The notes under the pieces are model-generated. The model did not search any database. It saw nothing but the letters and a program-made list of their open reading frames with translations, and had not been told where the DNA came from. Shown here in pieces: positions 1-64,000 of a DNA stretch of 64,000 bases. The position numbers and the translations under genes are program-made. Source of the stretch: Salinibacterium sp. SWN248 (GTDB lineage: Bacteria > Actinomycetota > Actinomycetes > Actinomycetales > Microbacteriaceae); assembly GCF_015864575.1 (NCBI RefSeq), contig NZ_JADYWW010000001.1:1511719-1575718 (forward strand). The letters are read 5' to 3'. Positions within the stretch are counted from its first letter, which is position 1; each line of letters opens with the position of its first letter.

Positions 1-719
1 AGGTCAACACTGCTGAACTCTGTGAGACCTGCGAGGGCAGCTGCACGGCTCCCGGAACCTCGCCGATTCGCTGCGACATCTGTCAAGGCAGCGGCCAGAT
101 TCAGCGCCAGGTGCGCAGCCTTCTTGGCAACGTCATGACGTCAAGCCCCTGTGGCACATGCCGCGGCTATGGGAACATCATCGTGAATCCTTGCGCTACG
201 TGTGCAGGCCAGGGCCGTGTGCGAGCGCAGCGCACGATCTCGGTGGATATTCCTGCCGGCGTCGAGACCGGTCTGCGCTTGCAGATGCCCGGTCAAGGTG
301 AAGTTGGCCCCGCTGGTGGCCCGCACGGTGACCTGTTCTTGGAGATCAAGGTTCGCCACCACGACATTTTCAGCCGTTCAGACGATGACCTGCTTGCGAC
401 CGTTGAAGTGCAGATGATCGACGCGATCATGGGTACCACGGTCATGCTTGACGGGCTTGACGGCGAAGTCGAGGTAGGCATCAAGCCGGGAACGCAGAGT
501 GGCGAGGTGCTCACGGTCAAGGATCGTGGAATCACCGCCCTTCGCGGTGGCGGTCGTGGTGACTTGCGATTGGGCATCCAGGTGGTTACGCCCACCAAGC
601 TCAGCGGTGCGGAGCAGACCTTGTTCAAGCAACTGGCTGCTGTACGCAAGAGCAAGCAGCCGCATTTCGCCGAATTCCAGCAGGGCTTGTTCGCGAAGCT
701 CCGCGACCGGTTCCTGTAG
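1..719 (+). CDS. dnaJ: Chaperone protein DnaJ, C-terminal part (5' end outside window)
   Basis: Hsp40 co-chaperone that stimulates the DnaK ATPase and delivers unfolded clients. Only the C-terminal ~238 residues are present; the J domain and start lie upstream and the frame begins at base 3. Four zinc-finger repeats of the CxxCxGxG type are visible (CETCEGS, CDICQGSG, CGTCRGYG, CATCAGQG), followed by the client-binding beta domains containing VDIPAGVETGLRL. The first repeat ends in GSC rather than GxG, a form I recall from actinobacterial DnaJ2 proteins of the hrcA-dnaJ type. rsmE starts 6 bp downstream, so the two are probably co-transcribed. Confidence 0.96.
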   Translation, partial: VNTAELCETCEGSCTAPGTSPIRCDICQGSGQIQRQVRSLLGNVMTSSPCGTCRGYGNIIVNPCATCAGQGRVRAQRTISVDIPAGVETGLRLQMPGQGEVGPAGGPHGDLFLEIKVRHHDIFSRSDDDLLATVEVQMIDAIMGTTVMLDGLDGEVEVGIKPGTQSGEVLTVKDRGITALRGGGRGDLRLGIQVVTPTKLSGAEQTLFKQLAAVRKSKQPHFAEFQQGLFAKLRDRFL

Positions 720-725
720 GTCGCC

Positions 726-1457
726 GTGGCTCACCTCTATATCGATGAGGAGCTCGGTGACACGAGTGTCGGCGATACTGTTTCGCTCGGCAATGCTGAG
801 GCGCGCCATGCGGTCACCGTCTCGCGGTTGAAGGTTGGCGAAGTCATTGCCATCAGCAACGGTGCGGGTCTCGTGGTCTCCGGTCCGGTTGTCACGGCGG
901 AACATACGCAGCTCACGATTGAGGTTGCCGAAGTGCAGCAGTCGCCTCGGCGTACCCCCGCGGTATTCCTCGCGCAGGCTCTTGCCAAGGCCGACCGTGA
1001 TGAGCTCGCCGTGCAAGTGGCCACTGAGCTGGGTGTCGACGGTGTTATTCCCTGGTCGGCCGCACGCAGTATTTCGCGCTGGCAAGGCCCCAAGGTCGCC
1101 AAGGGGCGCGACCGCTGGGCAGCAATTGTGCGGGAGGCGAGCAAGCAGTCGTTGCGCACGTGGCTTCCTGACGTGCTCGATCTTGTGACGACAAAGCAGT
1201 TGGCAGCGTTTGCGTCAACGACGCGGATGCTCGTGCTCGAACCTACTGCGACAGAAACGCTTGCGGACCTCGACGTCGACGACCGTGACATCGTTCTGGT
1301 GGTGGGGCCGGAGGGTGGTGTCGCGGATCACGAGCTGGCGCTCCTTACGGCGGCCGGTGCATCCACGATTCGACTGGGTAGTGAAGTGTTGCGCACCTCA
1401 ACTGCGGGCCCGGCAGCTTTGGCGGCTTTGAACGTCAAGCTTGGCCGTTGGAGCTAG
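726..1457 (+). CDS. rsmE: 16S rRNA (uracil(1498)-N(3))-methyltransferase RsmE
   Basis: SAM-dependent SPOUT-class methyltransferase that modifies U1498 of 16S rRNA. The 243-aa product has the usual length. An N-terminal PUA-like part is followed by the knotted methyltransferase domain, whose C-terminal signature is visible as VVGPEGGVADHE and LGSEVLRTSTAG (about residues 196-230). Start is the GTG giving MAHLYIDEEL, 6 bp after the dnaJ stop. The dnaJ-rsmE-HIT-phoH-ybeY order is common in actinobacteria. Confidence 0.95.
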   Translation: MAHLYIDEELGDTSVGDTVSLGNAEARHAVTVSRLKVGEVIAISNGAGLVVSGPVVTAEHTQLTIEVAEVQQSPRRTPAVFLAQALAKADRDELAVQVATELGVDGVIPWSAARSISRWQGPKVAKGRDRWAAIVREASKQSLRTWLPDVLDLVTTKQLAAFASTTRMLVLEPTATETLADLDVDDRDIVLVVGPEGGVADHELALLTAAGASTIRLGSEVLRTSTAGPAALAALNVKLGRWS

Positions 1458-1474
1458 AGGTTTAGGCTAGAGAC

Positions 1475-1828
1475 ATGTCTGATTCTCCCTCGATCTTTAC
1501 GAAGATCATTGCTCGCGAAATTCCCGCCGATATTGTCTTCGAGTCAGATTCGGTGATCGCTTTTCGAGACATCGCCCCGCAGGCGCCCGTGCACCTGCTC
1601 ATTGTGCCGAAGACCGAAGAGTTCGCCAACGTGACAGAACTTGCTGCTGGCAACCCTGCACTTTTGGCCGACATTGTCGCGGTGGCGCAGAAGCTTGCCG
1701 ACGATTACGCAGGCGGACAGTACAGACTGATTTTCAACACCGGCGAAAACGCTGGTCAAACCGTTTTCCACGTGCACGCACATGTGCTCGGCGGAAACCT
1801 CGAGGAAGGCACCCTTGGTCACTCGTGA
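1475..1828 (+). CDS. HIT family (histidine triad) nucleotide-binding protein
   Basis: Small cytoplasmic purine-nucleotide phosphoramidase-like protein of the Hint branch. At 117 aa it has the typical length. The triad is seen near the C-terminus as TVFHVHAHVLGG (His-x-His-x-His), and the N-terminal SIFTKIIAREIPADIVFE is a standard Hint start. ATG start 17 bp after rsmE. The end overlaps the start of the phoH-like gene by 14 bases, which suggests translational coupling. The exact substrate cannot be told from sequence. Confidence 0.95.
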   Translation: MSDSPSIFTKIIAREIPADIVFESDSVIAFRDIAPQAPVHLLIVPKTEEFANVTELAAGNPALLADIVAVAQKLADDYAGGQYRLIFNTGENAGQTVFHVHAHVLGGNLEEGTLGHS

Positions 1829-2864
1829 CTCTGAGTCCGAACGTTCTACAGACCGCACAAGCGTCTCGATTGAAGTAGACGGTGTCGCCATGGTGCGACT
1901 ACTTGGTCCGCAAGATCGACTCTTGCGAGTGGTGGAGAGCAAGTTTTCCGACGTTGAAATGCACGTCCGCGGCAACGAAATCACTCTGAGCGGTCCACCA
2001 GAGTCGGTGGAATCCGCTCAAGAACTCGTGGATGAACTGGTCACTATGGTGCGCGGAGGACACGACTTGGGCGAGATTGAGGTCGACGCTTCGGCGCGCA
2101 TCCTGCGACAGAATCAGGGCAGCCCGAAAACGCTCCTTGGCCAAACAATCCTCACGGCACGCGGAAAGGCGATTCGCCCGAAGACGCTTGGTCAGTCGCA
2201 GTACGTCGACGCGATGGACAACAATACGATCGTGTTCGGAATCGGCCCGGCCGGCACCGGAAAGACGTACTTGGCGATGGCCAAGGCCGTGCAGGCGTTG
2301 CAACGCAAAGAGGTTGACCGCATCATCCTGAGCCGACCCGCCATTGAGGCGGGGGAGCGTTTGGGATTCTTGCCCGGTTCGTTGACCGACAAGATCGACC
2401 CTTATCTGCGTCCGCTCTACGACGCGCTCAACGACATGATGGATCCCGAACTTGTGCCTAAATTGCTTGCAGCGGGCACTGTTGAGGTTGCCCCGCTCGC
2501 CTACATGCGCGGTCGCACGCTCAACAACTCATTCGTTGTGCTCGACGAGGCCCAAAACACTACGCCGGAACAGATGAAGATGTTCCTCACGCGTCTCGGT
2601 TTCGATTCCCAGATGGTGATCACCGGCGACATCACGCAGGTCGACTTGCCCGAGGGGGCAAGCGGACTCAAGCTCGTCTCGAACGTGCTTCGCGACATTG
2701 ACGACATCCATTTTGCTGAATTGACGAGCGCTGACGTTGTGCGTCATAGCCTCGTCGGGCAAATCGTGGACGCCTACACAACCTATGACGCTGAGAAGCA
2801 GCGTGACGAATACAACCGCAAAAATCGGTCGCCGAAGCGCAGCCGCAACCACGAGGGACGCTAG
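1815..2864 (+). CDS. PhoH family ATPase
   Basis: Cytoplasmic ATPase of the PhoH/PhoL type, linked in other bacteria to RNA metabolism and found next to ybeY. Walker A is GPAGTGKT (about residue 144) and Walker B is VVLDEAQN (about residue 240); the N-terminal part resembles the usual PhoH-associated KH-like region. I chose TTG at 1815 (349 aa) because GAGGAAGG at 1802-1809 is a good Shine-Dalgarno sequence for it. An in-frame ATG at 1782 also exists but would lie deep inside the HIT gene. Followed by ybeY after 1 bp. Confidence 0.93.
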   Translation: MVTRDSESERSTDRTSVSIEVDGVAMVRLLGPQDRLLRVVESKFSDVEMHVRGNEITLSGPPESVESAQELVDELVTMVRGGHDLGEIEVDASARILRQNQGSPKTLLGQTILTARGKAIRPKTLGQSQYVDAMDNNTIVFGIGPAGTGKTYLAMAKAVQALQRKEVDRIILSRPAIEAGERLGFLPGSLTDKIDPYLRPLYDALNDMMDPELVPKLLAAGTVEVAPLAYMRGRTLNNSFVVLDEAQNTTPEQMKMFLTRLGFDSQMVITGDITQVDLPEGASGLKLVSNVLRDIDDIHFAELTSADVVRHSLVGQIVDAYTTYDAEKQRDEYNRKNRSPKRSRNHEGR

Positions 2865-2865
2865 C

Positions 2866-3327
2866 GTGTCGATTGAGATCAATAACGAGTCAGGCGTCGA
2901 CGTCGACGAGCACGCCTTCCAACGCCTGTGCACCTTTGCGCTCGACCAGCTTCACGTGCACCCGGATGCCGAGCTCGGCATAGTCTTCGTCGACGAGGCC
3001 GCCATGGAGCAGCTTCACGTGCAGTGGATGGACGAACCAGGTCCCACCGACGTCCTGAGCTTCCCCATGGACGAACTGCGCCCCGGCACAGAAGACCGCC
3101 AAACCCCCGCGGGGTTGCTTGGCGATATCGTCGTCTGCCCTCAGGTTGCGATTTCGCAGGCCGAGACCGCTGGTCATTCGCCGCTCGACGAAATGCTCTT
3201 GCTGACGACTCACGGTTTACTTCACCTGCTCGGCTTCGACCACGCAGAACCGGAAGAAGAGAAAGAAATGTTTGGCCTTCAGCGCGAGATTCTGTCGGGG
3301 TTTGCCCTTGCAGACCGAAATAAGTAG
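2866..3327 (+). CDS. ybeY: Endoribonuclease YbeY
   Basis: Single-strand-specific metallo-endoribonuclease involved in 16S rRNA 3' maturation and ribosome quality control. The metal-binding signature H-x3-H-x5-H is intact as HGLLHLLGFDH near the C-terminus. The GTG at 2866 begins 1 bp after the phoH stop and gives VSIEINNESG, 153 aa, normal for the family. A longer in-frame reading from 2737 would overlap phoH and was not used. Upstream of a CNNM-type gene and era. Confidence 0.95.
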   Translation: MSIEINNESGVDVDEHAFQRLCTFALDQLHVHPDAELGIVFVDEAAMEQLHVQWMDEPGPTDVLSFPMDELRPGTEDRQTPAGLLGDIVVCPQVAISQAETAGHSPLDEMLLLTTHGLLHLLGFDHAEPEEEKEMFGLQREILSGFALADRNK

Positions 3328-3333
3328 CCGGTC

Positions 3334-4644
3334 ATGCTGATCGGCATTTTTATCACCGTGGCGATCCTGCTGGTGTCGCTTGGTGGTTTGCTCGCGGCCG
3401 CAGACTCGGCGCTTACGGTGATGAGCCGCAGCGATCTCGTCGAACTTGCGGGGCGCAGTCGCGCCCAAAAATCCATCATGGCGATCTCGGTTGACACTGG
3501 TGCTCACATCAACGCGCTCAATTTCATGCGCATTGTTGTGGAAACCACGGCGGCAGTATTGGTCACCCTCGTCTTCGCGTCTGCGTTCGAGCAGTGGTGG
3601 CTCGTATTGCTTCTCAGCGCGCTCATCATGACCGGGGCATCGTTTGTGCTCGTCGGTTCCAGCCCCCGCAGTGTGGGACGCGCGCACTCTCGCAAGGTGC
3701 TGCAGATCTCGGCGACGTTGGTGCGCAGCATCCGCGTCATCCTTGGTCCGATTGCGGATGCGCTGGTGGCGCTCGGTAACCGAGTGACGCCTGGTCGTCC
3801 CCGCACGGCAACCTTCTCGAGTGAAGAACAACTGCTCAGCATGGTGGATGAAGCCGCCGAGCACGAAGTTCTTGATCAGGATGATCGTGACCTCATCCAC
3901 TCGATCTTTGAGTTCAACAGCACCGTGGTGCGTGAGGTCATGATTCCGCGCACCGACATGGTGACGGTCGAGGCCGAGGTCACGGCCAGTGCTGCCATGG
4001 GGCTCTTCTTGAGCCGTGGTGTATCGCGAGTGCCAGTGATCGGCGAAGACATTGATCAGGTGATGGGCGTGCTCTACCTGCGCGACGTTGCCCGTGTCGT
4101 CTACGAACAGCCGGCAGAAGCCGACAAACTGACGACTCAGGAACTCGCACGACCGGCGCTCTTCGTGCCCGAGTCGCAACGTGCCGATAGTTTGTTGCGG
4201 CAAATGCAGCTCGAATCGAACCACTTGGCCATGGTCGTCGATGAGTATGGTGGAATCGCGGGGTTAGTCTCGTTGGAAGACCTCATCGAAGAACTTGTTG
4301 GTGACATCTCTGACGAGTACGACCGTGAAGTTGCCGAGTTCGAAGAGTTGGCTGACGGAACGTTCCGCGTGAGCGCGCGACTACCGATCGACGAGCTGGG
4401 TGACCTGTTCGGCCTCGAACTCGACGATGACGAAGTTGACTCGGTTGGTGGACTCATCATGAAAACGCTGGGGCGACTGCCGGAGAGCGGTGCTGTTGCG
4501 CACTACTCCGGGCTCGTGCTCACCGCAGAACGTACCGAGGGGCGTCGCAAACGCATCAGCACAGTGCTGGTATCGCGAGACCCTTGGCTTGATAATCAGC
4601 AAGACCCACGCTCGAATGAACGAGAGAACGGTGAATCACAGTGA
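3334..4644 (+). CDS. CNNM/CorC-type hemolysin-family membrane protein with CBS pair
   Basis: Integral membrane protein of the CNNM/TlyC family, implicated in divalent cation (Mg/Co) export; hemolytic activity should not be assumed from the family name. The 436 aa contain a DUF21 membrane domain with about three to four hydrophobic helices in the first ~130 residues, a CBS pair at roughly 195-335 (REVMIPRTDMV and VDEYGGIAGLVSLEDLIEE) and a C-terminal CorC/HlyC domain. ATG start 6 bp after ybeY. The last 4 bases overlap the era start. Confidence 0.93.
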   Translation: MLIGIFITVAILLVSLGGLLAAADSALTVMSRSDLVELAGRSRAQKSIMAISVDTGAHINALNFMRIVVETTAAVLVTLVFASAFEQWWLVLLLSALIMTGASFVLVGSSPRSVGRAHSRKVLQISATLVRSIRVILGPIADALVALGNRVTPGRPRTATFSSEEQLLSMVDEAAEHEVLDQDDRDLIHSIFEFNSTVVREVMIPRTDMVTVEAEVTASAAMGLFLSRGVSRVPVIGEDIDQVMGVLYLRDVARVVYEQPAEADKLTTQELARPALFVPESQRADSLLRQMQLESNHLAMVVDEYGGIAGLVSLEDLIEELVGDISDEYDREVAEFEELADGTFRVSARLPIDELGDLFGLELDDDEVDSVGGLIMKTLGRLPESGAVAHYSGLVLTAERTEGRRKRISTVLVSRDPWLDNQQDPRSNERENGESQ

Positions 4645-5540
4645 CCGACGCCAGTGAATTCAGAGCAGGATTCGTGACCTTTGTAGGTCGACCCAACGTG
4701 GGAAAATCCACACTGACGAACGCGCTCGTGGGGGAGAAGGTGGCAATTACGTCATCGAAGCCGCAGACCACCCGCCGCGCCATCCGCGGGATCGTGCATC
4801 GTGAAGACGGCCAGCTCATCATCGTGGACACCCCCGGTATGCACCGTCCGCGCACGCTGCTCGGCGAGCGACTCAACTCAATCGTGCAAGACACTCTCGG
4901 CGAAGTTGACGTTATTGGCCTGTGCATTCCGGCCAACGAAAAGATCGGTCCAGGCGACCGCTACATCAACGAACAGTTGGATTCCTTCCCTCGCGCTAAG
5001 AAGGTCGCGATTGTCACGAAGATCGATGCGTCGTCGCGCCCCGGTGTTGCCGAGCAATTGAAGGCCGTAGCGGAACTGCGCGACTGGGACGAGATCATTC
5101 CGATCTCGTCGTTCGACAGCATCCAGCTCGACATCCTCTCCACCGAGCTCGTCAAGCTCATGCCGGTCTCCAACGCCCTCTACCCGGATGACGCTGTCAC
5201 CGACGAGTCGACGGAGTCGCGCGTTGCTGAACTCATTCGTGAAGCCGCCCTCGAGGGCGTTATGGATGAACTGCCGCACTCGATTGCCGTCACTATTGAC
5301 GACATGATCGAGCGCGACGACAAAGACCTTCTCGAAGTCTTCGCCAACATTTTCGTCGAGCGCGATAGCCAAAAGGGCATCATTATCGGCAAGGGTGGCG
5401 AGCGCCTTCAGGATGTTGGGGCACGCGCTCGTGCAGAGATCGAGAAGCTCGTCGGCAAGCAGATCTTCCTCTCGTTGCGCGTAAAGGTTGCCAAAGAGTG
5501 GCAGCGTGACTCTAAGCAACTGGGCCGCCTCGGCTTCTAA
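4641..5540 (+). CDS. era: GTPase Era
   Basis: Essential Ras-like GTPase that binds the 3' end of 16S rRNA and acts in 30S assembly. G1 is GRPNVGKST, G3 is DTPGM, G4 is TKID. The C-terminal KH domain has the GKGG loop (IIIGKGGERLQDVG), and the chain ends with the usual basic WQRDSKQLGRLGF. At 299 aa it is full length. GTG start overlapping the preceding stop by 4 bases, the coupled arrangement expected downstream of ybeY and the CNNM gene. Confidence 0.97.
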   Translation: MTDASEFRAGFVTFVGRPNVGKSTLTNALVGEKVAITSSKPQTTRRAIRGIVHREDGQLIIVDTPGMHRPRTLLGERLNSIVQDTLGEVDVIGLCIPANEKIGPGDRYINEQLDSFPRAKKVAIVTKIDASSRPGVAEQLKAVAELRDWDEIIPISSFDSIQLDILSTELVKLMPVSNALYPDDAVTDESTESRVAELIREAALEGVMDELPHSIAVTIDDMIERDDKDLLEVFANIFVERDSQKGIIIGKGGERLQDVGARARAEIEKLVGKQIFLSLRVKVAKEWQRDSKQLGRLGF

Positions 5541-5584
5541 GTCGCGGTTCTGTAACCAATCACTCGTTGCGGCGCGGGCAGTGC

Positions 5585-5664
5585 TAGTCTGAAAATGTGT
5601 TGTTCGGTCTGCTCCTCCTTAGCTGCCGCGACGAGTCCTAATAGAGGCCTCCCTCGTCGCGGTG
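5585..5664 (+). promoter_or_regulatory. leuA leader: promoter -10, Leu-rich peptide and attenuator hairpin
   Basis: TAGTCT at 5585-5590 fits an actinobacterial -10. Transcription would start about 7 nt on, at the GTG of a 14-aa leader ORF (5597-5641). CCGCGACGAG (5626-5635), inside the last codons of that ORF, is perfectly complementary to CTCGTCGCGG (5653-5662), and two G-U pairs extend the stem. A ribosome paused at the Leu codons would decide whether this stem forms. No strong U-tract follows, so transcription termination versus sequestration cannot be separated. No convincing -35 was found. Confidence 0.75.
5597..5641 (+). CDS. leuA leader peptide (attenuator ORF)
   Basis: Fourteen-codon ORF reading MLFGLLLLSCRDES with four consecutive Leu codons (CTG CTC CTC CTT) plus one at position 2, located 90 bp before leuA. 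Run-of-Leu leader peptides upstream of leuA are the classical sensor of charged tRNA-Leu. The GTG start sits where the transcript is expected to begin (-10 at 5585-5590), so the peptide may be translated from a leaderless mRNA. An overlapping ATG at 5595 is in another frame without a Leu run. The Cys-Arg-Asp-Glu codons form the 5' arm of the attenuator hairpin. Confidence 0.75.
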   Translation: MLFGLLLLSCRDES

Positions 5665-5713
5665 TTTGTCATTGGCTGACCAGATCCGTAACGAGTGGCC
5701 CACAAGGCTTTGA

Positions 5714-7510
<1,797 letters not shown>

Positions 7511-7521
7511 GTCTGCGCTTC

Positions 7522-7558
7522 ACGAATGCCCGGCAGCTCAGCGCTGCGGGGCATTCGT
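7522..7558 (+). terminator. Hairpin after leuA
   Basis: ACGAATGCCC (7522-7531) pairs perfectly with GGGCATTCGT (7549-7558), and an inner GCAGC/GCTGC stem extends it. It lies 12 bp after the leuA stop, between convergent leuA and the TRIC-type gene. The T-tract is poor on both strands, so it is called a terminator on stem strength and position. Confidence 0.7.
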
Positions 7559-7625
7559 GCGTTAACAGCGGTACTGCGGATGAGCGTGGGGCAAAGGTTT
7601 GCTGGCAGGCTCACGCGAAGCTTGG

Positions 7626-8288
7626 CTAGCGTGGCGGGCGACGGAATTTGGGAATCCCGTTGATGGTGCGCTGTTCGGGAAGGGTCCAGTTGAAGAGCAC
7701 TGCGAGCACACGCACGCCCACCGTGATCCCGACGCAGATTGACGCGGCGAGAAGAACGGGAACGTCAAAGTTGCGCATGATTACCAGACTCGTTGTGCCT
7801 GATACCGCGGCCACCGCGTAGAGCGACCCCACGTGCATGAGCGCAATCGGCATTGAGAGCAGCATGTCACGCAGAATGGAACCACCGACGGCGGAAATGA
7901 CCCCCACAAAAATGGCCGGCACATCGGGTAATCCCATTGCAAGCGCTTTGGTAGTGCCGATCGCGCCAAACAAGCCAATCGTCAGGGCATCGAGCAGCGT
8001 AACGAGCGGACCCAACCGGGCGATGAGGCGTTCGAGCAGCATCCCGAAGAGCGCGGCCCCGGTCGCGACCAGGAGGTACCAGTTGGTGGAGAGCACGGCG
8101 GGCACTTCAGAAAGCACGATGTCGCGCACCATGCCACCGCCGAAACCCGATGAAATGCCAATGATGGCGACGCCGAGGAGATCTAGACGGCGATCACGAA
8201 ACTGGGCGGCAAACATCGCGCCCTGCATTGCTCCGACGCCGACCGCTAACAGCCCCGCCCACAGCGGAATCTCGAAAGTCTCGTTCAC
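7626..8288 (-). CDS. TRIC (UPF0126/YadS-like) cation channel family membrane protein
   Basis: Predicted polytopic inner-membrane protein of the trimeric intracellular cation channel family. Two homologous halves are visible, each with a glycine-rich turn followed by Arg-Asp (GFGGGMVRDI and AVGGSILRDM), the signature of the UPF0126 repeat; about seven hydrophobic helices. I start at the GTG at 8288 (VNETFEIPLW, 220 aa). The open frame continues upstream to 8579, but that extension is Gln/Arg/Gly low-complexity sequence read from a microsatellite. Ion selectivity in bacteria is mostly inferred from a few structures. Confidence 0.88.
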   Translation of the reverse strand: MNETFEIPLWAGLLAVGVGAMQGAMFAAQFRDRRLDLLGVAIIGISSGFGGGMVRDIVLSEVPAVLSTNWYLLVATGAALFGMLLERLIARLGPLVTLLDALTIGLFGAIGTTKALAMGLPDVPAIFVGVISAVGGSILRDMLLSMPIALMHVGSLYAVAAVSGTTSLVIMRNFDVPVLLAASICVGITVGVRVLAVLFNWTLPEQRTINGIPKFRRPPR

Positions 8289-8401
8289 GCACCATTCGTA
8301 CCACGCGCGGGCCGGGCGGCGCAGTTGTGCTCTGGGCAAGCCTGCAATCGCCGGGTGAACCGCTAGTGCCGACCCGCCGCGCTGCCGACCAGCCGCACTG
8401 C

Positions 8402-8512
8402 TGCTGCGCTGCTGCTGCGCTGCCGACGTGCTTCCCTCGCCCTGCCCCTGCCCCTGCCGCTGCCGCTGCCGCTGCTGCCGCTGCCGCTGCTGCTGCTGCT
8501 GCTGCTGCTGAC
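8402..8512. repeat. CTG / CTGCCG microsatellite between two 17-18 bp direct repeats
   Basis: Imperfect array of CTG and CTGCCG units, ending in a run of about eight CTG triplets (8488-8510). It is flanked by GCCGACGTGCTTCCCTCG (8422-8439) and GCCGACGTGCTCCCTCG (8518-8534). No gene is supported here, although frames on both strands stay open because the repeat lacks stops. It lies just upstream of the TRIC-type gene. Confidence 0.85.
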
Positions 8513-8578
8513 GCGCCGCCGACGTGCTCCCTCGGCCACGCACCCACTCGGCGCCGCGCGCACTTTCGGCCCGGCCCA

Positions 8579-8677
8579 CGTTGGAAACTCAGGAAAAGCG
8601 GTCGGGCGGAGTGTGAGAAGCCCGAGTTTGTGCGCTTCGGGATTCGGAACTCGCGTCGATCTCCTGAGTTTCCGACA
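8579..8677. repeat. ~100-bp inverted-repeat element, copy A (MITE-like)
   Basis: The right end, read on the minus strand, is TGTCGGAAACTCAGGAG; the left end is CGTTGGAAACTCAGGA. The same two ends occur at 20,594-20,700 and 21,654-21,752, with variable inner sequence. About 99 bp, no coding capacity, no clear target duplication. MITE-like or an intergenic palindromic element. Confidence 0.7.
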
Positions 8678-8712
8678 GGATCGACGTTCAGAGCGGCACA
8701 CGGCCCGAAGCG

Positions 8713-9459
8713 TCAGGGCGAGGCTGCGGCGTTCTCCGCATACCGCGCGAATGTCGTGTGGCCAGCACCTGAGGGCGTGCCGAGGTGGTCGCCGCGAGCG
8801 AAAGACCGTCCGACGGGGCCGGGTAGGGGCAGCGCCCGCGTCGGGCGGCGGCGGCCGTGCGCGACATTCCACTGCCGCGCCAGCTCACGGAATTCCAGCT
8901 GTTCTGGGCCTGCGAAGTCAGCGACGCGTTGGGCGGGACCAGCATCCACGAGTTCGACTAGGCGCGCGGCGACTTCCTCGACGGCGACGGGCTGCATGGT
9001 GAACGCGGGCACGATCGTCACCGGAGACCATCGCTGAGCTCTCAACAGCCCGGCAACAAAACTATGAAACTGGGTGGCGCGAAGGATCGAGTAGGGAGCC
9101 CCTGACGCGGCGATCAGTTGCTCGCTGAGGTGCTTGTCGCGGTAGTACGCGAACGCGTGTTTATCGACGCCGACAATCGACATGAAGATGAGGTGCTCAA
9201 CAGGATGCGCAACGAGGGCATCTAGGAGATTTTTGGTGTGCTGCGAGTCGTGAGCATTCGCGCCCGAGGCAAGGTGCACGACCGTGGTGACTCCGGCGAG
9301 AGCATCCGACAGTCCGATGCCGGTAGCGAGGTCTGCGACGACGGTGTCTGGGATGTCGCTGGAGCGGCGGCTGAGCGATCGCACGGGCTGGCCGGCGGCG
9401 CGGAGTAGCTCCACGGTTGGTCTGCCGAGGGCGCCGGTCGCGCCGGTAACGAGAATCAT
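8713..9459 (-). CDS. NAD(P)-binding SDR / NmrA-like protein
   Basis: Cytoplasmic Rossmann-fold protein of the atypical short-chain dehydrogenase group. The N-terminal dinucleotide motif is VTGATGALGRPT (residues 4-15), followed by VVHLASG and SIVGVDKHAFAYYRDK, where the Tyr/Lys pair sits at the expected spacing. 248 aa from ATG 9459, chosen because GGAGG lies 8 bases upstream on the minus strand; the longer reading to 9516 has no such site. The substrate is unknown. No operon partner: it ends ~36 bp before repeat element A. Confidence 0.85.
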   Translation of the reverse strand: MILVTGATGALGRPTVELLRAAGQPVRSLSRRSSDIPDTVVADLATGIGLSDALAGVTTVVHLASGANAHDSQHTKNLLDALVAHPVEHLIFMSIVGVDKHAFAYYRDKHLSEQLIAASGAPYSILRATQFHSFVAGLLRAQRWSPVTIVPAFTMQPVAVEEVAARLVELVDAGPAQRVADFAGPEQLEFRELARQWNVAHGRRRPTRALPLPGPVGRSFARGDHLGTPSGAGHTTFARYAENAAASP

Positions 9460-9616
9460 GAGATCGCCTCCCTGCGGCAACGGGCATGGGGTGCCGGCGA
9501 TCACCGCTGTGCACAATGTACCGCGCGCAGAGCTCCGGGGGCAGGGCGCTGAGTGAAACGGCGTCTCTGCGGGCCGTCGTTCAGCAAACTTGCGACAAGC
9601 GGAGGATACTTGTGGA

Positions 9617-10345
9617 GTGCCAACTTATCGTGATGAAGCCGTCGTGCTGCGCACCCACAAGCTGGGGGAAGCTGACCGCATCGTCACCATGCTGTCGCGT
9701 GAGCACGGCAAGATCCGCGCGGTAGCCAAAGGGGTGCGTCGTACTGCCTCCAAGTTTGGGGCGCGGCTGGAACCCTTCATGGTCGCCGACATCCAGTGCT
9801 ATATCGGGCGCAGCCTCGACATCATTCAGCAGGCTGAATCGTTGGGGTCGTATGGCTCAGAGATCACGGCCGACTATGCGAGCTACACCGCGGCGAGCGT
9901 GATGGTCGAAACCGCTGACAAAGTCACGGATGACGACGGCTCGTTGCAGCAATACCTTCTGCTGGTCGGCGCGCTGCGGTCTCTGTCGCGGCGCGAGCAC
10001 AACCCGAGTCTCACCCTTGACTCGTACCTCTTGCGTAGCCTCTCGATTGCGGGCTGGGCGCCGAGTTTTGTCGACTGCGCGGTGACAGGCGCTCCCGGGC
10101 CGCATTCGGTTTTTGTGGCGCAAATGGGTGGTGTGGTTGCCGACGAGGTTGCCCCGCCCGGTTCGCCGCGACTCAGCCCCGACACTCTTGAACTGCTCGG
10201 CGCGTTGCTCGCCGGCCAGTGGGATGTCGCGGAAGCCTCGGAAGAACGGTCGCGTTCCCAAGCAAGTGGCGTCGTTGCCGCGTACACCCAGTTTCATTTG
10301 GAGCGCAGTCTTCGCTCCATTCAGCATGTGGATCGGAGCGCATGA
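9617..10345 (+). CDS. recO: DNA repair protein RecO
   Basis: Recombination mediator that anneals strands and, with RecR, loads RecA on SSB-coated gaps. The N-terminal OB-fold region is recognisable ([36 protein letters not shown]), followed by a helical C-terminal domain; 242 aa is normal. The GTG at 9617 has a GGAGG-type site 11 bases upstream and gives [11 protein letters not shown], the standard family start. The stop overlaps the uppS ATG (ATGA). Confidence 0.95.
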
Positions 10346-11154
10346 GCCGCGTAGCAAAAACTCACAAAGATGCCGTCGAGTTTCGCCCGCTGGACTGGAC
10401 GGGCATCCACCCTCCGGTGATGCCGAAGGGCTCTGTTCCCGAGCACATTGCGATCGTGATGGATGGCAATGGTCGCTGGGCGAATGCTCGCGGGCTGACG
10501 CGGGTGGAAGGCCACAAGGCGGGCGAGGCGAGCCTGCTCGATGTGGTGGCTGGTGCCATCCAGATCGGTGTCAAACATGTCAGCGTGTATGCCTTCTCGA
10601 CCGAAAACTGGAGTCGCTCGCCCGAAGAAGTACGCTTTCTCATGGGCTTCAACCGCGATGTGCTGCACCGTCGCCGAGATCAGCTCAACGAGTGGGGCGT
10701 ACGCGTGCGGTGGGCCGGGCGACGCCCGCGCCTGTGGACCTCGGTAATCAAAGAGCTGCAGTTTGCCGAGAAGCTCACGGAAAAGAACAGCACTCTGACG
10801 CTCACTATGTGCGTCAACTATGGCGGCCGTAACGAGATCGCGGATGCCGTGCGTTCGATTGCTGATGACGTTGCGGCGGGAAAATTGAAGCCGTCCGCCG
10901 TCTCAGAGAAGCTCATCCAGAAGCGTCTGTATCAGCCTCAATTGCCTGACGTCGACCTGTTTGTGCGGTCGTCGGGGGAGCAGCGGATGAGTAACTTCAT
11001 GCCCTGGCAGAGCGCGTATGCCGAGATGGTCTTCTTGGATACGCTGTGGCCAGATTTCACGCGCGAAGATTTGTGGCGTGCAATCGAGATTTACGCTGGC
11101 CGCTCGCGCCGCTTCGGTGGCGCAGTCGATGCGCCGACGGGTGAGGCTAGCTAA
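10342..11154 (+). CDS. uppS: Isoprenyl transferase (undecaprenyl/decaprenyl diphosphate synthase)
   Basis: cis-Prenyltransferase that makes the lipid carrier for peptidoglycan and other envelope glycans. [13 protein letters not shown] (around residue 36) is the catalytic Asp loop, [13 protein letters not shown] is the second conserved region, and [20 protein letters not shown] the C-terminal one (RSSGEQRLSNF is usual). 270 aa. ATG overlaps recO by 4 bases, so recO-uppS form a coupled pair. Product chain length (C50 or C55) cannot be read from sequence. Confidence 0.95.
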
Positions 11155-11223
11155 CACCACTGCGTATTTCACGGCACTTCTCCCTGCGATCTCTTCGGGG
11201 GAGCTGAACCGTTGGTGAGCGCT

Positions 11224-11263
11224 AGTCACCCCTTTTGGTCAGGGTGACTTTAAGGTGTATTCT
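11224..11263 (+). promoter_or_regulatory. Promoter and candidate operator of the nrtR-nad operon
   Basis: TTGGTC (11235-11240) and TATTCT (11258-11263) with a 17-bp spacer make a good sigma-70-type promoter. A perfect 8-bp inverted repeat, AGTCACCC (11224-11231) and GGGTGACT (11242-11249), surrounds the -35 box. Its position suits a repressor, and the first gene is an NrtR-like regulator, so autoregulation is inferred. The actinobacterial NrtR consensus was not compared. Confidence 0.6.
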
Positions 11264-11302
11264 GTGTTCAGGTCAGCATGACTCTTACCGAAGGGAGTGG
11301 CG

Positions 11303-12019
11303 ATGCAACAGAGTGAGCAAGCAATCTCGCTCGCGGTGTCCACCGTGATTTTTGCGCTGCGCCCTATTCCCGAGTCGGGGGAGAGCGCGCTGTGGATTCC
11401 ATTGGTGCGTCGCACCCGCGAACCCTATGCCGGTCAGTGGGCGTTGCCCGGTGGTTGGGTTGACAACCACGAGAGCCTCGAAGACGCAGCCGCGCGCAAC
11501 TTGCTTGAGACAACAGCTCTCGAGCCGGCTTACCTCGAGCAGCTCTACGCCTTCGGCGATGTTGAGCGTTCGATTGGATCTCGCGCGGTGTCGATTGTCT
11601 ACTGGGCGCTCGTGCGCCAAGAAGAGGCAGACCGGGCTACCGAGGGTGAGAATGTGCGCTGGTTCCCGGCAGACAACCTGCCCGAGTTGGCGTTCGATCA
11701 CAACGTCATCGTCGACTACGCCCTCTGGCGTCTCCGCACCAAGATGGAATACTCGCGCATCGCCCGGGCCTTCCTGGGGGAGACTTTTACTCTGAGTGAA
11801 CTGCGCATTGTGCACGAGGCTGTGTTGCAAAAGCAGCTCGATCCCGCCAATTTCCGTCGTCAGATTGAGAATTCGGGTTCACTGGTTCCCACTGATCACG
11901 TTGTCTCGGGAGGGCGTCACCGGCCTCCGAGGTTGTACCGCTATGACGAGGGCGTTGAGCTCGTTGACAATGGCCCGCTCGGCCGCTTAAAGACAGGGAG
12001 CACTCGTGTCATCCATTGA
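11303..12019 (+). CDS. nrtR: NrtR-like Nudix-fold transcriptional regulator of NAD synthesis
   Basis: Nudix-domain protein with a C-terminal winged-helix-like part (from about residue 150, FTLSELRIVHEAVLQKQL), the NrtR architecture. The Nudix box reads GGWVDNHESLEDAAARNLLE: the Gly and first Glu are kept, but REUxEExG is degraded to RNLLETTA, so catalytic Glu residues are missing and hydrolysis is unlikely. The gene directly precedes nadA-nadB-nadC. In NrtR the degenerate Nudix domain senses ADP-ribose or a related metabolite. ATG 11303 (238 aa) is chosen for the AAGGGAG site; a GTG two codons upstream is possible. Confidence 0.85.
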   Translation: MQQSEQAISLAVSTVIFALRPIPESGESALWIPLVRRTREPYAGQWALPGGWVDNHESLEDAAARNLLETTALEPAYLEQLYAFGDVERSIGSRAVSIVYWALVRQEEADRATEGENVRWFPADNLPELAFDHNVIVDYALWRLRTKMEYSRIARAFLGETFTLSELRIVHEAVLQKQLDPANFRRQIENSGSLVPTDHVVSGGRHRPPRLYRYDEGVELVDNGPLGRLKTGSTRVIH

Positions 12020-13295
12020 TTCGACTATTCAGCGCATCACGAAGACGGGCGACGGGGAAACCTGTGCGCCTGAGCTAGCCGATGGTCCGTGGACCTTCGA
12101 TCTGGGTGTTCCGAGCTATGGGCCAGGGGCTTCGATGGGCGACGTCATCCCAACGGGAGCACCTCGTCAGGGCCAGTTGCCTGTCGAATATCAGAAGGCC
12201 TCCAACGAAGACCTCCACGCTCGCATCGTCGCTGCCAAAGCGACCCTCGGCGACCGTGCCGTCATCCTTGGCCACTTCTATCAGCGCGATGAAGTTGTGC
12301 AGCACGCCGACTTCCTCGGCGACTCGTTCCAACTTGCCAACGCCGCCCAAACCGTGCCCAACGCCGAAGCCATTATTTTCTGTGGCGTGCACTTTATGGC
12401 CGAAACCGCCGACATCCTCGCTCGCTCCGATCAGGCGGTCATTCTCCCGAACCTCGCTGCCGGTTGTTCGATGGCCGACATGGCCGACATCGATTCGGTT
12501 GAGGAATGCTGGGAACAGCTCACCGAGATCTATGGCACCGAGCCGGATGCCGATGGCCGCGTTCCGATCATCCCCGTGACGTACATGAACTCGTCTGCTG
12601 CGCTCAAGGGGTTCTGCGGTCGCAACGGGGGAATCGTCTGCACAAGCTCGAACGCCACTACCGTGCTGGAATGGGCGTACGAGCGCGGTCAGCGCGTGCT
12701 GTTCTTCCCCGACCAGCACCTCGGGCGCAACACGGCAAAGAAGATGGGTATTTCGACCGATCTCATGCCGATGTGGAACCCGAACAAGCCTCTCGGCGGT
12801 AACGACGCTGAGACCCTCAACGAAGCGAAGGTTGTGCTCTGGCACGGCTTCTGCAGCGTTCACAAGCGCTTCAATGTTGGTCAGATCGAGCAGGCTCGCG
12901 CTGAGCACCCCGGTGTTCGTGTGATCGTGCACCCCGAGTGCCCGATGCCCGTTGTGGATGCCGCTGACGAGGCGGGGTCGACCGACTACATCCAGAAGGC
13001 TGTTGCTGCTGCGACCGAACCGACAACGTTCGCGATCGGTACCGAGATCAACATGGTCAACCGTCTCGCTGCCGAGTACCCGCAGCACACGATTTTCTGC
13101 CTCGACCCGGTCGTGTGCCCGTGTTCGACGATGTACCGCATTCACCCTGGCTACCTCGCGTGGGTTCTTGAGGGGCTCGTTCGCGGCGAAGTGCTCAACC
13201 AGATCACTGTCGCTGACGATGTGGCAGTACCGGCTCGCGTGGCCTTGGAGCGGATGCTCGCCGCGAAGCCACCGGTAACGACGAAAGAAGCGTAA
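12006..13295 (+). CDS. nadA: Quinolinate synthase NadA
   Basis: [4Fe-4S] enzyme condensing iminoaspartate with dihydroxyacetone phosphate to quinolinate. The cluster and active-site regions are visible: IFCGVHFMAETADIL, VIVHPECPMPV and DPVVCPCSTMYRI. 429 aa, the longer NadA form common in actinobacteria. The GTG start overlaps the nrtR stop by 14 bases and has GGGAG upstream. Works with NadB, which supplies unstable iminoaspartate, and probably with the cysteine desulfurase two genes further on for its cluster. Confidence 0.97.
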   Translation: MSSIDSTIQRITKTGDGETCAPELADGPWTFDLGVPSYGPGASMGDVIPTGAPRQGQLPVEYQKASNEDLHARIVAAKATLGDRAVILGHFYQRDEVVQHADFLGDSFQLANAAQTVPNAEAIIFCGVHFMAETADILARSDQAVILPNLAAGCSMADMADIDSVEECWEQLTEIYGTEPDADGRVPIIPVTYMNSSAALKGFCGRNGGIVCTSSNATTVLEWAYERGQRVLFFPDQHLGRNTAKKMGISTDLMPMWNPNKPLGGNDAETLNEAKVVLWHGFCSVHKRFNVGQIEQARAEHPGVRVIVHPECPMPVVDAADEAGSTDYIQKAVAAATEPTTFAIGTEINMVNRLAAEYPQHTIFCLDPVVCPCSTMYRIHPGYLAWVLEGLVRGEVLNQITVADDVAVPARVALERMLAAKPPVTTKEA

Positions 13296-13297
13296 CC

Positions 13298-14863
13298 ATG
13301 GCACGGGTCATTGTTGTCGGCACAGGTATCGCCGGTCTCATCACCGCCTACCGCGCAAGTGCTCACCACGAAGTGGTCCTCGTGACCAAGTCGGAGCTCG
13401 CGGAGAGCAACACCAAGTACGCCCAGGGCGGTATTGCTGCTGTGCTGTTCCCCGATGACACCGTGGCCAGTCACGTCTCTGACACGATGATCGCTGGCGC
13501 AGGACTGTGCGAGCGGGATGCCGTGGAAGTGTTGTGCAGCGAGGGCCCGTTGCGCGTGCAAGAACTCATCTCTCTCGGAGTGGAGTTCGACCGCATTGCC
13601 AATGGTGAGCTCGCTCGGGGACACGAAGCGGCGCACTCGTCGCGGCGCGTCATCCACGCGGGCGGAGATGCAACGGGGCTTGCCATCGAAGTCGCCCTTT
13701 TGCGGGCGGTTCGAGCGTTGGCCGTCGAGACCTATGCGTACACGTTCATGCGCGATCTCGTGACGGAGACGGATGCTGACGGCACGCCGCGCGTCACCGG
13801 TATCGACGTCATTGCTCCCGACGGCAACTCGCGCGTCATTGACGGCGACATTGTCGTTCTCGCGAGTGGTGGAGCAGGCCAGCTCTACAAGCACACCACG
13901 AACCCGTTCGTCACTACAGGTGACGGTGTTGCTGCCGCCTACCGCGCTGGTGCCGCTCTCGCCGATGTCGAATTCTTCCAGTTCCACCCGACATCGCTCG
14001 CGGTGCCCGGCAACCCGCTCGTCTCCGAGGCGGTTCGCGGTGAGGGCGCAACCCTGCTCGACGAGAATGGCAAGCGCTTCATGTTCGACGTGCACCCCGA
14101 TGGCGAACTCGCCCCGCGCGATGTTGTCGCTCGCGGCATTGCTCGCGCCATGGAAAAGCAGGGCGGGCGACCGATCATGCTCGATGCCACCGCCCTCGGT
14201 TCCGAGTTTCTCGCCACACGATTCCCCGGCATCAGCGAGGTCTGCGAAGAGCACGGCTTCGATTGGGGCACAGAACCGATTCCCGTGACGCCTGCTGCGC
14301 ACTACTGGATGGGTGGCATCCGCACCGACATCGACGGCCGCACGAGCGTGCGCGGTCTCTATGCCGTGGGGGAGGCATCCTGCACCGGTGTGCACGGAGC
14401 CAACCGTCTGGCCTCCAACTCGCTGCTCGAATCGCTCGTTTTCGCCTGGCGTGCTGCGGATGCTCTCAATGAGCCCCAGCGGGCCATCGAGATTGATGCG
14501 CTCGAGCCGCAGTTCGAGATCACGGGCAAAGAGCCATTCACGCGCGATCAGTTGCGTGAACTGATGTGGAGCCACGTTGGTCTTGAGCGGGACGCTACCC
14601 GCCTCGAAGAAGCCTCCGCGATCTTGGCGAGCTGGCATTCCGAATCCAACACGGTCGAGGGCGCCGAGAACGCGAACCTGCTCGACCTCGCACGCCTCGT
14701 CGTCGTCGCGGCGCTCCGCCGTAAGGAATCGCGCGGAGCCCACGAGCGCACCGACTACCCGGAGACCCGCGAGGAGCTCGCGTTCTCCACGCGCTGGGCG
14801 GCAGTCAACGTAGCGGGCGACTTCATCCCGGCAGAAGACCAAGCAGAAACGATCAAGCGATGA
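13298..14863 (+). CDS. nadB: L-aspartate oxidase NadB
   Basis: FAD enzyme oxidising L-aspartate to iminoaspartate, first step of de novo NAD synthesis. The N-terminal FAD motif is VVGTGIAGLITAYRA. KYAQGGIAAVL, the EFFQFHPTSL segment and GLYAVGEASCTGVHGANRLA are succinate-dehydrogenase/NadB family signatures. 521 aa, full length. ATG 2 bp after nadA; the end overlaps nadC by 4 bases. A long open frame on the opposite strand (13151-14842) is a codon-bias shadow. Confidence 0.97.
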   Translation: MARVIVVGTGIAGLITAYRASAHHEVVLVTKSELAESNTKYAQGGIAAVLFPDDTVASHVSDTMIAGAGLCERDAVEVLCSEGPLRVQELISLGVEFDRIANGELARGHEAAHSSRRVIHAGGDATGLAIEVALLRAVRALAVETYAYTFMRDLVTETDADGTPRVTGIDVIAPDGNSRVIDGDIVVLASGGAGQLYKHTTNPFVTTGDGVAAAYRAGAALADVEFFQFHPTSLAVPGNPLVSEAVRGEGATLLDENGKRFMFDVHPDGELAPRDVVARGIARAMEKQGGRPIMLDATALGSEFLATRFPGISEVCEEHGFDWGTEPIPVTPAAHYWMGGIRTDIDGRTSVRGLYAVGEASCTGVHGANRLASNSLLESLVFAWRAADALNEPQRAIEIDALEPQFEITGKEPFTRDQLRELMWSHVGLERDATRLEEASAILASWHSESNTVEGAENANLLDLARLVVVAALRRKESRGAHERTDYPETREELAFSTRWAAVNVAGDFIPAEDQAETIKR

Positions 14864-15720
14864 ATCAGCAGCTCGTTGACAATGTCATCCTGATGGCCCT
14901 CGCCGAAGATGCGCCGTGGGGTGACATCACGAGCGATGCGTTCGTGCCCGAAGACGCCACCGCCACCGCTGTTCTCAATGCGCGTGAGGCGGGGGTCGCC
15001 AGTGGCCTCGATGTCTTCGCTCGCACCTTCCAGCTGGTGGATGCTCAGGCTGAGGTCACGCTGCAGGCCAGTGATGGCGACTCGTTCACCGCCGGCCAGC
15101 AACTTGCTTCGGTGTCCGGTAACGCCCGCGCCGTTTTGCGGGCGGAGCGCATCGCTCTCAACCTCAGCCAGCGGATGTCGGGAATCGCCACCCGGACCGC
15201 GGCGTACGTCGCGCAGGTGGCGGGCACGCACGCGCGGGTTGTCGATACGCGCAAGACGACTCCGGGCCTCCGGGCTCTCGAACGCCACGCTGTGCGTTCG
15301 GGTGGTGGCCACAACCACCGCTTCAGTCTCTCGGATGCTGTGATGGCCAAAGACAACCACCTGGCGGTTCTCGCTGCGGCCGGTATCGAACTTGGCGAGG
15401 CCATTCGTCTCGCTCGTGCCCGGATCGGTCACACCACTCACCTTGAGGTCGAGGTGGATCGGCTCGACCAGGTTGAGACTGTCGTCTCGGCGGGCGTCGA
15501 CACCATCATGCTCGACAACTTCTCGCTCGAAGATCTGCGTGCGGGTGTCGAGCTCGTGGCTGGCCGCGCCATCGTCGAGGCCAGCGGAGGCGTGAACCTC
15601 GATACCATTGCCGCGATTGCTGCAACCGGTGTCGATGTCATCTCGGTAGGGGCCCTCACCCACAGCGTTCGCTCGCTCGACCTCGGGCTCGACATTGCGG
15701 TGAGCGCCGCCACCTCATGA
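14860..15720 (+). CDS. nadC: Nicotinate-nucleotide pyrophosphorylase (carboxylating) NadC
   Basis: Quinolinate phosphoribosyltransferase, third step of de novo NAD synthesis, producing nicotinate mononucleotide. LAEDAPWGDITSDAF at the N-terminus, VVDTRKTTPGLRALERHAV (the phosphate/quinolinate-binding basic motif), GGGHNHRF, and EASGGVNLDTIAAIAATGVD are clear family blocks. 286 aa. ATG overlaps the nadB stop and its TGA overlaps the next ATG, so translation is coupled along the operon. Confidence 0.97.
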   Translation: MNQQLVDNVILMALAEDAPWGDITSDAFVPEDATATAVLNAREAGVASGLDVFARTFQLVDAQAEVTLQASDGDSFTAGQQLASVSGNARAVLRAERIALNLSQRMSGIATRTAAYVAQVAGTHARVVDTRKTTPGLRALERHAVRSGGGHNHRFSLSDAVMAKDNHLAVLAAAGIELGEAIRLARARIGHTTHLEVEVDRLDQVETVVSAGVDTIMLDNFSLEDLRAGVELVAGRAIVEASGGVNLDTIAAIAATGVDVISVGALTHSVRSLDLGLDIAVSAATS

Positions 15721-16871
15721 TCTTTCTCGACTCCGCCGCAACCACACCTGTGCGCCGTGAGGTGCTTGAAGCGATGTGGCCGCTGCTGACGGGAGACTTC
15801 GGCAACCCGTCCAGCCACCACGAGCTGGGGGAGTCCGCGAAGCGGGCCCTGGATGCCGCCCGCACGAGTGTTGCCGCATCACTGGGGTGCCGGGCATCCG
15901 ATGTCGTATTCACGTCGGGGGGCACGGAGTCAGACAACCTCGCCATCAAGGGCCTCGCGCTGGCCGAGCCACGCGGACGCCACATCGTCACGAGTGCGAT
16001 TGAGCATGAGGCCGTGCTGGAGTCCGTCGACTATCTCGCGCGCATTCACGGGTTCGAAGTCACGGTACTGCCGGTGGACGCTCACGGTCTTATCAACCTT
16101 GACGAGGCTCGGGATGCCCTGCGCCCCGACACCACGCTCTGCACTGTCATGTATGCCAATAACGAGATCGGTGCTGTACAGCCCATTGCAGCGCTGGCTG
16201 AACTCTGCCGCGCCCAGGGGGTGCCTCTGCACACGGATGCCGTGCAAGCTGCCGGCTGGCTCCCTCTCGACGTTGCCGGGCTGGGCGTCGCTGCCCTCAG
16301 CCTGTCCGGACACAAGCTCGGAGCGCCCAAAGGTATCGGTGTGCTGATGGTCAAGGGGCGTCGCAGTCTCGAGCCCGTGTTGCACGGGGGAGGCCAGGAG
16401 CGCGGCAAGCGCTCGGGCACCGAAAACGTCGCAGGGGCTGTTGGATTCGCTCATGCCCTCGTGCTCGCCGAGACTGACCGGGCTGAGCGTGCGGTCAGGA
16501 TCGCGCAGCTGCGGGATGACTTCGTCGCTGATGTGCTGGCGCGGGTTCCCGCTGCGATCTTTACAGGGCCAGCGTTGGCTGCCACACCCACCCGTCTCCC
16601 CAACAATGCCTCATTCTGCTTCCCCGGCACCAGTGGAGAATCCCTCCTGCTCGAGCTCGGTCGCGCTGGCATCATCTGTTCAGCCGGTTCGGCGTGTGCC
16701 GTCGGCAGCGACGATGTCTCGCACGTGCTGACCGCGATCGGCATTGACGAAGCGATCGCCCAAACGGCGGTGCGGTTTAGTCTCAGTGGGGATACGACAG
16801 CGGAACAGCTCGCCACGGTCGCCGCCGAGATCGAAACGGCCTACCGGGCGGTGCGCTCGCTCTCCGGGTAG
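15717..16871 (+). CDS. Cysteine desulfurase (NifS/IscS family) of the nad operon
   Basis: PLP enzyme that mobilises sulfur from cysteine for Fe-S assembly. The PLP lysine is in LSGHKLGAPKGIGVL, and the active-site Cys in CSAGSACAVGS near the C-terminus; the start MIFLDSAATTPVRREVLEAM is typical. 384 aa. Fusion into the nadABC operon by a 4-bp overlap suggests it feeds the NadA [4Fe-4S] cluster, as described for NadS-type desulfurases. A general role in Fe-S or tRNA thiolation cannot be excluded. Confidence 0.92.
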   Translation: MIFLDSAATTPVRREVLEAMWPLLTGDFGNPSSHHELGESAKRALDAARTSVAASLGCRASDVVFTSGGTESDNLAIKGLALAEPRGRHIVTSAIEHEAVLESVDYLARIHGFEVTVLPVDAHGLINLDEARDALRPDTTLCTVMYANNEIGAVQPIAALAELCRAQGVPLHTDAVQAAGWLPLDVAGLGVAALSLSGHKLGAPKGIGVLMVKGRRSLEPVLHGGGQERGKRSGTENVAGAVGFAHALVLAETDRAERAVRIAQLRDDFVADVLARVPAAIFTGPALAATPTRLPNNASFCFPGTSGESLLLELGRAGIICSAGSACAVGSDDVSHVLTAIGIDEAIAQTAVRFSLSGDTTAEQLATVAAEIETAYRAVRSLSG

Positions 16872-16905
16872 CGCCTCGGCAGTACCGCACGCTCCAGTTT
16901 CGTAG

Positions 16906-17856
16906 TTACTCCTGCGCCGGGTAGTCCTTCAGGCCCCAGACATCTCCACCCAACGCGGTCAACGTTGCAATAGTCGTCGCCACGCTCGGGATCCGCGTTG
17001 CCCCCGGCTGAATGACGTACTGAATGGTGCGCTCACTCGAGGGCTGCGGGGCATGGATGCTCACGCCCTCCGGCAGCGTCAGTGACGACAGCGCCAGCTG
17101 GGGGAGAAGCGCCACCCCCAGCCCGCGGGAGACAAAGCTCAGTACCGCGAGAGCGTTATCCGTCTCCAACCCAATCTCTGGGGCGAAACCCTCGATGTTG
17201 CACAGGGCAAGCAAATGACCGCGACAGAGGGCACAGCCCGCAATCCACGCGTCGTTCGCAAGATCGGCCAGGCTCACACTGTCGGCATTCGCTAGGGGAT
17301 GAGTGTCCGGAAGCACCAGTACCACCGGCTCCGTGAACAGCGGCACCGTCGTGTGGCCGCCATCACGCGACAAGTGCGGGTCGGCACGGTCCTCCGGGTA
17401 CGAGAACGTAATTGCGAGATCCGCTGAGCCGTCCCGCAACAGCTGCAGCGCCTGCGGAGGCTCAGCCTCGACATAATTCACCGTCAAATTCGGATGCTGC
17501 TGCCGCAACTGACGAATCAACCGCGGCACGAGCGTCGACGACGCGGTCGGGAAAGCTGCGATGCGCACCGTTCCGCTCGAGAGGCCGGCTAACTCTGCGA
17601 GTTCGGCGCTCGCCGCATCCACCGCATTGAGTACAGTCACGGCGTGACTGGCGAGGGCGCGGCCAGCTTCGGTGAGGCGCACCCCGCGGCCCGAGCGCAC
17701 CACAAGCGCGAGCCCGAGTCGCGACTGGGCGCGAGTGAGGTGCTGACTGAGGGCGGGCTGGCTGTAGCCGAGAACGCGGGCCGCTTCGCTGATCGTGCCG
17801 TGTTCAGAAATCGCGCGAACGATGCGCAGCGAGAGAAGGTCTGGCGTGGTGTCCAT
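16906..17856 (-). CDS. LysR family transcriptional regulator
   Basis: DNA-binding regulator with an N-terminal winged helix (LLSLRIVRAISEHGTISEAA, then GYSQPALSQHL, residues ~6-45) and a periplasmic-binding-protein-like effector domain. 316 aa from ATG 17856 (MDTTPDLLSL). The open frame extends upstream to 18126, but that part overlaps the divergent gene and lacks LysR homology. It is divergent from the aminotransferase-like gene across 81 bp, the usual LysR/target arrangement; the effector is unknown. Confidence 0.9.
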   Translation of the reverse strand: MDTTPDLLSLRIVRAISEHGTISEAARVLGYSQPALSQHLTRAQSRLGLALVVRSGRGVRLTEAGRALASHAVTVLNAVDAASAELAELAGLSSGTVRIAAFPTASSTLVPRLIRQLRQQHPNLTVNYVEAEPPQALQLLRDGSADLAITFSYPEDRADPHLSRDGGHTTVPLFTEPVVLVLPDTHPLANADSVSLADLANDAWIAGCALCRGHLLALCNIEGFAPEIGLETDNALAVLSFVSRGLGVALLPQLALSSLTLPEGVSIHAPQPSSERTIQYVIQPGATRIPSVATTIATLTALGGDVWGLKDYPAQE

Positions 17857-17937
17857 CGACCAAGCATAACTAAACGTGATCGTTGGTATCCCAATCATGC
17901 TCTTGTGGCATATATCCGGGCGCGGGAACATGGTGGC
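17857..17937. promoter_or_regulatory. Shared intergenic region of lysR and the aminotransferase gene
   Basis: An 81-bp divergent region. It contains GTTGG-TATC-CCAAT (about 17,883-17,896), an imperfect dyad resembling a LysR T-N11-A site. Function as an operator is inferred from arrangement only. Confidence 0.4.
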
Positions 17938-18984
17938 ATGACCTCTCCAGCTCTGGCCAGCGCCATCGACAGCTTCGCGAACACCCGCGGGTACCTTTCC
18001 GCTGCCACCATGGGGCTCCCCACGTGCGCCGCCGTCACCGAGATGACTGAGAAGCTCGGGCAGTGGGCTACCGCAACCTGCAACCCCATGAACTATGGCG
18101 ACATCGTCGAACGCACGCGTAGTCACTACGCGCGCCTCGTCGGCGTGGACACCAGTCGCGTCGCGATCGGATCACAAACCTCGGTCATGGCATCCCTCAT
18201 CGCCTGCTCGCTGCCGGCCGGTTCCGAAGTGCTCGTCGTCGAATCCGACTTCACGTCAATCGTGTTCCCGTTCCTGCAGCACCGCGACCTTCAGGTGCGC
18301 GCCGTGCCCCTGGCCGAACTCGCGGATGCCATCACCGATACCACCGCGCTCGTCGCGTTCTCGCTCATCCAATCCTGCAACGGCAAGGTCGCCGATGTCG
18401 CGGCGATCACCGCCGCTACCGACCGTCACGGAGCTCGCACTCTCTGCGACATCACGCAGGCCGCCGGCGTTTACCCCGTGGATGCCAGCCAATACGATGC
18501 GACCGTGTGCCACGCCTACAAGTGGTTGTGTTCGCCTCGCGGCGTCGCGTTCCTCACAATCTCCGAGGATTTCGCCGAGCACATCACGCCAGTGCAAGCC
18601 GGCTGGTACGCGGGGGAAGACGTCTGGTCGAGTGTGTACGGCACCGACATGAACCTTGCGAAAGACGCTCGCCAGTTCGACGTGTCACCCGCGTGGCAGG
18701 CTTGGGTCGGTGCCGAGCATCCCATCGCCATGTTTGCTGACCTCGATATCGCCGAAGTCTGGGAGCACTGCACCGGCCTCGCCAACTTGCTGTGCGACGA
18801 GCTCGGAATCGAACGCCAGAATCAGGCCATCGTCACGTGGCCGGATGAATCGGGCGCCGACCTCGCCAAGCTGACGGCCGCTGGCATCACCGCCTCCGGT
18901 CGCGCTGGCCGTCTTCGCGCCGCATTCCACCTCTGGAATACCGAAGAAGACGTCGCGGCGGTTATCGCTGCGCTGCGTGTCTAG
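17938..18984 (+). CDS. Aminotransferase class V-fold PLP-dependent enzyme
   Basis: PLP enzyme of fold type I, class V (kynureninase / isopenicillin-N-epimerase / desulfurase branch). SNxF-like VGSQTSV is replaced here by AIGSQTSVMASLIA. CDITQAAGVYPVDASQYDATV is the PLP-Asp region, and CHAYKWLCSPRGVAFL carries the Schiff-base Lys. 348 aa from ATG 17938; the longer upstream reading overlaps lysR. No Cys-loop typical of desulfurases is seen. The reaction is not assignable; divergent LysR suggests inducible expression. Confidence 0.82.
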   Translation: MTSPALASAIDSFANTRGYLSAATMGLPTCAAVTEMTEKLGQWATATCNPMNYGDIVERTRSHYARLVGVDTSRVAIGSQTSVMASLIACSLPAGSEVLVVESDFTSIVFPFLQHRDLQVRAVPLAELADAITDTTALVAFSLIQSCNGKVADVAAITAATDRHGARTLCDITQAAGVYPVDASQYDATVCHAYKWLCSPRGVAFLTISEDFAEHITPVQAGWYAGEDVWSSVYGTDMNLAKDARQFDVSPAWQAWVGAEHPIAMFADLDIAEVWEHCTGLANLLCDELGIERQNQAIVTWPDESGADLAKLTAAGITASGRAGRLRAAFHLWNTEEDVAAVIAALRV

Positions 18985-19039
18985 CTAAACTGGATGTCCG
19001 CCGACCGTGCATCCAGCTCGGCAGACTATTGGAGTTTCT

Positions 19040-20425
19040 GTGGCTACGCCTAACCCCCTCGACGCCGTTATCAACCTCGCCAAGCGCCGAGGTTTTGTCT
19101 TCCAATCGGGAGAGATCTACGGCGGTTCACGCTCAGCCTGGGACTATGGCCCGCTGGGAACCGCCCTCAAAGAGAACATCAAAAAGCAGTGGTGGCAGAC
19201 CTTCGTTCAAGGTCGCGAAGACGTCGTCGGGCTCGACTCGGCCGTCATCCTGCCTCGCAAGGTCTGGGAAGCATCCGGTCACGTCGAGGTCTTCTCCGAC
19301 CCGCTAGTCGAATCGCTGCACACCCACAAGCGTTACCGCGCTGATCACCTTCTCGAAGCCTACGAAGAGAAGCACGGGCACCCTCCCGTCAACGGGCTTG
19401 CCGACATCCGCGACCCTGACACCGGTCAGCCCGGATCGTGGACCGAACCGCAGAACTTCTCAGGGCTCCTCAAGACTTACCTCGGCCCCGTCGACAACGA
19501 AGAGGGAATGCACTACCTGCGCCCCGAAACCGCGCAGGGCATCTTCACCAACTTCGCCAACGTCATGGGTGCTGCTCGTATGAAGCCGCCCTTCGGAATC
19601 GGCCAGGTCGGAAAGTCCTTCCGTAACGAGATCACGCCCGGAAACTTCATTTTCCGTACGCGTGAGTTCGAACAGATGGAGATGGAATTCTTCGTCGAGC
19701 CCGGCACCGACGAAGAATGGCACCAGACCTGGATCGACGAATCCATGAAGTGGTACACCGACCTCGGCATCAACCCCGACAACCTGCGCTTCTACGAGCA
19801 CGCTCAAGAGAAGCTCTCGCACTACTCCAAGCGAACAGTGGATGTTGAGTACCGTTTCCGCTTCGCCGGTAGCGAGTGGGGCGAGCTCATGGGCATCGCT
19901 AACCGCACCGACTTCGACCTGCGCACGCACTCCGAGGCATCCGGTTCTGACCTGTCGTACTTCGACCAGGCCAAGGACGAGCGTTGGACGCCGTACGTGA
20001 TCGAGCCTGCGTTCGGACTCACCCGCGCCCTCATGGCCTTCCTCATCGATGCTTATGCCGAAGACGAGGCGCCCAACGCGAAGGGTGGCGTCGACAAGCG
20101 CACCGTTCTGCGCCTCGACCGTCGGCTCTCGCCAGTAAAGGTTGCCGTGCTGCCGCTGTCGCGCAACGAGCGCCTGTCGCCGATGGCGCGTGGCGTTGCT
20201 GCTGACCTGCGCAAGTACTGGAACGTCGACTTCGACGACGCCGGTGCGATCGGTCGTCGATACCGTCGTCAAGACGAAATCGGAACCCCGTTCTGCGTCA
20301 CGATCGACTTCGATTCGCTCGACGACAACGCGGTCACGATCCGTGAGCGCGACACGATGGAACAGAAGCGCATGCCGATCGAAGAGCTGCGCGGCTACCT
20401 CGCGCAGGAGCTCATCGGCTGCTAG
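19040..20425 (+). CDS. glyQS: Glycine--tRNA ligase (GlyQS, homodimeric type)
   Basis: Class II aminoacyl-tRNA synthetase charging tRNA-Gly. It starts [20 protein letters not shown], followed by [18 protein letters not shown], which is diagnostic of the alpha2-type enzyme. The class II motifs appear as [15 protein letters not shown] (motif 2) and the C-terminal [16 protein letters not shown] (motif 3 region). 461 aa. The GTG at 19040 has GGAG 6 bases upstream; the 11 extra upstream codons have none. Followed by a strong intrinsic terminator. Confidence 0.96.
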
Positions 20426-20478
20426 ATCCTGCGGCCAGGCTCTCAGAGTTTCTCGCTGACGGCCCGCACTGCGACACA

Positions 20479-20510
20479 GCGGACCCGGACACGTTCCGGG
20501 TCCGCTTTTC
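20479..20510 (+). terminator. Rho-independent terminator of glyQS
   Basis: Perfect 11-bp stem GCGGACCCGGA (20479-20489) / TCCGGGTCCGC (20495-20505), 5-nt loop, followed by TTTTC. It lies 54 bp after the glyQS stop. Confidence 0.9.
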
Positions 20511-20593
20511 TGTGTGCGCGGTCCTTCGCTGTGGTGGTCTTCGCTGCAGCTCGACGTACCGCCGGACCAACCGCTCTCATCCCGCGGGCTCCC

Positions 20594-20700
20594 GTCAGAA
20601 ACTCAGGAGATTCGAGTTCGCGCGCGATTCTGTCGGCGTCAGGCCCGCGGTATCCCGGGCCTCTTGTCGGAGGCACCGACGGATCTCCTGGATTTCCAAC
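20594..20700. repeat. ~100-bp inverted-repeat element, copy B
   Basis: Ends GTCAGAAACTCAGGAGAT (20594-20611) and ATCTCCTGGATTTCCAAC (20683-20700) are inverted copies of each other and match the ends of copies A and C. The inner ~70 bp differ. It sits in the 369-bp gap between glyQS and the AbiEi/DUF559-like gene; apart from this and the terminator nothing else is seen in the gap. Confidence 0.72.
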
Positions 20701-20794
20701 TACGACGTGTCATCAACAGGCCCCGCGCACCCCAATAGTCAACTGATCGCCGCCTCTCATGCCACGCGGCGACAACCGCGGTGATGCTGTCGTC

Positions 20795-21718
20795 ATGGTG
20801 GATGTACACGAACTGGTTGATGAACTTGGCGGGCTTGCGCAGAAACGTCAGCTGGTCGTGCGGGGAGCCCGCGACCGTGATCTCACCCGAGCAGTCAAGC
20901 GGGGCGAGGTCGTCAGGGCACGTCAAGGTTGGTACACAACGGGCGCGGAGGCAGAGTTGCGCGTTCGAGCCGCGCGAGTAGGGGGTCGCCTCACCGGTAT
21001 CTCCGCGATTGCAGACTGGGGTGGCTGGGTTTTGAGGGAGCATCCGCTGCAGGTGTCAGTGCCCCAGAACGCCTCGCGATTGCGCAGCCAGTGGAATCGG
21101 CGGCGCCCACTGGGCCGAAGAAACGGGGTGCAGTTGCACTGGGATCCGCGCTCGGTCCACGAGCGGGGAACAACGTGGCACGTGAGTATTCTCGAGGCGC
21201 TCAGACGTGTGGTGGTCGACGAGAGCCTCGAGACGGCCGTTGCTGCAGTGGACTGGGCGCTGCACACCGGGCGGATCGATGAGTTCGATTGTGAGCAGTT
21301 GATTCTCATGCTGCCGCGGTACAAGCGCGGGATACGGTCCTGGGTGGATGGGCGTTCTGAGAGCTTGCCGGAGAGCCTTGCGCGCGTTCGGCTACAGCTT
21401 CGGGGCCATCGCGTCGAGATTCAAGTTCCTCTGGGGTCCAAGCGGATTGATCTGGTGGTGAACGGTGTCGTTGGGCTTGAGATCAATGGCAAGCAGTTTC
21501 ATGCGCACACCTTCGAAGAGGATCATCTGAAGGCGATCGAAGTCACCATCGCGGGATTTCACGCGATGAGTGTCAGCGCCAAAATGGTTTTTGCGCAATG
21601 GGAGCTGTTTCTGACGGCACTGGAGACGGTACTCGCCTCTTATGCGCGTGCTGACGTTGGAAATTCAGGAGATCTGACGGCTTGCGCGGTCAGGCGCCCC
21701 AGATTCCGCGAGACCTAG
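20795..21718 (+). CDS. AbiEi-like antitoxin / DUF559-type nuclease-fold protein
   Basis: About 307 aa. The N-terminal ~60 residues (LAQKRQLVVRGARDRDLTRA, RGEVVRARQGWY) match the winged-helix module of type IV AbiEi-type antitoxins. The C-terminal part (about 200-290) has the E...RIDLVVNGVVGLEINGKQFH pattern of DUF559/Vsr-like PD-(D/E)xK folds. Such fusions are common in Microbacteriaceae, usually with no AbiEii toxin, and none is seen here. ATG 20795 is preferred over 20759. The last ~20 codons are read from repeat element C, so the C-terminus may have been altered by its insertion. Confidence 0.7.
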   Translation: MVDVHELVDELGGLAQKRQLVVRGARDRDLTRAVKRGEVVRARQGWYTTGAEAELRVRAARVGGRLTGISAIADWGGWVLREHPLQVSVPQNASRLRSQWNRRRPLGRRNGVQLHWDPRSVHERGTTWHVSILEALRRVVVDESLETAVAAVDWALHTGRIDEFDCEQLILMLPRYKRGIRSWVDGRSESLPESLARVRLQLRGHRVEIQVPLGSKRIDLVVNGVVGLEINGKQFHAHTFEEDHLKAIEVTIAGFHAMSVSAKMVFAQWELFLTALETVLASYARADVGNSGDLTACAVRRPRFRET

Positions 21719-21752
21719 CGGCGACGATCCCGAATCTCCTGAGTTTCCGACA
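21654..21752. repeat. ~100-bp inverted-repeat element, copy C
   Basis: Ends CGTTGGAAATTCAGGAGAT (from 21655) and ATCTCCTGAGTTTCCGACA (21734-21752). It covers the last codons of the DUF559-type gene and the space after it. Together with copy B it brackets that gene. Confidence 0.72.
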
Positions 21753-21876
21753 GCACACGCGGAGAAAGCGCGAACCCAATGACCCAGCAGCGGGGAACGC
21801 AAGAGAGAACCCGCACGTGAGGGAATATCTTGGGGCGCAGCGCGTTGACCTTGAGGTGAATAATGCAGCAGCAACC

Positions 21877-22524
21877 GTGACCGAACCCGTACAAGTCGAT
21901 ATCTGGTCTGATGTTCAGTGCCCCTGGTGCTACATCGGAAAGCGACGCTTTGAAGCCGCCGTAGAAACGTCGGGCATCCCCGTCGAGATCGTGTACCACT
22001 CGTTTGAACTCGCTCCCGATACCCCGGTCGAGTATGAGGGCACCCCCATCCAGTTCTTGAGCGAGCGCAAAGGACTCCCGATGCCGCAGGTCGAAGAAAT
22101 GCTCACGCGCGTCACCGACATCGCATCGAGCGTTGGGCTCGACTATGACTACGAACATATTCACCAGACCAACACGGTGAAGGCGCACGAGCTTCTGCAC
22201 TTTGCGAAGGCTCGCGGTCGCCAGCTTGAGATGAAAGAGCGTCTTCTTGACGCCTATTTCATCAAGACTGAGCACGTCGGCCGCATCGAGGACCTCGCTG
22301 ATATCGCGGCCTCGATTGGTTTCGACCGCGCCGAAGTGGTGCGCGTTCTTGAATCGAGCGAGTACCTCCCCGCGGTGAAGGCTGACATGGAACAAGCCAT
22401 GCAATACGGCATCCAGGGGGTTCCATTCTTCGTGATTGATGGCAAGTATGGGGTTTCGGGCGCGCAAGAAAGCGAAACGTTCGCTAACGTACTCACACAA
22501 GTACTTACCGAAAGAGACGTCTAA
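21877..22524 (+). CDS. DsbA family oxidoreductase (FrnE-like)
   Basis: Thioredoxin-fold protein with the active-site motif in DIWSDVQCPWCYIGKRRFE (CPWC) and the cis-Pro region GIQGVPFFVIDGKYGVSGAQ. No signal peptide, so it is a cytoplasmic FrnE-type protein rather than a periplasmic DsbA. I start at GTG 21877 (VTEPVQVDIWSD, 215 aa), where family members usually begin; GTG 21856 is an alternative and neither has a strong ribosome site. Three bases after its stop a 51-aa ORF begins. Confidence 0.88.
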   Translation: MTEPVQVDIWSDVQCPWCYIGKRRFEAAVETSGIPVEIVYHSFELAPDTPVEYEGTPIQFLSERKGLPMPQVEEMLTRVTDIASSVGLDYDYEHIHQTNTVKAHELLHFAKARGRQLEMKERLLDAYFIKTEHVGRIEDLADIAASIGFDRAEVVRVLESSEYLPAVKADMEQAMQYGIQGVPFFVIDGKYGVSGAQESETFANVLTQVLTERDV

Positions 22525-22527
22525 CCC

Positions 22528-22683
22528 ATGGATGCCGCAACGAAGCCAATCCCGACCTTCGCCCTCCAGCAGCTCGGCGACCCGAACGCAGTAGCGTGTG
22601 AAGGCGATGCCTGTGGCATCGTCGTTGATGATCACCGCTCGCAAGCCTTCGTCAACCGCCAGATCGACGAAGGTCTGGTCTAG
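22528..22683 (+). CDS. Small hypothetical protein, 51 aa
   Basis: ATG 22528 reads MDAATKPIPTFALQQLGDPN, then AVACEGDACGIVVDDHRSQA, and ends RQIDEGLV. It follows the FrnE-like gene by 3 bp in the same frame. It has two Cys in a CEGDAC arrangement, no membrane segment, and base composition like its neighbours. The family is not recognised. Reality as a gene rests on position and coding character only. Confidence 0.5.
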   Translation: MDAATKPIPTFALQQLGDPNAVACEGDACGIVVDDHRSQAFVNRQIDEGLV

Positions 22684-22705
22684 CCAAACGAGGGCAGTGC
22701 GCTAT

Positions 22706-23146
22706 CTAACCGACGAAACCGCGGTTCGACCATTCGACGATTTCGGCAACGCTGGCATGTTCCGGTGCGGCTTTAGCCACTCGTGAGGGAATGAGCGTAA
22801 GCGGCACAGTGGTCGGGCGCGCCGGCAAGGAAGCGTGGTGCGCTTCGGGTGCGTTGAAGCGTTTGTTGATGAGAGCACCGAGAATGGCACCGCCTCCGAA
22901 GCCGAGCGGCAAGAGGAGCAGGTAGAGGGTCGGGTCGAGGTTCGACGCGGTTCCCACCGCCAAGATTCCTCCAACTCCAATGATTGCTCCGATGCTGAGG
23001 GCAACCCACCAGCGCTGAAGTCTCGCGTTGTCTTTATCCCAGGCGCGTTGGGCGCGCAGTTGTTCAAGCGCTTCCTCGCGCGGCGCCGCGCTCACCCAGA
23101 GGCGGGTTTCGAAGCGGAAGACATTCGGATGCTCGTCGATGGCCAT
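22706..23146 (-). CDS. Hypothetical membrane protein, two TM helices
   Basis: 146 aa. The N-terminal ~45 residues are soluble (RFETRLWVSAAPREEALEQL...). Two hydrophobic helices follow at about 47-66 (WWVALSIGAIIGVGGILAVG) and 72-93 (TLYLLLLPLGFGGGAILGAL), with a soluble tail. The start codon overlaps the stop of the YbaK-like gene by one base, so both are one transcript. No known domain recognised. Confidence 0.72.
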   Translation of the reverse strand: MAIDEHPNVFRFETRLWVSAAPREEALEQLRAQRAWDKDNARLQRWWVALSIGAIIGVGGILAVGTASNLDPTLYLLLLPLGFGGGAILGALINKRFNAPEAHHASLPARPTTVPLTLIPSRVAKAAPEHASVAEIVEWSNRGFVG

Positions 23147-23625
23147 TAGTCAGTTCCTGTTTCGCTCGTAATGTCGGCGACCGTGGCCTCGAGGCCGGTG
23201 ATCAGATCATCCGTGTGAACCCATGCGGTGTAGCCGTGGTCTCCTGATCCCATCGATACTCGCTTTCCGGCGATGCGTTCGTCGGCGTACACGGGCCAGG
23301 CGGTGCTGCTGCCCAATGGGGTGATGGTGCCGCGCGCAAATCCGGTGGCTTCGAGCGCGAGGGAGGCTTCGGGCATCCGCAACTTATTGACGCCGACGAC
23401 GGCGCGCAGCTTTGGCCACGAAATCTGGCGGTCGCCGGGAACGAGGGCGAAGAGGTAGCTGCCGTCGCTGCGTTTGACGACGAGCGATTTCACGATCTCG
23501 GCGGGGGTGATTCCGAGCAACTCGGCGGCGTGTTCGAGGGAGGTGGCTGGTGCGCGTTCGACGATCTCGATCGGGATGCCGCGGCGCTCGGCGTCGTCGC
23601 GGACGCGGTCAGTTCCTGCCGTCAT
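23146..23625 (-). CDS. YbaK/EbsC-type aminoacyl-tRNA deacylase
   Basis: Small cytoplasmic editing-domain protein (YbaK/ProX-like) that hydrolyses mischarged aminoacyl-tRNA. 159 aa. AAELLGITPAEIVKSLVVKR contains the conserved Lys; VVGVNKLRMPEASLALEATG and the ITPLGSSTAWPVYADERI glycine region are typical. Substrate specificity (Cys-tRNA-Pro, Ala-tRNA-Pro or other) cannot be told. Divergent from dusB across 57 bp; the downstream membrane protein gene is coupled by a 1-base overlap. Confidence 0.9.
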   Translation of the reverse strand: MTAGTDRVRDDAERRGIPIEIVERAPATSLEHAAELLGITPAEIVKSLVVKRSDGSYLFALVPGDRQISWPKLRAVVGVNKLRMPEASLALEATGFARGTITPLGSSTAWPVYADERIAGKRVSMGSGDHGYTAWVHTDDLITGLEATVADITSETGTD

Positions 23626-23682
23626 TCGGGGCCTCCCGGTATGTGCGGCGCTGGTTCAGGCGCGCCGTGGGACAATTGCTAC

Positions 23683-24849
23683 GTGACCATTCTTGCCCCT
23701 GCCGACCCGCGTGTCGCGCCACAGCTCTCAATCGGGAACCTCGACCTTGATGTTCCTGTCGTTTTGGCGCCCATGGCAGGCATCACCAACACCGCTTTTC
23801 GCCGGCTCTGCCGCGAGTATGGCGCTGGTCTGTATGTCAGCGAAATGATCACGAGCCGTGCGCTGGTGGAGCGCACGCCCGAGAGCATGCGTCTCATTAC
23901 GCACCACGAGTCGGAAACCACTCGCAGCATCCAGCTCTACGGCGTTGACCCGAAGACGGTGCGCGAAGCGGTCACAATGTTGGTCGCCGAAGATCGTGCC
24001 GACCACATTGACTTGAATTTCGGATGCCCCGTTCCTAAGGTCACTCGCAAGGGTGGGGGAGCGGCGCTTCCGTGGAAGATCGATTTGTTCCGCGACATCG
24101 TCGAGGGCGCGGTGAAGGCTGCCGGCGACGTTCCGCTGACGATCAAGATGCGCAAGGGCATCGATTCTGATCATTTGACTTACCTTGAGGCTGCTCGCGT
24201 TGGCGCCGGCGCCGGCGTCGCCAGCATCGCTTTGCACGCGCGCACCGCTGCGGAGTTCTACTCGGGGCACGCCGACTGGTCTGCCATCGAAAAGCTCAAG
24301 AACACCATCACCGATACTCCGATTCTCGGTAACGGCGACATTTGGAGTGCTGCCGACGCTCTCCGCATGGTCGACGAGACCGGATGCGACGGAGTCGTTG
24401 TCGGTCGCGGTTGCCTCGGTCGTCCGTGGCTGTTCGGTGACCTCGCTGCCGCCTTCCGGGGAGAGTCCCTCAAGGCAGAGCCAACACTCGGCGAAGTCGC
24501 CATTGCATTTAAGCGTCATGCCGAACTGCTGGTGGAATTCTTTGGCGATGAAGATCGTGCGTGCCGCGACATCCGCAAGCATGTTGCGTGGTATTTCAAG
24601 GGCTATGCCGTCGGCGGAGAGTTGCGCGCAGCGATGGCGACCGTGCACGACCTCGCTCAACTCGACGAACTGTTGGCTCAGCTTGACTGGTCGCAGCAGT
24701 ACCCGGGTGCCGACGCTGAGGGCCAACGCGGTCGCGCAGGCACTCCCAAGAAGCCATCGCTTCCGCAGGGCTGGCTCGATAGCCGTGAACTGCACGAGAC
24801 TCACCGAAGCGAACTCAACCAAGCAGAATTGAGCACCAGTGGCGGCTAA
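23683..24849 (+). CDS. dusB: tRNA-dihydrouridine synthase (DusB type)
   Basis: FMN enzyme reducing uridines in tRNA D-loops. VVLAPMAGITNTAFRRLCRE near the N-terminus, HIDLNFGCPVPKVTRKGGGA carrying the catalytic Cys, TIKMRKGID and GVVVGRGCLGRPW are all Dus signatures. 388 aa from GTG 23683 (VTILAPADPRV); the longer open frame from 23530 overlaps the ybaK-like promoter region. The last 11 bases overlap dgt. dusB-dgt-dnaG is a common actinobacterial order. Confidence 0.94.
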   Translation: MTILAPADPRVAPQLSIGNLDLDVPVVLAPMAGITNTAFRRLCREYGAGLYVSEMITSRALVERTPESMRLITHHESETTRSIQLYGVDPKTVREAVTMLVAEDRADHIDLNFGCPVPKVTRKGGGAALPWKIDLFRDIVEGAVKAAGDVPLTIKMRKGIDSDHLTYLEAARVGAGAGVASIALHARTAAEFYSGHADWSAIEKLKNTITDTPILGNGDIWSAADALRMVDETGCDGVVVGRGCLGRPWLFGDLAAAFRGESLKAEPTLGEVAIAFKRHAELLVEFFGDEDRACRDIRKHVAWYFKGYAVGGELRAAMATVHDLAQLDELLAQLDWSQQYPGADAEGQRGRAGTPKKPSLPQGWLDSRELHETHRSELNQAELSTSGG

Positions 24850-26083
24850 GGGCTACACCGAGACTGACGCCGAGCGTTGGTTTCCCGAGCAGCACTCGAG
24901 TCGTCGGAGCGATTTTGCGCGCGACCGTGCGCGGGTGCTTCACTCGAGTGCGCTGCGCCGCCTAGCCGCCAAGACTCAAGTCTTGAGCCCCACGATGGGC
25001 ACCGATTTTGCCCGCAATCGCCTCACGCATTCGCTCGAGGTCGCTCAGGTGGGCCGCGAGCTCGCTGACAGTCTGGGCCTCGACCCGGATGTCGTTGACA
25101 CCGCCTGCCTCTCGCACGACCTCGGGCATCCGCCCTTTGGTCATAATGGCGAGCGGGCGCTCAACGAGTGGGCAGCCGACATTGGCGGCTTCGAGGGCAA
25201 TGCTCAGACGCTTCGTCTGCTCACGCGCATCGAGCCGAAGGTGTTCGGTCCTGATGGCAAGAGCTACGGCCTCAACCTCACCCGCGCGAGCTTGGACGCG
25301 AGCACAAAGTACCCGTGGCCGAGCGCTCAGGGCATTCCTGATCCGAGTGGCCGCAGCAAGTATGGTTTTTTCGACGATGACACGGCCGCGTTCGAGTGGC
25401 TTCGCGCTGGTGCTCCCGATCGTCAGCGGTGCATCGAAGCGCAAGTGATGGATCTCTCTGACGACATCGCCTATTCGGTGCACGATTTCGAAGACGCGAT
25501 CGTTGGCGACTTTATTGATGTCACCGCGCTCGGTGCTCGCGTCAACCATGACGACCTTGTGAAGTCGATGTTTGAGTGGATCGGCGGCGAGTTCACGCAC
25601 GACGAACTCATTGCTGCCTTCGACCGTCTCGATCTTCTCGACCCGTGGCTCGATCAGTGGGATGGATCCCGTGCCGCCCACGGTCGCCTCAAGAACCTCA
25701 CGAGTCAGCTCATTGGCCGCTTCGCCGGTGCCGCCGTTCAGGCCACGCGCGAAGCTCACCCCACTGATGCACTCGCTCGCTTCGGCGGCAGCCTCGTGAT
25801 CCCGGCTGAAATCCAGGCAGAGATTGCGGTGCTCAAGGGCATCGTCGCCGCATTTGTGATGTCGACGAATGCGCGTCGTCCGATCTATCAGCAGCAGCGG
25901 GATGTGCTCACTGAGCTGGCCGATGTTCTGCTGTGGACGGCTCCGGTGAACCTCGATTCCGGATTCACCGCCGATTGGAATTCCGCTGAGAACGATCACC
26001 AGCGCAAGCGGGCAGTAGTAGATCAGGTGGCTAGCCTTACTGATCAGTCCGCGATTGCGTGGCATACACGTCTGGTTGGCTAG
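24839..26083 (+). CDS. dgt: Deoxyguanosinetriphosphate triphosphohydrolase-like protein
   Basis: HD-domain dNTPase removing triphosphate from dGTP and other dNTPs. The HD motif is visible as RLTHSLEVAQVGRELADSLG followed by CLSHDLGHPPFGHNGERAL. YSVHDFEDAI is the conserved later block. 414 aa. GTG start inside the end of dusB. Followed 32 bp later by dnaG, with which it probably shares a transcript. Confidence 0.93.
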   Translation: MAAKGYTETDAERWFPEQHSSRRSDFARDRARVLHSSALRRLAAKTQVLSPTMGTDFARNRLTHSLEVAQVGRELADSLGLDPDVVDTACLSHDLGHPPFGHNGERALNEWAADIGGFEGNAQTLRLLTRIEPKVFGPDGKSYGLNLTRASLDASTKYPWPSAQGIPDPSGRSKYGFFDDDTAAFEWLRAGAPDRQRCIEAQVMDLSDDIAYSVHDFEDAIVGDFIDVTALGARVNHDDLVKSMFEWIGGEFTHDELIAAFDRLDLLDPWLDQWDGSRAAHGRLKNLTSQLIGRFAGAAVQATREAHPTDALARFGGSLVIPAEIQAEIAVLKGIVAAFVMSTNARRPIYQQQRDVLTELADVLLWTAPVNLDSGFTADWNSAENDHQRKRAVVDQVASLTDQSAIAWHTRLVG

Positions 26084-26115
26084 AGTCACATCCCGGTGAG
26101 CCTAGAATTGCGGTT

Positions 26116-28023
26116 GTGGCTGGCCTGATCAAACGAAGTGATATCGACGAGGTGCGTTCGCGCACGAACCTCGCCGACATTGTGGGCGACTACGTCACTC
26201 TCAAGAGCGCTGGTTCTGGCTCGATGAAGGGCCTCTGCCCCTTCCACGAAGAGCGCAGCCCTAGCTTCCATGTGCGACCTCAGGTCGGTTTTTATCACTG
26301 CTTCGGATGCGGTGAAGGCGGCGACGTCTACACCTTCCTCCAGCGCATGGATCACGTTTCTTTCTCCGAGGCCGTCGAGCGCTTGGCTGGGCGTCTCGGC
26401 TACGAACTTCACTATGAGGACGGCGGCGCGGCGACCGATCACGGCAATCGCGCTCGCATTTTGGCCGCCAACCAGGCGGCATCCGATTTCTTTGTTGCGC
26501 AGCTTGCAACCCCAGAAGCCGCTCCCGGCCGCAGTTTTCTCGGTGAGCGCGGTTTCGATCAGTCGGCCGCAGAGCGCTTCGGTATCGGTTTCGCGCCGCG
26601 CGGTGGCGTACTCATGAAGCACCTCAACACCCTCGGCTTTTCGTCGGAAGAGCTGGTCGTGGCCGGCCTCATCGGCAAGGGGGAGCGAGGCGACTATTAC
26701 GATCGTTTCCGCGGCCGACTGGTGTGGCCGATCCGCGATGTCACGGGTCAGACGCTGGGCTTCGGCGCCCGCCGTCTACTGGACGACGACAAAGGCCCTA
26801 AGTACCTGAACACTCCTGAGACGCCGGTTTATCACAAGAGCCAAGTGCTCTACGGGCTCGATCTGGCCAAGAAAGATATTTCGCGCGGCAAGCAGATCGT
26901 CGTTGTCGAGGGCTATACGGATGTCATGGCCTGCCACCTTGCCGGCGTCACGACCGCTGTCGCTACCTGTGGAACCGCGTTTGGCGTCGACCACATCAAG
27001 ATTGTTCGTCGCATGATCGGCGACTATGACAACGCAGATACCACCGCCACTGGCGAAGTGATCTTCACCTTCGACCCGGATGAGGCGGGCCAGAAGGCCG
27101 CAAACCGTGCGTTCGCCGAGGAGCACCGCTTTGCAGCGCAGACCTTCGTTGCGGTGGCATCCGACGGTCTCGACCCGTGCGATTTGCGACTCAAGAAGGG
27201 TGACGGCGCGGTGCGTCGTCTCGTCACCACGCGCAAGCCCATGTTTGAGTTCAAGATTCGTCGCGAGTTGGCGGTGCACGATCTCGAAACGGTCGAGGGT
27301 CGCGTTGCTGCCTTGCGTGCTGCGGCCCCCGTGGTTGCCGGTATTCGTGACTCGGCGCTCGGTATTGGCTACGTCCGCAGCGTTGCGGGCTGGCTCGGCA
27401 TGGAGCCCACTGAGGTTCAGGCTGCTGTCACCGAAGCGAAGCGTCACGTTGCACCGTCTGGGCCCTCGAAGGCACCGCAGCAGTCACAGTCCGCATCGTC
27501 GTCGCAGGCTCCGCCTGAGGGCTTCGGGGAGGCCCCTGCGCAACCGGGGCCGTCCATCATGAACTTGCGCGTCGATGCCATTACTCGCCTTGAGCGCGAC
27601 GCCCTTATGGCGGTACTGCAGCATCCGGATGTCGTGGGCGCCGAGCTGATTGGCAAACTGACCCAGATCTCCATCGCTGAGCCATCGCTTGCTGTCGTGC
27701 GGGATGCAATTGCCTCTCTTGCCGATCGAGCGCTGGAGCCAGGGTGGGCATCCGCGATCGCCGATGAGGTGCCGTCGTCGTTTTCCACGTTCGTGAAGCA
27801 GCTGAGTGTTGCGCCGATTCCGGAGCGTGAGGAACGAATCCCGGTGTATTGCGTTCAGGTGACGACCGACCTGATTGAGCGTGATTTCTTGAGGCAAAAA
27901 CGTGAACTTCTGGGGGTACTCCAGCGCATGGATCGCGAGAGCGATCCGGAGCGCTATGTGCAGACTCAGCGCGACCTCATGCGGATCGAAGCGGAGCGTC
28001 GAGCGCTGCGCGACGAGTCCTAG
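26116..28023 (+). CDS. dnaG: DNA primase DnaG
   Basis: Synthesises RNA primers at the replication fork. The N-terminal CHC2 zinc finger is CPFHEERSPSFHV...YHCFGCGEGGD. The TOPRIM core shows VVVEGYTDVMACHLAG and FTFDPDEAGQKAANRA. A Ser/Gln/Pro-rich linker (about 455-485) leads to the DnaB-binding helical C-terminus. 635 aa from GTG 26116 (VAGLIKRSDIDEV); the upstream reading to 26059 overlaps dgt. Confidence 0.96.
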   Translation: MAGLIKRSDIDEVRSRTNLADIVGDYVTLKSAGSGSMKGLCPFHEERSPSFHVRPQVGFYHCFGCGEGGDVYTFLQRMDHVSFSEAVERLAGRLGYELHYEDGGAATDHGNRARILAANQAASDFFVAQLATPEAAPGRSFLGERGFDQSAAERFGIGFAPRGGVLMKHLNTLGFSSEELVVAGLIGKGERGDYYDRFRGRLVWPIRDVTGQTLGFGARRLLDDDKGPKYLNTPETPVYHKSQVLYGLDLAKKDISRGKQIVVVEGYTDVMACHLAGVTTAVATCGTAFGVDHIKIVRRMIGDYDNADTTATGEVIFTFDPDEAGQKAANRAFAEEHRFAAQTFVAVASDGLDPCDLRLKKGDGAVRRLVTTRKPMFEFKIRRELAVHDLETVEGRVAALRAAAPVVAGIRDSALGIGYVRSVAGWLGMEPTEVQAAVTEAKRHVAPSGPSKAPQQSQSASSSQAPPEGFGEAPAQPGPSIMNLRVDAITRLERDALMAVLQHPDVVGAELIGKLTQISIAEPSLAVVRDAIASLADRALEPGWASAIADEVPSSFSTFVKQLSVAPIPEREERIPVYCVQVTTDLIERDFLRQKRELLGVLQRMDRESDPERYVQTQRDLMRIEAERRALRDES

Positions 28024-28089
28024 CTGCTGCTCTTTGGTTGCGTTCGTGTAAATATCCCTCTTTCGCGGGTAAACGATCTAGTCTCGAAG

Positions 28090-28116
28090 GTTCCTCGTGT
28101 GTTACTACTGAGGAAC
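28090..28116 (+). promoter_or_regulatory. Inverted repeat upstream of the ABC transporter operon
   Basis: GTTCCTC (28090-28096) and GAGGAAC (28110-28116) form a 7-bp dyad about 70 bp before the SBP start, in the 160-bp gap after dnaG. It could be an operator or a 5'-UTR hairpin. No confident promoter boxes were assigned. Confidence 0.4.
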
Positions 28117-28183
28117 TACGATGCGCGGTGCCTACAAACGCGCCGTCGCATGTTCTGCACGCAACAGGAAGAGGTAGACGGAT

Positions 28184-29806
28184 ATGACATCCGCATCCAA
28201 GAGCAGCAAGCGAGTCCTTGCTGTCATTGCCGGCTCAGCAGCGTTCGCGCTCGCTTTGACCGGTTGCCAAGTTGGAGGAGACTCCAGCGGTGGCGGTTCC
28301 GAGTCGCTTATCGTGGGCACGACTGACAAAGTCACGTTCCTCGACCCGGCTGGTTCGTACGACAACGGTTCTTTCGCCCTGATGAATCAGGTGTTCCCGT
28401 TCTTGCTCAACTCGCCGCTGGGCACCTCCGATGTTGAACCTGACATTGCAGAGTCCGCGGAGTACACGAGCGACGACGAGTACACCGTAGTGCTCAAGTC
28501 GGGCCTCACGTTTGCCAACGGCAACGACCTCACGTCGTCAGACGTGAAGTTCAGCTTTGACCGTCAGGTTGCGATCAACGACGAGAACGGTCCTTCCGTG
28601 CTCTTGGGCAACATCGACAGCGTTGAAGCCGTCGATGACACCACCGTTGTCTTCCACTTGAAGAACGGAAACGACCAGACGTTCGCGCAGATCCTGTCGA
28701 GCCCGGCCGCCCCGATTGTTGACGAGGAAGTTTTCTCGGCTGACGCAGTCACCCCCGACGAGGAAATCGTTGATGGTATGGCGTTCGCTGGCCAGTACGT
28801 CATCGAAAGCTACGACTTCAACAACATCGTGTCGTTCACGGCCAACCCTGACTACCAGGGTGTTCTTGGCGCTGCAGCGACCGACAGCATCACGCTGAAG
28901 TACTACACCGATGCTTCGAACCTGAAGCTCGATGTTCAAGAGGGCAACATTGACGTCGCGCACCGCAGCCTGTCTGCAACCGACGTCGCTGACCTCGAGG
29001 GCAACGACAATGTCAACGTCATCGTTGGCCCCGGTGGCGAAATCCGCTACATCGTCTTCAACTTCGACACGCAGCCGTACGGCGCGAAGACTCCCGAGGC
29101 TGACGCCGCGAAGTCGCTCGCTGTTCGTGGTGCTGTTGCTGACCTCATCGACCGCCAGGAAATCTCTGACCAGGTTTACAAGGGCACCTACCTGCCGTTG
29201 TACTCCTACGTTCCGGACGGACTGACCGGCGCTACCGAGGTTCTCAAGGACCTCTACGGCGACGGCGACGGGGGACCGAGCGTTGAAGCAGCTCAGAAGC
29301 GTCTTGCTGATGCTGGTGTTGACACTCCAGTGAAGCTCAACCTCCAGTACAACCCTGACCACTACGGTGAGTCTTCGGGTGACGAGTACGCGTTGGTTAA
29401 GAGCCAGCTTGAGGCTGACGGAGTCTTCGAAGTCAACCTGCAGTCGACCGAGTGGGTTACCTACGCGAGTGAGCGTACGGCCGATGCTTACCCGGCTTAC
29501 CAGCTGGGTTGGTTCCCGGACTACTCCGACGCTGACAACTACCTGACCCCGTTCTTCGGTGATGGTAACTTCCTCGGAAACCACTACGCGGATGCCGAAG
29601 TCAACGATCTGATCGTTGCTCAGGCAACCGAACTCGACCCCGCCACGCGTGAGGGAATGATCGAGGACATTCAGGCGAAGGTTGGAGCTCAGCTGTCGAC
29701 CGTGCCGTTCCTTCAGGGAGCACAAATCGCTGTTACGGGCAAGGACGTTACCGGAGCTACGCTCGACGGTTCGTTCAAGTTCCGCTACGGCAGCTTGGCC
29801 AAGTAG
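28184..29806 (+). CDS. ABC transporter substrate-binding lipoprotein, family 5 (peptide/nickel)
   Basis: Extracytoplasmic binding protein of SBP family 5. The N-terminus has a basic stretch, a hydrophobic core and the lipobox LTGC (Cys at about residue 28), so it is a lipid-anchored protein on the outer face of the membrane. 540 aa. The order binding protein, DppB-type permease, DppC-type permease, ATPases predicts an oligopeptide-like importer. Ligand is unknown. Low Arg/Lys content and many Asp/Glu in the mature chain are noticeable. A stable hairpin follows the stop. Confidence 0.92.
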   Translation: MTSASKSSKRVLAVIAGSAAFALALTGCQVGGDSSGGGSESLIVGTTDKVTFLDPAGSYDNGSFALMNQVFPFLLNSPLGTSDVEPDIAESAEYTSDDEYTVVLKSGLTFANGNDLTSSDVKFSFDRQVAINDENGPSVLLGNIDSVEAVDDTTVVFHLKNGNDQTFAQILSSPAAPIVDEEVFSADAVTPDEEIVDGMAFAGQYVIESYDFNNIVSFTANPDYQGVLGAAATDSITLKYYTDASNLKLDVQEGNIDVAHRSLSATDVADLEGNDNVNVIVGPGGEIRYIVFNFDTQPYGAKTPEADAAKSLAVRGAVADLIDRQEISDQVYKGTYLPLYSYVPDGLTGATEVLKDLYGDGDGGPSVEAAQKRLADAGVDTPVKLNLQYNPDHYGESSGDEYALVKSQLEADGVFEVNLQSTEWVTYASERTADAYPAYQLGWFPDYSDADNYLTPFFGDGNFLGNHYADAEVNDLIVAQATELDPATREGMIEDIQAKVGAQLSTVPFLQGAQIAVTGKDVTGATLDGSFKFRYGSLAK

Positions 29807-29850
29807 GAGCAATTCGCTCTAGTTAGGCCTTGGCCTAGCGAAATGACTCA

Positions 29851-29885
29851 AGGGGGTGGCCCACACACAATGTGGGTCACCTCCT
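29851..29885 (+). promoter_or_regulatory. Hairpin between SBP and permease genes
   Basis: AGGGGGTGGCCCACA (29851-29865) pairs with TGTGGGTCACCTCCT (29871-29885), 15 pairs including two G-U, 5-nt loop. A second palindrome, TAGGCC-TT-GGCCTA, is at 29824-29837. There is no T-tract, so it is more likely an mRNA-stabilising or partial-termination element that keeps SBP expression high. Confidence 0.65.
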
Positions 29886-29914
29886 CGTCTTCGTTCTCTG
29901 CACGATAGGTAGGT

Positions 29915-31009
29915 ATGTCGCAGTCCGCTCCCGCCGTGATCAATCCGGCACAGTCAGAACCGCCCACCCGGCGTTTTCGGGGGATCACAAATCCTCTCGC
30001 TCGTTTTCTTATAGTCCGTTTTATCCTGATTTTCCCGACCGTGTTCATCCTTGTGACGATGGTGTTCTTGTTGATGCGCTCGATCGGTGATCCCATCACG
30101 GCGGCCCTGGGTGACCGTCTGACGGCCGCTCAGCTCGCTGAGCGCATTAGTGCTGCAGGCTACGACCGTCCGCTCTTGGTCCAATATTTCGAATACCTCG
30201 GGCAGGTCTTCACCGGCAACTTCGGCACCGCCATCACCGATGGTCGTCCCGTCTCCGAGTTGCTCGTGACCTACGGCAGTGCAACGCTCGAGCTCGCGTT
30301 CTACGCGGTTCTGGTGGCGCTGGTCGTCGGCATTCCCCTCGGTATGGTCGCGGCGTACTTCCGAGACAAGTGGCCGGATGCCGTGCTGCGTGTTGCCGCG
30401 ATCCTCGCCTACGCAACTCCGGTCTTCTTTGCGGGGCTGCTTCTCAAGCTCGTGTTTGCGGTGTGGCTGAAGGTGCTGCCGGTGGCAGGCCGAGCATCCA
30501 CTCGCACAGAGTTGCAACTGACGTCGCTCGACAACAAGTCGGGCATCTATCTGATTGACGCGTTCCGGCTCGGTAGCCCGGCAGCAATCGGTGATGTGCT
30601 CTCGCACGCCGTGCTGCCTGGTCTTGCGCTCGGTCTCCTCACGGCCGGCATCTTCTTGCGGCTCGTGCGCACCAATGTCATCGGTTCGCTATCGATGGAC
30701 TACGTGGATGCTGCGCGCTCTCGTGGCGTGAGCGAATACCGTCTCGTGCGCAAGCACGCCTACAAGCCCGCGCTTATTCCGATCATCACGGTGATCGGCT
30801 TGCAGATCGCCCTCCTGTTGGGAGGCGCGGTGCTGACTGAAACCACCTTCGAGTGGAAGGGCCTTGGCTTCAAGCTCGTCGAGTATCTGGGTGCTCGTGA
30901 CTTTGTAGCGGTGCAGGGCATCGTGGTGTTGCTCGCTGTGATCGTGGCACTGACCAACTTCATCGTCGACATCATTGCGGCGATTATCGACCCGAGGGTG
31001 AGGTACTAA
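29915..31009 (+). CDS. ABC transporter permease, DppB/OppB type
   Basis: First membrane subunit of the peptide-class importer. 364 aa with about six hydrophobic segments. The large loop between TM1 and TM2, with YDRPLLVQYFEYLGQVFTGN, is typical of DppB. The cytoplasmic EAA loop is visible as DAARSRGVSEYRLVRKHAYK (about 270). ATG 29915, 108 bp after the binding-protein gene; the next permease starts 2 bp after its stop. Confidence 0.93.
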   Translation: MSQSAPAVINPAQSEPPTRRFRGITNPLARFLIVRFILIFPTVFILVTMVFLLMRSIGDPITAALGDRLTAAQLAERISAAGYDRPLLVQYFEYLGQVFTGNFGTAITDGRPVSELLVTYGSATLELAFYAVLVALVVGIPLGMVAAYFRDKWPDAVLRVAAILAYATPVFFAGLLLKLVFAVWLKVLPVAGRASTRTELQLTSLDNKSGIYLIDAFRLGSPAAIGDVLSHAVLPGLALGLLTAGIFLRLVRTNVIGSLSMDYVDAARSRGVSEYRLVRKHAYKPALIPIITVIGLQIALLLGGAVLTETTFEWKGLGFKLVEYLGARDFVAVQGIVVLLAVIVALTNFIVDIIAAIIDPRVRY

Positions 31010-31011
31010 TC

Positions 31012-32040
31012 ATGACAACGACACCCTCACGTTTTGTGGCTGTGTGGCGCAAACTGCCTATTGTTCATCAGGTCCGCCAGTCGGTAGGGCTCCAGCGCGG
31101 CATGCTTGTTGCCGGGCTCATCTTGACGGGCATCTTCTTGCTGACGGCACTTTTTGCTCCGCTGCTTGCTCCCTACGGTTTCTCGCAATTGCGCGACGAC
31201 GAAGGTTCCTTTGGCGCGCAGGTTCCGCCGGGCGGCCAACACATTTTGGGCACCACCGTCGGTGGCTACGATGTGCTCTCGCGAGTGATTTGGGGTTCGC
31301 GTACCGCGCTGCTCGTGATCGTCGTCGCCGTTGCGCTGTCGATCTTTGCTGGAGTGCTTCTCGGTCTGGTCTCGGGTTACCTCGGCAGCTGGATCGACCG
31401 CGTTCTCGTGGTTATCTCTGACGCGGTGTACGCGTTCCCGACCCTCCTGCTCGCGATCGTCGCGGCTATTGCGATTAGCGGTGGCCAGTCGAGTTTCTGG
31501 GGTGGTGTGTTTGCGGCGGCGGTATCGATCACTGTGGTCTATATCCCGCAGTATTTCCGCGTCATCCGTGCTGAAACGGTGCGCATCAAGTCGGAGGCCT
31601 ACGTCGAGTCGGCGAAGGTCATTGGCTCAAGCACTCCGCGGATCATGTTCCGTCACGTGTTCCGCAACGCGACGCGCACCCTGCCCTTGATCTTCACGCT
31701 CAACAGCTCGGAGGCCATCCTGACTCTCGCGGGTCTTGGCTTCCTCGGCTTCGGTATTGAGCCGTCCGCTGCGGCCGAGTGGGGTTACGACCTCAACAAG
31801 TCGATTTCGGATGTCACGAGCGGCATTTGGTGGACGTCGCTGTTCCCCGGGCTCGCGATCGTTCTCGTAGTTCTCGGAATCACTCTGGTGGGGGAGTCTC
31901 TCAATGACCTCGCTGATCCCCGCTTGCGCACGCGTCGTCGTGCCGACCAGTCGGCGCCGGTTCTCGAAACCGCCGCTCTCTCGACGGTCGACCTTGATGG
32001 CGATGTGAATTCTATTGACCCGCTGGAGGCTCGCTCATGA
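31012..32040 (+). CDS. ABC transporter permease, DppC/OppC type
   Basis: Second membrane subunit of the importer. 342 aa. An N-terminal OppC-type TM helix (GMLVAGLILTGIFLLTALFA) is followed by the binding-protein-dependent transport domain; the EAA loop reads VESAKVIGSSTPRIMFRHVF. ATG 31012; the stop overlaps the ATPase start by 4 bases (ATGA). Confidence 0.93.
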   Translation: MTTTPSRFVAVWRKLPIVHQVRQSVGLQRGMLVAGLILTGIFLLTALFAPLLAPYGFSQLRDDEGSFGAQVPPGGQHILGTTVGGYDVLSRVIWGSRTALLVIVVAVALSIFAGVLLGLVSGYLGSWIDRVLVVISDAVYAFPTLLLAIVAAIAISGGQSSFWGGVFAAAVSITVVYIPQYFRVIRAETVRIKSEAYVESAKVIGSSTPRIMFRHVFRNATRTLPLIFTLNSSEAILTLAGLGFLGFGIEPSAAAEWGYDLNKSISDVTSGIWWTSLFPGLAIVLVVLGITLVGESLNDLADPRLRTRRRADQSAPVLETAALSTVDLDGDVNSIDPLEARS

Positions 32041-33716
32041 GCAACATTGTTGAGATCAGGAATCTCGAAGTAACGTTCGCGACCGATGGCGGAGACGTCA
32101 AAGCTGTCGATGATGTGTCGCTGAGTCTCGCTCCGGGCGAGGTTCTAGCGATCGTCGGCGAGAGTGGCAGTGGCAAGAGCGTGACGGCCAAGTCTGTTCT
32201 CGGGCTGTTGCCCGAGACGGCGGTGTCACGCGGTGCCATTGTGCTCAATGGCAAAGAAGTTATTGGCATGTCGGGCAAGCGTTTGCGTGAGCTTCGTGGC
32301 GTCGACGTGGCGATGGTCTTCCAGGAGCCATCGACAGCGCTCAATCCCGTTTTCACGGTGGGGTGGCAAATCGCAGAGGGGCTTCGCGCCCACGGCAATG
32401 TGAGCAAGCGCGAGGCTCGAACGAAAGCGATCGAGATCCTGCGCAAGGTGGGCATTCCGGAGCCAGAGTCGCGCGTTGACTACTACCCGCACCAGTTCTC
32501 GGGTGGACAGAAGCAGCGTGTCGTCATCGCCATGGCGCTCGTGCTCGAGCCAGAGCTCATCGTGGCCGACGAGCCAACAACCGCTCTGGATGTCACCGTT
32601 CAGGCAGAAATCCTCGATCTGCTGCGCCGGTGCCGTGATGAGTTCGGTGCCGCGATCATCCTGATCACCCACAACATGGGTATCGTCGCCGATCTCTCCG
32701 ATCGTGTTGCCGTGATGTATCAGGGCAAGCTGGTTGAAGAAGCCCCAGCTCAGCAGTTGTTTGATTCGGCCAAGCACCCTTACACGCAGAAGTTGCTTGC
32801 CGCCGTTCCACGTATCGGTTCTGGTGCTTCGCGCGCCGCGGCACGCGTGTCTGATCGTGCGGCTGCTGGAGGCGAGAAGGATGTCGAACCTGTCGTCATC
32901 GCTGACAACCTCGAGATCGAGTTCCCGGGCCGTTTCGGTCGCGCACCGTTCCGTGCTGTCGATCGCGTGAGCTTCACAATCTCACCCGGCGAAGTCCTCG
33001 GGCTGGTCGGCGAGAGCGGTTCGGGCAAAACCACGATCGGTCGTGCCATTGGTGGGCTCAACAAAATCACCGGTGGTTCGTTGTCTGTTCTGGGCCACGA
33101 GATGCTGGGCTTCAAGGAACGTCAGTTTCGGCCACTGCGCAGCGACATTGGTTTCGTCTTCCAAGACCCTGCCTCCAGCTTCAACCCGCTGCTCACCATC
33201 GCCCAGTGCGTTGCTGAGCCGCTGATCGTGCACGGTAAGGCCGAAGACCCGAACGATGCGCGCGGACGTGTTGACGAGCTTCTCGAGGCCGTTCAGTTGC
33301 CGCGCGCTTTCGGCGACCGTTTCCCGCATGAGCTGAGCGGTGGACAGCGCCAGCGCGCCAGCCTCGCGCGTTCACTCGCGCTGCGGCCGCGGCTGCTGAT
33401 CGCCGACGAACCGACGAGTGCGCTTGACGTGTCGGTTCAAGCGAAAGTGCTTGAGTTGTTCGCTGATCTGCAACGGGATCTCGGATTCGCGGCCCTGTTC
33501 ATTAGTCACGATCTTGCGGTTGTCGATATGCTCTCCGATCGCATTGCGGTGCTCTACAAGGGGCAGCTTGTCGAGGAAGGCGTGGGGTCTGAGGTGCTCG
33601 GCAATCCGCAGCATCCGTACACTCAACGACTGTTGGCATCGCTGCCCGTGCCGGATCCTCGCGAGCAGACCGAGCGCCGCGAAGCACTGAGGGCGCTGAC
33701 TGCCGTAGATTATTGA
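32037..33716 (+). CDS. ABC transporter ATP-binding protein, fused DppD-DppF type
   Basis: One polypeptide of 559 aa with two complete nucleotide-binding domains. Domain 1: Walker A GESGSGKS (about 41), signature FSGGQKQRV, Walker B LIVADEPTTALD. Domain 2: Walker A GESGSGKT (about 325), signature LSGGQRQRA, Walker B LLIADEPTSALD. Each has the oligopeptide C-terminal extension (HPYTQ-L-L). All catalytic residues look intact, so this protein alone could energise the two permeases. Translationally coupled to the permease; another ATPase gene starts 1 bp after its stop. Confidence 0.94.
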   Translation: MSNIVEIRNLEVTFATDGGDVKAVDDVSLSLAPGEVLAIVGESGSGKSVTAKSVLGLLPETAVSRGAIVLNGKEVIGMSGKRLRELRGVDVAMVFQEPSTALNPVFTVGWQIAEGLRAHGNVSKREARTKAIEILRKVGIPEPESRVDYYPHQFSGGQKQRVVIAMALVLEPELIVADEPTTALDVTVQAEILDLLRRCRDEFGAAIILITHNMGIVADLSDRVAVMYQGKLVEEAPAQQLFDSAKHPYTQKLLAAVPRIGSGASRAAARVSDRAAAGGEKDVEPVVIADNLEIEFPGRFGRAPFRAVDRVSFTISPGEVLGLVGESGSGKTTIGRAIGGLNKITGGSLSVLGHEMLGFKERQFRPLRSDIGFVFQDPASSFNPLLTIAQCVAEPLIVHGKAEDPNDARGRVDELLEAVQLPRAFGDRFPHELSGGQRQRASLARSLALRPRLLIADEPTSALDVSVQAKVLELFADLQRDLGFAALFISHDLAVVDMLSDRIAVLYKGQLVEEGVGSEVLGNPQHPYTQRLLASLPVPDPREQTERREALRALTAVDY

Positions 33717-33717
33717 G

Positions 33718-34539
33718 GTGACTTCTACTCAGCCCACCGTGAGCGCCCGCGACTTGTCGCTGCGTTACCCGTCACGGAACCCTGAAACGCGTTCGGTTGC
33801 CGTCAATGGGCTGAGTTTTGAGATTGCCGCTGGCGAAGTATTGACTGTCGTGGGCGAGAGCGGCTCGGGCAAGAGCACTCTCGCCAAAGCGATTGCCCTT
33901 CACGCCGAGACGGGCGCCTACGGCTCGCCGCTGTTCAGCGGGGGAGAGCTCTCTGTGCTCGGCACCGAACTGCGCTCGGTGAGTCGGCGCAAGCGCGATC
34001 ACTTGAGCTTGCGCGTGGGCTACCTGCCTCAGGATGCCGGTAATCACCTCAACAGTCGTCTCACGGTTGGCGAGAACATCGCCGAACCAATTTTCGTGCG
34101 CGATCGTCGTTTCAATCAAAGAGAAGCTGCCGAGGCTGTGGCGACCCTCATTGACACGGTGCGTTTGCCGCTTTCGGTCATGAACCGCTACCCGTACGAG
34201 TTGAGCAAGGGGCAGCGTCAACGTGTTGCGATCGCCCGCGCCATGATCTTGGAACCGCAACTTCTCGTGGCCGACGACCCCACCGCGGGTATTGACGTCA
34301 ACGTGCGCGCAGCCATCCTTGACCTCATCGTTGATCTGCAAGCGCAGCGCGAATTCTCGGCACTGCTGGTCACCGCTGACCTGGCCGCGGTTCGCCGGGT
34401 GGCGACGAATGTTGCCATCATGCATCGCGGCATCCTCGTCGGCACCGGAGAGCTGTCAGAAGTCCTTTCCGACCCGTGGCATCCCTACGTGAAGGGGCTC
34501 GCCAACTCACTTGTGGAGCTCGAACGTGACCAACACTAG
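33718..34539 (+). CDS. Third ABC ATPase of the operon, with altered motifs
   Basis: Single nucleotide-binding domain, 273 aa. Walker A GESGSGKS is normal, but the signature is LSKGQRQRV instead of LSGGQ, and after Walker B the catalytic Glu is replaced: LLVADDPTAGID rather than DEP. It also retains the C-terminal HPYVKGL of peptide-class ATPases. The operon already encodes a complete double ATPase, so this may be a regulatory or slow-hydrolysing subunit, or belong to another complex. GTG 33718. The end overlaps the lactonase-like gene by 14 bases. Confidence 0.85.
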   Translation: MTSTQPTVSARDLSLRYPSRNPETRSVAVNGLSFEIAAGEVLTVVGESGSGKSTLAKAIALHAETGAYGSPLFSGGELSVLGTELRSVSRRKRDHLSLRVGYLPQDAGNHLNSRLTVGENIAEPIFVRDRRFNQREAAEAVATLIDTVRLPLSVMNRYPYELSKGQRQRVAIARAMILEPQLLVADDPTAGIDVNVRAAILDLIVDLQAQREFSALLVTADLAAVRRVATNVAIMHRGILVGTGELSEVLSDPWHPYVKGLANSLVELERDQH

Positions 34540-35563
34540 AGAAACAACGCCCGACATCACTCCCGTGCCTGCCTCGACCTGGTTGGTCGGCGGCTGGGGT
34601 GCTGACATGGAGTGCGAGTCCGAAGGCATCTCTGTCCTGCGCAGTAGGCCGGATGGATCGCTCGAGCTCGCGCACCGCGTTGCAGACGTGCCCTCGGCAT
34701 CCTTCATCGTGGTCGACGGTGACCGGGTGTATTCGACGCTCGAAGGATCAGGCCAGGTCGCAGCATTCGAGCGCGATGGCGAGACACTCAGCAATCCGGC
34801 GTTCACCGCTAGCGGAGGTCAATACCCCTGCCACATCACGGTTCACGGCTCCACGATTATTGCTGCAAACTATGGCACCGGCACGCTCGGAGTGATTGAA
34901 GCCGGCGCTGAGTCCACGGCGCTCGACACGCGTCAGGTCGTCGAGACTGTTGGCCTCGGTCCGCGACCGCAACAGGAGGGGCCGCACGCGCACTCCTCCG
35001 TTTTTGTCGATGACAACACCCTCTTCACGCTCGATTTGGGCGCCGACCTCATCCGCATTTTTAGCTATGCCGATTTCGCGATCGAACAGATCGCTGAGCT
35101 CGCTACCCCGGCAGGGTTTGGGCCGCGCGATATCGTCGCCCGCCCCGGCAATCTGTTCTATGTGCTGGGGGAACACGGATGCGGCTTGCTCGTTGTCGAG
35201 TGGAAGAACCGTGCACTGAAGCAACTGTGCTCCATCGCGCTGCCCGGTGCTGTGGAAGGCGACCAAGCCTCCGCAATCGCGATCTCTGCAGACGGCCGTT
35301 TCGCCTATGCCGGCGTGCGCCATAGTAACCAGATTGCGGTCATGACGATTGCCGACGATGGTCGCAGCGTTGCACCGCTTACTTCTGTGTCGTGCGAGGG
35401 GAACTGGCCGCGACACATCATCATGGGCGACGACATTCTTCACGTCTGCAACCAGTATTCGCACGAAGTGGCTAGTTTCAGAATCGATCCGAACGGTATT
35501 CCGCAGCTGATTGCCCCGCCAACTCGGGTACTTTCGCCAACATACCTCGCCAGAATCGTCTGA
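34526..35563 (+). CDS. Lactonase-family beta-propeller protein
   Basis: 345-aa protein of the 7-bladed propeller lactonase family (6-phosphogluconolactonase YbhE-like). Repeating blades are visible, such as CHITVHGSTIIAANYGTGTL, GPHAHSSVFVDDNTLFTLDL and WPRHIIMGDDILHVCNQYSH. GTG 34526 has GGAG 8 bases upstream and overlaps the ATPase gene, so it belongs to the transporter operon. That suggests it acts on the imported compound or a metabolite of it. Enzyme activity is not proven for most members. Confidence 0.85.
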   Translation: MTNTRETTPDITPVPASTWLVGGWGADMECESEGISVLRSRPDGSLELAHRVADVPSASFIVVDGDRVYSTLEGSGQVAAFERDGETLSNPAFTASGGQYPCHITVHGSTIIAANYGTGTLGVIEAGAESTALDTRQVVETVGLGPRPQQEGPHAHSSVFVDDNTLFTLDLGADLIRIFSYADFAIEQIAELATPAGFGPRDIVARPGNLFYVLGEHGCGLLVVEWKNRALKQLCSIALPGAVEGDQASAIAISADGRFAYAGVRHSNQIAVMTIADDGRSVAPLTSVSCEGNWPRHIIMGDDILHVCNQYSHEVASFRIDPNGIPQLIAPPTRVLSPTYLARIV

Positions 35564-35614
35564 TGGTTTTTCAACTGCGAAATCATTTGCTAAAGTAATT
35601 GAGTTGCACAGCGA

Positions 35615-35687
35615 TCCTCGATAGCTCAATTGGCAGAGCAACGCACTGTTAATGCGTAGGTTCTTGGTTCGAGTCCAAGTCGAGGAG
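35615..35687 (+). tRNA. tRNA-Asn (GTT)
   Basis: 73 nt, acceptor TCCTCGA/TCGAGGA with seven perfect pairs, D-arm TAGCTCAATTGGCAGAGCA, anticodon loop CTGTTAA giving GTT, T-arm TTGGTTCGAGTCCAA, discriminator G, no encoded CCA. Its 3' 34 bases plus one base recur at 49,328-49,362, so it is the attachment site of the following island. Confidence 0.97.
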
Positions 35688-35688
35688 C
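35654..35688. repeat. attL, 35-bp direct repeat within tRNA-Asn
   Basis: Starts GCGTAGGTTCTTGGTTCGAG and ends CGAGGAGC; identical to 49,328-49,362. It covers the anticodon-stem 3' strand through the T-arm and acceptor, the usual crossover region for tRNA-targeting integrases. Confidence 0.92.
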
Positions 35689-35692
35689 GGAC

Positions 35693-35727
35693 GCCCCCTG
35701 AATTCCACGGAATTCGGGGGGCTTTTT
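35693..35727 (+). terminator. Intrinsic terminator after tRNA-Asn (carried by the island)
   Basis: GCCCCCTGAATTCC (35693-35706) pairs with GGAATTCGGGGGGC (35709-35722), 14 pairs with one G-U, followed by TTTTT. It lies 5 bp past the tRNA, just inside the island, replacing the chromosomal terminator now found after attR. Confidence 0.9.
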
Positions 35728-35961
35728 GTTTTCCGATTTATTCGAGAGACGAACATTGGCCAGCAACGTGGCCAAAAACCCGTCTTTGAGCAGCGACGGC
35801 GATGGATGCTCGTATGCGACGAGCACTACTCCGTACTGGCGGGTGGGGCTGGCAGTCTCGACGAAAGCTCATGGCCAGCTCCATATCGTTACCGACGGAT
35901 CGCTTGCCATCCACGTTGTCGACGAAAAGAAGAATTGAACGACTTGGGTCGCAGAAAAACC

Positions 35962-35999
35962 AAAGGCAGGCACCCAAGAGAGTCCGGGTACTTGCCTTT
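35962..35999. terminator. Possible bidirectional terminator
   Basis: AAAGGCAGGCACCC (35962-35975) and GGGTACTTGCCTTT (35986-35999) form an imperfect 14-bp stem with A/T-rich ends. It lies in the 540-bp stretch (35,690-36,233) between the tRNA and the first island gene; no convincing gene is seen in that stretch. Confidence 0.45.
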
Positions 36000-36233
36000 A
36001 GTGCGTGTGAGATGCTGCCGCGCACAGCCCCGATAGCACCTGAAGGACGGGTGCGTCAGATGAACGCGCCCTGCAAGCTAATCCTGTCTCTCAAAGCGGC
36101 TCTGTTTTCTGCTCTGTGGCCCGTACTGGGGCACGCGCAGACCTGATGGGCGTCACTAGGCTTTTGGGCGGCCGGATACGCACAGCAACCGAGGCGTTTT
36201 CTTTTCGTCTGGCCGTTACAGACAAGGTGTGAA

Positions 36234-36761
36234 TTGACCATTCCAGATGTTCCAACAAATCCCGAAGAACCGACTGGCGAGCCTGCTGCTCCCGAGGCCC
36301 CGTCAGCGGGTGCCACCACTGAGCCTGCTGCTGAGGCGAAAGAGGTAGGGTCGTTCAAAGCTCTGATTACGCGACTTCCGTTGTGGGCTCGCATTGCAAT
36401 CCCCGCGGCCGTTGTTGTGGTGATCGCAGTGATTGTTCTGCTCGCAATTTTGGCGGCACAGCCGTCGAAGTTCACCGCCTCTCTTGACTCGTGCGGGTTG
36501 GAAAGCAATTCGGCTGCACGTATCGGCGATGCTGGCCAGAGCCTCATCCTTGACATGGAAGGCGAGGAGGACTGGGAGAAGCTCACCTACAACGAAGTCT
36601 TCTGTGTACTTGACGAACTTGAGGTGCCTGACAGCGTCACCGCTCAGATGGGTGAAACCCGTTCGCTCGATGGTCGCCAGACTGCCGAGTGGGACGACAT
36701 CAAAGCATCCTGGTCCTATCACCCCGATGACGGGTTAGACCTCATCCTTTCGTTCAACTAG
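36234..36761 (+). CDS. Island membrane-anchored hypothetical protein (RLPLWA motif)
   Basis: 175 aa. A Pro/Glu/Ala-rich N-terminal ~40 residues is followed by a juxtamembrane ITRLPLWARIAIP, one TM helix (about 52-76, AAVVVVIAVIVLLAIL), and an extracellular-type C-terminal domain with two Cys (DSCGL, EVFCVL). TTG start with AAGGTG 6 bases upstream. The RLPLWA[RK]I-x-[IV]P segment is shared with the zinc-ribbon protein at 41,066-41,941. Function unknown. Followed by a strong terminator. Confidence 0.7.
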   Translation: MTIPDVPTNPEEPTGEPAAPEAPSAGATTEPAAEAKEVGSFKALITRLPLWARIAIPAAVVVVIAVIVLLAILAAQPSKFTASLDSCGLESNSAARIGDAGQSLILDMEGEEDWEKLTYNEVFCVLDELEVPDSVTAQMGETRSLDGRQTAEWDDIKASWSYHPDDGLDLILSFN

Positions 36762-36770
36762 CTTGCATCA

Positions 36771-36823
36771 GCCATCAGGTCACAGCCGGGTTTCGACTCT
36801 GCCGCTGCGACCTGATGGCTTTT
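36771..36823 (+). terminator. Intrinsic terminator after 36,761
   Basis: GCCATCAGGTC (36771-36781) pairs perfectly with GACCTGATGGC (36809-36819), followed by TTTTC. The 27-nt interior can pair further. Confidence 0.85.
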
Positions 36824-36884
36824 CTGCACCCGGAGGTCAGGTTGCTGCGGGCCAATGTCTTCCGCGCATGGGACGATCAGGCTC

Positions 36885-37200
36885 ATGTCTGGCATCTCGA
36901 TCGGCTACGCCCGCGTTTCCACCCACGACCAAGACCTCACAGCTCAGCAGGATGGGCTCACAGCTCTTGGTGTCGCCACTGACCGCATTTATGTCGATCA
37001 CGGGCTGACGGGAACGAATCGTGACCGCCCTGGTCTGCGTGAGGCGCTGGCGGCGTGTAGGTTCGCAGCGCCCATGACCGAAGTCCTCGCTTTCCGCTTG
37101 CGGTGAAACACCTAGACCGATGGATTCGCTCATCCTTCGGCAGAAGTCTCAACTTCACTGACGCTGACAGTCTCGTTTCGATGAGATATGGTCAGCCGAA
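36885..37200 (+). pseudogene. Serine recombinase (resolvase) remnant
   Basis: ATG 36885 opens MSGISIGYARVSTHDQDLTA, the N-terminal resolvase motif with catalytic Ser, and continues ~73 residues to a stop at 37,106. The expected next block (K-L-D-R-L-x-R-S) is found in another frame from ~37,095 as VKHLDRWIRSS, then NFTDADSLVSM, and homology stops near 37,200. A frameshift plus loss of the rest of the catalytic domain and the DNA-binding region make it non-functional. Probably left from an earlier mobile element or inversion system in the island. Confidence 0.75.
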
Positions 37201-37212
37201 GAAGCGAGGTAA

Positions 37213-37923
37213 ATGGTGGACCAAACAGAAGCACTGCGTGTGGTGGGCGATGAGTACTTCGCGTCGCCTTTCAAAAAAGCTGGCTTAGACGGAAAAACTG
37301 TGCAGGCACGCCTGGTGCGCGACCCCAACAACCGGCACGACAGAAACGCTGTCGGTGTTCATGTCGGCAAGCATCAAGTCGGGTTTCTATCCTCAACCCG
37401 AGCCCAAAAAGTCGCCAAATGGATAGACGCTGCCGGGGGAGTATTCGAAACAACTTTGACGCACCGCGGTGGCGGCGCTGACGTACTCGTGCCGGCCGAA
37501 TGGGTCTACGTTCCCCGCAAAGGTCGCATCAACGTTCAGCAAACCACCAAACATCAGGAAGCGTTAGCTGAGCTGGGCGTTGGCAGCCATAAATGCAAAG
37601 TTGTCCGTAACGGCGAGCACATCCATGTCGAAGTAGGTGGTGTTCTCATTGGCAAGCTCTACCCGAACCAGCTCGACGAGGCCACGTTGCAGCGGGTCGA
37701 CCACAATCGTCAACAAGACCTTCTTGTAGCAGAATCCGACCACCGCAAAGGTCTCTACGCCACAATCATCACCCCGGCTCCTAAGGCACCTAGACCGCCT
37801 ACTCTCCACGTTCCGCTGCCAGCCACAGCACCAGCAGAGCCAGCGCCCCCGACAGCAACAGGTTCACCGGCAGCACCTGTGCTAGGAATCAAAGGCTTCA
37901 TCAAGTCTCTGTTCGGTAAGTAG
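37213..37923 (+). CDS. HIRAN domain-containing protein
   Basis: 236 aa. The N-terminal ~90 residues match the HIRAN fold: LRVVGDEYFASPFKKAGLDG, then QARLVRDPNNRHDRNAVGVH and HQVGFLSSTRAQKVA. HIRAN domains bind DNA 3' ends or ssDNA in eukaryotic HLTF and occur alone or with nucleases in bacteria. The middle (110-190) is unrecognised; the C-terminus is a Pro/Ala-rich linker ending in GIKGFIKSLFGK. ATG 37213 overlaps the recombinase remnant by none. Its last 23 bases overlap the convergent gene. Confidence 0.78.
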   Translation: MVDQTEALRVVGDEYFASPFKKAGLDGKTVQARLVRDPNNRHDRNAVGVHVGKHQVGFLSSTRAQKVAKWIDAAGGVFETTLTHRGGGADVLVPAEWVYVPRKGRINVQQTTKHQEALAELGVGSHKCKVVRNGEHIHVEVGGVLIGKLYPNQLDEATLQRVDHNRQQDLLVAESDHRKGLYATIITPAPKAPRPPTLHVPLPATAPAEPAPPTATGSPAAPVLGIKGFIKSLFGK

Positions 37924-38308
37924 CGCGACGACCTCCAGAAGCAGTCGAAGCAGTTTCTGACAGATCAGAACCGACCTGAGTGTCACGACCGATGATGCTG
38001 CCGGCCTCATACCGGGCAACAGCAATGTGCTTCGATTCGAACAGCTCCGGCACGTCTTCGACGAGCTCCACAGCGCGAGCAGCAACCGTCTGCGCAAGAT
38101 GCAACGCTGACTGCTCCACACCGGTCTCATCCGGGGCAATAAACCAGTGGGTGAGTCCCTCATCATCGCGCCGCGTCACCAGCACAGTTCCGTCTGGAGC
38201 TGACGCCGCAAAAGTTGCTGCCCGCTGATCCGTTGTTGTCGCATTCGGGTCGATCGTTCCGGTGCGGGCAAGCCGCCAAACACGAGGTGCTGCCAGTAGC
38301 TTGCTCAC
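37901..38308 (-). CDS. Hypothetical protein, possibly a truncated fragment
   Basis: 135 aa from GTG 38308 (VSKLLAAPRVWRLARTGTID), chosen because AAGG lies 9-12 bases upstream on the minus strand; the open frame runs up to 38,428. Soluble, acidic, with HWFIAPDETGVEQSALHLAQ and a low-complexity tail ending RRATYRTET. It could be the start of a longer conjugation-type protein cut off at 37,901, since the tail overlaps the HIRAN gene; no domain is recognised. Confidence 0.45.
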   Translation of the reverse strand: MSKLLAAPRVWRLARTGTIDPNATTTDQRAATFAASAPDGTVLVTRRDDEGLTHWFIAPDETGVEQSALHLAQTVAARAVELVEDVPELFESKHIAVARYEAGSIIGRDTQVGSDLSETASTASGGRRATYRTET

Positions 38309-39483
38309 AACAAAATGCCTTCCCGAAGTCCGACGAAGCACTGGTTGCGCCTCACTGCAAAGACATGCGGCGAAAGCGTCGCCGAAACTGGCAGCCGGCC
38401 CAACATTTTCGTCCCGTAAATCGCCCAAGCCGTTAGCCGCCGACGGCCGAGCCTCGCTCCGTAATCTGTGCTCCGCCCTGCGATCTAACTCCGGGCCACG
38501 TCACGTTGCGTTCTCGTACCTCACCAAGACTTCGCTTCGCTCAGTCGCCCCGGCGGCTCTCCGGTTCGCTGCGCTCACTCGTCGTGGCCCGCCTCCGGGG
38601 CTGCACTCCAGAGCTGTGCCGCCCTGGGGGCGTCCCATCTCTTCCGTGCGCTCTCTCCAAGCCCGCTGTTGGTTTCCGCATCCGCTCCAACCTCAGTGGC
38701 CTTTCCGTTCGCCGGTGGCTGGGTGTGACCTCTACGCCAAGTGACCGGTCTGGTGGCGTCACACACCAACTGTGGTGTCTCACCTGGTCTCGGGCCCCGT
38801 CACGTGTCGGTACGCATACGCTGCGTCAACGAAGCGGAACCTCGGACCTCCAACGCCACCACTGCCGAAGGCTGCCCCCGGCAGGGAAACCCCACCGAAG
38901 AACCGTCACGGATACGGACAGGAAACGGCTCGTTGCGGGAAGGAAACTTGGGGAGCCCACAGAACAGGTTGGGGCCCATGTGAAAGAACACAGACCGGTG
39001 AACCCCCAGCAGACACCACGAAGCGAAACGACCAACATGACGATGCACGGGCGAAGCCCGGCGAACGAAGAGAGCCCCCAGAGGACACCACGGGAACATC
39101 ACGGACCACGAACAGAAGCACAGGGGCGAAGCCCCGGCGAACGAAGAGAGCCACAAGCAACTCAGGCATCAGACGCACAACCTCGACATCACCGCGAACC
39201 TGAACGGTTCACGGCAACATCTCGTTGCACGCCCGCTGCCCTCGCCGAAACACTTGCGCAGCAAGAAAAGGAAACACATCGCAGCACAACGAATGGCATC
39301 ACGGAGTCACGCGAGGCGCCCCGGCGCCGAGCTCTTAACATCGTCGCCTCCAACGCACAGTCACAGATCGGCTCGGCATCGGCTACCGCCGCGAGGAATT
39401 TGCTCCGACAGTCCGCCTGCGCACAAGTAATCCATGAGGGCCGCTAGAGACAAGCGGAATTTGTCAAAGCTTCGGCACAGTCA
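38309..39483. other. ORF-poor, hairpin-rich island segment (possible replication/transfer origin)
   Basis: About 1.2 kb without a convincing gene. The 313-codon open frame at 38506-39447 and others are Arg/Pro/Ser-rich and lack ribosome sites. Many short dyads are present, including two near-identical units at 39,048-39,076 and 39,123-39,152, each starting with a GGGC-GAA-GCCC mini-hairpin. Such ORF-poor, hairpin-rich stretches are typical of plasmid or ICE origins; this is inference. Confidence 0.45.
39048..39152. repeat. Direct repeats with GGGCGAAGCCC mini-hairpins
   Basis: Two copies of a ~29-bp unit (39048-39076 and 39123-39152): GGGCGAAGCCC then GGCGAACGAAGAGAGCC. Copy two has a G-C pair more in the stem. 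The core GCGAAGC is the exceptionally stable DNA mini-hairpin known from phage and plasmid replication origins. Confidence 0.7.
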
Positions 39484-39900
39484 ATGTCGGGGGGAACGCT
39501 TACGGTCGCAGTTGAGAGGGGACTAAACCGCAGCTTCCCTACAATCCAAGTGAGGTCACCATTGGGTGAGGACGAAACTCCCGAAGACGAAAAGCTTCTT
39601 CCGGATAACTTGGACCAGGATTCAGACGGCCTAGTTGCGCTGTCCAACGGCATCTTGACGAATGTGCACAATTCCCGGCTATGCGAGGGCACGTATTGTT
39701 GGGTGCATAAGCCCTCTAGTCACCACATGGCGACGTGGCCAATCAGGTGGCGCTCCAACCGGAGTGTGGCACATCGGCTTTGCATACATGGTTTCGGGCA
39801 TCCCGATCCTGACGACGTCAACTTCAACGTGCGCGCTGGCAGGAATGTGAACGCGCACCGATGCGATGGTTGTTGCGTTGACCTTGCTCGTGTCGCCTAG
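39484..39900 (+). CDS. Conserved actinobacterial protein, Cys/His-rich, unknown function
   Basis: 138 aa. The core NSRLCEGTYCWVHKPSSHHM, then ATWPIRWRSNRSVAHRLCIH and GFGHPDPDDVNF, resembles a small family I recall from actinobacterial hypotheticals ending HGVGHPDPD. The Cys/His spacing suggests metal binding. ATG 39484. The last ~8 codons lie in a fragment that matches the neighbouring 40,105-40,833 gene, so the native C-terminus may have been changed by a rearrangement. Confidence 0.6.
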   Translation: MSGGTLTVAVERGLNRSFPTIQVRSPLGEDETPEDEKLLPDNLDQDSDGLVALSNGILTNVHNSRLCEGTYCWVHKPSSHHMATWPIRWRSNRSVAHRLCIHGFGHPDPDDVNFNVRAGRNVNAHRCDGCCVDLARVA

Positions 39901-40018
39901 CCTCGATTGCAGCTTCAAGTTGCACGCTCGTGCGCACCCGGCCTGGTCGCCGTTCCGTTGCTCATCTCTTCGATCAGGTCCTGCGGTGTAATTCCGAGAC
40001 CCGATCAGCGTTTTCGAA
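39873..40018 (-). pseudogene. Duplicated fragment of the 40,105-40,833 gene
   Basis: Roughly 146 bp closely resembling 40,330-40,475: both carry TCTCGATTGCAG-like, GTTGCACGCTC, CTCATCTC or CCATCTC, TCGAT(C/T)AGGT and AATTCCGAGACC blocks in the same order and strand. In the intact gene this codes for the NPYSGLGIPPQYLIEEMGNA region. The copy has no start or open frame. The rest of the gap to 40,104 holds nothing else visible. Confidence 0.75.
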
Positions 40019-40104
40019 ATTCCTAAGTATGCTCCGGCGTTGACCTGACCTTCTCGAACTTTCGATGGGCCTCAATCGGCCGTCCATTGCAGCGTGTGGC
40101 TTGG

Positions 40105-40833
40105 TTAGAGTTCCTCATCATCGCTTGTGGCGTTGTGCGTGTTTTCGAGTAGTGCGTGTGCTTTGGCTGACGAAATAGAAAAGGCTGCCGCAATTGCTAG
40201 AAGTGCGACGACGATTCCTCCACTAATTGCGAGACGTCGATTCAGCTCGCCCTGCGTGGATGCGACTATCGCTTCGGCAACCAACTGCAATTCGCCCGCC
40301 GACTTAGCATCCTCCACCAAACTCTGATGCGTGTCTTGACCCTGCTCGTTGTCGCGCTGTCTCGATTGCAGATTTTCCGTTGCACGCTCATGTGCACCGG
40401 CGCTTGTCGCCGTTGCGTTGCCCATCTCCTCGATTAGGTACTGCGGGGGAATTCCGAGACCAGAGTAGGGGTTTCGGGCTATCTTTCCCTGAAGCGCAAG
40501 CGCCTCCACTGCGGAGTCAAAAGCGAAAGCTGCTCTGGACTGAGCAGAACTTAGCGAGAGCAACGTCGCGGCTTCTCGGGTGATAGCTCTGTCCAGCGCG
40601 TCTTGTGCTTCAGCCGCCGCTTCGCGACTCTGATGGAGGTCGGCGAGGTCTGATTCGTGCGTCCGCTCGGTGAGAGCCGCGACTTCTTGGGCGCTATCCA
40701 AACTTCCTACTTGTTGAAAGGTCCAGACTGCGCATAGCGTCACCGCGAGGACAAGAACGATCCAAGCGACCATGGATGTGTAGCGCGCTCGACGTACGTA
40801 AGGATGACGTGGTTTCAATCGAGTAATGGTCAT
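40105..40833 (-). CDS. Hypothetical protein with two TM helices and a long helical middle
   Basis: 242 aa. TM1 at about 21-41 (MVAWIVLVLAVTLCAVWTF), TM2 at about 202-222 (ISGGIVVALLAIAAAFSIS). Between them ~155 residues of Ala/Glu/Gln-rich, probably coiled-coil sequence containing the motif NPYSGLGIPPQYLIEE; the tail is acidic. This resembles a periplasmic/extracytoplasmic sensor layout but no domain is recognised. A degenerate copy of its middle part lies just downstream. Confidence 0.65.
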   Translation of the reverse strand: MTITRLKPRHPYVRRARYTSMVAWIVLVLAVTLCAVWTFQQVGSLDSAQEVAALTERTHESDLADLHQSREAAAEAQDALDRAITREAATLLSLSSAQSRAAFAFDSAVEALALQGKIARNPYSGLGIPPQYLIEEMGNATATSAGAHERATENLQSRQRDNEQGQDTHQSLVEDAKSAGELQLVAEAIVASTQGELNRRLAISGGIVVALLAIAAAFSISSAKAHALLENTHNATSDDEEL

Positions 40834-41065
40834 CCGTTTACCCTAAGCGGGACAATGATGACGGCTGACATCGTCCGATAGATCGCCGTAATTTTGATCG
40901 AGTTCCTGTCGCTCCTGGTCGTCGCCGCGATCATTTCGATGAAGAGCCCGGCCCCAGTTTGCGGCTCATCGGAGAAGCTGTGCTTTCGCCGCTGCGGGCG
41001 TGTTCAGGCGGCGTTCCCGATATGACAAGGTGGGGCGGAACATCCATACCGCGAAGGAGCTTCGA

Positions 41066-41941
41066 GTGAGCGCAACCTGTCCTAATGGCCATCAAAGCTC
41101 CGATGGGTCTCTGTTCTGCAATGTTTGTGGTTCGTCGATCGCTGCGGCGGAAACTGAAGAGAGCTCGGACACGAAGGAACCTGCAGAGATGGGGGAGAAC
41201 TTCGGGTCGATGCTGGATAACAAGCCTATTGACCGATTAGCGAGCCCGGATGTCAAACGGTTACCGCTGTGGGCGAAAATCGTCGTCCCGGTCGGCGTTG
41301 GGGTGATTGCGCTGGGCTTCGCAGTGGGAGGGGAGCCTCTGCGGTATGACCCTTTACAGGTTGAGTACCTAGACGCGACTAGTGATTCAGTGACGCATTC
41401 AGGCGTAGCTCCCGAAATAACTAATGTGAGTCCCGAGGGGATCGCAGGGTTCGACATCGACTGGGTCTCAAATAGTGATGCACAGGGCTGGCAAATTCAA
41501 TATTCCGTCGATCACGGCGAGACGTGGATAGACGAGACTAGTGAGGGCATGATCGGAGAAGATGCCGCGCGCTATGCCGGGTCGGATATCACTTGGTACG
41601 ACCGCTCGGATCCAGGTGGAACCGAGCTGGTCATACGACTACGGATGGCCTTCGGCTCAGAAACAGTTACTCCTTGGGCGGAAGCGGGCCCCTTTCGGAC
41701 TGCGGGCTCCATTAGCCCTGCTTGTCTGGACGGTTTCCGAACCGCCATCGATGAAGCTGAAGCAGGTTCAGGTGACAGCGAGCTAAGACGAACTCTCGAT
41801 ATCTGCGAAGATCGCGACGAATGGATTCTCGCGGCGCAGATGCTGCCACGTGCGATGGGGGTGACTAGCTCGACGGCGTCGGAGGCCGCGTCGACCTTCG
41901 CAATCATCTGCGAGATCTATCCCGGTCAGGTGTGCACCTAA
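41066..41941 (+). CDS. Zinc-ribbon, single-TM protein of unknown function (RLPLWA motif)
   Basis: 291 aa. Start GTG 41066, chosen for AAGGAG at 41,054-41,059. The N-terminus is a zinc-ribbon (CPNGHQSSDGSLFCNVCG). Then come an acidic linker, a juxtamembrane KRLPLWAKIVVP and a TM helix (about 73-95). The outer domain has an immunoglobulin/fibronectin-like look (GFDIDWVSNSDAQGWQIQYS, GETWIDETSEG), and the C-terminal ~60 residues are helical with paired Cys (ACLDGF, DICEDRDEW, IICEIYPGQVC). Function unknown; a partner of the similar protein at 36,234-36,761 is possible. Confidence 0.68.
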   Translation: MSATCPNGHQSSDGSLFCNVCGSSIAAAETEESSDTKEPAEMGENFGSMLDNKPIDRLASPDVKRLPLWAKIVVPVGVGVIALGFAVGGEPLRYDPLQVEYLDATSDSVTHSGVAPEITNVSPEGIAGFDIDWVSNSDAQGWQIQYSVDHGETWIDETSEGMIGEDAARYAGSDITWYDRSDPGGTELVIRLRMAFGSETVTPWAEAGPFRTAGSISPACLDGFRTAIDEAEAGSGDSELRRTLDICEDRDEWILAAQMLPRAMGVTSSTASEAASTFAIICEIYPGQVCT

Positions 41942-42316
41942 GTCGAAGGTAAACGGCCGGTGCGTTGTAGCCGTCGAATACGTCATTTATCGCTCAGCCA
42001 GAGGACTCGACGGGTATTGCGTTGATCAGCCATTGTGAGTTCGGTCAAGCGGTCGCGAGCATTGATGCAGGTGTTCTTATTCGGTCACCGCGGCGGCATC
42101 TCTAGTTAGGCTTGTGCACGAAAGCTCGGATATCGGTGAACCGTCGAGAACGCTGCGTCAGCGTATGGAGGACGAGCGTCAGTTCCCTGCTGCCGTGTCC
42201 TTTTAGTTGTTGCCCCGCGGTGGTGTCCACCTGCGGGGGCGACGGGTACGGCTATGTACGCCCGCAGCGCGGTGTTTGTCTGACGACAATGCGGCAGCTT
42301 CCGATATGGTCAACGC
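41942..42316. other. 375-bp intergenic stretch, nothing assignable
   Basis: No gene, terminator or clear promoter was recognised here. It should contain the promoter of the DUF262/DUF1524 gene. Confidence 0.5.
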
Positions 42317-44170
42317 GTGCAAGCAAATACGTACCCGTTGAGTCAGATTCTGCTACCCGATCGCCGTTATTTGATTCCGACGTTCCAACGAGACTATGAA
42401 TGGACTCAGGAAGGTCAATGGGAACTTCTATTTGAAGACCTCGCAGCGACCGCGGATCGGCTTCTTGATGCGCGGTCTAGCGGGGAAGTTGGTCACGCAC
42501 TCCTAGCGAAAGAAGCGCTCGTCTCCCCGCACTTCCTCGGAGCGATCGTCGTCGCGCCTGTCCTTTCGGCGACGGGCGGGATCACGCTGCGGTCCGTCAT
42601 CGATGGTCAGCAGCGACTAACGACGACACAGCTGCTAATACGCGGAGTTCTCGATGTTTTGACTTCCGAGGATTCTGTGAAGCAGCACCAACTCCGAGAG
42701 ATGCTCTATAACAAGCCGTATCTCGTTGCGAAGCCCGAAGAGAAGTACAAACTTTGGCCACGACGAAACGACCGAGCAGTGTGGCCTACAGCGGTAGAGG
42801 ACGTCGTTCCAGACTACGTCTCGGAGGACCACCTTTATTTCAGCGCCCGCGCATACTTCGCGGAGAGCGCGCGTGGATATGTATCCGAGGGCGGCCAAGT
42901 GGCTTCGGAACGGATGGATGCGCTTGCAGATGCGCTCTCCACGCTGTTGAAGCTTGTCGTTATTGATCTCGAAGAGAACGATGATGCGCAAGTCATTTTC
43001 GAGGTTCTAAATGGCAGGCAATCGCCTTTGGCAGCGATCGACCTCGTGAAGAACCTTCTTTTCCTTCGAGGGGAGCTTGCCGAGGACGACGTCGAGACCC
43101 TGTACGACAAATATTGGGCGCATTTTGATGATGAATGGTGGAAAGAAGAGGTCGGCAGGGGCCACGCGGCACGAGGCCGTCGTGACGTTCTACTTTCAGT
43201 CTGGCTAACAGCCGAGACGGCTAGAGAAGCGAGTGTTGGCCACTTATATGGGGAAGCCCGTGCGTACCTAAATGACGGTCCTAGCACGGAAGAAGTTCTT
43301 AAGTCGCTGGCGGCATATTCGACCGCTTACGAAGCAATTTATTCTCATGTAGAAGTTTTAGATGACAGCCTCAAGACAGCATATGATCGGATTCGAAAAC
43401 TCGAAGTTGCGACAGCGGTTCCTCTGCTTTCGTGGCTGCGCACGCTCCCTGAAAGCTCGATGTGCAACGCAGATCACGTCCGTGCAGTGCGCGCAGTGGA
43501 ATCCTGGGCGCTTCGAAGGGCATTTCTTGGGCTTCAGACGCGAGGGTACGGAATGCACTTGGTTCGTACGCTCAGCGAGGCAAAGTCTGCTTACGACGCA
43601 GGCGGGGATATCGCAAACGCGGTGATCGTTTCTCTCCAACGCGGCGCGCTTGGCTGGCCCACGGACAGAGACGTCGCCGATGCGTTCCTCCATAATCGCT
43701 ATTACCGCGTAATTGGCCAGCCGCGGATAGCGCTGCTGTTGTCTGCGATTGATGCACACGTAAGAGCGAATGACCCCCATCAACCGGACGCCAAAATCGA
43801 CTATTCCAACCTTCAGATCGAACATGTAATGCCTCAATCTTGGGAGCAAAATTGGCCAATTACCGTGGACGGAAGAGTTGTTGAGGGAGACGAAGATGAT
43901 CCGGTTTGGCAGACGGCCAGTGACGTCCGCAGACGCGCGGTCAACCGTCTCGGAAATCTAACGCTAGTTACTGGTTCGTTTAACAGGCGACTTTCGCATG
44001 GGGCCTGGCAGTCCAAACGACCCGAGTTTTCGAGACAGAATACCCTTGTGATAAATTTCCCAATCGCCAACACGGACTCTTGGGACGAGAGCCACATTGA
44101 CCGTCGCGCCGCAGATCTTGCACGGATTGCAATCGAGATCTGGCCATCTCCCGAGGCGTTGGGATCCTAG
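42317..44170 (+). CDS. DUF262/DUF1524 protein (GmrSD-like type IV restriction family)
   Basis: 617 aa. The N-terminal DUF262 (ParB-like NTPase fold) shows YLIPTFQRDYEWTQEGQWEL and the hallmark VIDGQQRLTTTQLLI (about 96). The C-terminal DUF1524 HNH-type nuclease has NLQIEHVMPQSWEQNW (about 504) with the catalytic His, followed by VNRLGNLTLVTGSFN. All motifs look intact. Single-chain GmrSD homologues cut modified (glucosylated) phage DNA in an NTP-dependent way; that role is inferred. GTG start without a clear ribosome site. Composition is clearly AT-richer than the chromosome around it. Confidence 0.88.
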   Translation: MQANTYPLSQILLPDRRYLIPTFQRDYEWTQEGQWELLFEDLAATADRLLDARSSGEVGHALLAKEALVSPHFLGAIVVAPVLSATGGITLRSVIDGQQRLTTTQLLIRGVLDVLTSEDSVKQHQLREMLYNKPYLVAKPEEKYKLWPRRNDRAVWPTAVEDVVPDYVSEDHLYFSARAYFAESARGYVSEGGQVASERMDALADALSTLLKLVVIDLEENDDAQVIFEVLNGRQSPLAAIDLVKNLLFLRGELAEDDVETLYDKYWAHFDDEWWKEEVGRGHAARGRRDVLLSVWLTAETAREASVGHLYGEARAYLNDGPSTEEVLKSLAAYSTAYEAIYSHVEVLDDSLKTAYDRIRKLEVATAVPLLSWLRTLPESSMCNADHVRAVRAVESWALRRAFLGLQTRGYGMHLVRTLSEAKSAYDAGGDIANAVIVSLQRGALGWPTDRDVADAFLHNRYYRVIGQPRIALLLSAIDAHVRANDPHQPDAKIDYSNLQIEHVMPQSWEQNWPITVDGRVVEGDEDDPVWQTASDVRRRAVNRLGNLTLVTGSFNRRLSHGAWQSKRPEFSRQNTLVINFPIANTDSWDESHIDRRAADLARIAIEIWPSPEALGS

Positions 44171-44463
44171 CCAAAGTTCGGCCTCGTCGCGACGACAGAT
44201 GCGGGCCATGCGAAGCCTCGCTGCGCAGGGGTCAGCAATTGTTAGGTTCGCGACAACGCCCGAGGCGGCGCTACCAAGACCACTAAGTTGCGTCAGCACT
44301 AGTTTTTGGCTCAGGGACTTCGCCTCCCGGAAAAGGGGATCACACGGCCTCAAGATTTGTGGTGTCACTGGTGAGCACTAGGTTTGGGAAGCGCTAGACG
44401 TGCACGGTCAATATATTTGCTTGCCGAATCTTTGGTCCATCAATCCGGCGCGGACCCCCTGTC

Positions 44464-45390
44464 GTGAACCGGTGCGATCACTCGGCAGCGTCGCTCCTTG
44501 CTGCGACCAACAAACACTGCCCCTTTATCGGTGAATCTTGTCTAAAGACTCATCAACGATGGGACTGTCTCAGGTGTTTGCACGGTAAAGCCCATCACGA
44601 CTGGACCGGTGATCTGCGGCCCGATTCGGCTATACGCAGCCGACAACCGGATCTTAGGGGATGTTGCGGACAAGGCGTTTGGCCCCGGTAGGCGCGTAGT
44701 ACCGGGGGCGGCAGACCATTGCAGAAGCGCGCAGGACGAGCACGTCTACGATCGCCGTCTTCGGAAAGAAGTGGGGCGGAGAGCTACGTTTACCCCAAAA
44801 GAACGGACAGGTGCATATTGGGCGGATTGGGTGTTGGCTAACCTGGATGCCTCTGGGCAGTTAAAGGAATTCGTCGCCTTCGAAGTGCAGACGATCGATA
44901 CCACTGGCAGCTATCGTGATAGCCGCGATGGGCTTATAACCGATGGTCGCGAAGTAGTTCGTTCAACAGTCGGCTTGAATTTTGAAAATGTGAGCAAGAG
45001 AATCTTGCCGCAACTCATTTACAAGGGCCAGATTCTTCAACGAGAAAGTCTTTGTCGACGGGGGTTATTTTTCGTTTGTCCCATACCTGTTTACGAACGA
45101 ATCATGCGGCGACTTGGGGGGAAGAAGCCGCACTAATTCGCTATCCCCTCCAGCCTTCCTCCATCACGTTCATGGCGTACGACCACGAAGATGCGCCGTT
45201 CCGCGATGGCGAAACGGTGCCCTTGGAAATCAGAACAGATCATTCGACCACTGTTTACAAACTTCAAGAGGCATTCAAAAATGTGACCTTTCCCGATGCA
45301 GATGTATGCATAACGGCGATCTCTTCGGCGCTCGCCTCTGAGAGCTCAACCGCTCAGGCCCTTGCGGAATCTGAGGGCCAGCCTGACTGA
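44464..45390 (+). pseudogene. NotI-family restriction endonuclease, two frameshifts
   Basis: Three frames join into one NotI-like protein. Frame 1 from GTG 44464 has NKHCPFIGESCLK, half of the NotI iron finger. After a shift between 44,545 and 44,575, frame 2 gives SGVCTVKPITTGPVICGPIR, completing the finger, then ADWVLANLD and FEVQTIDTTGSYR, matching the D...ExQ nuclease core. At the G6 run 45,116-45,121 the frame returns to 1; one extra G restores it, giving EEAALIRYPLQPSSITFMAY to 45,390. N-terminal homology (RIFGPSIRRG) may start near 44,420. No methyltransferase partner is present. Either a dead gene or sequence errors. Confidence 0.78.
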
Positions 45391-45511
45391 TTTCAGTTTC
45401 GTAGAGCAGCCCAAGTCTCGTAAACGGGACTTGGTACTCGGCCGCATTGTTCTATTTGCCAGATGAAGTTCGCGGAGCGACCCGATGTGGATATCTGGAA
45501 TCGGTGCATAG

Positions 45512-47542
45512 CTAGAGGATTACGGGCCATGCTAACGCCATGATCACGTCACAGTCCTGCATGGAAGCATCTGCCTCATGATTCCATCCATTTATGCGGA
45601 AGCCCGCGGCGAGATTGGCAATTTCCTCGCCGCGCATTGATAACGTGAAAAGTTGGGCTCGTGCGGAGAGGCTGCCGGCTCCCAACCGAGCAAATTCACG
45701 GTGAAGGCGGGCAAGATCTTGCGAGGGTTGCGCACTAGGTGCTGTGAGCGCGAGTGTCTGACTGAGTGAGAGTTGCGCGATCAGTGAGGCGAGCTTCAAC
45801 CCACGAGCACTATCCTGCGCGCGGGCCGCGAAAGATATAGAGGCGTCTAGGGAGCCCCAATGCCGCTCCCGCTCCGCCTCAATCAAGAGCAAATAAACTT
45901 TCGAAATCGGCGAGTGATTGGGTATGTCTTCGCGAGCGAGTGCTATCCAATAGCTTGTTTTGAAGTTCGAGAGTCGTAAATAAGTGTTTGCCAGGCACGC
46001 TGCGGACCAAAACGATACCTGGCGATCGCCGAAGGCGCGGGCTTCCTCGTATAGCTCTCGAAGTAACACCCTAGGTGCCTTTGGCAGTTCGTTCTCAGCG
46101 GCTGCCACGGTCTCCATCCCAGAAAGATCTGCGATTTCGGCTAGACGGCGTATCGCGAATGCGCGTTGGGACAAATTCGCATACGAAGCCTGTGCAGTGG
46201 CACGTCGAGCTATACGAAGAGCTTCTGTGTAGTCGCCGAGAAGCTTCAAAGTATCGGAGTAGGCAGTGAGCGCGTCAACGAGTCCAGGAATGCCAATCCG
46301 TTGGTGAACTAGCGGATCTTCGCACGTCGCTTTGAGAGACTCGCGTGATCGATCCAAACGACCGTCGATTTGCATTTTCGCAGCGATCCGAACTCTCGCT
46401 GAGTCTCTCATCCTTGGGTGCTTCGCAAGCAGATGATCGGCTGCATTCCCTAGCAAAGGGTGACCGGCAGCGGGCAAGATTGCCGCTATCTCATTTACCG
46501 TGCGGGGCCACGCCCTAAAAGTCTGTATGTCGCGGGGCGCGGCAGCCAGAACCCGCAAGCTGGCCGAGTGATTGGCGAGTCGAGAGTGGGAGCGGGCAAG
46601 GAGCTTGCGCCGACCAATCTCGTCTTGTCCGACAAAACGGTATGACGACAGTGTTTCGATAACTACATTGTTCAGGCCGAGTTCGAAAGCTATTGCTGAT
46701 GTTGCGAGCAACCTTCGTGGTTGAGGAATTTCATCAAATCGATCCTCAGCGCGGGGGTTTGCAGGGAGAGGCGCCGGCTTTGGCTGCTTTGTGCCGTGGA
46801 ACAATGGAAGCACGTCTTGGGCTCCGCCGGAGAATATTGACATCACACCACCTAGCTGGTGTTGAAGGCGCTCCACCCTCCCGTCGACTGGGGCGCTTCC
46901 GAAGTGCATCCAGTGCAGCAACTTTGGGCTGGTTTTCATCAGAATGGGTATTACGTCGGTATCTCTGCCCGAATACCCCAGCACAAGAACATTCCTATGT
47001 TCGAGCGCGGCGACTAGAGCTAAAGAGACTTTTGGCGGGAGCCCATCCGAGTATTGGCGAACCGTCGTTACTATGGATGCTGGGTCGTCCCATCGTCCAT
47101 GAAGGTGCCAAGCTTCGCCGCCTGCAGCTTCTAAAAGAGTGTCCACATTCAGTGTGATCTGCAGCGCGTCCATTGCCGTAAGCATCTGATGGTGGACATT
47201 CCATTTCTGCGTACTCACGTCCACATATGTGCTGACCAAAATATCGCGTTCGCCAACACGGGTGTCGACTATCTCGGCCAGCGGCTCCAACCAAATTGGT
47301 GCGGGAGAGCTGTGGATAGCGGATGTTGCAGGTTCCAGAACAGCACGTTCGGCTTCGGCGAGACCACGGATGAGTCGATCCCACGTGTTACGCATCAGAT
47401 CATCTCCGGTCGGGACATTCGACGGCGCCGCCAAAGATATGCCCGCCCCGGAGATGACAATGTCATATTTCTCTACGCGAGGATGAGCCCCGTATGGCTC
47501 GTACGTACTGTCCTGCTTGTGATCAGGGATAGCCAATACCAC
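45512..47542 (-). CDS. SIR2-domain protein with long helical C-terminus (candidate defence NADase)
   Basis: 676 aa. SIR2-like residues 25-200: YDIVISGAGISLAAPS (GAGxS at 32-36), LQITLNVDTLLE (N132, D134), AWHLHG (His148) and VLVLGYSGRDTD (~186-196). The remaining ~470 residues are helical and TPR-like (ALRIARRATAQASYANLSQR, ELYEEARAFGDRQVSFWSAA). Defence sirtuins (DSR, ThsA, SIR2-HerA, SIR2-APAZ) use this fold to deplete NAD; the layout here is closest in spirit to DSR-type but shorter. GTG 47542 has AAGGTGG unusually close, so the start is uncertain. A 116-aa gene lies upstream on the same strand. Confidence 0.82.
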   Translation of the reverse strand: MVLAIPDHKQDSTYEPYGAHPRVEKYDIVISGAGISLAAPSNVPTGDDLMRNTWDRLIRGLAEAERAVLEPATSAIHSSPAPIWLEPLAEIVDTRVGERDILVSTYVDVSTQKWNVHHQMLTAMDALQITLNVDTLLEAAGGEAWHLHGRWDDPASIVTTVRQYSDGLPPKVSLALVAALEHRNVLVLGYSGRDTDVIPILMKTSPKLLHWMHFGSAPVDGRVERLQHQLGGVMSIFSGGAQDVLPLFHGTKQPKPAPLPANPRAEDRFDEIPQPRRLLATSAIAFELGLNNVVIETLSSYRFVGQDEIGRRKLLARSHSRLANHSASLRVLAAAPRDIQTFRAWPRTVNEIAAILPAAGHPLLGNAADHLLAKHPRMRDSARVRIAAKMQIDGRLDRSRESLKATCEDPLVHQRIGIPGLVDALTAYSDTLKLLGDYTEALRIARRATAQASYANLSQRAFAIRRLAEIADLSGMETVAAAENELPKAPRVLLRELYEEARAFGDRQVSFWSAACLANTYLRLSNFKTSYWIALAREDIPNHSPISKVYLLLIEAERERHWGSLDASISFAARAQDSARGLKLASLIAQLSLSQTLALTAPSAQPSQDLARLHREFARLGAGSLSARAQLFTLSMRGEEIANLAAGFRINGWNHEADASMQDCDVIMALAWPVIL

Positions 47543-47715
47543 CTTGATCAGTGTGGGGAGAATGTCCGAAATCTGTGTGCGCTGGACGCGAGAGGACTGG
47601 AGTGCCGTTCTTGCAATTTAGCGAAGCCCAAGAAGCGAAGACGAGCCTTATCAAGTGTTCTGGCCCGGTCCAGCGAGGTGGAGTGCAGCTCGTGGCCTTT
47701 CACGAAGCTCTCGAT

Positions 47716-48066
47716 TCACGCGATCGCGTCGATTATGGCGCGCGCCATTTTCTTGCTTGGGCCGAACTCTCGAAGCCCTGACATATCCTTTGCGAATCCC
47801 ATCGCGACGTTATCGGCGAAGGTGGTCGCAAGTGCAATGACCGTGACTTCTCGGTGACTGCCTTTGTCGGCCACCCTGAGATCAACGATTCCACGCCCGC
47901 CAAACAGGGCTGGCTTAGCATCTATATACACCGCAATGTCCGCGGCTTCGTCGAGCGCCGTCAATTCGATATTCTCGACAACTGGGTTTTTGAACACCGT
48001 TCGTACTATTTCTCGAATCTGCGCGACGTCCTTAGCTGTCGAATGCAAGAACGGGTACTTTTTCAA
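47716..48066 (-). CDS. Small hypothetical protein upstream of the SIR2 gene
   Basis: 116 aa, unknown family. It starts at TTG 48066, with a perfect AGGAGG 5 bases upstream, so it is very likely translated. The sequence (MKKYPFLHSTAKDVAQIREI, ALDEAADIAVYIDAKPALFG, GSHREVTVIALATTFADNVA) is soluble alpha/beta. Same strand as the SIR2 gene, 173 bp before it; no other gene lies between. It may be a sensor, inhibitor or accessory of the SIR2 protein, or unrelated. Confidence 0.65.
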   Translation of the reverse strand: MKKYPFLHSTAKDVAQIREIVRTVFKNPVVENIELTALDEAADIAVYIDAKPALFGGRGIVDLRVADKGSHREVTVIALATTFADNVAMGFAKDMSGLREFGPSKKMARAIIDAIA

Positions 48067-48706
48067 TTTTGCCTCCTAGAAAAAACAGCTCGACAGGGTT
48101 CAGTTGCGGGGTAAATTTCGATAGGCGGGCGAAGCATTGCGTGTCTACTGTCGATCGTAGCGTTTAGTCGTCGTGGACCACAGTGAGAATTTGAGGAAAT
48201 TCGCACGCGAACCTTGAATCCTTTCCTCTTCGCGAGGTTGTCCTGGTGAAGGCACGAACTAGGTGATTGCAGCCCAGCCACGTCAAGACGTGGCGAGTGA
48301 CAATGCATTTTGTGGATTGCTGCCGCAAAGCGATCGAGTCGGGTCTTTCCTCGCACGCTCGATCGGGCTCGGCATTCTCGGAACGGGGCGGTGAGCGAGT
48401 TCGCCGTTGGCTGCCGACAGCCTTGCTCGACGCCTGAAGTCCGTGCAGACCGTTTTGCCGTCTCGTATCTCTATATCGTCGCCTTCAACGGCGATCGTTG
48501 AAGCGGTAGCTGCATCGAGCCGAACGTCAAGAAGTGCTTTTCGGTGGAATCACTGAGATATTCGCCGCTGTGCGAACTCGTCGCGTGGATTTACCCGTTA
48601 TCTGTTGCCCGTGACTCGGTACCTGTTACCCCGTGGATGCGGGGGCGCAGCGTGAGTTCCGCGCTGCTACGCTCGTTGTAATTTACGGATGAAAAGGAGC
48701 CACGCG
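48067..48706. other. 640-bp divergent non-coding stretch with two perfect dyads
   Basis: No gene supported. GCCACGTC-AA-GACGTGGC (48277-48294) is a perfect hairpin with a 2-nt loop. CTTCAACG-GCGAT-CGTTGAAG (48483-48503) is a perfect 8-bp dyad. The stretch must hold the promoters for the SIR2 unit (minus) and the 48,707 gene (plus); either dyad could be an operator. Confidence 0.5.
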
Positions 48707-49153
48707 TTGGGAAACTTGGACGACTACACCGGTTTGTCGGAGATGGCTAAGGACGCAGGTGGCCCCGCTGAACTAATTGAGAAACTCACGAGGGATGGAG
48801 TCACTAAGGGATCGGTTGTAACCGCCGCTACTCTATTGGCGCTTTACGGTGCGCAAAAGGGCGCCAGTTTCTTGTTCGAGAGATACACGAGTAAGAAGGC
48901 GGAAGAATTCGCTGCGGCGGCAGCGGACGCGATCGCGAAGGCCAACGCCCGTCCCCTCTATACGGTGAACACGCCGCGAGAGATGCAGCGGGACGTCACG
49001 CTTATGACCGGAGATAAGTTTCGGGCACTCACCCGCGACGGCGATGTGATCATGCTTGAGGTCGACGGGCGCGATTACAACCCAATCTTCGTCTCCGGTG
49101 CACAGCTCCAGCAGATTTCAGATTTCAAGCTCGACGACCTCGATGACGCCTGA
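48707..49153 (+). CDS. Hypothetical protein at the island's right end
   Basis: 148 aa from TTG 48707 (GNLDDYTGLSEMAKDAGGPA), preferred because AAGGAG at about 48,693-48,698 is well placed for it; ATG 48689 is the alternative and lacks one. One weak hydrophobic helix (TAATLLALYGAQKGASFLF), an Ala-rich helix, then a beta-rich part (RDVTLMTGDKFRALTRDGDV). No known domain. A short ORF overlaps its end. Confidence 0.6.
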   Translation: MGNLDDYTGLSEMAKDAGGPAELIEKLTRDGVTKGSVVTAATLLALYGAQKGASFLFERYTSKKAEEFAAAAADAIAKANARPLYTVNTPREMQRDVTLMTGDKFRALTRDGDVIMLEVDGRDYNPIFVSGAQLQQISDFKLDDLDDA

Positions 49154-49274
49154 TCTGAATAATATTGGGAGAGCCGATGGGGTAATCAGTAAGGGAAAAG
49201 ATCTGGCCGTTAACGTGGCCAATAACCTCATGGATGGCCAGTGCGAGTACGTAGCTATGCGTGCCACAACGTAG
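49143..49274 (+). CDS. Possible 43-aa ORF at the island's right end
   Basis: ATG 49143 overlaps the end of the previous gene by 11 bases and reads MTPDLNNIGRADGVISKGKD, ending YVAMRATT. No domain, no strong ribosome site; overlap with the upstream gene is the only support. Confidence 0.25.
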   Translation: MTPDLNNIGRADGVISKGKDLAVNVANNLMDGQCEYVAMRATT

Positions 49275-49327
49275 CTTCACCCAGACATACGCAGGCGTTC
49301 AGTAGCGTTCTTAGTCCTCAATTAGAC

Positions 49328-49362
49328 GCGTAGGTTCTTGGTTCGAGTCCAAGTCGAGGAGC
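49328..49362. repeat. attR, 35-bp direct repeat of the tRNA-Asn 3' end
   Basis: Identical to 35,654-35,688. The bases before it (TTAGAC) do not rebuild a tRNA, so this is a site remnant rather than a second tRNA gene. Confidence 0.92.
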
Positions 49363-49367
49363 TTATG

Positions 49368-49397
49368 AGTCCCGGCCACTAAGGTGGCCGGGACTTT
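49368..49397 (+). terminator. Original tRNA-Asn terminator, stranded after attR
   Basis: AGTCCCGGCCAC (49368-49379) pairs perfectly with GTGGCCGGGACT (49384-49395), 4-nt loop, short T-tract. It lies 5 bp beyond the repeat, where a tRNA terminator would sit before the island entered. Confidence 0.85.
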
Positions 49398-49565
49398 GTG
49401 CGTTCCGGCCCTGCTGCAATTTGAGCGCAGGTACTCCGCGGGGAGTACCGAGGCCTGCACCTGGCAGGCGATGTTCTCGCGGGGCGTGGCAACTAGCATC
49501 GAAGCATGCTTCCTTCTGCCTCACCACGCTCCCCGCGTTCGGCGAATGCAATGGTGGAGTCGCTC

Positions 49566-50747
49566 ATGAAGGGCACCGGTTTCGGGCAACCCCGTTCGCG
49601 GCGGTCGCAACGACTGCGGCTCTGGTTGCCAGTGGCTATTTCTTTTGTTATTCAGGTGCCGCCCACGATCGCCAGCGTGTTGTGGGTCGAACCATCGTTG
49701 CTCGTGGGCATTGCTACGGTCACGCTCGCCGTTCTCGGGCCCGTGCTGCTTATCTGGGTGCGGCGCTATCCGGGACCGATTGTCGCGATTCTCTCGGTGG
49801 CAGGAGCCGCAGACTTCCTTCTGGGCTACTCGTGGACCACTCCGCCCTACTTGGCTCTTGCCTTTGCTGTTGTTATCGCGATCTCGCATGGGGCACGCAC
49901 GTGGACGTGGGTGTCGATGATTGTGGCGTGGGAGGGCACGTTGCTCGCCGCGCTACTCGCGGGTGTTGCCTTGGAGCCGCCGCGCGTCGTTGCGACAACG
50001 GTCGGACTTTTGCTCGTGCTGGGCTTCGCTGAAGCCAATCGTCGTCGTCTCGAGAACTTCGTGCAGTTTCAGAAGGCGTTCACTGATCGCCGGGAGCAAG
50101 AACTGCGGGAAGAACGAGTGCGTATCGCTCGCGAACTGCATGACGTTCTGGCCCATTCGCTCAGCCAAATCAATGTGCAGGCGGGCGTGGGGCTGCATCT
50201 CATGCACAAGCAACCCGAACAGGCCGAGGCGGCGCTGGCGAGCATCAAGAGTTCGAGCAAGGATGCGCTCGACGAGGTGCGCTCGTTGCTCGGCATGCTC
50301 CGCAACGAGGATGCCGCAGCCGGCGAGTTCGACAGCGATGCGGTTCCGCCTGTGCCTGAACCTGATCTCTCACGGCTCGAGAGCCTCGCCGCCTCGGTTC
50401 GCACCCAGGGGCTCACGGTCATCCTCTCGAACGACGTTCCGGAGCAGACCCCCACGGCGGTGCAACTCGCGCTGTTTCGCATTGCGCAGGAGTCGCTGAC
50501 GAACGTGGTCCGCCACGCAGCGGCGACGGCGGCCACGGTCACGTTAGTGATCGACGGACACGACTATGTCGCTACTATTGCCGACAACGGTGTCGGTATC
50601 GATACCGACGGACACACAGCGGGGCGAGGGTTGTTGGGTATGCGCGAACGGGCCGAACTTCTCGGTGGCACGCTCCGCGTGGCCGAAGCCAAGCCGCGCG
50701 GCACCGTGGTGACCGCCCGCATTCCGCGTCGTTCGGCATCCGCATGA
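49566..50747 (+). CDS. Sensor histidine kinase, NarL/DesK-type (HisKA_3)
   Basis: Membrane sensor kinase paired with the next gene. About five hydrophobic helices in the first ~140 residues, then a dimerisation helix with the phospho-acceptor in ARELHDVLAHSLSQINVQ, N-box ESLTNVVRHAAA, G1 DNGVGID and GRGLLGMRERAELLGG. 393 aa from ATG 49566, which has GGTGGAG 6-12 bases upstream; ATG 49506 and 49551 are also in frame. No periplasmic sensor domain, so it may sense the membrane or a partner. The stop overlaps the regulator gene. Confidence 0.9.
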   Translation: MKGTGFGQPRSRRSQRLRLWLPVAISFVIQVPPTIASVLWVEPSLLVGIATVTLAVLGPVLLIWVRRYPGPIVAILSVAGAADFLLGYSWTTPPYLALAFAVVIAISHGARTWTWVSMIVAWEGTLLAALLAGVALEPPRVVATTVGLLLVLGFAEANRRRLENFVQFQKAFTDRREQELREERVRIARELHDVLAHSLSQINVQAGVGLHLMHKQPEQAEAALASIKSSSKDALDEVRSLLGMLRNEDAAAGEFDSDAVPPVPEPDLSRLESLAASVRTQGLTVILSNDVPEQTPTAVQLALFRIAQESLTNVVRHAAATAATVTLVIDGHDYVATIADNGVGIDTDGHTAGRGLLGMRERAELLGGTLRVAEAKPRGTVVTARIPRRSASA

Positions 50748-51409
50748 TCCGTGTTGTTGTTGCGGATGATCAGCAACTGATTCGCGCGGGCTTTCGAAGC
50801 CTGCTCAGCGCCGAAGATGACATCGAGGTCGTGGGCGAGGCTGCCACCGGAACCGACGTTATCGAGGTTGTGCGGCGCGAACGTCCTGATGTCGTGCTGA
50901 TGGACATCCGGATGCCCGATGGTGACGGCCTCTGGGCAACCGAGCAAATTGCGACCATTCCCGACCTCGCTGAGACGCGCATCGTTGTCGTCACAACGTT
51001 CGAGGTCGATGAGTATGTCGCGCGGGCTATTCGCGCCGGAGCGAGCGGCTTTCTTGTGAAAGACACTGAGCCGGTCGAGCTGATCCGGGCGGTGCGTGTG
51101 GTCGCTTCCGGCGACGCCCTGCTGAGCCCTGGCGTGACAAAACGACTGCTCGAACGCTTTGCCCGCGGCTCACAAGTGGCGGTTGATGCCAGCATTCTGT
51201 CGGCGATCACCGAGCGCGAACGTGAAGTTCTTGCCCTGGTCGGGCAGGGGCTCACGAATGCCGAGATTGGCATCAAACTCTTTCTCAGCCCGCTGACGGC
51301 CAAAACTCATGTCTCCCGCATTATGTCCAAGCTCATGGCGCGCGACCGCGTACAGCTTGTCGTCATCGCCTATGAGACCGGGCTGGTATCGCTGGGGCGG
51401 GCGGTGTGA
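50744..51409 (+). CDS. Response regulator, NarL/LuxR type
   Basis: 221 aa. Receiver domain with the phospho-accepting Asp in VVLMDIRMPDGDG (~54), conserved Thr/Lys (VVVTTF, FLVKDTEP), and a C-terminal LuxR helix-turn-helix (TEREREVLALVGQGLTNAEI, TAKTHVSRIMSKL). ATG overlaps the kinase stop (ATGA). The regulon is unknown; no adjacent transporter or stress operon gives a hint. Confidence 0.94.
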   Translation: MIRVVVADDQQLIRAGFRSLLSAEDDIEVVGEAATGTDVIEVVRRERPDVVLMDIRMPDGDGLWATEQIATIPDLAETRIVVVTTFEVDEYVARAIRAGASGFLVKDTEPVELIRAVRVVASGDALLSPGVTKRLLERFARGSQVAVDASILSAITEREREVLALVGQGLTNAEIGIKLFLSPLTAKTHVSRIMSKLMARDRVQLVVIAYETGLVSLGRAV

Positions 51410-51413
51410 CGAG

Positions 51414-51977
51414 TTACGCGTCGAGCTGTTCCTCGGTGGGGAGCCACGAGAGGCCAGGCTGACCCCAGCCTTGCTTGCGGATCGCTTTCGCGGCGGCCTT
51501 GGCATCCGGTGCTTGCAGACGGTCGGCATAGAGCACGCCGTCGAGGTGATCGTATTCATGCTGAAAAATGCGGGCGAGCCAGCCCGACGCTTCGATTTCG
51601 AACGGCTGCTGCTGCAGGTCGAAGGCGCGCAGAATGACGCGGTCGGCACGCGCGAGGGGGTAGCGTTCGCCGGGGATCGAGAGGCAGCCCTCTTCGTCGG
51701 CTTCGTCAGCGTCGAGCACGGGAGTGGGGCTTTGCCAGAGTTCGGGATTGATGGCGACACCGTGCCAGTGCACGTCGTCATCATCTGTCCAGTCGTAGAC
51801 AAATATGCGAAGGCCCACGCCCACCTGCGGGGCGGCCAAGCCGACGCCGGGCGCTTCTTCCATCGTCTCGATCATGTCGTTGACGAGAGTGGTGAGCTCG
51901 CTATCGAAGGCCGTTACCGGGTTCGCTGGAGTGTGGAGCACCGGGTCGCCGGTGATAATGATGGGAAGAACGGCCAT
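51414..51977 (-). CDS. def: Peptide deformylase
   Basis: Fe(II)/Zn enzyme removing the N-terminal formyl group from nascent proteins. All three motifs are intact: GVGLAAPQVG, EGCLSIPG and HEYDHLDG. 187 aa from ATG 51977 (MAVLPIIITGDPVLH); the open frame to 52,031 is not used because it overlaps the divergent transporter start. Convergent with the response regulator, 4 bp apart. Confidence 0.96.
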   Translation of the reverse strand: MAVLPIIITGDPVLHTPANPVTAFDSELTTLVNDMIETMEEAPGVGLAAPQVGVGLRIFVYDWTDDDDVHWHGVAINPELWQSPTPVLDADEADEEGCLSIPGERYPLARADRVILRAFDLQQQPFEIEASGWLARIFQHEYDHLDGVLYADRLQAPDAKAAAKAIRKQGWGQPGLSWLPTEEQLDA

Positions 51978-52017
51978 GTACCCAGAATATCCCGTGTGAA
52001 CCGAGTACATTTGACGG

Positions 52018-52959
52018 GTGCCGCCGGACATCCTTGACCTCAGCGATCAGATAAGCCTGACGCCGCTGCAAGCCGTGGGCATCCCGCTAGCCCTCATCGG
52101 CGCGATCCTGTTGTCTCTGGGAGCACAGTTCCAACATCGTGGCGTTGCCCGCATGGAACAGCACCACGGTAGCGAAGCCAGCACTGGCCTCAACTTTTCC
52201 CAGATCAAGGCGCTGCTTGCCCGTCCGTCGTGGGTAATCGGCACGGCGTTCCTCGGGCTCGCCATCGTTTTTCAGCTCTCGAGCCTGTCGCTTTCCCCGC
52301 TCATGGTGGTGCAACCGCTCGGCGCCGTAGCGCTCGTCATGACAGCGATCATGAATTCCCGCATTACCAAGGTGCGTTTGGATGCCATTTCCATTCGAGC
52401 GATCGTGATGTGCGTTGTCGGCGTTGGCGTTTTCGTCGGAATCGCGGCGATGTTCGCGAAGTCCACCGTTATTACGCAGCGTGAGCTCTCGATTGTGCTC
52501 ATCGTATTGGTGATCGTCTTGGCGCTCTGGATTGTGCTGTTCCTGATCTTCCGCAAGAACGCATCACCGGTGTTTTACATCCTGGGCGCCGGCATGCTGT
52601 TTGGATTCGTCGCGACGCTTGCGAAGGTTGTTATCGACCGGATCAAGACCATCGTCATTTCGGGGTCGGGGTTCGAGAGCACGGACTTTCTCACCATCCT
52701 GTGCATCGTCGGACTGATCGCGGCATCCCTTCTTGGTTCGTATTTTGTGCAGACGGCGTATGCATCGGGGCCGCCCGATCTCGTTGTTGCGGGGCTCACT
52801 GTCGTCGACCCCCTTGTGGCCGTAACCGTCGGCATCATCGTGTTGGGCGAAGCGGCGGATGCGCCCATGTGGGCAGTGATCGCGTTCGTGATTACGGGTG
52901 CCGTGGCCATTTTCGGCGTCTTCTCACTCTCTAAGCACCACCCGCAACTGAAGTCGTAG
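52018..52959 (+). CDS. DMT-type (EamA/NIPA-like) membrane transporter
   Basis: 313 aa, about nine to ten hydrophobic helices, consistent with the drug/metabolite transporter superfamily (GIPLALIGAILLSLGAQFQH, SPLMVVQPLGAVALVMTAIM, VAGLTVVDPLVAVTVGIIVL). The PLGAVALV and DPLVAVTVG turns recall NIPA/DUF803-like members. Substrate unknown. GTG 52018, divergent from def with 40 bp between them. Confidence 0.82.
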   Translation: MPPDILDLSDQISLTPLQAVGIPLALIGAILLSLGAQFQHRGVARMEQHHGSEASTGLNFSQIKALLARPSWVIGTAFLGLAIVFQLSSLSLSPLMVVQPLGAVALVMTAIMNSRITKVRLDAISIRAIVMCVVGVGVFVGIAAMFAKSTVITQRELSIVLIVLVIVLALWIVLFLIFRKNASPVFYILGAGMLFGFVATLAKVVIDRIKTIVISGSGFESTDFLTILCIVGLIAASLLGSYFVQTAYASGPPDLVVAGLTVVDPLVAVTVGIIVLGEAADAPMWAVIAFVITGAVAIFGVFSLSKHHPQLKS

Positions 52960-53050
52960 CATTTCGAGCAGCTCGGCTCAGCGACCCGTGGGTGCAGGCG
53001 CCGTGAGGTACGTTATTAGGTGCCGTTGACCTGACCGGGTCGTAAACAAG

Positions 53051-54334
53051 ATGGCTCGTGACGCACAACTGTTAAGGAACTCTTCGACTGTGACTTCCGC
53101 TGTGAAACGCTCGCCCCATGAGGGCAAACCGCGACTTCGCATTCTGATCGGCGCCGACACCTTCTGGCCGCAAATTAACGGCGCGGCAACCTTCATTGCT
53201 CGATTGGCGGCTGGTCTCGCTGAGCGCGGTCATGATGTTCACATTGTGGCTCCCTCGTACTCCAATAAAAAGTTGGGCACGATGGTTGAGGAGCATGAGG
53301 GCCAGAAAATGACCCTGCACCGCCTCTATTCGTGGCGCTGGCTCGGCCACCCGTGGCTTCGGTTCATGATGCCGTGGCGGGTCAGGCAAAATTCGGCACG
53401 CATCCTTGATCAGGTGAAGCCCGATGTCATTCACTTTCAGTCGCACATTATCGTCGGTCGCGGCATGACGATCGAGGGCGAGAAGCGAGGAATTCGTCTC
53501 GTCGGCACTAATCACTTCATGCCCGAGAATTTGCTCGATCACGCCTACATCATCCCCAAGTTTTTGCGCCGAAAAGCTATTCAGGCGGGGTGGGCGGCTG
53601 CCGGGCGTTCCTTCTTGCGTGCCGCGTGGGTAACCACTCCGACCCGGCGCGCCGCCGAATATCTCGAAGCAAACACGAGCGTGCGCAACGTCGTTGCGGT
53701 GTCCTGTGGCATCAATGCCGATGGTTACAACGGCAATCTTGAGCCCAAGCCGGAGAACCTCATTGTGTTCTTGGGGCGTCTCTCCGACGAGAAGCAGATC
53801 GATAAACTCATTCGCGCTCTCGCGATTCTCGACCCTGCGCTCGACGCGAAGCTCGAGATCGTGGGCGGGGGGGAGCTCGAGGGAAAACTTCGTGCCCTCG
53901 CAACCTCGTTGGGTGTCGCAGATCGTGTCACCCTCACCGGATTTGTCGAGCAAGATCAACTGCGTGATGCGCTTCAGCGTGGTTCAGTGTTCGCGATGCC
54001 ATCTATTGCTGAGTTGCAAAGCATCTCAACAATGGAAGCGATGGCTTCTGGGCTGCCCGTCGTTGCTGCCGATGCCATGGCTCTGCCTCACCTGGTTCAC
54101 GATGGTGAGAACGGGTTCCTGTTCGAGCCCGGCAATGTTGAGGACCTGGCCGCAAAGCTTACCCGGGTGCTGTCGATGCCGGCGGATGAGATTCTGAAGT
54201 TCAAGAAAGAAAGCTTGGCGATTGTGGCCGCCCACGACATTCAGCGCACCTTGGATACGTTCGAGAGCATGTATCGCGGCGAAGAGGTCTCTGCCGCTGT
54301 GTCATCGGGCAGAAAAAACGAGAGCGCCTCCTAA
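53051..54334 (+). CDS. Glycosyltransferase family 4 (GT-B fold)
   Basis: Cytoplasmic or membrane-associated glycosyltransferase of the GT4 group. The N-terminal domain begins LRILIGADTFWPQINGAATF, typical of PimB/MshA-like enzymes; the C-terminal nucleotide-binding domain has NLIVFLGRLSDEKQIDKLIR, the Glu-x7-Glu motif in MPSIAELQSISTMEAMASG and GLPVVAADAMALPHLV. 427 aa from ATG 53051; GTG 53090 is an alternative start. Acceptor unknown; envelope glycolipid synthesis is a reasonable guess. The stop codon lies inside the following terminator. Confidence 0.88.
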   Translation: MARDAQLLRNSSTVTSAVKRSPHEGKPRLRILIGADTFWPQINGAATFIARLAAGLAERGHDVHIVAPSYSNKKLGTMVEEHEGQKMTLHRLYSWRWLGHPWLRFMMPWRVRQNSARILDQVKPDVIHFQSHIIVGRGMTIEGEKRGIRLVGTNHFMPENLLDHAYIIPKFLRRKAIQAGWAAAGRSFLRAAWVTTPTRRAAEYLEANTSVRNVVAVSCGINADGYNGNLEPKPENLIVFLGRLSDEKQIDKLIRALAILDPALDAKLEIVGGGELEGKLRALATSLGVADRVTLTGFVEQDQLRDALQRGSVFAMPSIAELQSISTMEAMASGLPVVAADAMALPHLVHDGENGFLFEPGNVEDLAAKLTRVLSMPADEILKFKKESLAIVAAHDIQRTLDTFESMYRGEEVSAAVSSGRKNESAS

Positions 54335-54349
54335 TCGGAGACGCTCTCG
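54319..54349 (-). terminator. Terminator of dps, shared with the glycosyltransferase
   Basis: CGAGAGCG-C-CTCC / GGAG-A-CGCTCTCG with a 5-nt loop. On the minus strand it is followed by TTTTTT (A-run at 54,313-54,318), a textbook intrinsic terminator for dps; it may also stop the plus-strand transcript. Confidence 0.9.
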
Positions 54350-54390
54350 TGGGAGCCACAGCAATCGGCTCGTGAGCGTAGGCGTGGAGC

Positions 54391-54933
54391 CTACTTCTTT
54401 GCGGGAGTGCGGTTTTCGGCCGACACCATCCAGGCGTACTGTTCGAGTGTTTCGAGGATGCCGTGCAGCAGATCCGCGCTCGTGGGGTCCTCTTCGTCAA
54501 TAGGATCGTGCACTTCGCGGATAGTCGCGATGGTGCCTTCGAGGCGTTCCGTCAGCAGGTCGATGGTGTGCGTGGTGTCTACTTCGCCAGCGGGAAACTC
54601 GGGGAGTGTGGTAGTGGCGGCAACGGTGTCGCTGCGGCCATCGGGTGTGGCGTGGAGTGCACGCATCCGTTCTGCGATGGTGTCGCTGAAGCCACGCGCG
54701 GCGTCAATGATCTCGTCAAGCACGAGGTGGGTGTCGCGGAAGTTCTTACCGACGACGTTCCAGTGGGCCTGCTTGCCCTGGAGCTGAAGTTCGAGCAGTT
54801 CTACAAGAACCTGCTGAAGACGATCCGCCAGCCCCTTGGACGCAGTGAAGCCTCGCTCAGCATTCTGCTGGCGGGTTTTGCGAGCCCCAGATTTGGCCGG
54901 ACTTGTGGTCTGCGCTTTCTGTGAATCAGTCAT
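54391..54933 (-). CDS. dps: DNA starvation/stationary-phase protection protein Dps
   Basis: Ferritin-like dodecamer that oxidises and stores iron and shields DNA. The ferroxidase signature is visible as KQAHWNVVGKNFRDTHLVLDEIIDAA, with the partner DPTSADLLHGILETLEQYAWM. 180 aa, with a Lys/Arg/Gln-rich N-terminal tail (~25 residues) of the sort used for DNA contact. Its own terminator follows. Confidence 0.94.
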   Translation of the reverse strand: MTDSQKAQTTSPAKSGARKTRQQNAERGFTASKGLADRLQQVLVELLELQLQGKQAHWNVVGKNFRDTHLVLDEIIDAARGFSDTIAERMRALHATPDGRSDTVAATTTLPEFPAGEVDTTHTIDLLTERLEGTIATIREVHDPIDEEDPTSADLLHGILETLEQYAWMVSAENRTPAKK

Positions 54934-55064
54934 GGTGCAACCGTACGAGCGTCGGTTTAGCGCTGGCTTGGTGTTGCTTGGGAGGAAGCTGAGCGTGTGA
55001 GACTAGCTCGGGCGCGACTCGTGACTTAGGCCCGGATTTACCGTCCGATGTGAGGGAGAGCGCT

Positions 55065-55325
55065 GTGGCGATGAGATTTCTGTTGGTATTCGCTTGGCTC
55101 GTGCCGGCATTCATCGTTGTGCTCGGGCTCAATGCAGGCGCCACGATCTGGCATTACTTGGAACCGCAGATGGGCGTAGTTCCGGATCCGGGTACCTACT
55201 ACGTTGCCGTATTTACGGGACTCATAGCCCTGCTATTAAGCATCGCCGTAGCGATGGGCATCTCAATCCACGTCGGTAGTTCCCGCCCTCACGCGAACGC
55301 GAATCTTGCTTCATCCGATCGCTAA
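55065..55325 (+). CDS. Small membrane protein, two TM helices
   Basis: About 86 aa from GTG 55065, with GGGAGAG upstream; GTG 55050 and ATG 55071 are alternatives. TM1 FLLVFAWLVPAFIVVLGLNA, TM2 YVAVFTGLIALLLSIAVAMG, separated by a ~25-residue loop. No recognised family. Divergent from dps. Confidence 0.55.
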   Translation: MAMRFLLVFAWLVPAFIVVLGLNAGATIWHYLEPQMGVVPDPGTYYVAVFTGLIALLLSIAVAMGISIHVGSSRPHANANLASSDR

Positions 55326-55437
55326 ATCGGGCGCGGAGATTCCTAGTCCGGTACTGGGCACTGCTCTGTGCTGTGGCGTGTGTTGACTCGCCGACTTTGC
55401 CGGTAACGTAGATACGCGCTCGCACTCGTGCGGGCAC

Positions 55438-55511
55438 GGGGCGGTAGCTCAGCTGGTTAGAGCAGCGGACTCATAATCCGTCGGTCATGGGTTCAAGTCC
55501 CATCCGCCCTA
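55438..55511 (+). tRNA. tRNA with CAT anticodon (tRNA-Met, or tRNA-Ile2)
   Basis: 74 nt, acceptor GGGGCGG/CCGCCCT with a G-U first pair, D-arm GCTCAGCTGGTTAGAGC, anticodon loop CTCATAA, T-arm ATGGGTTCAAGTCCCAT, discriminator A, no encoded CCA. Elongator Met and lysidine-modified Ile2 cannot be separated by eye. It does not look like an initiator. Confidence 0.93.
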
Positions 55512-55581
55512 CATTTCGCGTTCACGCCAATCGCTTCTGACGCGCCCTCCGCCCCGGGGTGCTCACGGTGGCTCACACGAG

Positions 55582-55613
55582 AAGGGCCCCATCCGCTTCC
55601 GAATGAGGCCCTT
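55582..55613 (-). terminator. Hairpin after the lipoprotein gene
   Basis: AAGGGCC (55582-55588) / GGCCCTT (55607-55613) with further CAT/ATG pairing inside. It lies 15 bp past the lipoprotein stop and also downstream of the tRNA. No good T-tract. Confidence 0.55.
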
Positions 55614-55628
55614 TCGATCATGTCGTGT

Positions 55629-56273
55629 CTACTTGAGGAACGACAGAGGCTTTCCGTCGTAGTAGGCATACACGGAGTCATACTCGGCATAGATCACGCC
55701 GGCAACGTCGTTTCCGTCCTCGACTGTTGCGGCGATGAAGCACTGTTCAATCGTGGCGCCATCGGTGTCGAATTCTTTCGTGAACGACTGAGTTGTGCAG
55801 TCGTCCCAACCGATGACGGTGACGTCTTGAACCTTCTCGCTGTTGGCATCAACGGGGGAGAACCCCGTGTAATCGGCGTCGAAAGCGATCGAATCACCGG
55901 ATACCTTCTGCTGCTCAACAGACAGGAACCACACGTTGTATCCCTTGAGCTGGGAAATCTGCTTGACGAGGTAATCCGTCTGCGCAGCTGATGCTGGCTC
56001 GATGCTCACGAGACGTGCAGCGATTACTGCAGTCGCGTCATCAATTCCGGCATAGTCGTAGGATGCCCACTCACCGAGCTTCACGGTTGATCCGGGGGCT
56101 GCGACATCGCCAGAAGCGGTGCCGGTCGACTCCTCGGTGGTCTCCTCCGTTGGCTCGACTGAGGGCGCGGCAGCTTCCGGTACTTCTTCGCTGGCTGTGG
56201 GCGCGCATCCAGAGAGTGTGAGCCCGGCAATAATTGCCCAAGCGAAGGCGCTGCGTTTACGTGCTGATATCAA
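55629..56273 (-). CDS. Putative lipoprotein of unknown function
   Basis: 214 aa. N-terminus ISARKRSAFAWAIIAGLTLSGC: basic start, hydrophobic core, lipobox LSGC, so it is predicted to be lipid-anchored outside. A Thr/Glu/Pro-rich linker (about 24-55) precedes a globular domain with two Cys (DDCTTQS, EQCFIAA). TTG 56273 is preferred, as signal peptides rarely carry the 28 extra residues of the frame up to 56,357; GGAAGAG lies upstream. No family recognised. Confidence 0.75.
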   Translation of the reverse strand: MISARKRSAFAWAIIAGLTLSGCAPTASEEVPEAAAPSVEPTEETTEESTGTASGDVAAPGSTVKLGEWASYDYAGIDDATAVIAARLVSIEPASAAQTDYLVKQISQLKGYNVWFLSVEQQKVSGDSIAFDADYTGFSPVDANSEKVQDVTVIGWDDCTTQSFTKEFDTDGATIEQCFIAATVEDGNDVAGVIYAEYDSVYAYYDGKPLSFLK

Positions 56274-56448
56274 CTGAGATCTCTTCCCCACCGCGTTGCG
56301 GTCGACGGCCCTGGCGCTCGAACGCACGCGTGCGTTTCCCCCGAGCTGCAGGGTCACATTGCAACAATGAATATTGCTTGTTTTTGAAGGTTACAAGGAA
56401 AAATCAGTTATTGCGAACTCACGAATGTGCGAACTCGCTAACGGGGCG

Positions 56449-57126
56449 TCAGCCGTCGAGCCGCTCGGCTAGCTCGCTAATGCTCAGAACCGTTTCTGTT
56501 GGTGCGCGGAAATGGGGCGGATACAGAGAGTCTCCTCGGTTCACCCACGCCGTCGAGAGTCCAGCTTCTGCGGCTCCGTGGATGTCCCACGGGTGGACCG
56601 CCACGAGGTATGCCGCTCCGTGAGCATGGGCGTTGGTGCGGGTGAGCGCATCCTCGTAAGCGCCACGCGCCGGTTTCCACGGCGCGTGTTCTTCCACGGA
56701 CAGGGTGCCATCGACTAGATCTGACAACCCTGCTTCGCGTAGTAGCCGCTCGGCGGTGCTGGCGGGGCCATTGGAGAGCGTAAAGAGTCGGTGCCCAGCA
56801 GCGTGGAGAGCGCGGATGCCGGGCGCAACGTCGGCGTGAAGCTGAACTGTGGAGAAGGCGTCGAGTACGGCATCCACAGAGCTCTCTAATGAGCCGGAGA
56901 GCGGAAGTCCGCGCAGGATGTCGCGCGCATTAGTCTGTGCGATTTCAAGAAAACGCGCCTGGCTGCCGGTTGAGGTGAGGGCGAAGCCGTCCCGCAGTAC
57001 CGTGTTGAACCAGGTAGCGGACACTCCACGTCCGGCGCCGATAGCCTCGAATGCATCCCCGACGGGCGTCAGATCTGAAAGCGTCTCGTTGACGTCGAAG
57101 AAGATCGTGACAGGCTTGTTTGTCAT
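56449..57126 (-). CDS. Haloacid dehalogenase-type hydrolase (HAD, type II-like)
   Basis: 225-aa HAD-superfamily protein. Motif I is IFFDVNETLSDL with the nucleophile Asp; DVNET is typical of L-2-haloacid dehalogenase-type members. TLSNGPASTAE is motif II, HAPWKPARGAYEDAL contains the motif III Lys and VAVHPWDIHGAAEAGLSTAW the last region. ATG 57126 is used; the longer frame to 57,186 has no support. Substrate unknown. Confidence 0.88.
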   Translation of the reverse strand: MTNKPVTIFFDVNETLSDLTPVGDAFEAIGAGRGVSATWFNTVLRDGFALTSTGSQARFLEIAQTNARDILRGLPLSGSLESSVDAVLDAFSTVQLHADVAPGIRALHAAGHRLFTLSNGPASTAERLLREAGLSDLVDGTLSVEEHAPWKPARGAYEDALTRTNAHAHGAAYLVAVHPWDIHGAAEAGLSTAWVNRGDSLYPPHFRAPTETVLSISELAERLDG

Positions 57127-57192
57127 CTCACACCGGCTTTCTGTGCCCGATCGCCGCCGCGGGAATGCGGAGGCAACCTCGAGCACTGAGCT

Positions 57193-57855
57193 CTACGGTA
57201 CGCGCAGCAGCGAACGCTTTCCTGAGATCCAGAACACAAGCGAGCCAAAAGCGAGCATGACGACGACAATGAGGCCGACGTAGAAGAAAACGCTGCCGTA
57301 GCCGGTGTCGGGGTGCAAGAAGGGATAGGGCACCCAGCCGTCCGTTGCGCCGCGCACGAGTACAACGATGACCCAGACAATCGGGTAAATCAACACAATC
57401 CACAGACGACTGAAAGCGATGCGGCCGCGGTCGGAGAAGAGAATCCAATCGGCCAAGGCATATACGGGCGTGATGATGTGCAGCGCCGCGTTTGCCCAGG
57501 CGACCGGAACGCCACCGGCTGCACCCAACGGTGCGAGCAGCGTCGCATACACGACACCGACGATGATGATGTAGGTCGTCACCGAAGCGCGCGCGATATT
57601 CAGGGCCGGCGAAGCAGCCTCGCCGCGCAGGGCAACAACCGCGATGACCGCGTACACGACCGCAAGGATGATGTTGGACTGAATGGTGAAATACCCGAAC
57701 ATATTGAACGGGTTAATCACGGTGCGACCTGCTGCCTCGGCAACCGTTGCGATTACTGCGGCGGTGACGAGAGCAGCAATCGCTAAGCGCAATACGGCGA
57801 CGATAACGGTGCCGTTTCGGGTTTCGGGTGCGGCGAGTTTGGCGGCGTAGGTCAT
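57193..57855 (-). CDS. Pr6Pr family membrane protein
   Basis: 220 aa with six hydrophobic helices. NPFNMFGYFTIQSNIILAVV (loop 1-2), HIITPVYALADWILF and the C-terminal DGWVPYPFLHPDTGYG are hallmarks of the Pr6Pr family (related to the mammalian FAR-17a/AIG1 membrane hydrolases). The conserved Thr and His of that fold seem to be present (FTIQSN, LHIITP). Role in bacteria unknown. Confidence 0.82.
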   Translation of the reverse strand: MTYAAKLAAPETRNGTVIVAVLRLAIAALVTAAVIATVAEAAGRTVINPFNMFGYFTIQSNIILAVVYAVIAVVALRGEAASPALNIARASVTTYIIIVGVVYATLLAPLGAAGGVPVAWANAALHIITPVYALADWILFSDRGRIAFSRLWIVLIYPIVWVIVVLVRGATDGWVPYPFLHPDTGYGSVFFYVGLIVVVMLAFGSLVFWISGKRSLLRVP

Positions 57856-58077
57856 AGTTCCCCTCGAACTAAAGCAAGTCTGTGCATGACTATAGCGGAG
57901 CGAATCGCCGGCCGCGGATCAGGCACACTTCGGGTTGACATCAGCGTGCCGCGACGAGGTTCAGCGCACTTCTCTGAGCGGATAAAAAAGCCGGTCAGAC
58001 GGGAAGTGCTTTCCTCTGAGGAATGGGCTATGGTCGAGATGATCGCGCCAACTGAGACAAGGGGAAGCGGAATAATC

Positions 58078-58203
58078 ATGGCTGGAAAATCGCCTAGAGG
58101 AAGCACCAAAAAGGAAGCCAAGCTGTCTATCAAAGACAAGCGGGCACACAAGCGGGCCAAGCTCGAAGACACCGGCTTCATCAAGCCGCGTAAGGGTCGC
58201 TAA
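58078..58203 (+). CDS. Small basic actinobacterial protein, 41 aa
   Basis: ATG 58078 gives MAGKSPRGSTKKEAKLSIKD then KRAHKRAKLEDTGFIKPRKG, extremely rich in Lys/Arg. Similar MAGK...KK...SIKEKR proteins are widespread in Microbacteriaceae and have no known function; nucleic-acid binding is a guess. The GGGGAAGCGG upstream supports the start. The open frame continues to 57,886 but that part does not look coding. Confidence 0.7.
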   Translation: MAGKSPRGSTKKEAKLSIKDKRAHKRAKLEDTGFIKPRKGR

Positions 58204-58216
58204 CGGCCCACCAACG

Positions 58217-58253
58217 GAACTCGTCAGGTTCCACACTCAAGCCTGATGAGTTC
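58217..58253 (+). terminator. Hairpin after the 41-aa protein gene
   Basis: GAACTCGTCAGG (58217-58228) and CCTGATGAGTTC (58242-58253) pair with one G-U; there is no T-tract. Called on position. Confidence 0.5.
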
Positions 58254-58345
58254 AGCGTGGCGGCGCGCAGTCGCAGGCACGGAAATCCCGTGTCCCTTCA
58301 GTGCGCCTCCGCCGCCACGCACCCTTACCCGATCGCTCGGAGTGG

Positions 58346-58534
58346 CTAGTTGCGCACCTTGCCGCGACCGAAGATCAGCCACAGGATCGAACCGAAGATT
58401 GACAGGAAGAACGCCACCAGGATCCAGAGGAACTTGCCGACGACACCGTGGTTGGTGCTCTTGGCGATTGATACGACAGTGATGATGAAGACGATGAGGC
58501 CAACGATGCCAAAACTGAAGCTAATAGGTTCCAT
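58346..58534 (-). CDS. PLDc_N-type small membrane protein
   Basis: 62 aa with two TM helices: GIVGLIVFIITVVSIAKS and FLWILVAFFLSIFGSILWLI, ending FGRGKVRN. The pattern W-x-L-V-x-FF-x4-G-S-I-x-W matches the phospholipase D N-terminal-like (PLDc_N) family of small proteins. Function unknown. Divergent from the CoA-transferase gene. Confidence 0.75.
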   Translation of the reverse strand: MEPISFSFGIVGLIVFIITVVSIAKSTNHGVVGKFLWILVAFFLSIFGSILWLIFGRGKVRN

Positions 58535-58568
58535 GGTCTAAATCTATCGGGCATGGCACTATCAAGTT

Positions 58569-59927
58569 ATGAGTTTGCTGGATGCAGCGTGGCAATCCCT
58601 CGGGGAAGATGCCGCCGCCCTCGCGTTAGTGCGCGACCAAGGCACAGCTGTGCCCCTGACAGGAGTGCTGCCCTCTGGCCGCTTCGTTCATGACGCCATG
58701 GCTGCGGCGTCGTTTTCTGCGTCGCTGCTGGCGGCGCGGAGGGTCGGATGCGCGGTGCCTTCCGTCGAGCTGAATCCGCTCAAAGTTGCGACTGCCGTCA
58801 CGAGCGACAAACACTTTAGGCAGGATGGCGAACCGGTAGCGGCGTGGGCTGAGCTCTCTGGCTTTTGGCCCTGCAGCGACGGTTGGGTTCGCACCCACGC
58901 CAACTATCCACATCATCGCGCAGCGCTGCTGAGCGCTCTCGAGCTGCCCTCCGAGACAGGCGCCGACGAGTTCATGCTCGCCCTCCACGCTATGACCGCG
59001 GCCGACGTTGAAGAGAAAGTTGTCGCCGCCGGGGGAGTCGCGACCGTCGTGCGTACCGCAGAGGAGTGGGCCGAGCATCCGCAAGCCCAAGCGTTGGCCG
59101 GACTGCCCGTTGTCGAGCTGACCTCGCTCGGTGATACCGAATCTGCCCAGCTCACCGAGACAACCGTCGATGCGCCGCTGGCAGGCCTGCGCGTGCTCGA
59201 CCTCACTCGCGTGATTGCCGGGCCCGTCGCGGCACGAACCTTGGCGCTGTGGGGCGCTGACGTTCTGCGCATCGACAGCCCGCAGCATCCCGAAATCCCG
59301 TGGCAGCACCTCGACACCGGCGCAGGCAAACGCTCAGCCCTGCTCGACCTCGACGATGACACTGACCGAGCAACGTTCGAGAAACTGCTTGAGACCGCGG
59401 ATGTCGTACTCACCGCCTACCGCCCCGGTTCTTTAGATAAGTTCGGACTTTCGCCCGCGGCTCTCGCCGAGCGCCGCCCGGGAATTATCGTGGGCCGCCT
59501 TAGCGCGTGGGGAACGGTCGGACCGCTGGCTGAACGCCGCGGCTTCGACAGCATCGTGCAGGCGGCGACGGGAATTGCGTTGGCGGAGGGTGAAGGCAAG
59601 GGAACGCCGGGCGCCCTGCCGGCGCAGGCTCTGGATCATGCGGCCGGTTATCTGCTTGCTGCCGGCATCACGACGGCGGTGCGTCGCCGCATCGATGTGG
59701 GTCATTCGTGGCTCGTGGAGGTGTCGCTTGCGCGACTGGCGACCGAACTCGTGCAGCAGCGTCGTCCGCGGCACGCGCCAACGGCATCCGCTGGCTTCAC
59801 GCCGACGGTGACAACTCACGACGGGGTGACCAGTGCGGTGCCTGCGCCGGCCTACGCGGGCGGCCCTGGACGCTTCACGGCTCCCGCTGTTGCGTGGGGT
59901 TCGAGCGAAGCAGCATGGCTCTCGTGA
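58569..59927 (+). CDS. CoA-transferase, CaiB/BaiF (family III)
   Basis: 452 aa. The usual first motif of the family, LAGLRVLDLTRVIAGPVAAR with WGADVLRID, appears only at about residue 205. It is preceded by an N-terminal part (SGFWPCSDGWVRTHANYPHH, AEEWAEHPQAQALAGLPVVE) that looks like the C-terminal half of a family III enzyme, giving a permuted or duplicated layout known from other actinobacterial members. The CoA donor and acceptor are unknown. ATG 58569. No partner gene nearby. Confidence 0.85.
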   Translation: MSLLDAAWQSLGEDAAALALVRDQGTAVPLTGVLPSGRFVHDAMAAASFSASLLAARRVGCAVPSVELNPLKVATAVTSDKHFRQDGEPVAAWAELSGFWPCSDGWVRTHANYPHHRAALLSALELPSETGADEFMLALHAMTAADVEEKVVAAGGVATVVRTAEEWAEHPQAQALAGLPVVELTSLGDTESAQLTETTVDAPLAGLRVLDLTRVIAGPVAARTLALWGADVLRIDSPQHPEIPWQHLDTGAGKRSALLDLDDDTDRATFEKLLETADVVLTAYRPGSLDKFGLSPAALAERRPGIIVGRLSAWGTVGPLAERRGFDSIVQAATGIALAEGEGKGTPGALPAQALDHAAGYLLAAGITTAVRRRIDVGHSWLVEVSLARLATELVQQRRPRHAPTASAGFTPTVTTHDGVTSAVPAPAYAGGPGRFTAPAVAWGSSEAAWLS

Positions 59928-60040
59928 TGTGGTGTTGTCGGCTCGCGTGATGCGTTTCTTCAGCGGGATCGATCTGGCTTTCCTGAAATAATCCCGTGTC
60001 GGCGGTGGTTGGCATGATGGACTTCAACAAGGATGGACTT

Positions 60041-60868
60041 ATGACTGACACTGCTGCACCCACGCTCACGCCCGAAGCTAAGCTCGCAACTTTTCGCGAA
60101 CGTCGCGATCAGGCGGTCGTGCAGCAGAATGGCAACCTTGCGCTGACCAACACGCAGTGGGTCGACGCCGAGCAGACCATTTGGGGTGTGCCCGGCACGT
60201 GGGCTCCCCACGAGGATGGGCTCACGGTCACCGCCACCGCAGAAGACAACATTGTTGTCGACGGCACGCTTGTTGAGGGCAGCGCCGTTGTGCGCAGCAA
60301 GAGCCACGAGAACCCGAGCGCCATCGTCTTTGGTGAGACCGTCACGGGTTTCGTCATCAAGGCTCCTGAAGGCAACCACGCGCTGCGCGTCTGGGACACC
60401 AACTCGCCCGCCATTCAAGAGTTCGGCACGATTGATGCCTACGCCTACAACCCGGACTGGGTTATCAAGGCCACCTTCACGCCCAACCCCGAGGGCACAA
60501 CGCTTGGTTTCGAGCACATCAAAGACAACGGTCAAGAGCGTGAGCAGCCGATTCCCGGTGACATCTCGTTCACAAAGGATGGCGTTGACTACAGCCTCGC
60601 CGCGTTCAAGTCGGGCCGCGCCCTTCAGCTCGTCTTTGCGGATGCCACGAGCGGCGTTGACACCTACAGCGTTGGCCGTTTCCTCTTCGTTGCGCCCAAC
60701 CCCGACGGAACGATCGTGCTCGACTTCAACCTCGCGATCCTGCCGCCCTGCGCTTTCAGCTACAACTTCAACTGCCCCATGCCTCCGAAGCAGAACCGTT
60801 TCGCGGTCGCCATTGACGCAGGCGAAAAGAACGTACTCAAGAAGGACGGCTCGCTGCTGCACGAGTAG
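60041..60868 (+). CDS. DUF1684 domain-containing protein
   Basis: 275 aa. The DUF1684 core is clear at the C-terminus: YSVGRFLFVAPNPDGTIVLD and FNLAILPPCAFSYNFNCPMP, followed by PKQNRFAVAIDAGEK. The N-terminal half (AKLATFRERRDQAVVQQNGN) is the usual lead-in. ATG 60041 has AAGGA 7 bases upstream; upstream ATGs at 60,017 and 60,014 are weaker. Biochemical function is not established for the family. Convergent with ramB. Confidence 0.85.
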   Translation: MTDTAAPTLTPEAKLATFRERRDQAVVQQNGNLALTNTQWVDAEQTIWGVPGTWAPHEDGLTVTATAEDNIVVDGTLVEGSAVVRSKSHENPSAIVFGETVTGFVIKAPEGNHALRVWDTNSPAIQEFGTIDAYAYNPDWVIKATFTPNPEGTTLGFEHIKDNGQEREQPIPGDISFTKDGVDYSLAAFKSGRALQLVFADATSGVDTYSVGRFLFVAPNPDGTIVLDFNLAILPPCAFSYNFNCPMPPKQNRFAVAIDAGEKNVLKKDGSLLHE

Positions 60869-60924
60869 GTGGTTCTGGGCGGTTGGGCAGTGGGATCGCA
60901 CGGCCTAGTCTGGCCGCCGAACGA

Positions 60925-62394
60925 CTACAGGCGCGGCGAGTGCGACTCTAAGAATTCAAACACTTCAGTGGTGTCAACGCCGGGATACATTCCCGTGGGC
61001 ATTGCCGCGAGCAGCGAACTGTTGAGGCGCGCGCTCGGGATCGAATGCTGCGCCCAGCGTGACGACAGGTTCTCGGGTGCGCTGCGGCAGCATCCGTCAT
61101 CTGGACACGTCGACACGGCACGATTCGTTGTGTCGCGCCCACGGAACCACTTTGCTGACGCAAACGGAGTTCCGAGGCTTACCGAGAAGTCGCCGCGGCG
61201 ACCCGACTGGATGCGCGACGTGCACCAGTAGGTTCCGCCCGGCTTGTCGGTGTACTGGTGATAGGGGCTGAACCGGTCTTCGACATCAAAGACTTGGCGC
61301 GCGCTCCACTGCCGGCACACGATTTGACCCTCGATCGCGCCAAGCGCATCCGTAGGAAACGCAGCGCTGTCGTTCTCGTAGGCCTTCGAAATCGTGCCAC
61401 CCTCGTGCACCTTCAAGAAGTGCACGGGAACGCCCAAATGTTCGGTCGCCAGGTTGGTGAAGCGGTGGGCCGCCGTCTCGTAGGGCACGGCAAAAGCATC
61501 CCGCAGATCCTCCACCGAGAGCTCGCGTTGCGCCTTCGCCGCGGTCAAGAATTCGACCGCTGTCTTCTCGGGCACCATGAGAGCGGCAGCGAGATAGTTT
61601 GTCTCCACTCGCTGGTAGAGAAACTCTGAATAGTCAGCAGGCTCCCGGATGCCCAACACATGCCCCGCAAGTGCCTGCAGCAGCGTCGAGCGTGGGTCGG
61701 TGCCCTCAGCCTGCGCGACGGGCAGATAGATGCGGCCGTTGCGCAAATCCGTGACGCTGCGCGTCGTCGCGGGCAGGTCGGGCACGTAGTGCAGTGAAAA
61801 CCCGAGGTGCGAGGCGAGGTCGGAGGCGACCCGCTGAGAGAGCGGTCCGCCCGTGTGGCCAACAGCATCCAACAGTTCTCGGGCTGTCGTCTCAAGTTCA
61901 CCAAAGTAGTTGTTTCGCTTGCGCATCATGCGCCGCAGTTCGGTGTTGGCGCGGCGGGCTTCTTCTGGCGTTGCCGCACGTTCGCGGTGGAGGCGCTGCA
62001 ATTCGTCGTGCAATCCGAGCACGGTTTCGATTGCCTCATCGCTGAGGGTCTTGCGCACCGGCAGCTCGGGCAGCGCGAGCGAGTTGTAGAGCGGGCCACG
62101 CTGCGCGCGTTCGAGAGCGATCTCGAGGGCAGCACGCCGTGACGGTGGCTCTGGGCTCAGCAGTTCATCCACCGAAACGTCGAAGAAGCGGGCGATTTTC
62201 TGCAGCTCGCTGAGTTTGAGCTCTCTCTTGCCGTTCTCGATAACGGAGACCTGAGAGGCCGCACGCTCGAGCGCGGCACCGAGGTCATCGAGGGTGAGAC
62301 CGCGATCGGTGCGGAGTTGACGGATGCGGCGGCCAACGGTGAGGGAATCGAACATGTCCTCATCGTCTGCCTGCGTACGCGTGCGTGGGGTCAT
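60925..62394 (-). CDS. ramB: RamB-like XRE-family regulator of acetate metabolism
   Basis: 489 aa from ATG 62394, with AGGAGG 8 bases upstream. An N-terminal XRE helix-turn-helix (GRRIRQLRTDRGLTLDDLGA, ASQVSVIENGKRELKLSELQ) is followed by the long ImmA/IrrE-like and DUF2083-type region seen in RamB (FSLHYVPDLPATTRSVTDLR, ETNYLAAALMVPEKTAVEFL) and Cys motifs near the C-terminus (YWCTSRIQ, VSTCPDDGCCRSAP). RamB represses aceA and aceB in Corynebacterium. Here it is divergent from aceA across 142 bp, so local control is very likely. Confidence 0.9.
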   Translation of the reverse strand: MTPRTRTQADDEDMFDSLTVGRRIRQLRTDRGLTLDDLGAALERAASQVSVIENGKRELKLSELQKIARFFDVSVDELLSPEPPSRRAALEIALERAQRGPLYNSLALPELPVRKTLSDEAIETVLGLHDELQRLHRERAATPEEARRANTELRRMMRKRNNYFGELETTARELLDAVGHTGGPLSQRVASDLASHLGFSLHYVPDLPATTRSVTDLRNGRIYLPVAQAEGTDPRSTLLQALAGHVLGIREPADYSEFLYQRVETNYLAAALMVPEKTAVEFLTAAKAQRELSVEDLRDAFAVPYETAAHRFTNLATEHLGVPVHFLKVHEGGTISKAYENDSAAFPTDALGAIEGQIVCRQWSARQVFDVEDRFSPYHQYTDKPGGTYWCTSRIQSGRRGDFSVSLGTPFASAKWFRGRDTTNRAVSTCPDDGCCRSAPENLSSRWAQHSIPSARLNSSLLAAMPTGMYPGVDTTEVFEFLESHSPRL

Positions 62395-62536
62395 CCGAAC
62401 ATCCTCCTTGATGGCCTTCTGTCGAAAAACAGAAGAATCATGACAATTCTGCAACAAATCGTGGTGAAGAACTAGTGCAGGGGCACCAGAGTCGAAGAAA
62501 CGAAGTACCGATGAACCACTGACGAAGGAGCCAGCA
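62395..62536. promoter_or_regulatory. ramB-aceA divergent promoter region
   Basis: The 142-bp gap holds an inverted repeat, TTCTGT (62417-62422) / ACAGAA (62429-62434), and ATTCTGCAACAAATC (62446-62460), which loosely resembles the AA-rich TTGCAAA-type RamB site of Corynebacterium. Either may be the operator; exact boxes are not assigned. Confidence 0.5.
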
Positions 62537-63838
62537 ATGACGAACAACCGCCCCGGCGACCAAAACCAGACCGCAGCCGAACTCGAAACCGAGTGGAAGA
62601 CGGATGCGCGCTGGAACGGAATCGAACGCGATTTCAGCGCCGAAGACGTCATCGCCCTCCGCGGAAGTGTTCGGGAAGACCGCACGCTTGCTCGTCGCGG
62701 CGCCGAGAACCTCTGGAATCTCCTGCAGCGCGACAACACCGAATGGGTCGCCGCGCTGGGAGCGCTCACCGGCAACCAGGCCGTGCAGCAAGTGCGCGCC
62801 GGGCTCGAAGCGATCTACCTCAGCGGTTGGCAGGTTGCCGCCGACGCCAACCTCTCCGGCCAGACCTACCCCGACCAGAGCCTCTACCCGGCCAACAGCG
62901 TGCCGGCCGTTGTGCGCCGCATCAACAACGCGCTGATGCGGGCCGACCAAATCGAGACCGCCGAGGACGGCGCTCCGCGGATCGATTGGATGGCACCGAT
63001 CGTTGCCGATGCGGAAGCCGGCTTTGGCGGGCCCCTGAACTCCTACGAGCTCATGTCATCCATGATCGAAGCCGGAGCGGCCGGCGTGCACTGGGAAGAC
63101 CAGCTCGCATCAGAGAAGAAGTGTGGCCACATGGGCGGAAAGGTTCTCATCCCGACCGCGCAGCACGTTCGCACTCTCAACGCGGCTCGACTCGCCGCCG
63201 ATGTTGCGGGTGTCTCGAGCATCATCATTGCTCGCACCGACTCTCTTGCTGCCGACCTCATTACCAACGATGTGGATGACCGCGACAAGCCATTCTTGAC
63301 AGGGGAGCGCACGAGTGACGGCTTCTACCGCACTACTCCGGGCATCGAAACGGTCCTCAGTCGCGGCCACGCCTACGCGCCCTACGCAGATCTGCTCTGG
63401 GTGGAGAGCGCGAAGCCTGATCTTGAGTTGGCGCGCACCTTTGCGGAAAGCATCCACAAGGAGTTCCCTGGCAAGAAGCTCGCCTACAACTGCTCGCCGT
63501 CGTTCAACTGGAAGCGTCACCTTGACGACGACCAGATCGCGAGCTTCCAGCGCGAGTTGGCCGCCATGGGTTACGCCTTCCAGTTCATCACCCTTGCCGG
63601 GTTCCACGCCCTCAACCACTCGATGTACACCCTGGCTCGGGGCTACAGCGAGCGTCACATGAGTGCGTATGTGGAACTGCAAGAGGCAGAGTTCGCGTCT
63701 GAAGCAGACGGCTACACGGCAACGCGCCACCAGCGCGAGGTCGGAACAGGGTACTTCGATCGCATCGCGACGGCCCTCAACCCCACGAGCGAAACCCTCG
63801 CCCTCGTCGGCAGCACCGAAACGGCGCAATTTCATTAA
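62537..63838 (+). CDS. aceA: Isocitrate lyase AceA
   Basis: Glyoxylate-shunt enzyme splitting isocitrate into glyoxylate and succinate. The catalytic motif is [14 protein letters not shown] (Cys at about 195). [36 protein letters not shown] and [15 protein letters not shown] are further signatures. 433 aa, the normal bacterial length. ATG 62537 after AAGGAG. Divergent from ramB and followed by a malate synthase gene, so the shunt is one RamB-controlled locus. Confidence 0.97.
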
Positions 63839-63840
63839 AC

Positions 63841-63887
63841 CGGCACCACCACTAAGCCGGCACCGCCACTAAGCCGGCAACACCACC
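63841..63887. repeat. Short 17-bp tandem repeat between aceA and aceB
   Basis: Units CGGCACCACCACTAAGC (63841-63857), CGGCACCGCCACTAAGC (63858-63874) and a partial CGGCAACACCACC (63875-63887). Directly after the aceA stop; no hairpin. Confidence 0.75.
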
Positions 63888-63918
63888 CCTCGACTACACA
63901 ATTTTCTAAGGACAGATC

Positions 63919-64000
63919 ATGACTACTCGCAGAATGGAACCGATCGCTGAATCGGAGGAACGATTCGACGACATCCTCACTCCGGATGCACTGCATTTCC
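63919..64000 (+). CDS. aceB: Malate synthase, N-terminal fragment (3' end outside window)
   Basis: ATG 63919, with AAGGA 10 bases upstream, reads MTTRRMEPIAESEERFDDIL then TPDALHF and runs off the window. The ERFDxILTPxAL segment is the usual N-terminus of malate synthase A, which condenses glyoxylate with acetyl-CoA. Only 27 residues are visible, so the call leans on the position 80 bp after aceA. Confidence 0.75.
   Translation, partial: MTTRRMEPIAESEERFDDILTPDALHF

Follow-up and report, generated by a model that had tools for sequence, protein, structure and literature searches.

A rare, apparently unnamed SIR2 protein, probably a DSR2-like defence protein, encoded on a tRNA-Asn mobile island of Salinibacterium

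In the 64,000-nucleotide window of Salinibacterium sp. SWN248 (the whole stretch of DNA that was analysed), we found a rare gene for a SIR2 protein in which the functional unit is one gene, consisting of a SIR2_2 domain followed by a tail of ~410 residues. The product is apparently unnamed and probably a DSR2-like defence protein, and the gene is accessory, lying on a mobile island together with another defence gene, GmrSD. The SIR2 gene, its parts and the small ORF upstream of it are located in the window as follows.

45512..47542, minus strand: SIR2-helical-repeat gene, an intact 676-codon ORF with a GTG start, a Pfam SIR2_2 match and full-length homologues
46898..47467, minus strand: SIR2_2 domain, approximately residues 26-215, with bounds from the alignment
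45515..46756, minus strand: C-terminal tail of the SIR2 protein, residues 263-676, probably a TPR-like helical solenoid
47716..48066, minus strand: 116-aa ORF with a TTG start and AGGAGG, function unassigned, no conserved partner

A sequence-only reading of this DNA had proposed a complete SIR2 active site, and all four motifs are indeed present in the intact ORF: GAGIS at residues 32-36, TLNVD at 130-134 (with N132), HLHG at 146-149 (with H148) and GYSGRD at 189-194. Pfam detects SIR2_2 (E 1.6e-7, 32 bits vs a cut-off of 24.5) and no other family at E <= 1, NCBIfam gives no match, and PADLOC gives five weak matches that all fall inside the SIR2 part (best E 3.3e-4). With these three libraries the SIR2 protein and its long tail fit no named system, which agrees with the earlier reading. 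The long tail itself was correctly seen, while its length, put at ~470 residues, is nearer 410-450 residues after the SIR2 domain.

We found two full-length homologues of the SIR2 protein (P0003 and L025:6764-8914), one in Homoserinibacter sp. GY 40078 (G084), a member of the Microbacteriaceae like the window's genome, and one in genome G1113, so that the group has three members including that of the window. The Homoserinibacter protein is 31% identical to the window protein over 603 columns, and the G1113 protein is 26% (alignment) to 29% (tblastn) identical, with a match that spans profile positions 26-737 of 738. Because this homology is full-length, the tail and the SIR2 domain evolve as one unit. 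Both homologues score above the SIR2_2 gathering score of 24.5 bits (35.6 and 28.6 bits), and GAGIS, HLHG, Q163-Y164, G167-L168 and GYSGRD do not vary among the three members, nor do T130, N132 and D134 of TLNVD; N132 and H148 are also kept in a four-row alignment with two distant proteins.

The SIR2 gene is rare. Full-length relatives are present in 1 of 148 close-relative genomes (E <= 0.001) and in 2 of 397 genomes of the family sample, which holds two further SIR2-only matches (E <= 1e-5). At E <= 1e-8 there are none in the order sample (0/395), none in the class sample (0/393, with one SIR2-only match) and none in the phylum sample (0/395, with two SIR2-only matches); the samples overlap. 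The genome contigs collection gave no match to the single window SIR2 sequence and, with alignment A1, one locus only, in Homoserinibacter on the same contig as the G084 gene. Plasmids gave no match to the window, G084 or G1113 SIR2 protein, and viral contigs gave none with alignments A1 and A3 and one weak SIR2-only relative with alignment A2 (L020, 22%). Phages, queried with the G1113 protein only, yielded one weak match at 25% coverage. This match lies at positions 5638-6231 of MT837260.1, an unannotated 7.3-kb 'Bacteriophage sp.' record (27.8%, E 1e-4).

More distant SIR2-tail relatives of 597-627 aa are found in genomes G483, G681, G878 and G1264, and this group matches the profile of the three full-length members at 99% probability across the SIR2 domain and into the beginning of the tail. 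Two matches were left out of it, a PDC-S25 protein in G009 and a differently built 622-codon frame in G270 (judged by eye). The G009 protein, from the same genus as the window (L003, 1006-2559), matches PDC-S25 in PADLOC at 5.4e-148 and is thereby a SIR2 candidate for defence. Outside the window, the window's own genome carries three more SIR2_2 matches above the cut-off (C1:165069, 2034493 and 2038598), in frames of 540, 1196 and 444 aa, two of them ~4 kb apart.

The tail is probably a TPR-like helical solenoid, as judged from a structure model and profile searches. The SIR2 protein was modelled from an alignment of two sequences; the model is poor, with a mean pLDDT of 38.0, and its SIR2 part is unfolded at ~20-35. 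Consecutive helices run through the tail of this low-confidence model, whose ten-residue means reach 67-84 only around residues 391-450. When we searched with this model in Foldseek, we found 781 matches at E <= 10 and none at E <= 0.001, and 33 of the best 50 of these 781 are TPR proteins, namely LGN/Pins, kinesin light chain or Rap. The listed matches superpose badly, with an rmsd of 12.8-26.5 and a TM-score on the query of <= 0.20; given the poor model, this comparison of folds is no more than suggestive. Pfam TPR matches are all sub-threshold (best 0.025 in the G1113 protein and 0.14 in the window protein), and the G084 protein has none even at that level; the distant protein at L031 has a TPR match at 5.2e-4. 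A PDB profile search returned SIR2 proteins and Hop TPR domains among weak matches, the best at E 0.034.

The SIR2 gene lies on an island that follows a tRNA-Asn gene, with these features in the window.

35615-35688: tRNA-Asn gene
35654..35688, plus strand: left 35-bp repeat, the 3' end of tRNA-Asn
36855..37106, plus strand: truncated serine resolvase, N-terminal fragment of 83 aa (Pfam Resolvase 7.5e-13, profile positions 2-60 of 145)
37213..37923, plus strand: HIRAN-domain protein (Pfam HIRAN 1.2e-8)
42317..44170, plus strand: GmrSD restriction endonuclease (Pfam GmrSD_N 2.6e-29, GmrSD_C 3.1e-24; PADLOC Orf5 9.3e-78, mREase_IV 7.4e-66)
44609..45136, plus strand: fragment of a NotI-like type II restriction enzyme, apparently broken (PADLOC REase_II 3.7e-19, profile positions 62-228 of 301; Pfam NotI sub-threshold)
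49328..49362, plus strand: right 35-bp repeat, identical to the left one and forming the right end of the island

Of 26 further genomes from the genus, nine have an empty site (G001, G005, G009, G010, G015, G017, G020, G025 and G026), meaning that the left flank, which runs to the 3' end of the tRNA, and the right flank, past the second repeat, match at adjoining positions; in G025 and G026 the right match begins five and two bases in, respectively, with a consistent offset. For the remaining 17 genomes, the matches either cover too little for a decision or point to other insertions. From the perfect 35-bp repeats and the adjoining flanks in these nine genomes, the island is therefore 13,674 bp long (35689-49362). 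Its G+C content, 0.567, is modestly below that of the window sequence on its left (0.614) and right (0.611). Among the 13 island ORFs scanned with Pfam there is no methylase and no complete integrase. The NotI-like enzyme is apparently in pieces in different frames over 44609-45390, and a 98-base direct repeat, 82% identical, occupies 39919-40016 and 40379-40476, the second copy within ORF 40105-40833. At the same site in G023 (L028), G004 (L029) and G011 (L030), gaps or repeated tRNA-Asn ends suggest other insertions; the idea that the tRNA-Asn insertions of the genus are defence islands is unsupported for G023, where the ORFs look, by eye, like secretion or pilus and regulatory genes.

In G1113, a phage-integrase gene, two genes upstream, and a second gene precede the SIR2 gene, and beyond it come genes for a small membrane-like protein (by eye), an AAA/DUF4143-TIR protein and a helicase. 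The latter two proteins downstream match the PADLOC candidate-defence families PDC-S01 (8.3e-85) and PDC-S28 (3.4e-99), respectively. In G084, the only possible defence neighbours of the SIR2 gene are a PemK/MazF-type toxin and, judged by eye and without a Pfam or PADLOC family, a membrane-like protein, both on one side; the genes on its other side look metabolic, and this context speaks against the defence reading. Either GmrSD, or PDC-S01 and PDC-S28, is thus found near the SIR2 gene in two of the three loci. At the locus of the distant G681 protein (L011, 206-5932), NUDIX and Macro genes precede the SIR2-tail gene and a TIR plus phosphorylase-like protein is on the other strand, possibly a Thoeris-like arrangement; the TIR and Macro proteins there have no PADLOC match.

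The sequence-only reading had treated the SIR2 gene and the 116-aa ORF as a pair, and the small gene is where it was placed, upstream on the same strand. It is probably a real gene: it has a perfect AGGAGG (6/6) 5 nt before its TTG start, whereas among 145 control ORFs (window ORFs of >=90 aa not picked as genes) a 6/6 site is found in none and a 5/6 site in seven, and its codon score is equalled or exceeded in 12 of 112 control ORFs. The SIR2 gene start has a poor Shine-Dalgarno match (2/6). If the 116-aa protein served the SIR2 protein as its sensor, activator or antitoxin, the strand, ribosome-binding site and coding-like composition would agree with it; furthermore, a pattern scan of the minus strand between the genes found no terminator-like and no sigma-70-like site, so that a shared transcript is possible. 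However, the 173 bases between the genes mean that they are not tightly coupled, and the small gene is missing at both full-length homologue loci (0/2 with the same pair). When we searched eight loci with the 116-aa protein by tblastn (L005 and L012, both from the G084 region, L025, L026, L010, L011, L027, and L031, which is 3.6 kb only), which take in both full-length homologues and four more distant SIR2-tail loci, we found nothing better than E 0.30. In 149 genomes its sole strong match is itself, and the six weak matches in the 148 others (E 0.001-0.01) all fall within longer frames, of 191-1102 codons, and are taken as chance. It has no match in plasmids, phages or PHROGs, none in PADLOC, and no significant family match in Pfam (two sub-threshold matches, best E 0.068) or NCBIfam (one, E 0.057); its structure model is poor (mean pLDDT 41.5). 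When island ORFs were compared with the homologue loci (n = 76, >=60 aa, E <= 1e-3), the SIR2 gene alone matched, plus an antisense shadow ORF, and no neighbour gene is common to the compared loci. We therefore gave up the two-gene system as the leading reading, both full-length homologues being without the small gene and the small protein being without a convincing relative, and consider such a system unlikely; homologues without the small gene are also what the sequence-only reading had itself named as refuting it. The analysis corrects a plausible yet unsupported two-gene call.

Two other explanations concern what the SIR2 protein responds to and what it is for. A Thoeris-like mode, in which a partner enzyme, for example a TIR protein, makes a nucleotide that switches SIR2 on, would fit the AAA-TIR protein two genes from the G1113 SIR2 gene on the other strand, the NUDIX, Macro and TIR genes at the G681 locus and one TIR_2 match in the window's genome, which is sub-threshold (19.8 bits vs a cut-off of 28) and ~0.44 Mb away. 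We regard it as very unlikely, since no TIR_2 match anywhere in that genome is above the cut-off, no SLOG or Macro part was found in the SIR2 protein, and a TIR protein is near only one of the three full-length members. About as improbable as the two-gene system is that the protein has no part in phage defence and is instead a SIR2-family regulator (acting by ADP-ribosyl transfer or deacylation) or an island-stabilising element. SIR2 folds have several activities, according to the available text of PMC12700824, and a PemK/MazF toxin is near the G084 copy; however, the same text places SIR2_2 in the branch of ThsA, DSR1 and DSR2, the SIR2 gene is accessory and island-borne, and two of the three loci have the defence or candidate-defence neighbours given above.

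Since one gene combines DSR2-type catalytic motifs with a long tail, it is most simply read as encoding a combined sensor and NADase that acts alone, and on balance we lean towards the SIR2 gene being a self-contained phage-defence sensor-effector, a tail-gated NADase acting by abortive infection. The TPR fold, the NADase activity, the phage trigger and the abortive infection are inferred. According to this single-gene model, the C-terminal tail would keep the N-terminal SIR2_2 domain inactive until it meets a phage-derived trigger, probably a phage protein, upon which the tail would change shape or the protein would assemble. SIR2 would then hydrolyse NAD+ via N132 and H148, and the loss of NAD+ would halt the infected cell; the 116-aa ORF would be an unrelated or accessory neighbour. 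If this action is true, the SIR2 NADase defences gain a rare and compact sensor-effector, and the gating of a SIR2 domain by a helical-repeat tail can be studied in a small test protein. More speculatively, and with considerable doubt, the actinobacterial SIR2_2-plus-TPR proteins (~600-690 aa) could be an undescribed class of one-gene NADase immune receptors that have a TPR superhelix instead of the DSR-type or STAND sensor, with one branch (window, G084 and G1113) that acts alone and another (G681, G483, G878 and G1264) in which at least one member is apparently wired to Macro, NUDIX and TIR genes.

Among known systems, SIR2-HerA would call for a HerA/DUF87 gene, and none is adjacent, all six DUF87 matches of the genome lying outside the window. 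The best PADLOC matches of the window protein are SIR2-pAgo-associated models, a weak likeness (3.3e-4) limited to residues 174-226, and no Argonaute or APAZ partner is found among the eight ORFs scanned around the SIR2 gene with Pfam and PADLOC. The animal SIR2_2 protein FAM118B, which forms filaments (PMC12700824, in part), is matched weakly over the SIR2 core in the PDB profile search (E 0.047); unlike the window protein, its chains of 298-371 residues leave no room for a long tail. Thoeris ThsA also has a SIR2_2-type domain, but the window protein has no SLOG (STALD) or Macro part in Pfam, matches no PADLOC ThsA model and, as described above, comes from a genome without TIR_2 above the cut-off. 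PDC-S25, a PADLOC single-gene candidate, is likewise a single SIR2_2 protein (517 aa); the window protein matches it at E 0.0058 over residues 143-203, within SIR2, as compared to 5.4e-148 for the G009 protein. Avs5 proteins, also called SIR2-STAND, pair a SIR2 effector with a repeat sensor that in some is TPR (excerpts of PMC12931631), and SIR2-STAND-repeat proteins are also described in a P4 satellite hotspot (excerpts of PMC9122126), but a STAND NTPase was not found in the window protein (Pfam, E <= 1). A literature search, with bioRxiv preprints and most subscription papers outside its scope, found no tested defence system that consists of a SIR2-TPR protein lacking STAND; the closest mention found is a figure legend of PMC12700824, where some SIR2_2 proteins in the published tree carry TPR. 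Given that mention and the established single-gene SIR2-plus-solenoid NADase DSR2, the term 'new system' in the earlier reading was too strong. That reading saw a size and layout unlike DSR1/DSR2. No Dsr PADLOC model matches the window protein at E <= 1; at 676 aa it is also shorter than DSR2 (~1,000, with 984 C-alpha atoms aligned in the available text of PMC11087589) and than the PADLOC Dsr1 models (1227-1248). The DSR systems likewise consist of one large protein that joins an N-terminal SIR2_2 domain to a C-terminal sensor, a role that is putative for the tail here, and here too a single protein stands without a partner, as judged from three full-length members only. In DSR2 the C-terminal domain is an alpha-helical solenoid (PMC11087589, in part), a phage tail-tube protein is the activator (PMC10981675 and PMC11087589, in part), and changing N133 or H171, both required for full NADase activity, costs the protein that activity (PMC10981675, in part). 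N132 and H148 of the window protein occupy the sirtuin Asn and His motifs, whose DSR2 counterparts are N133 and H171, a correspondence by motif only, drawn without alignment to DSR2.
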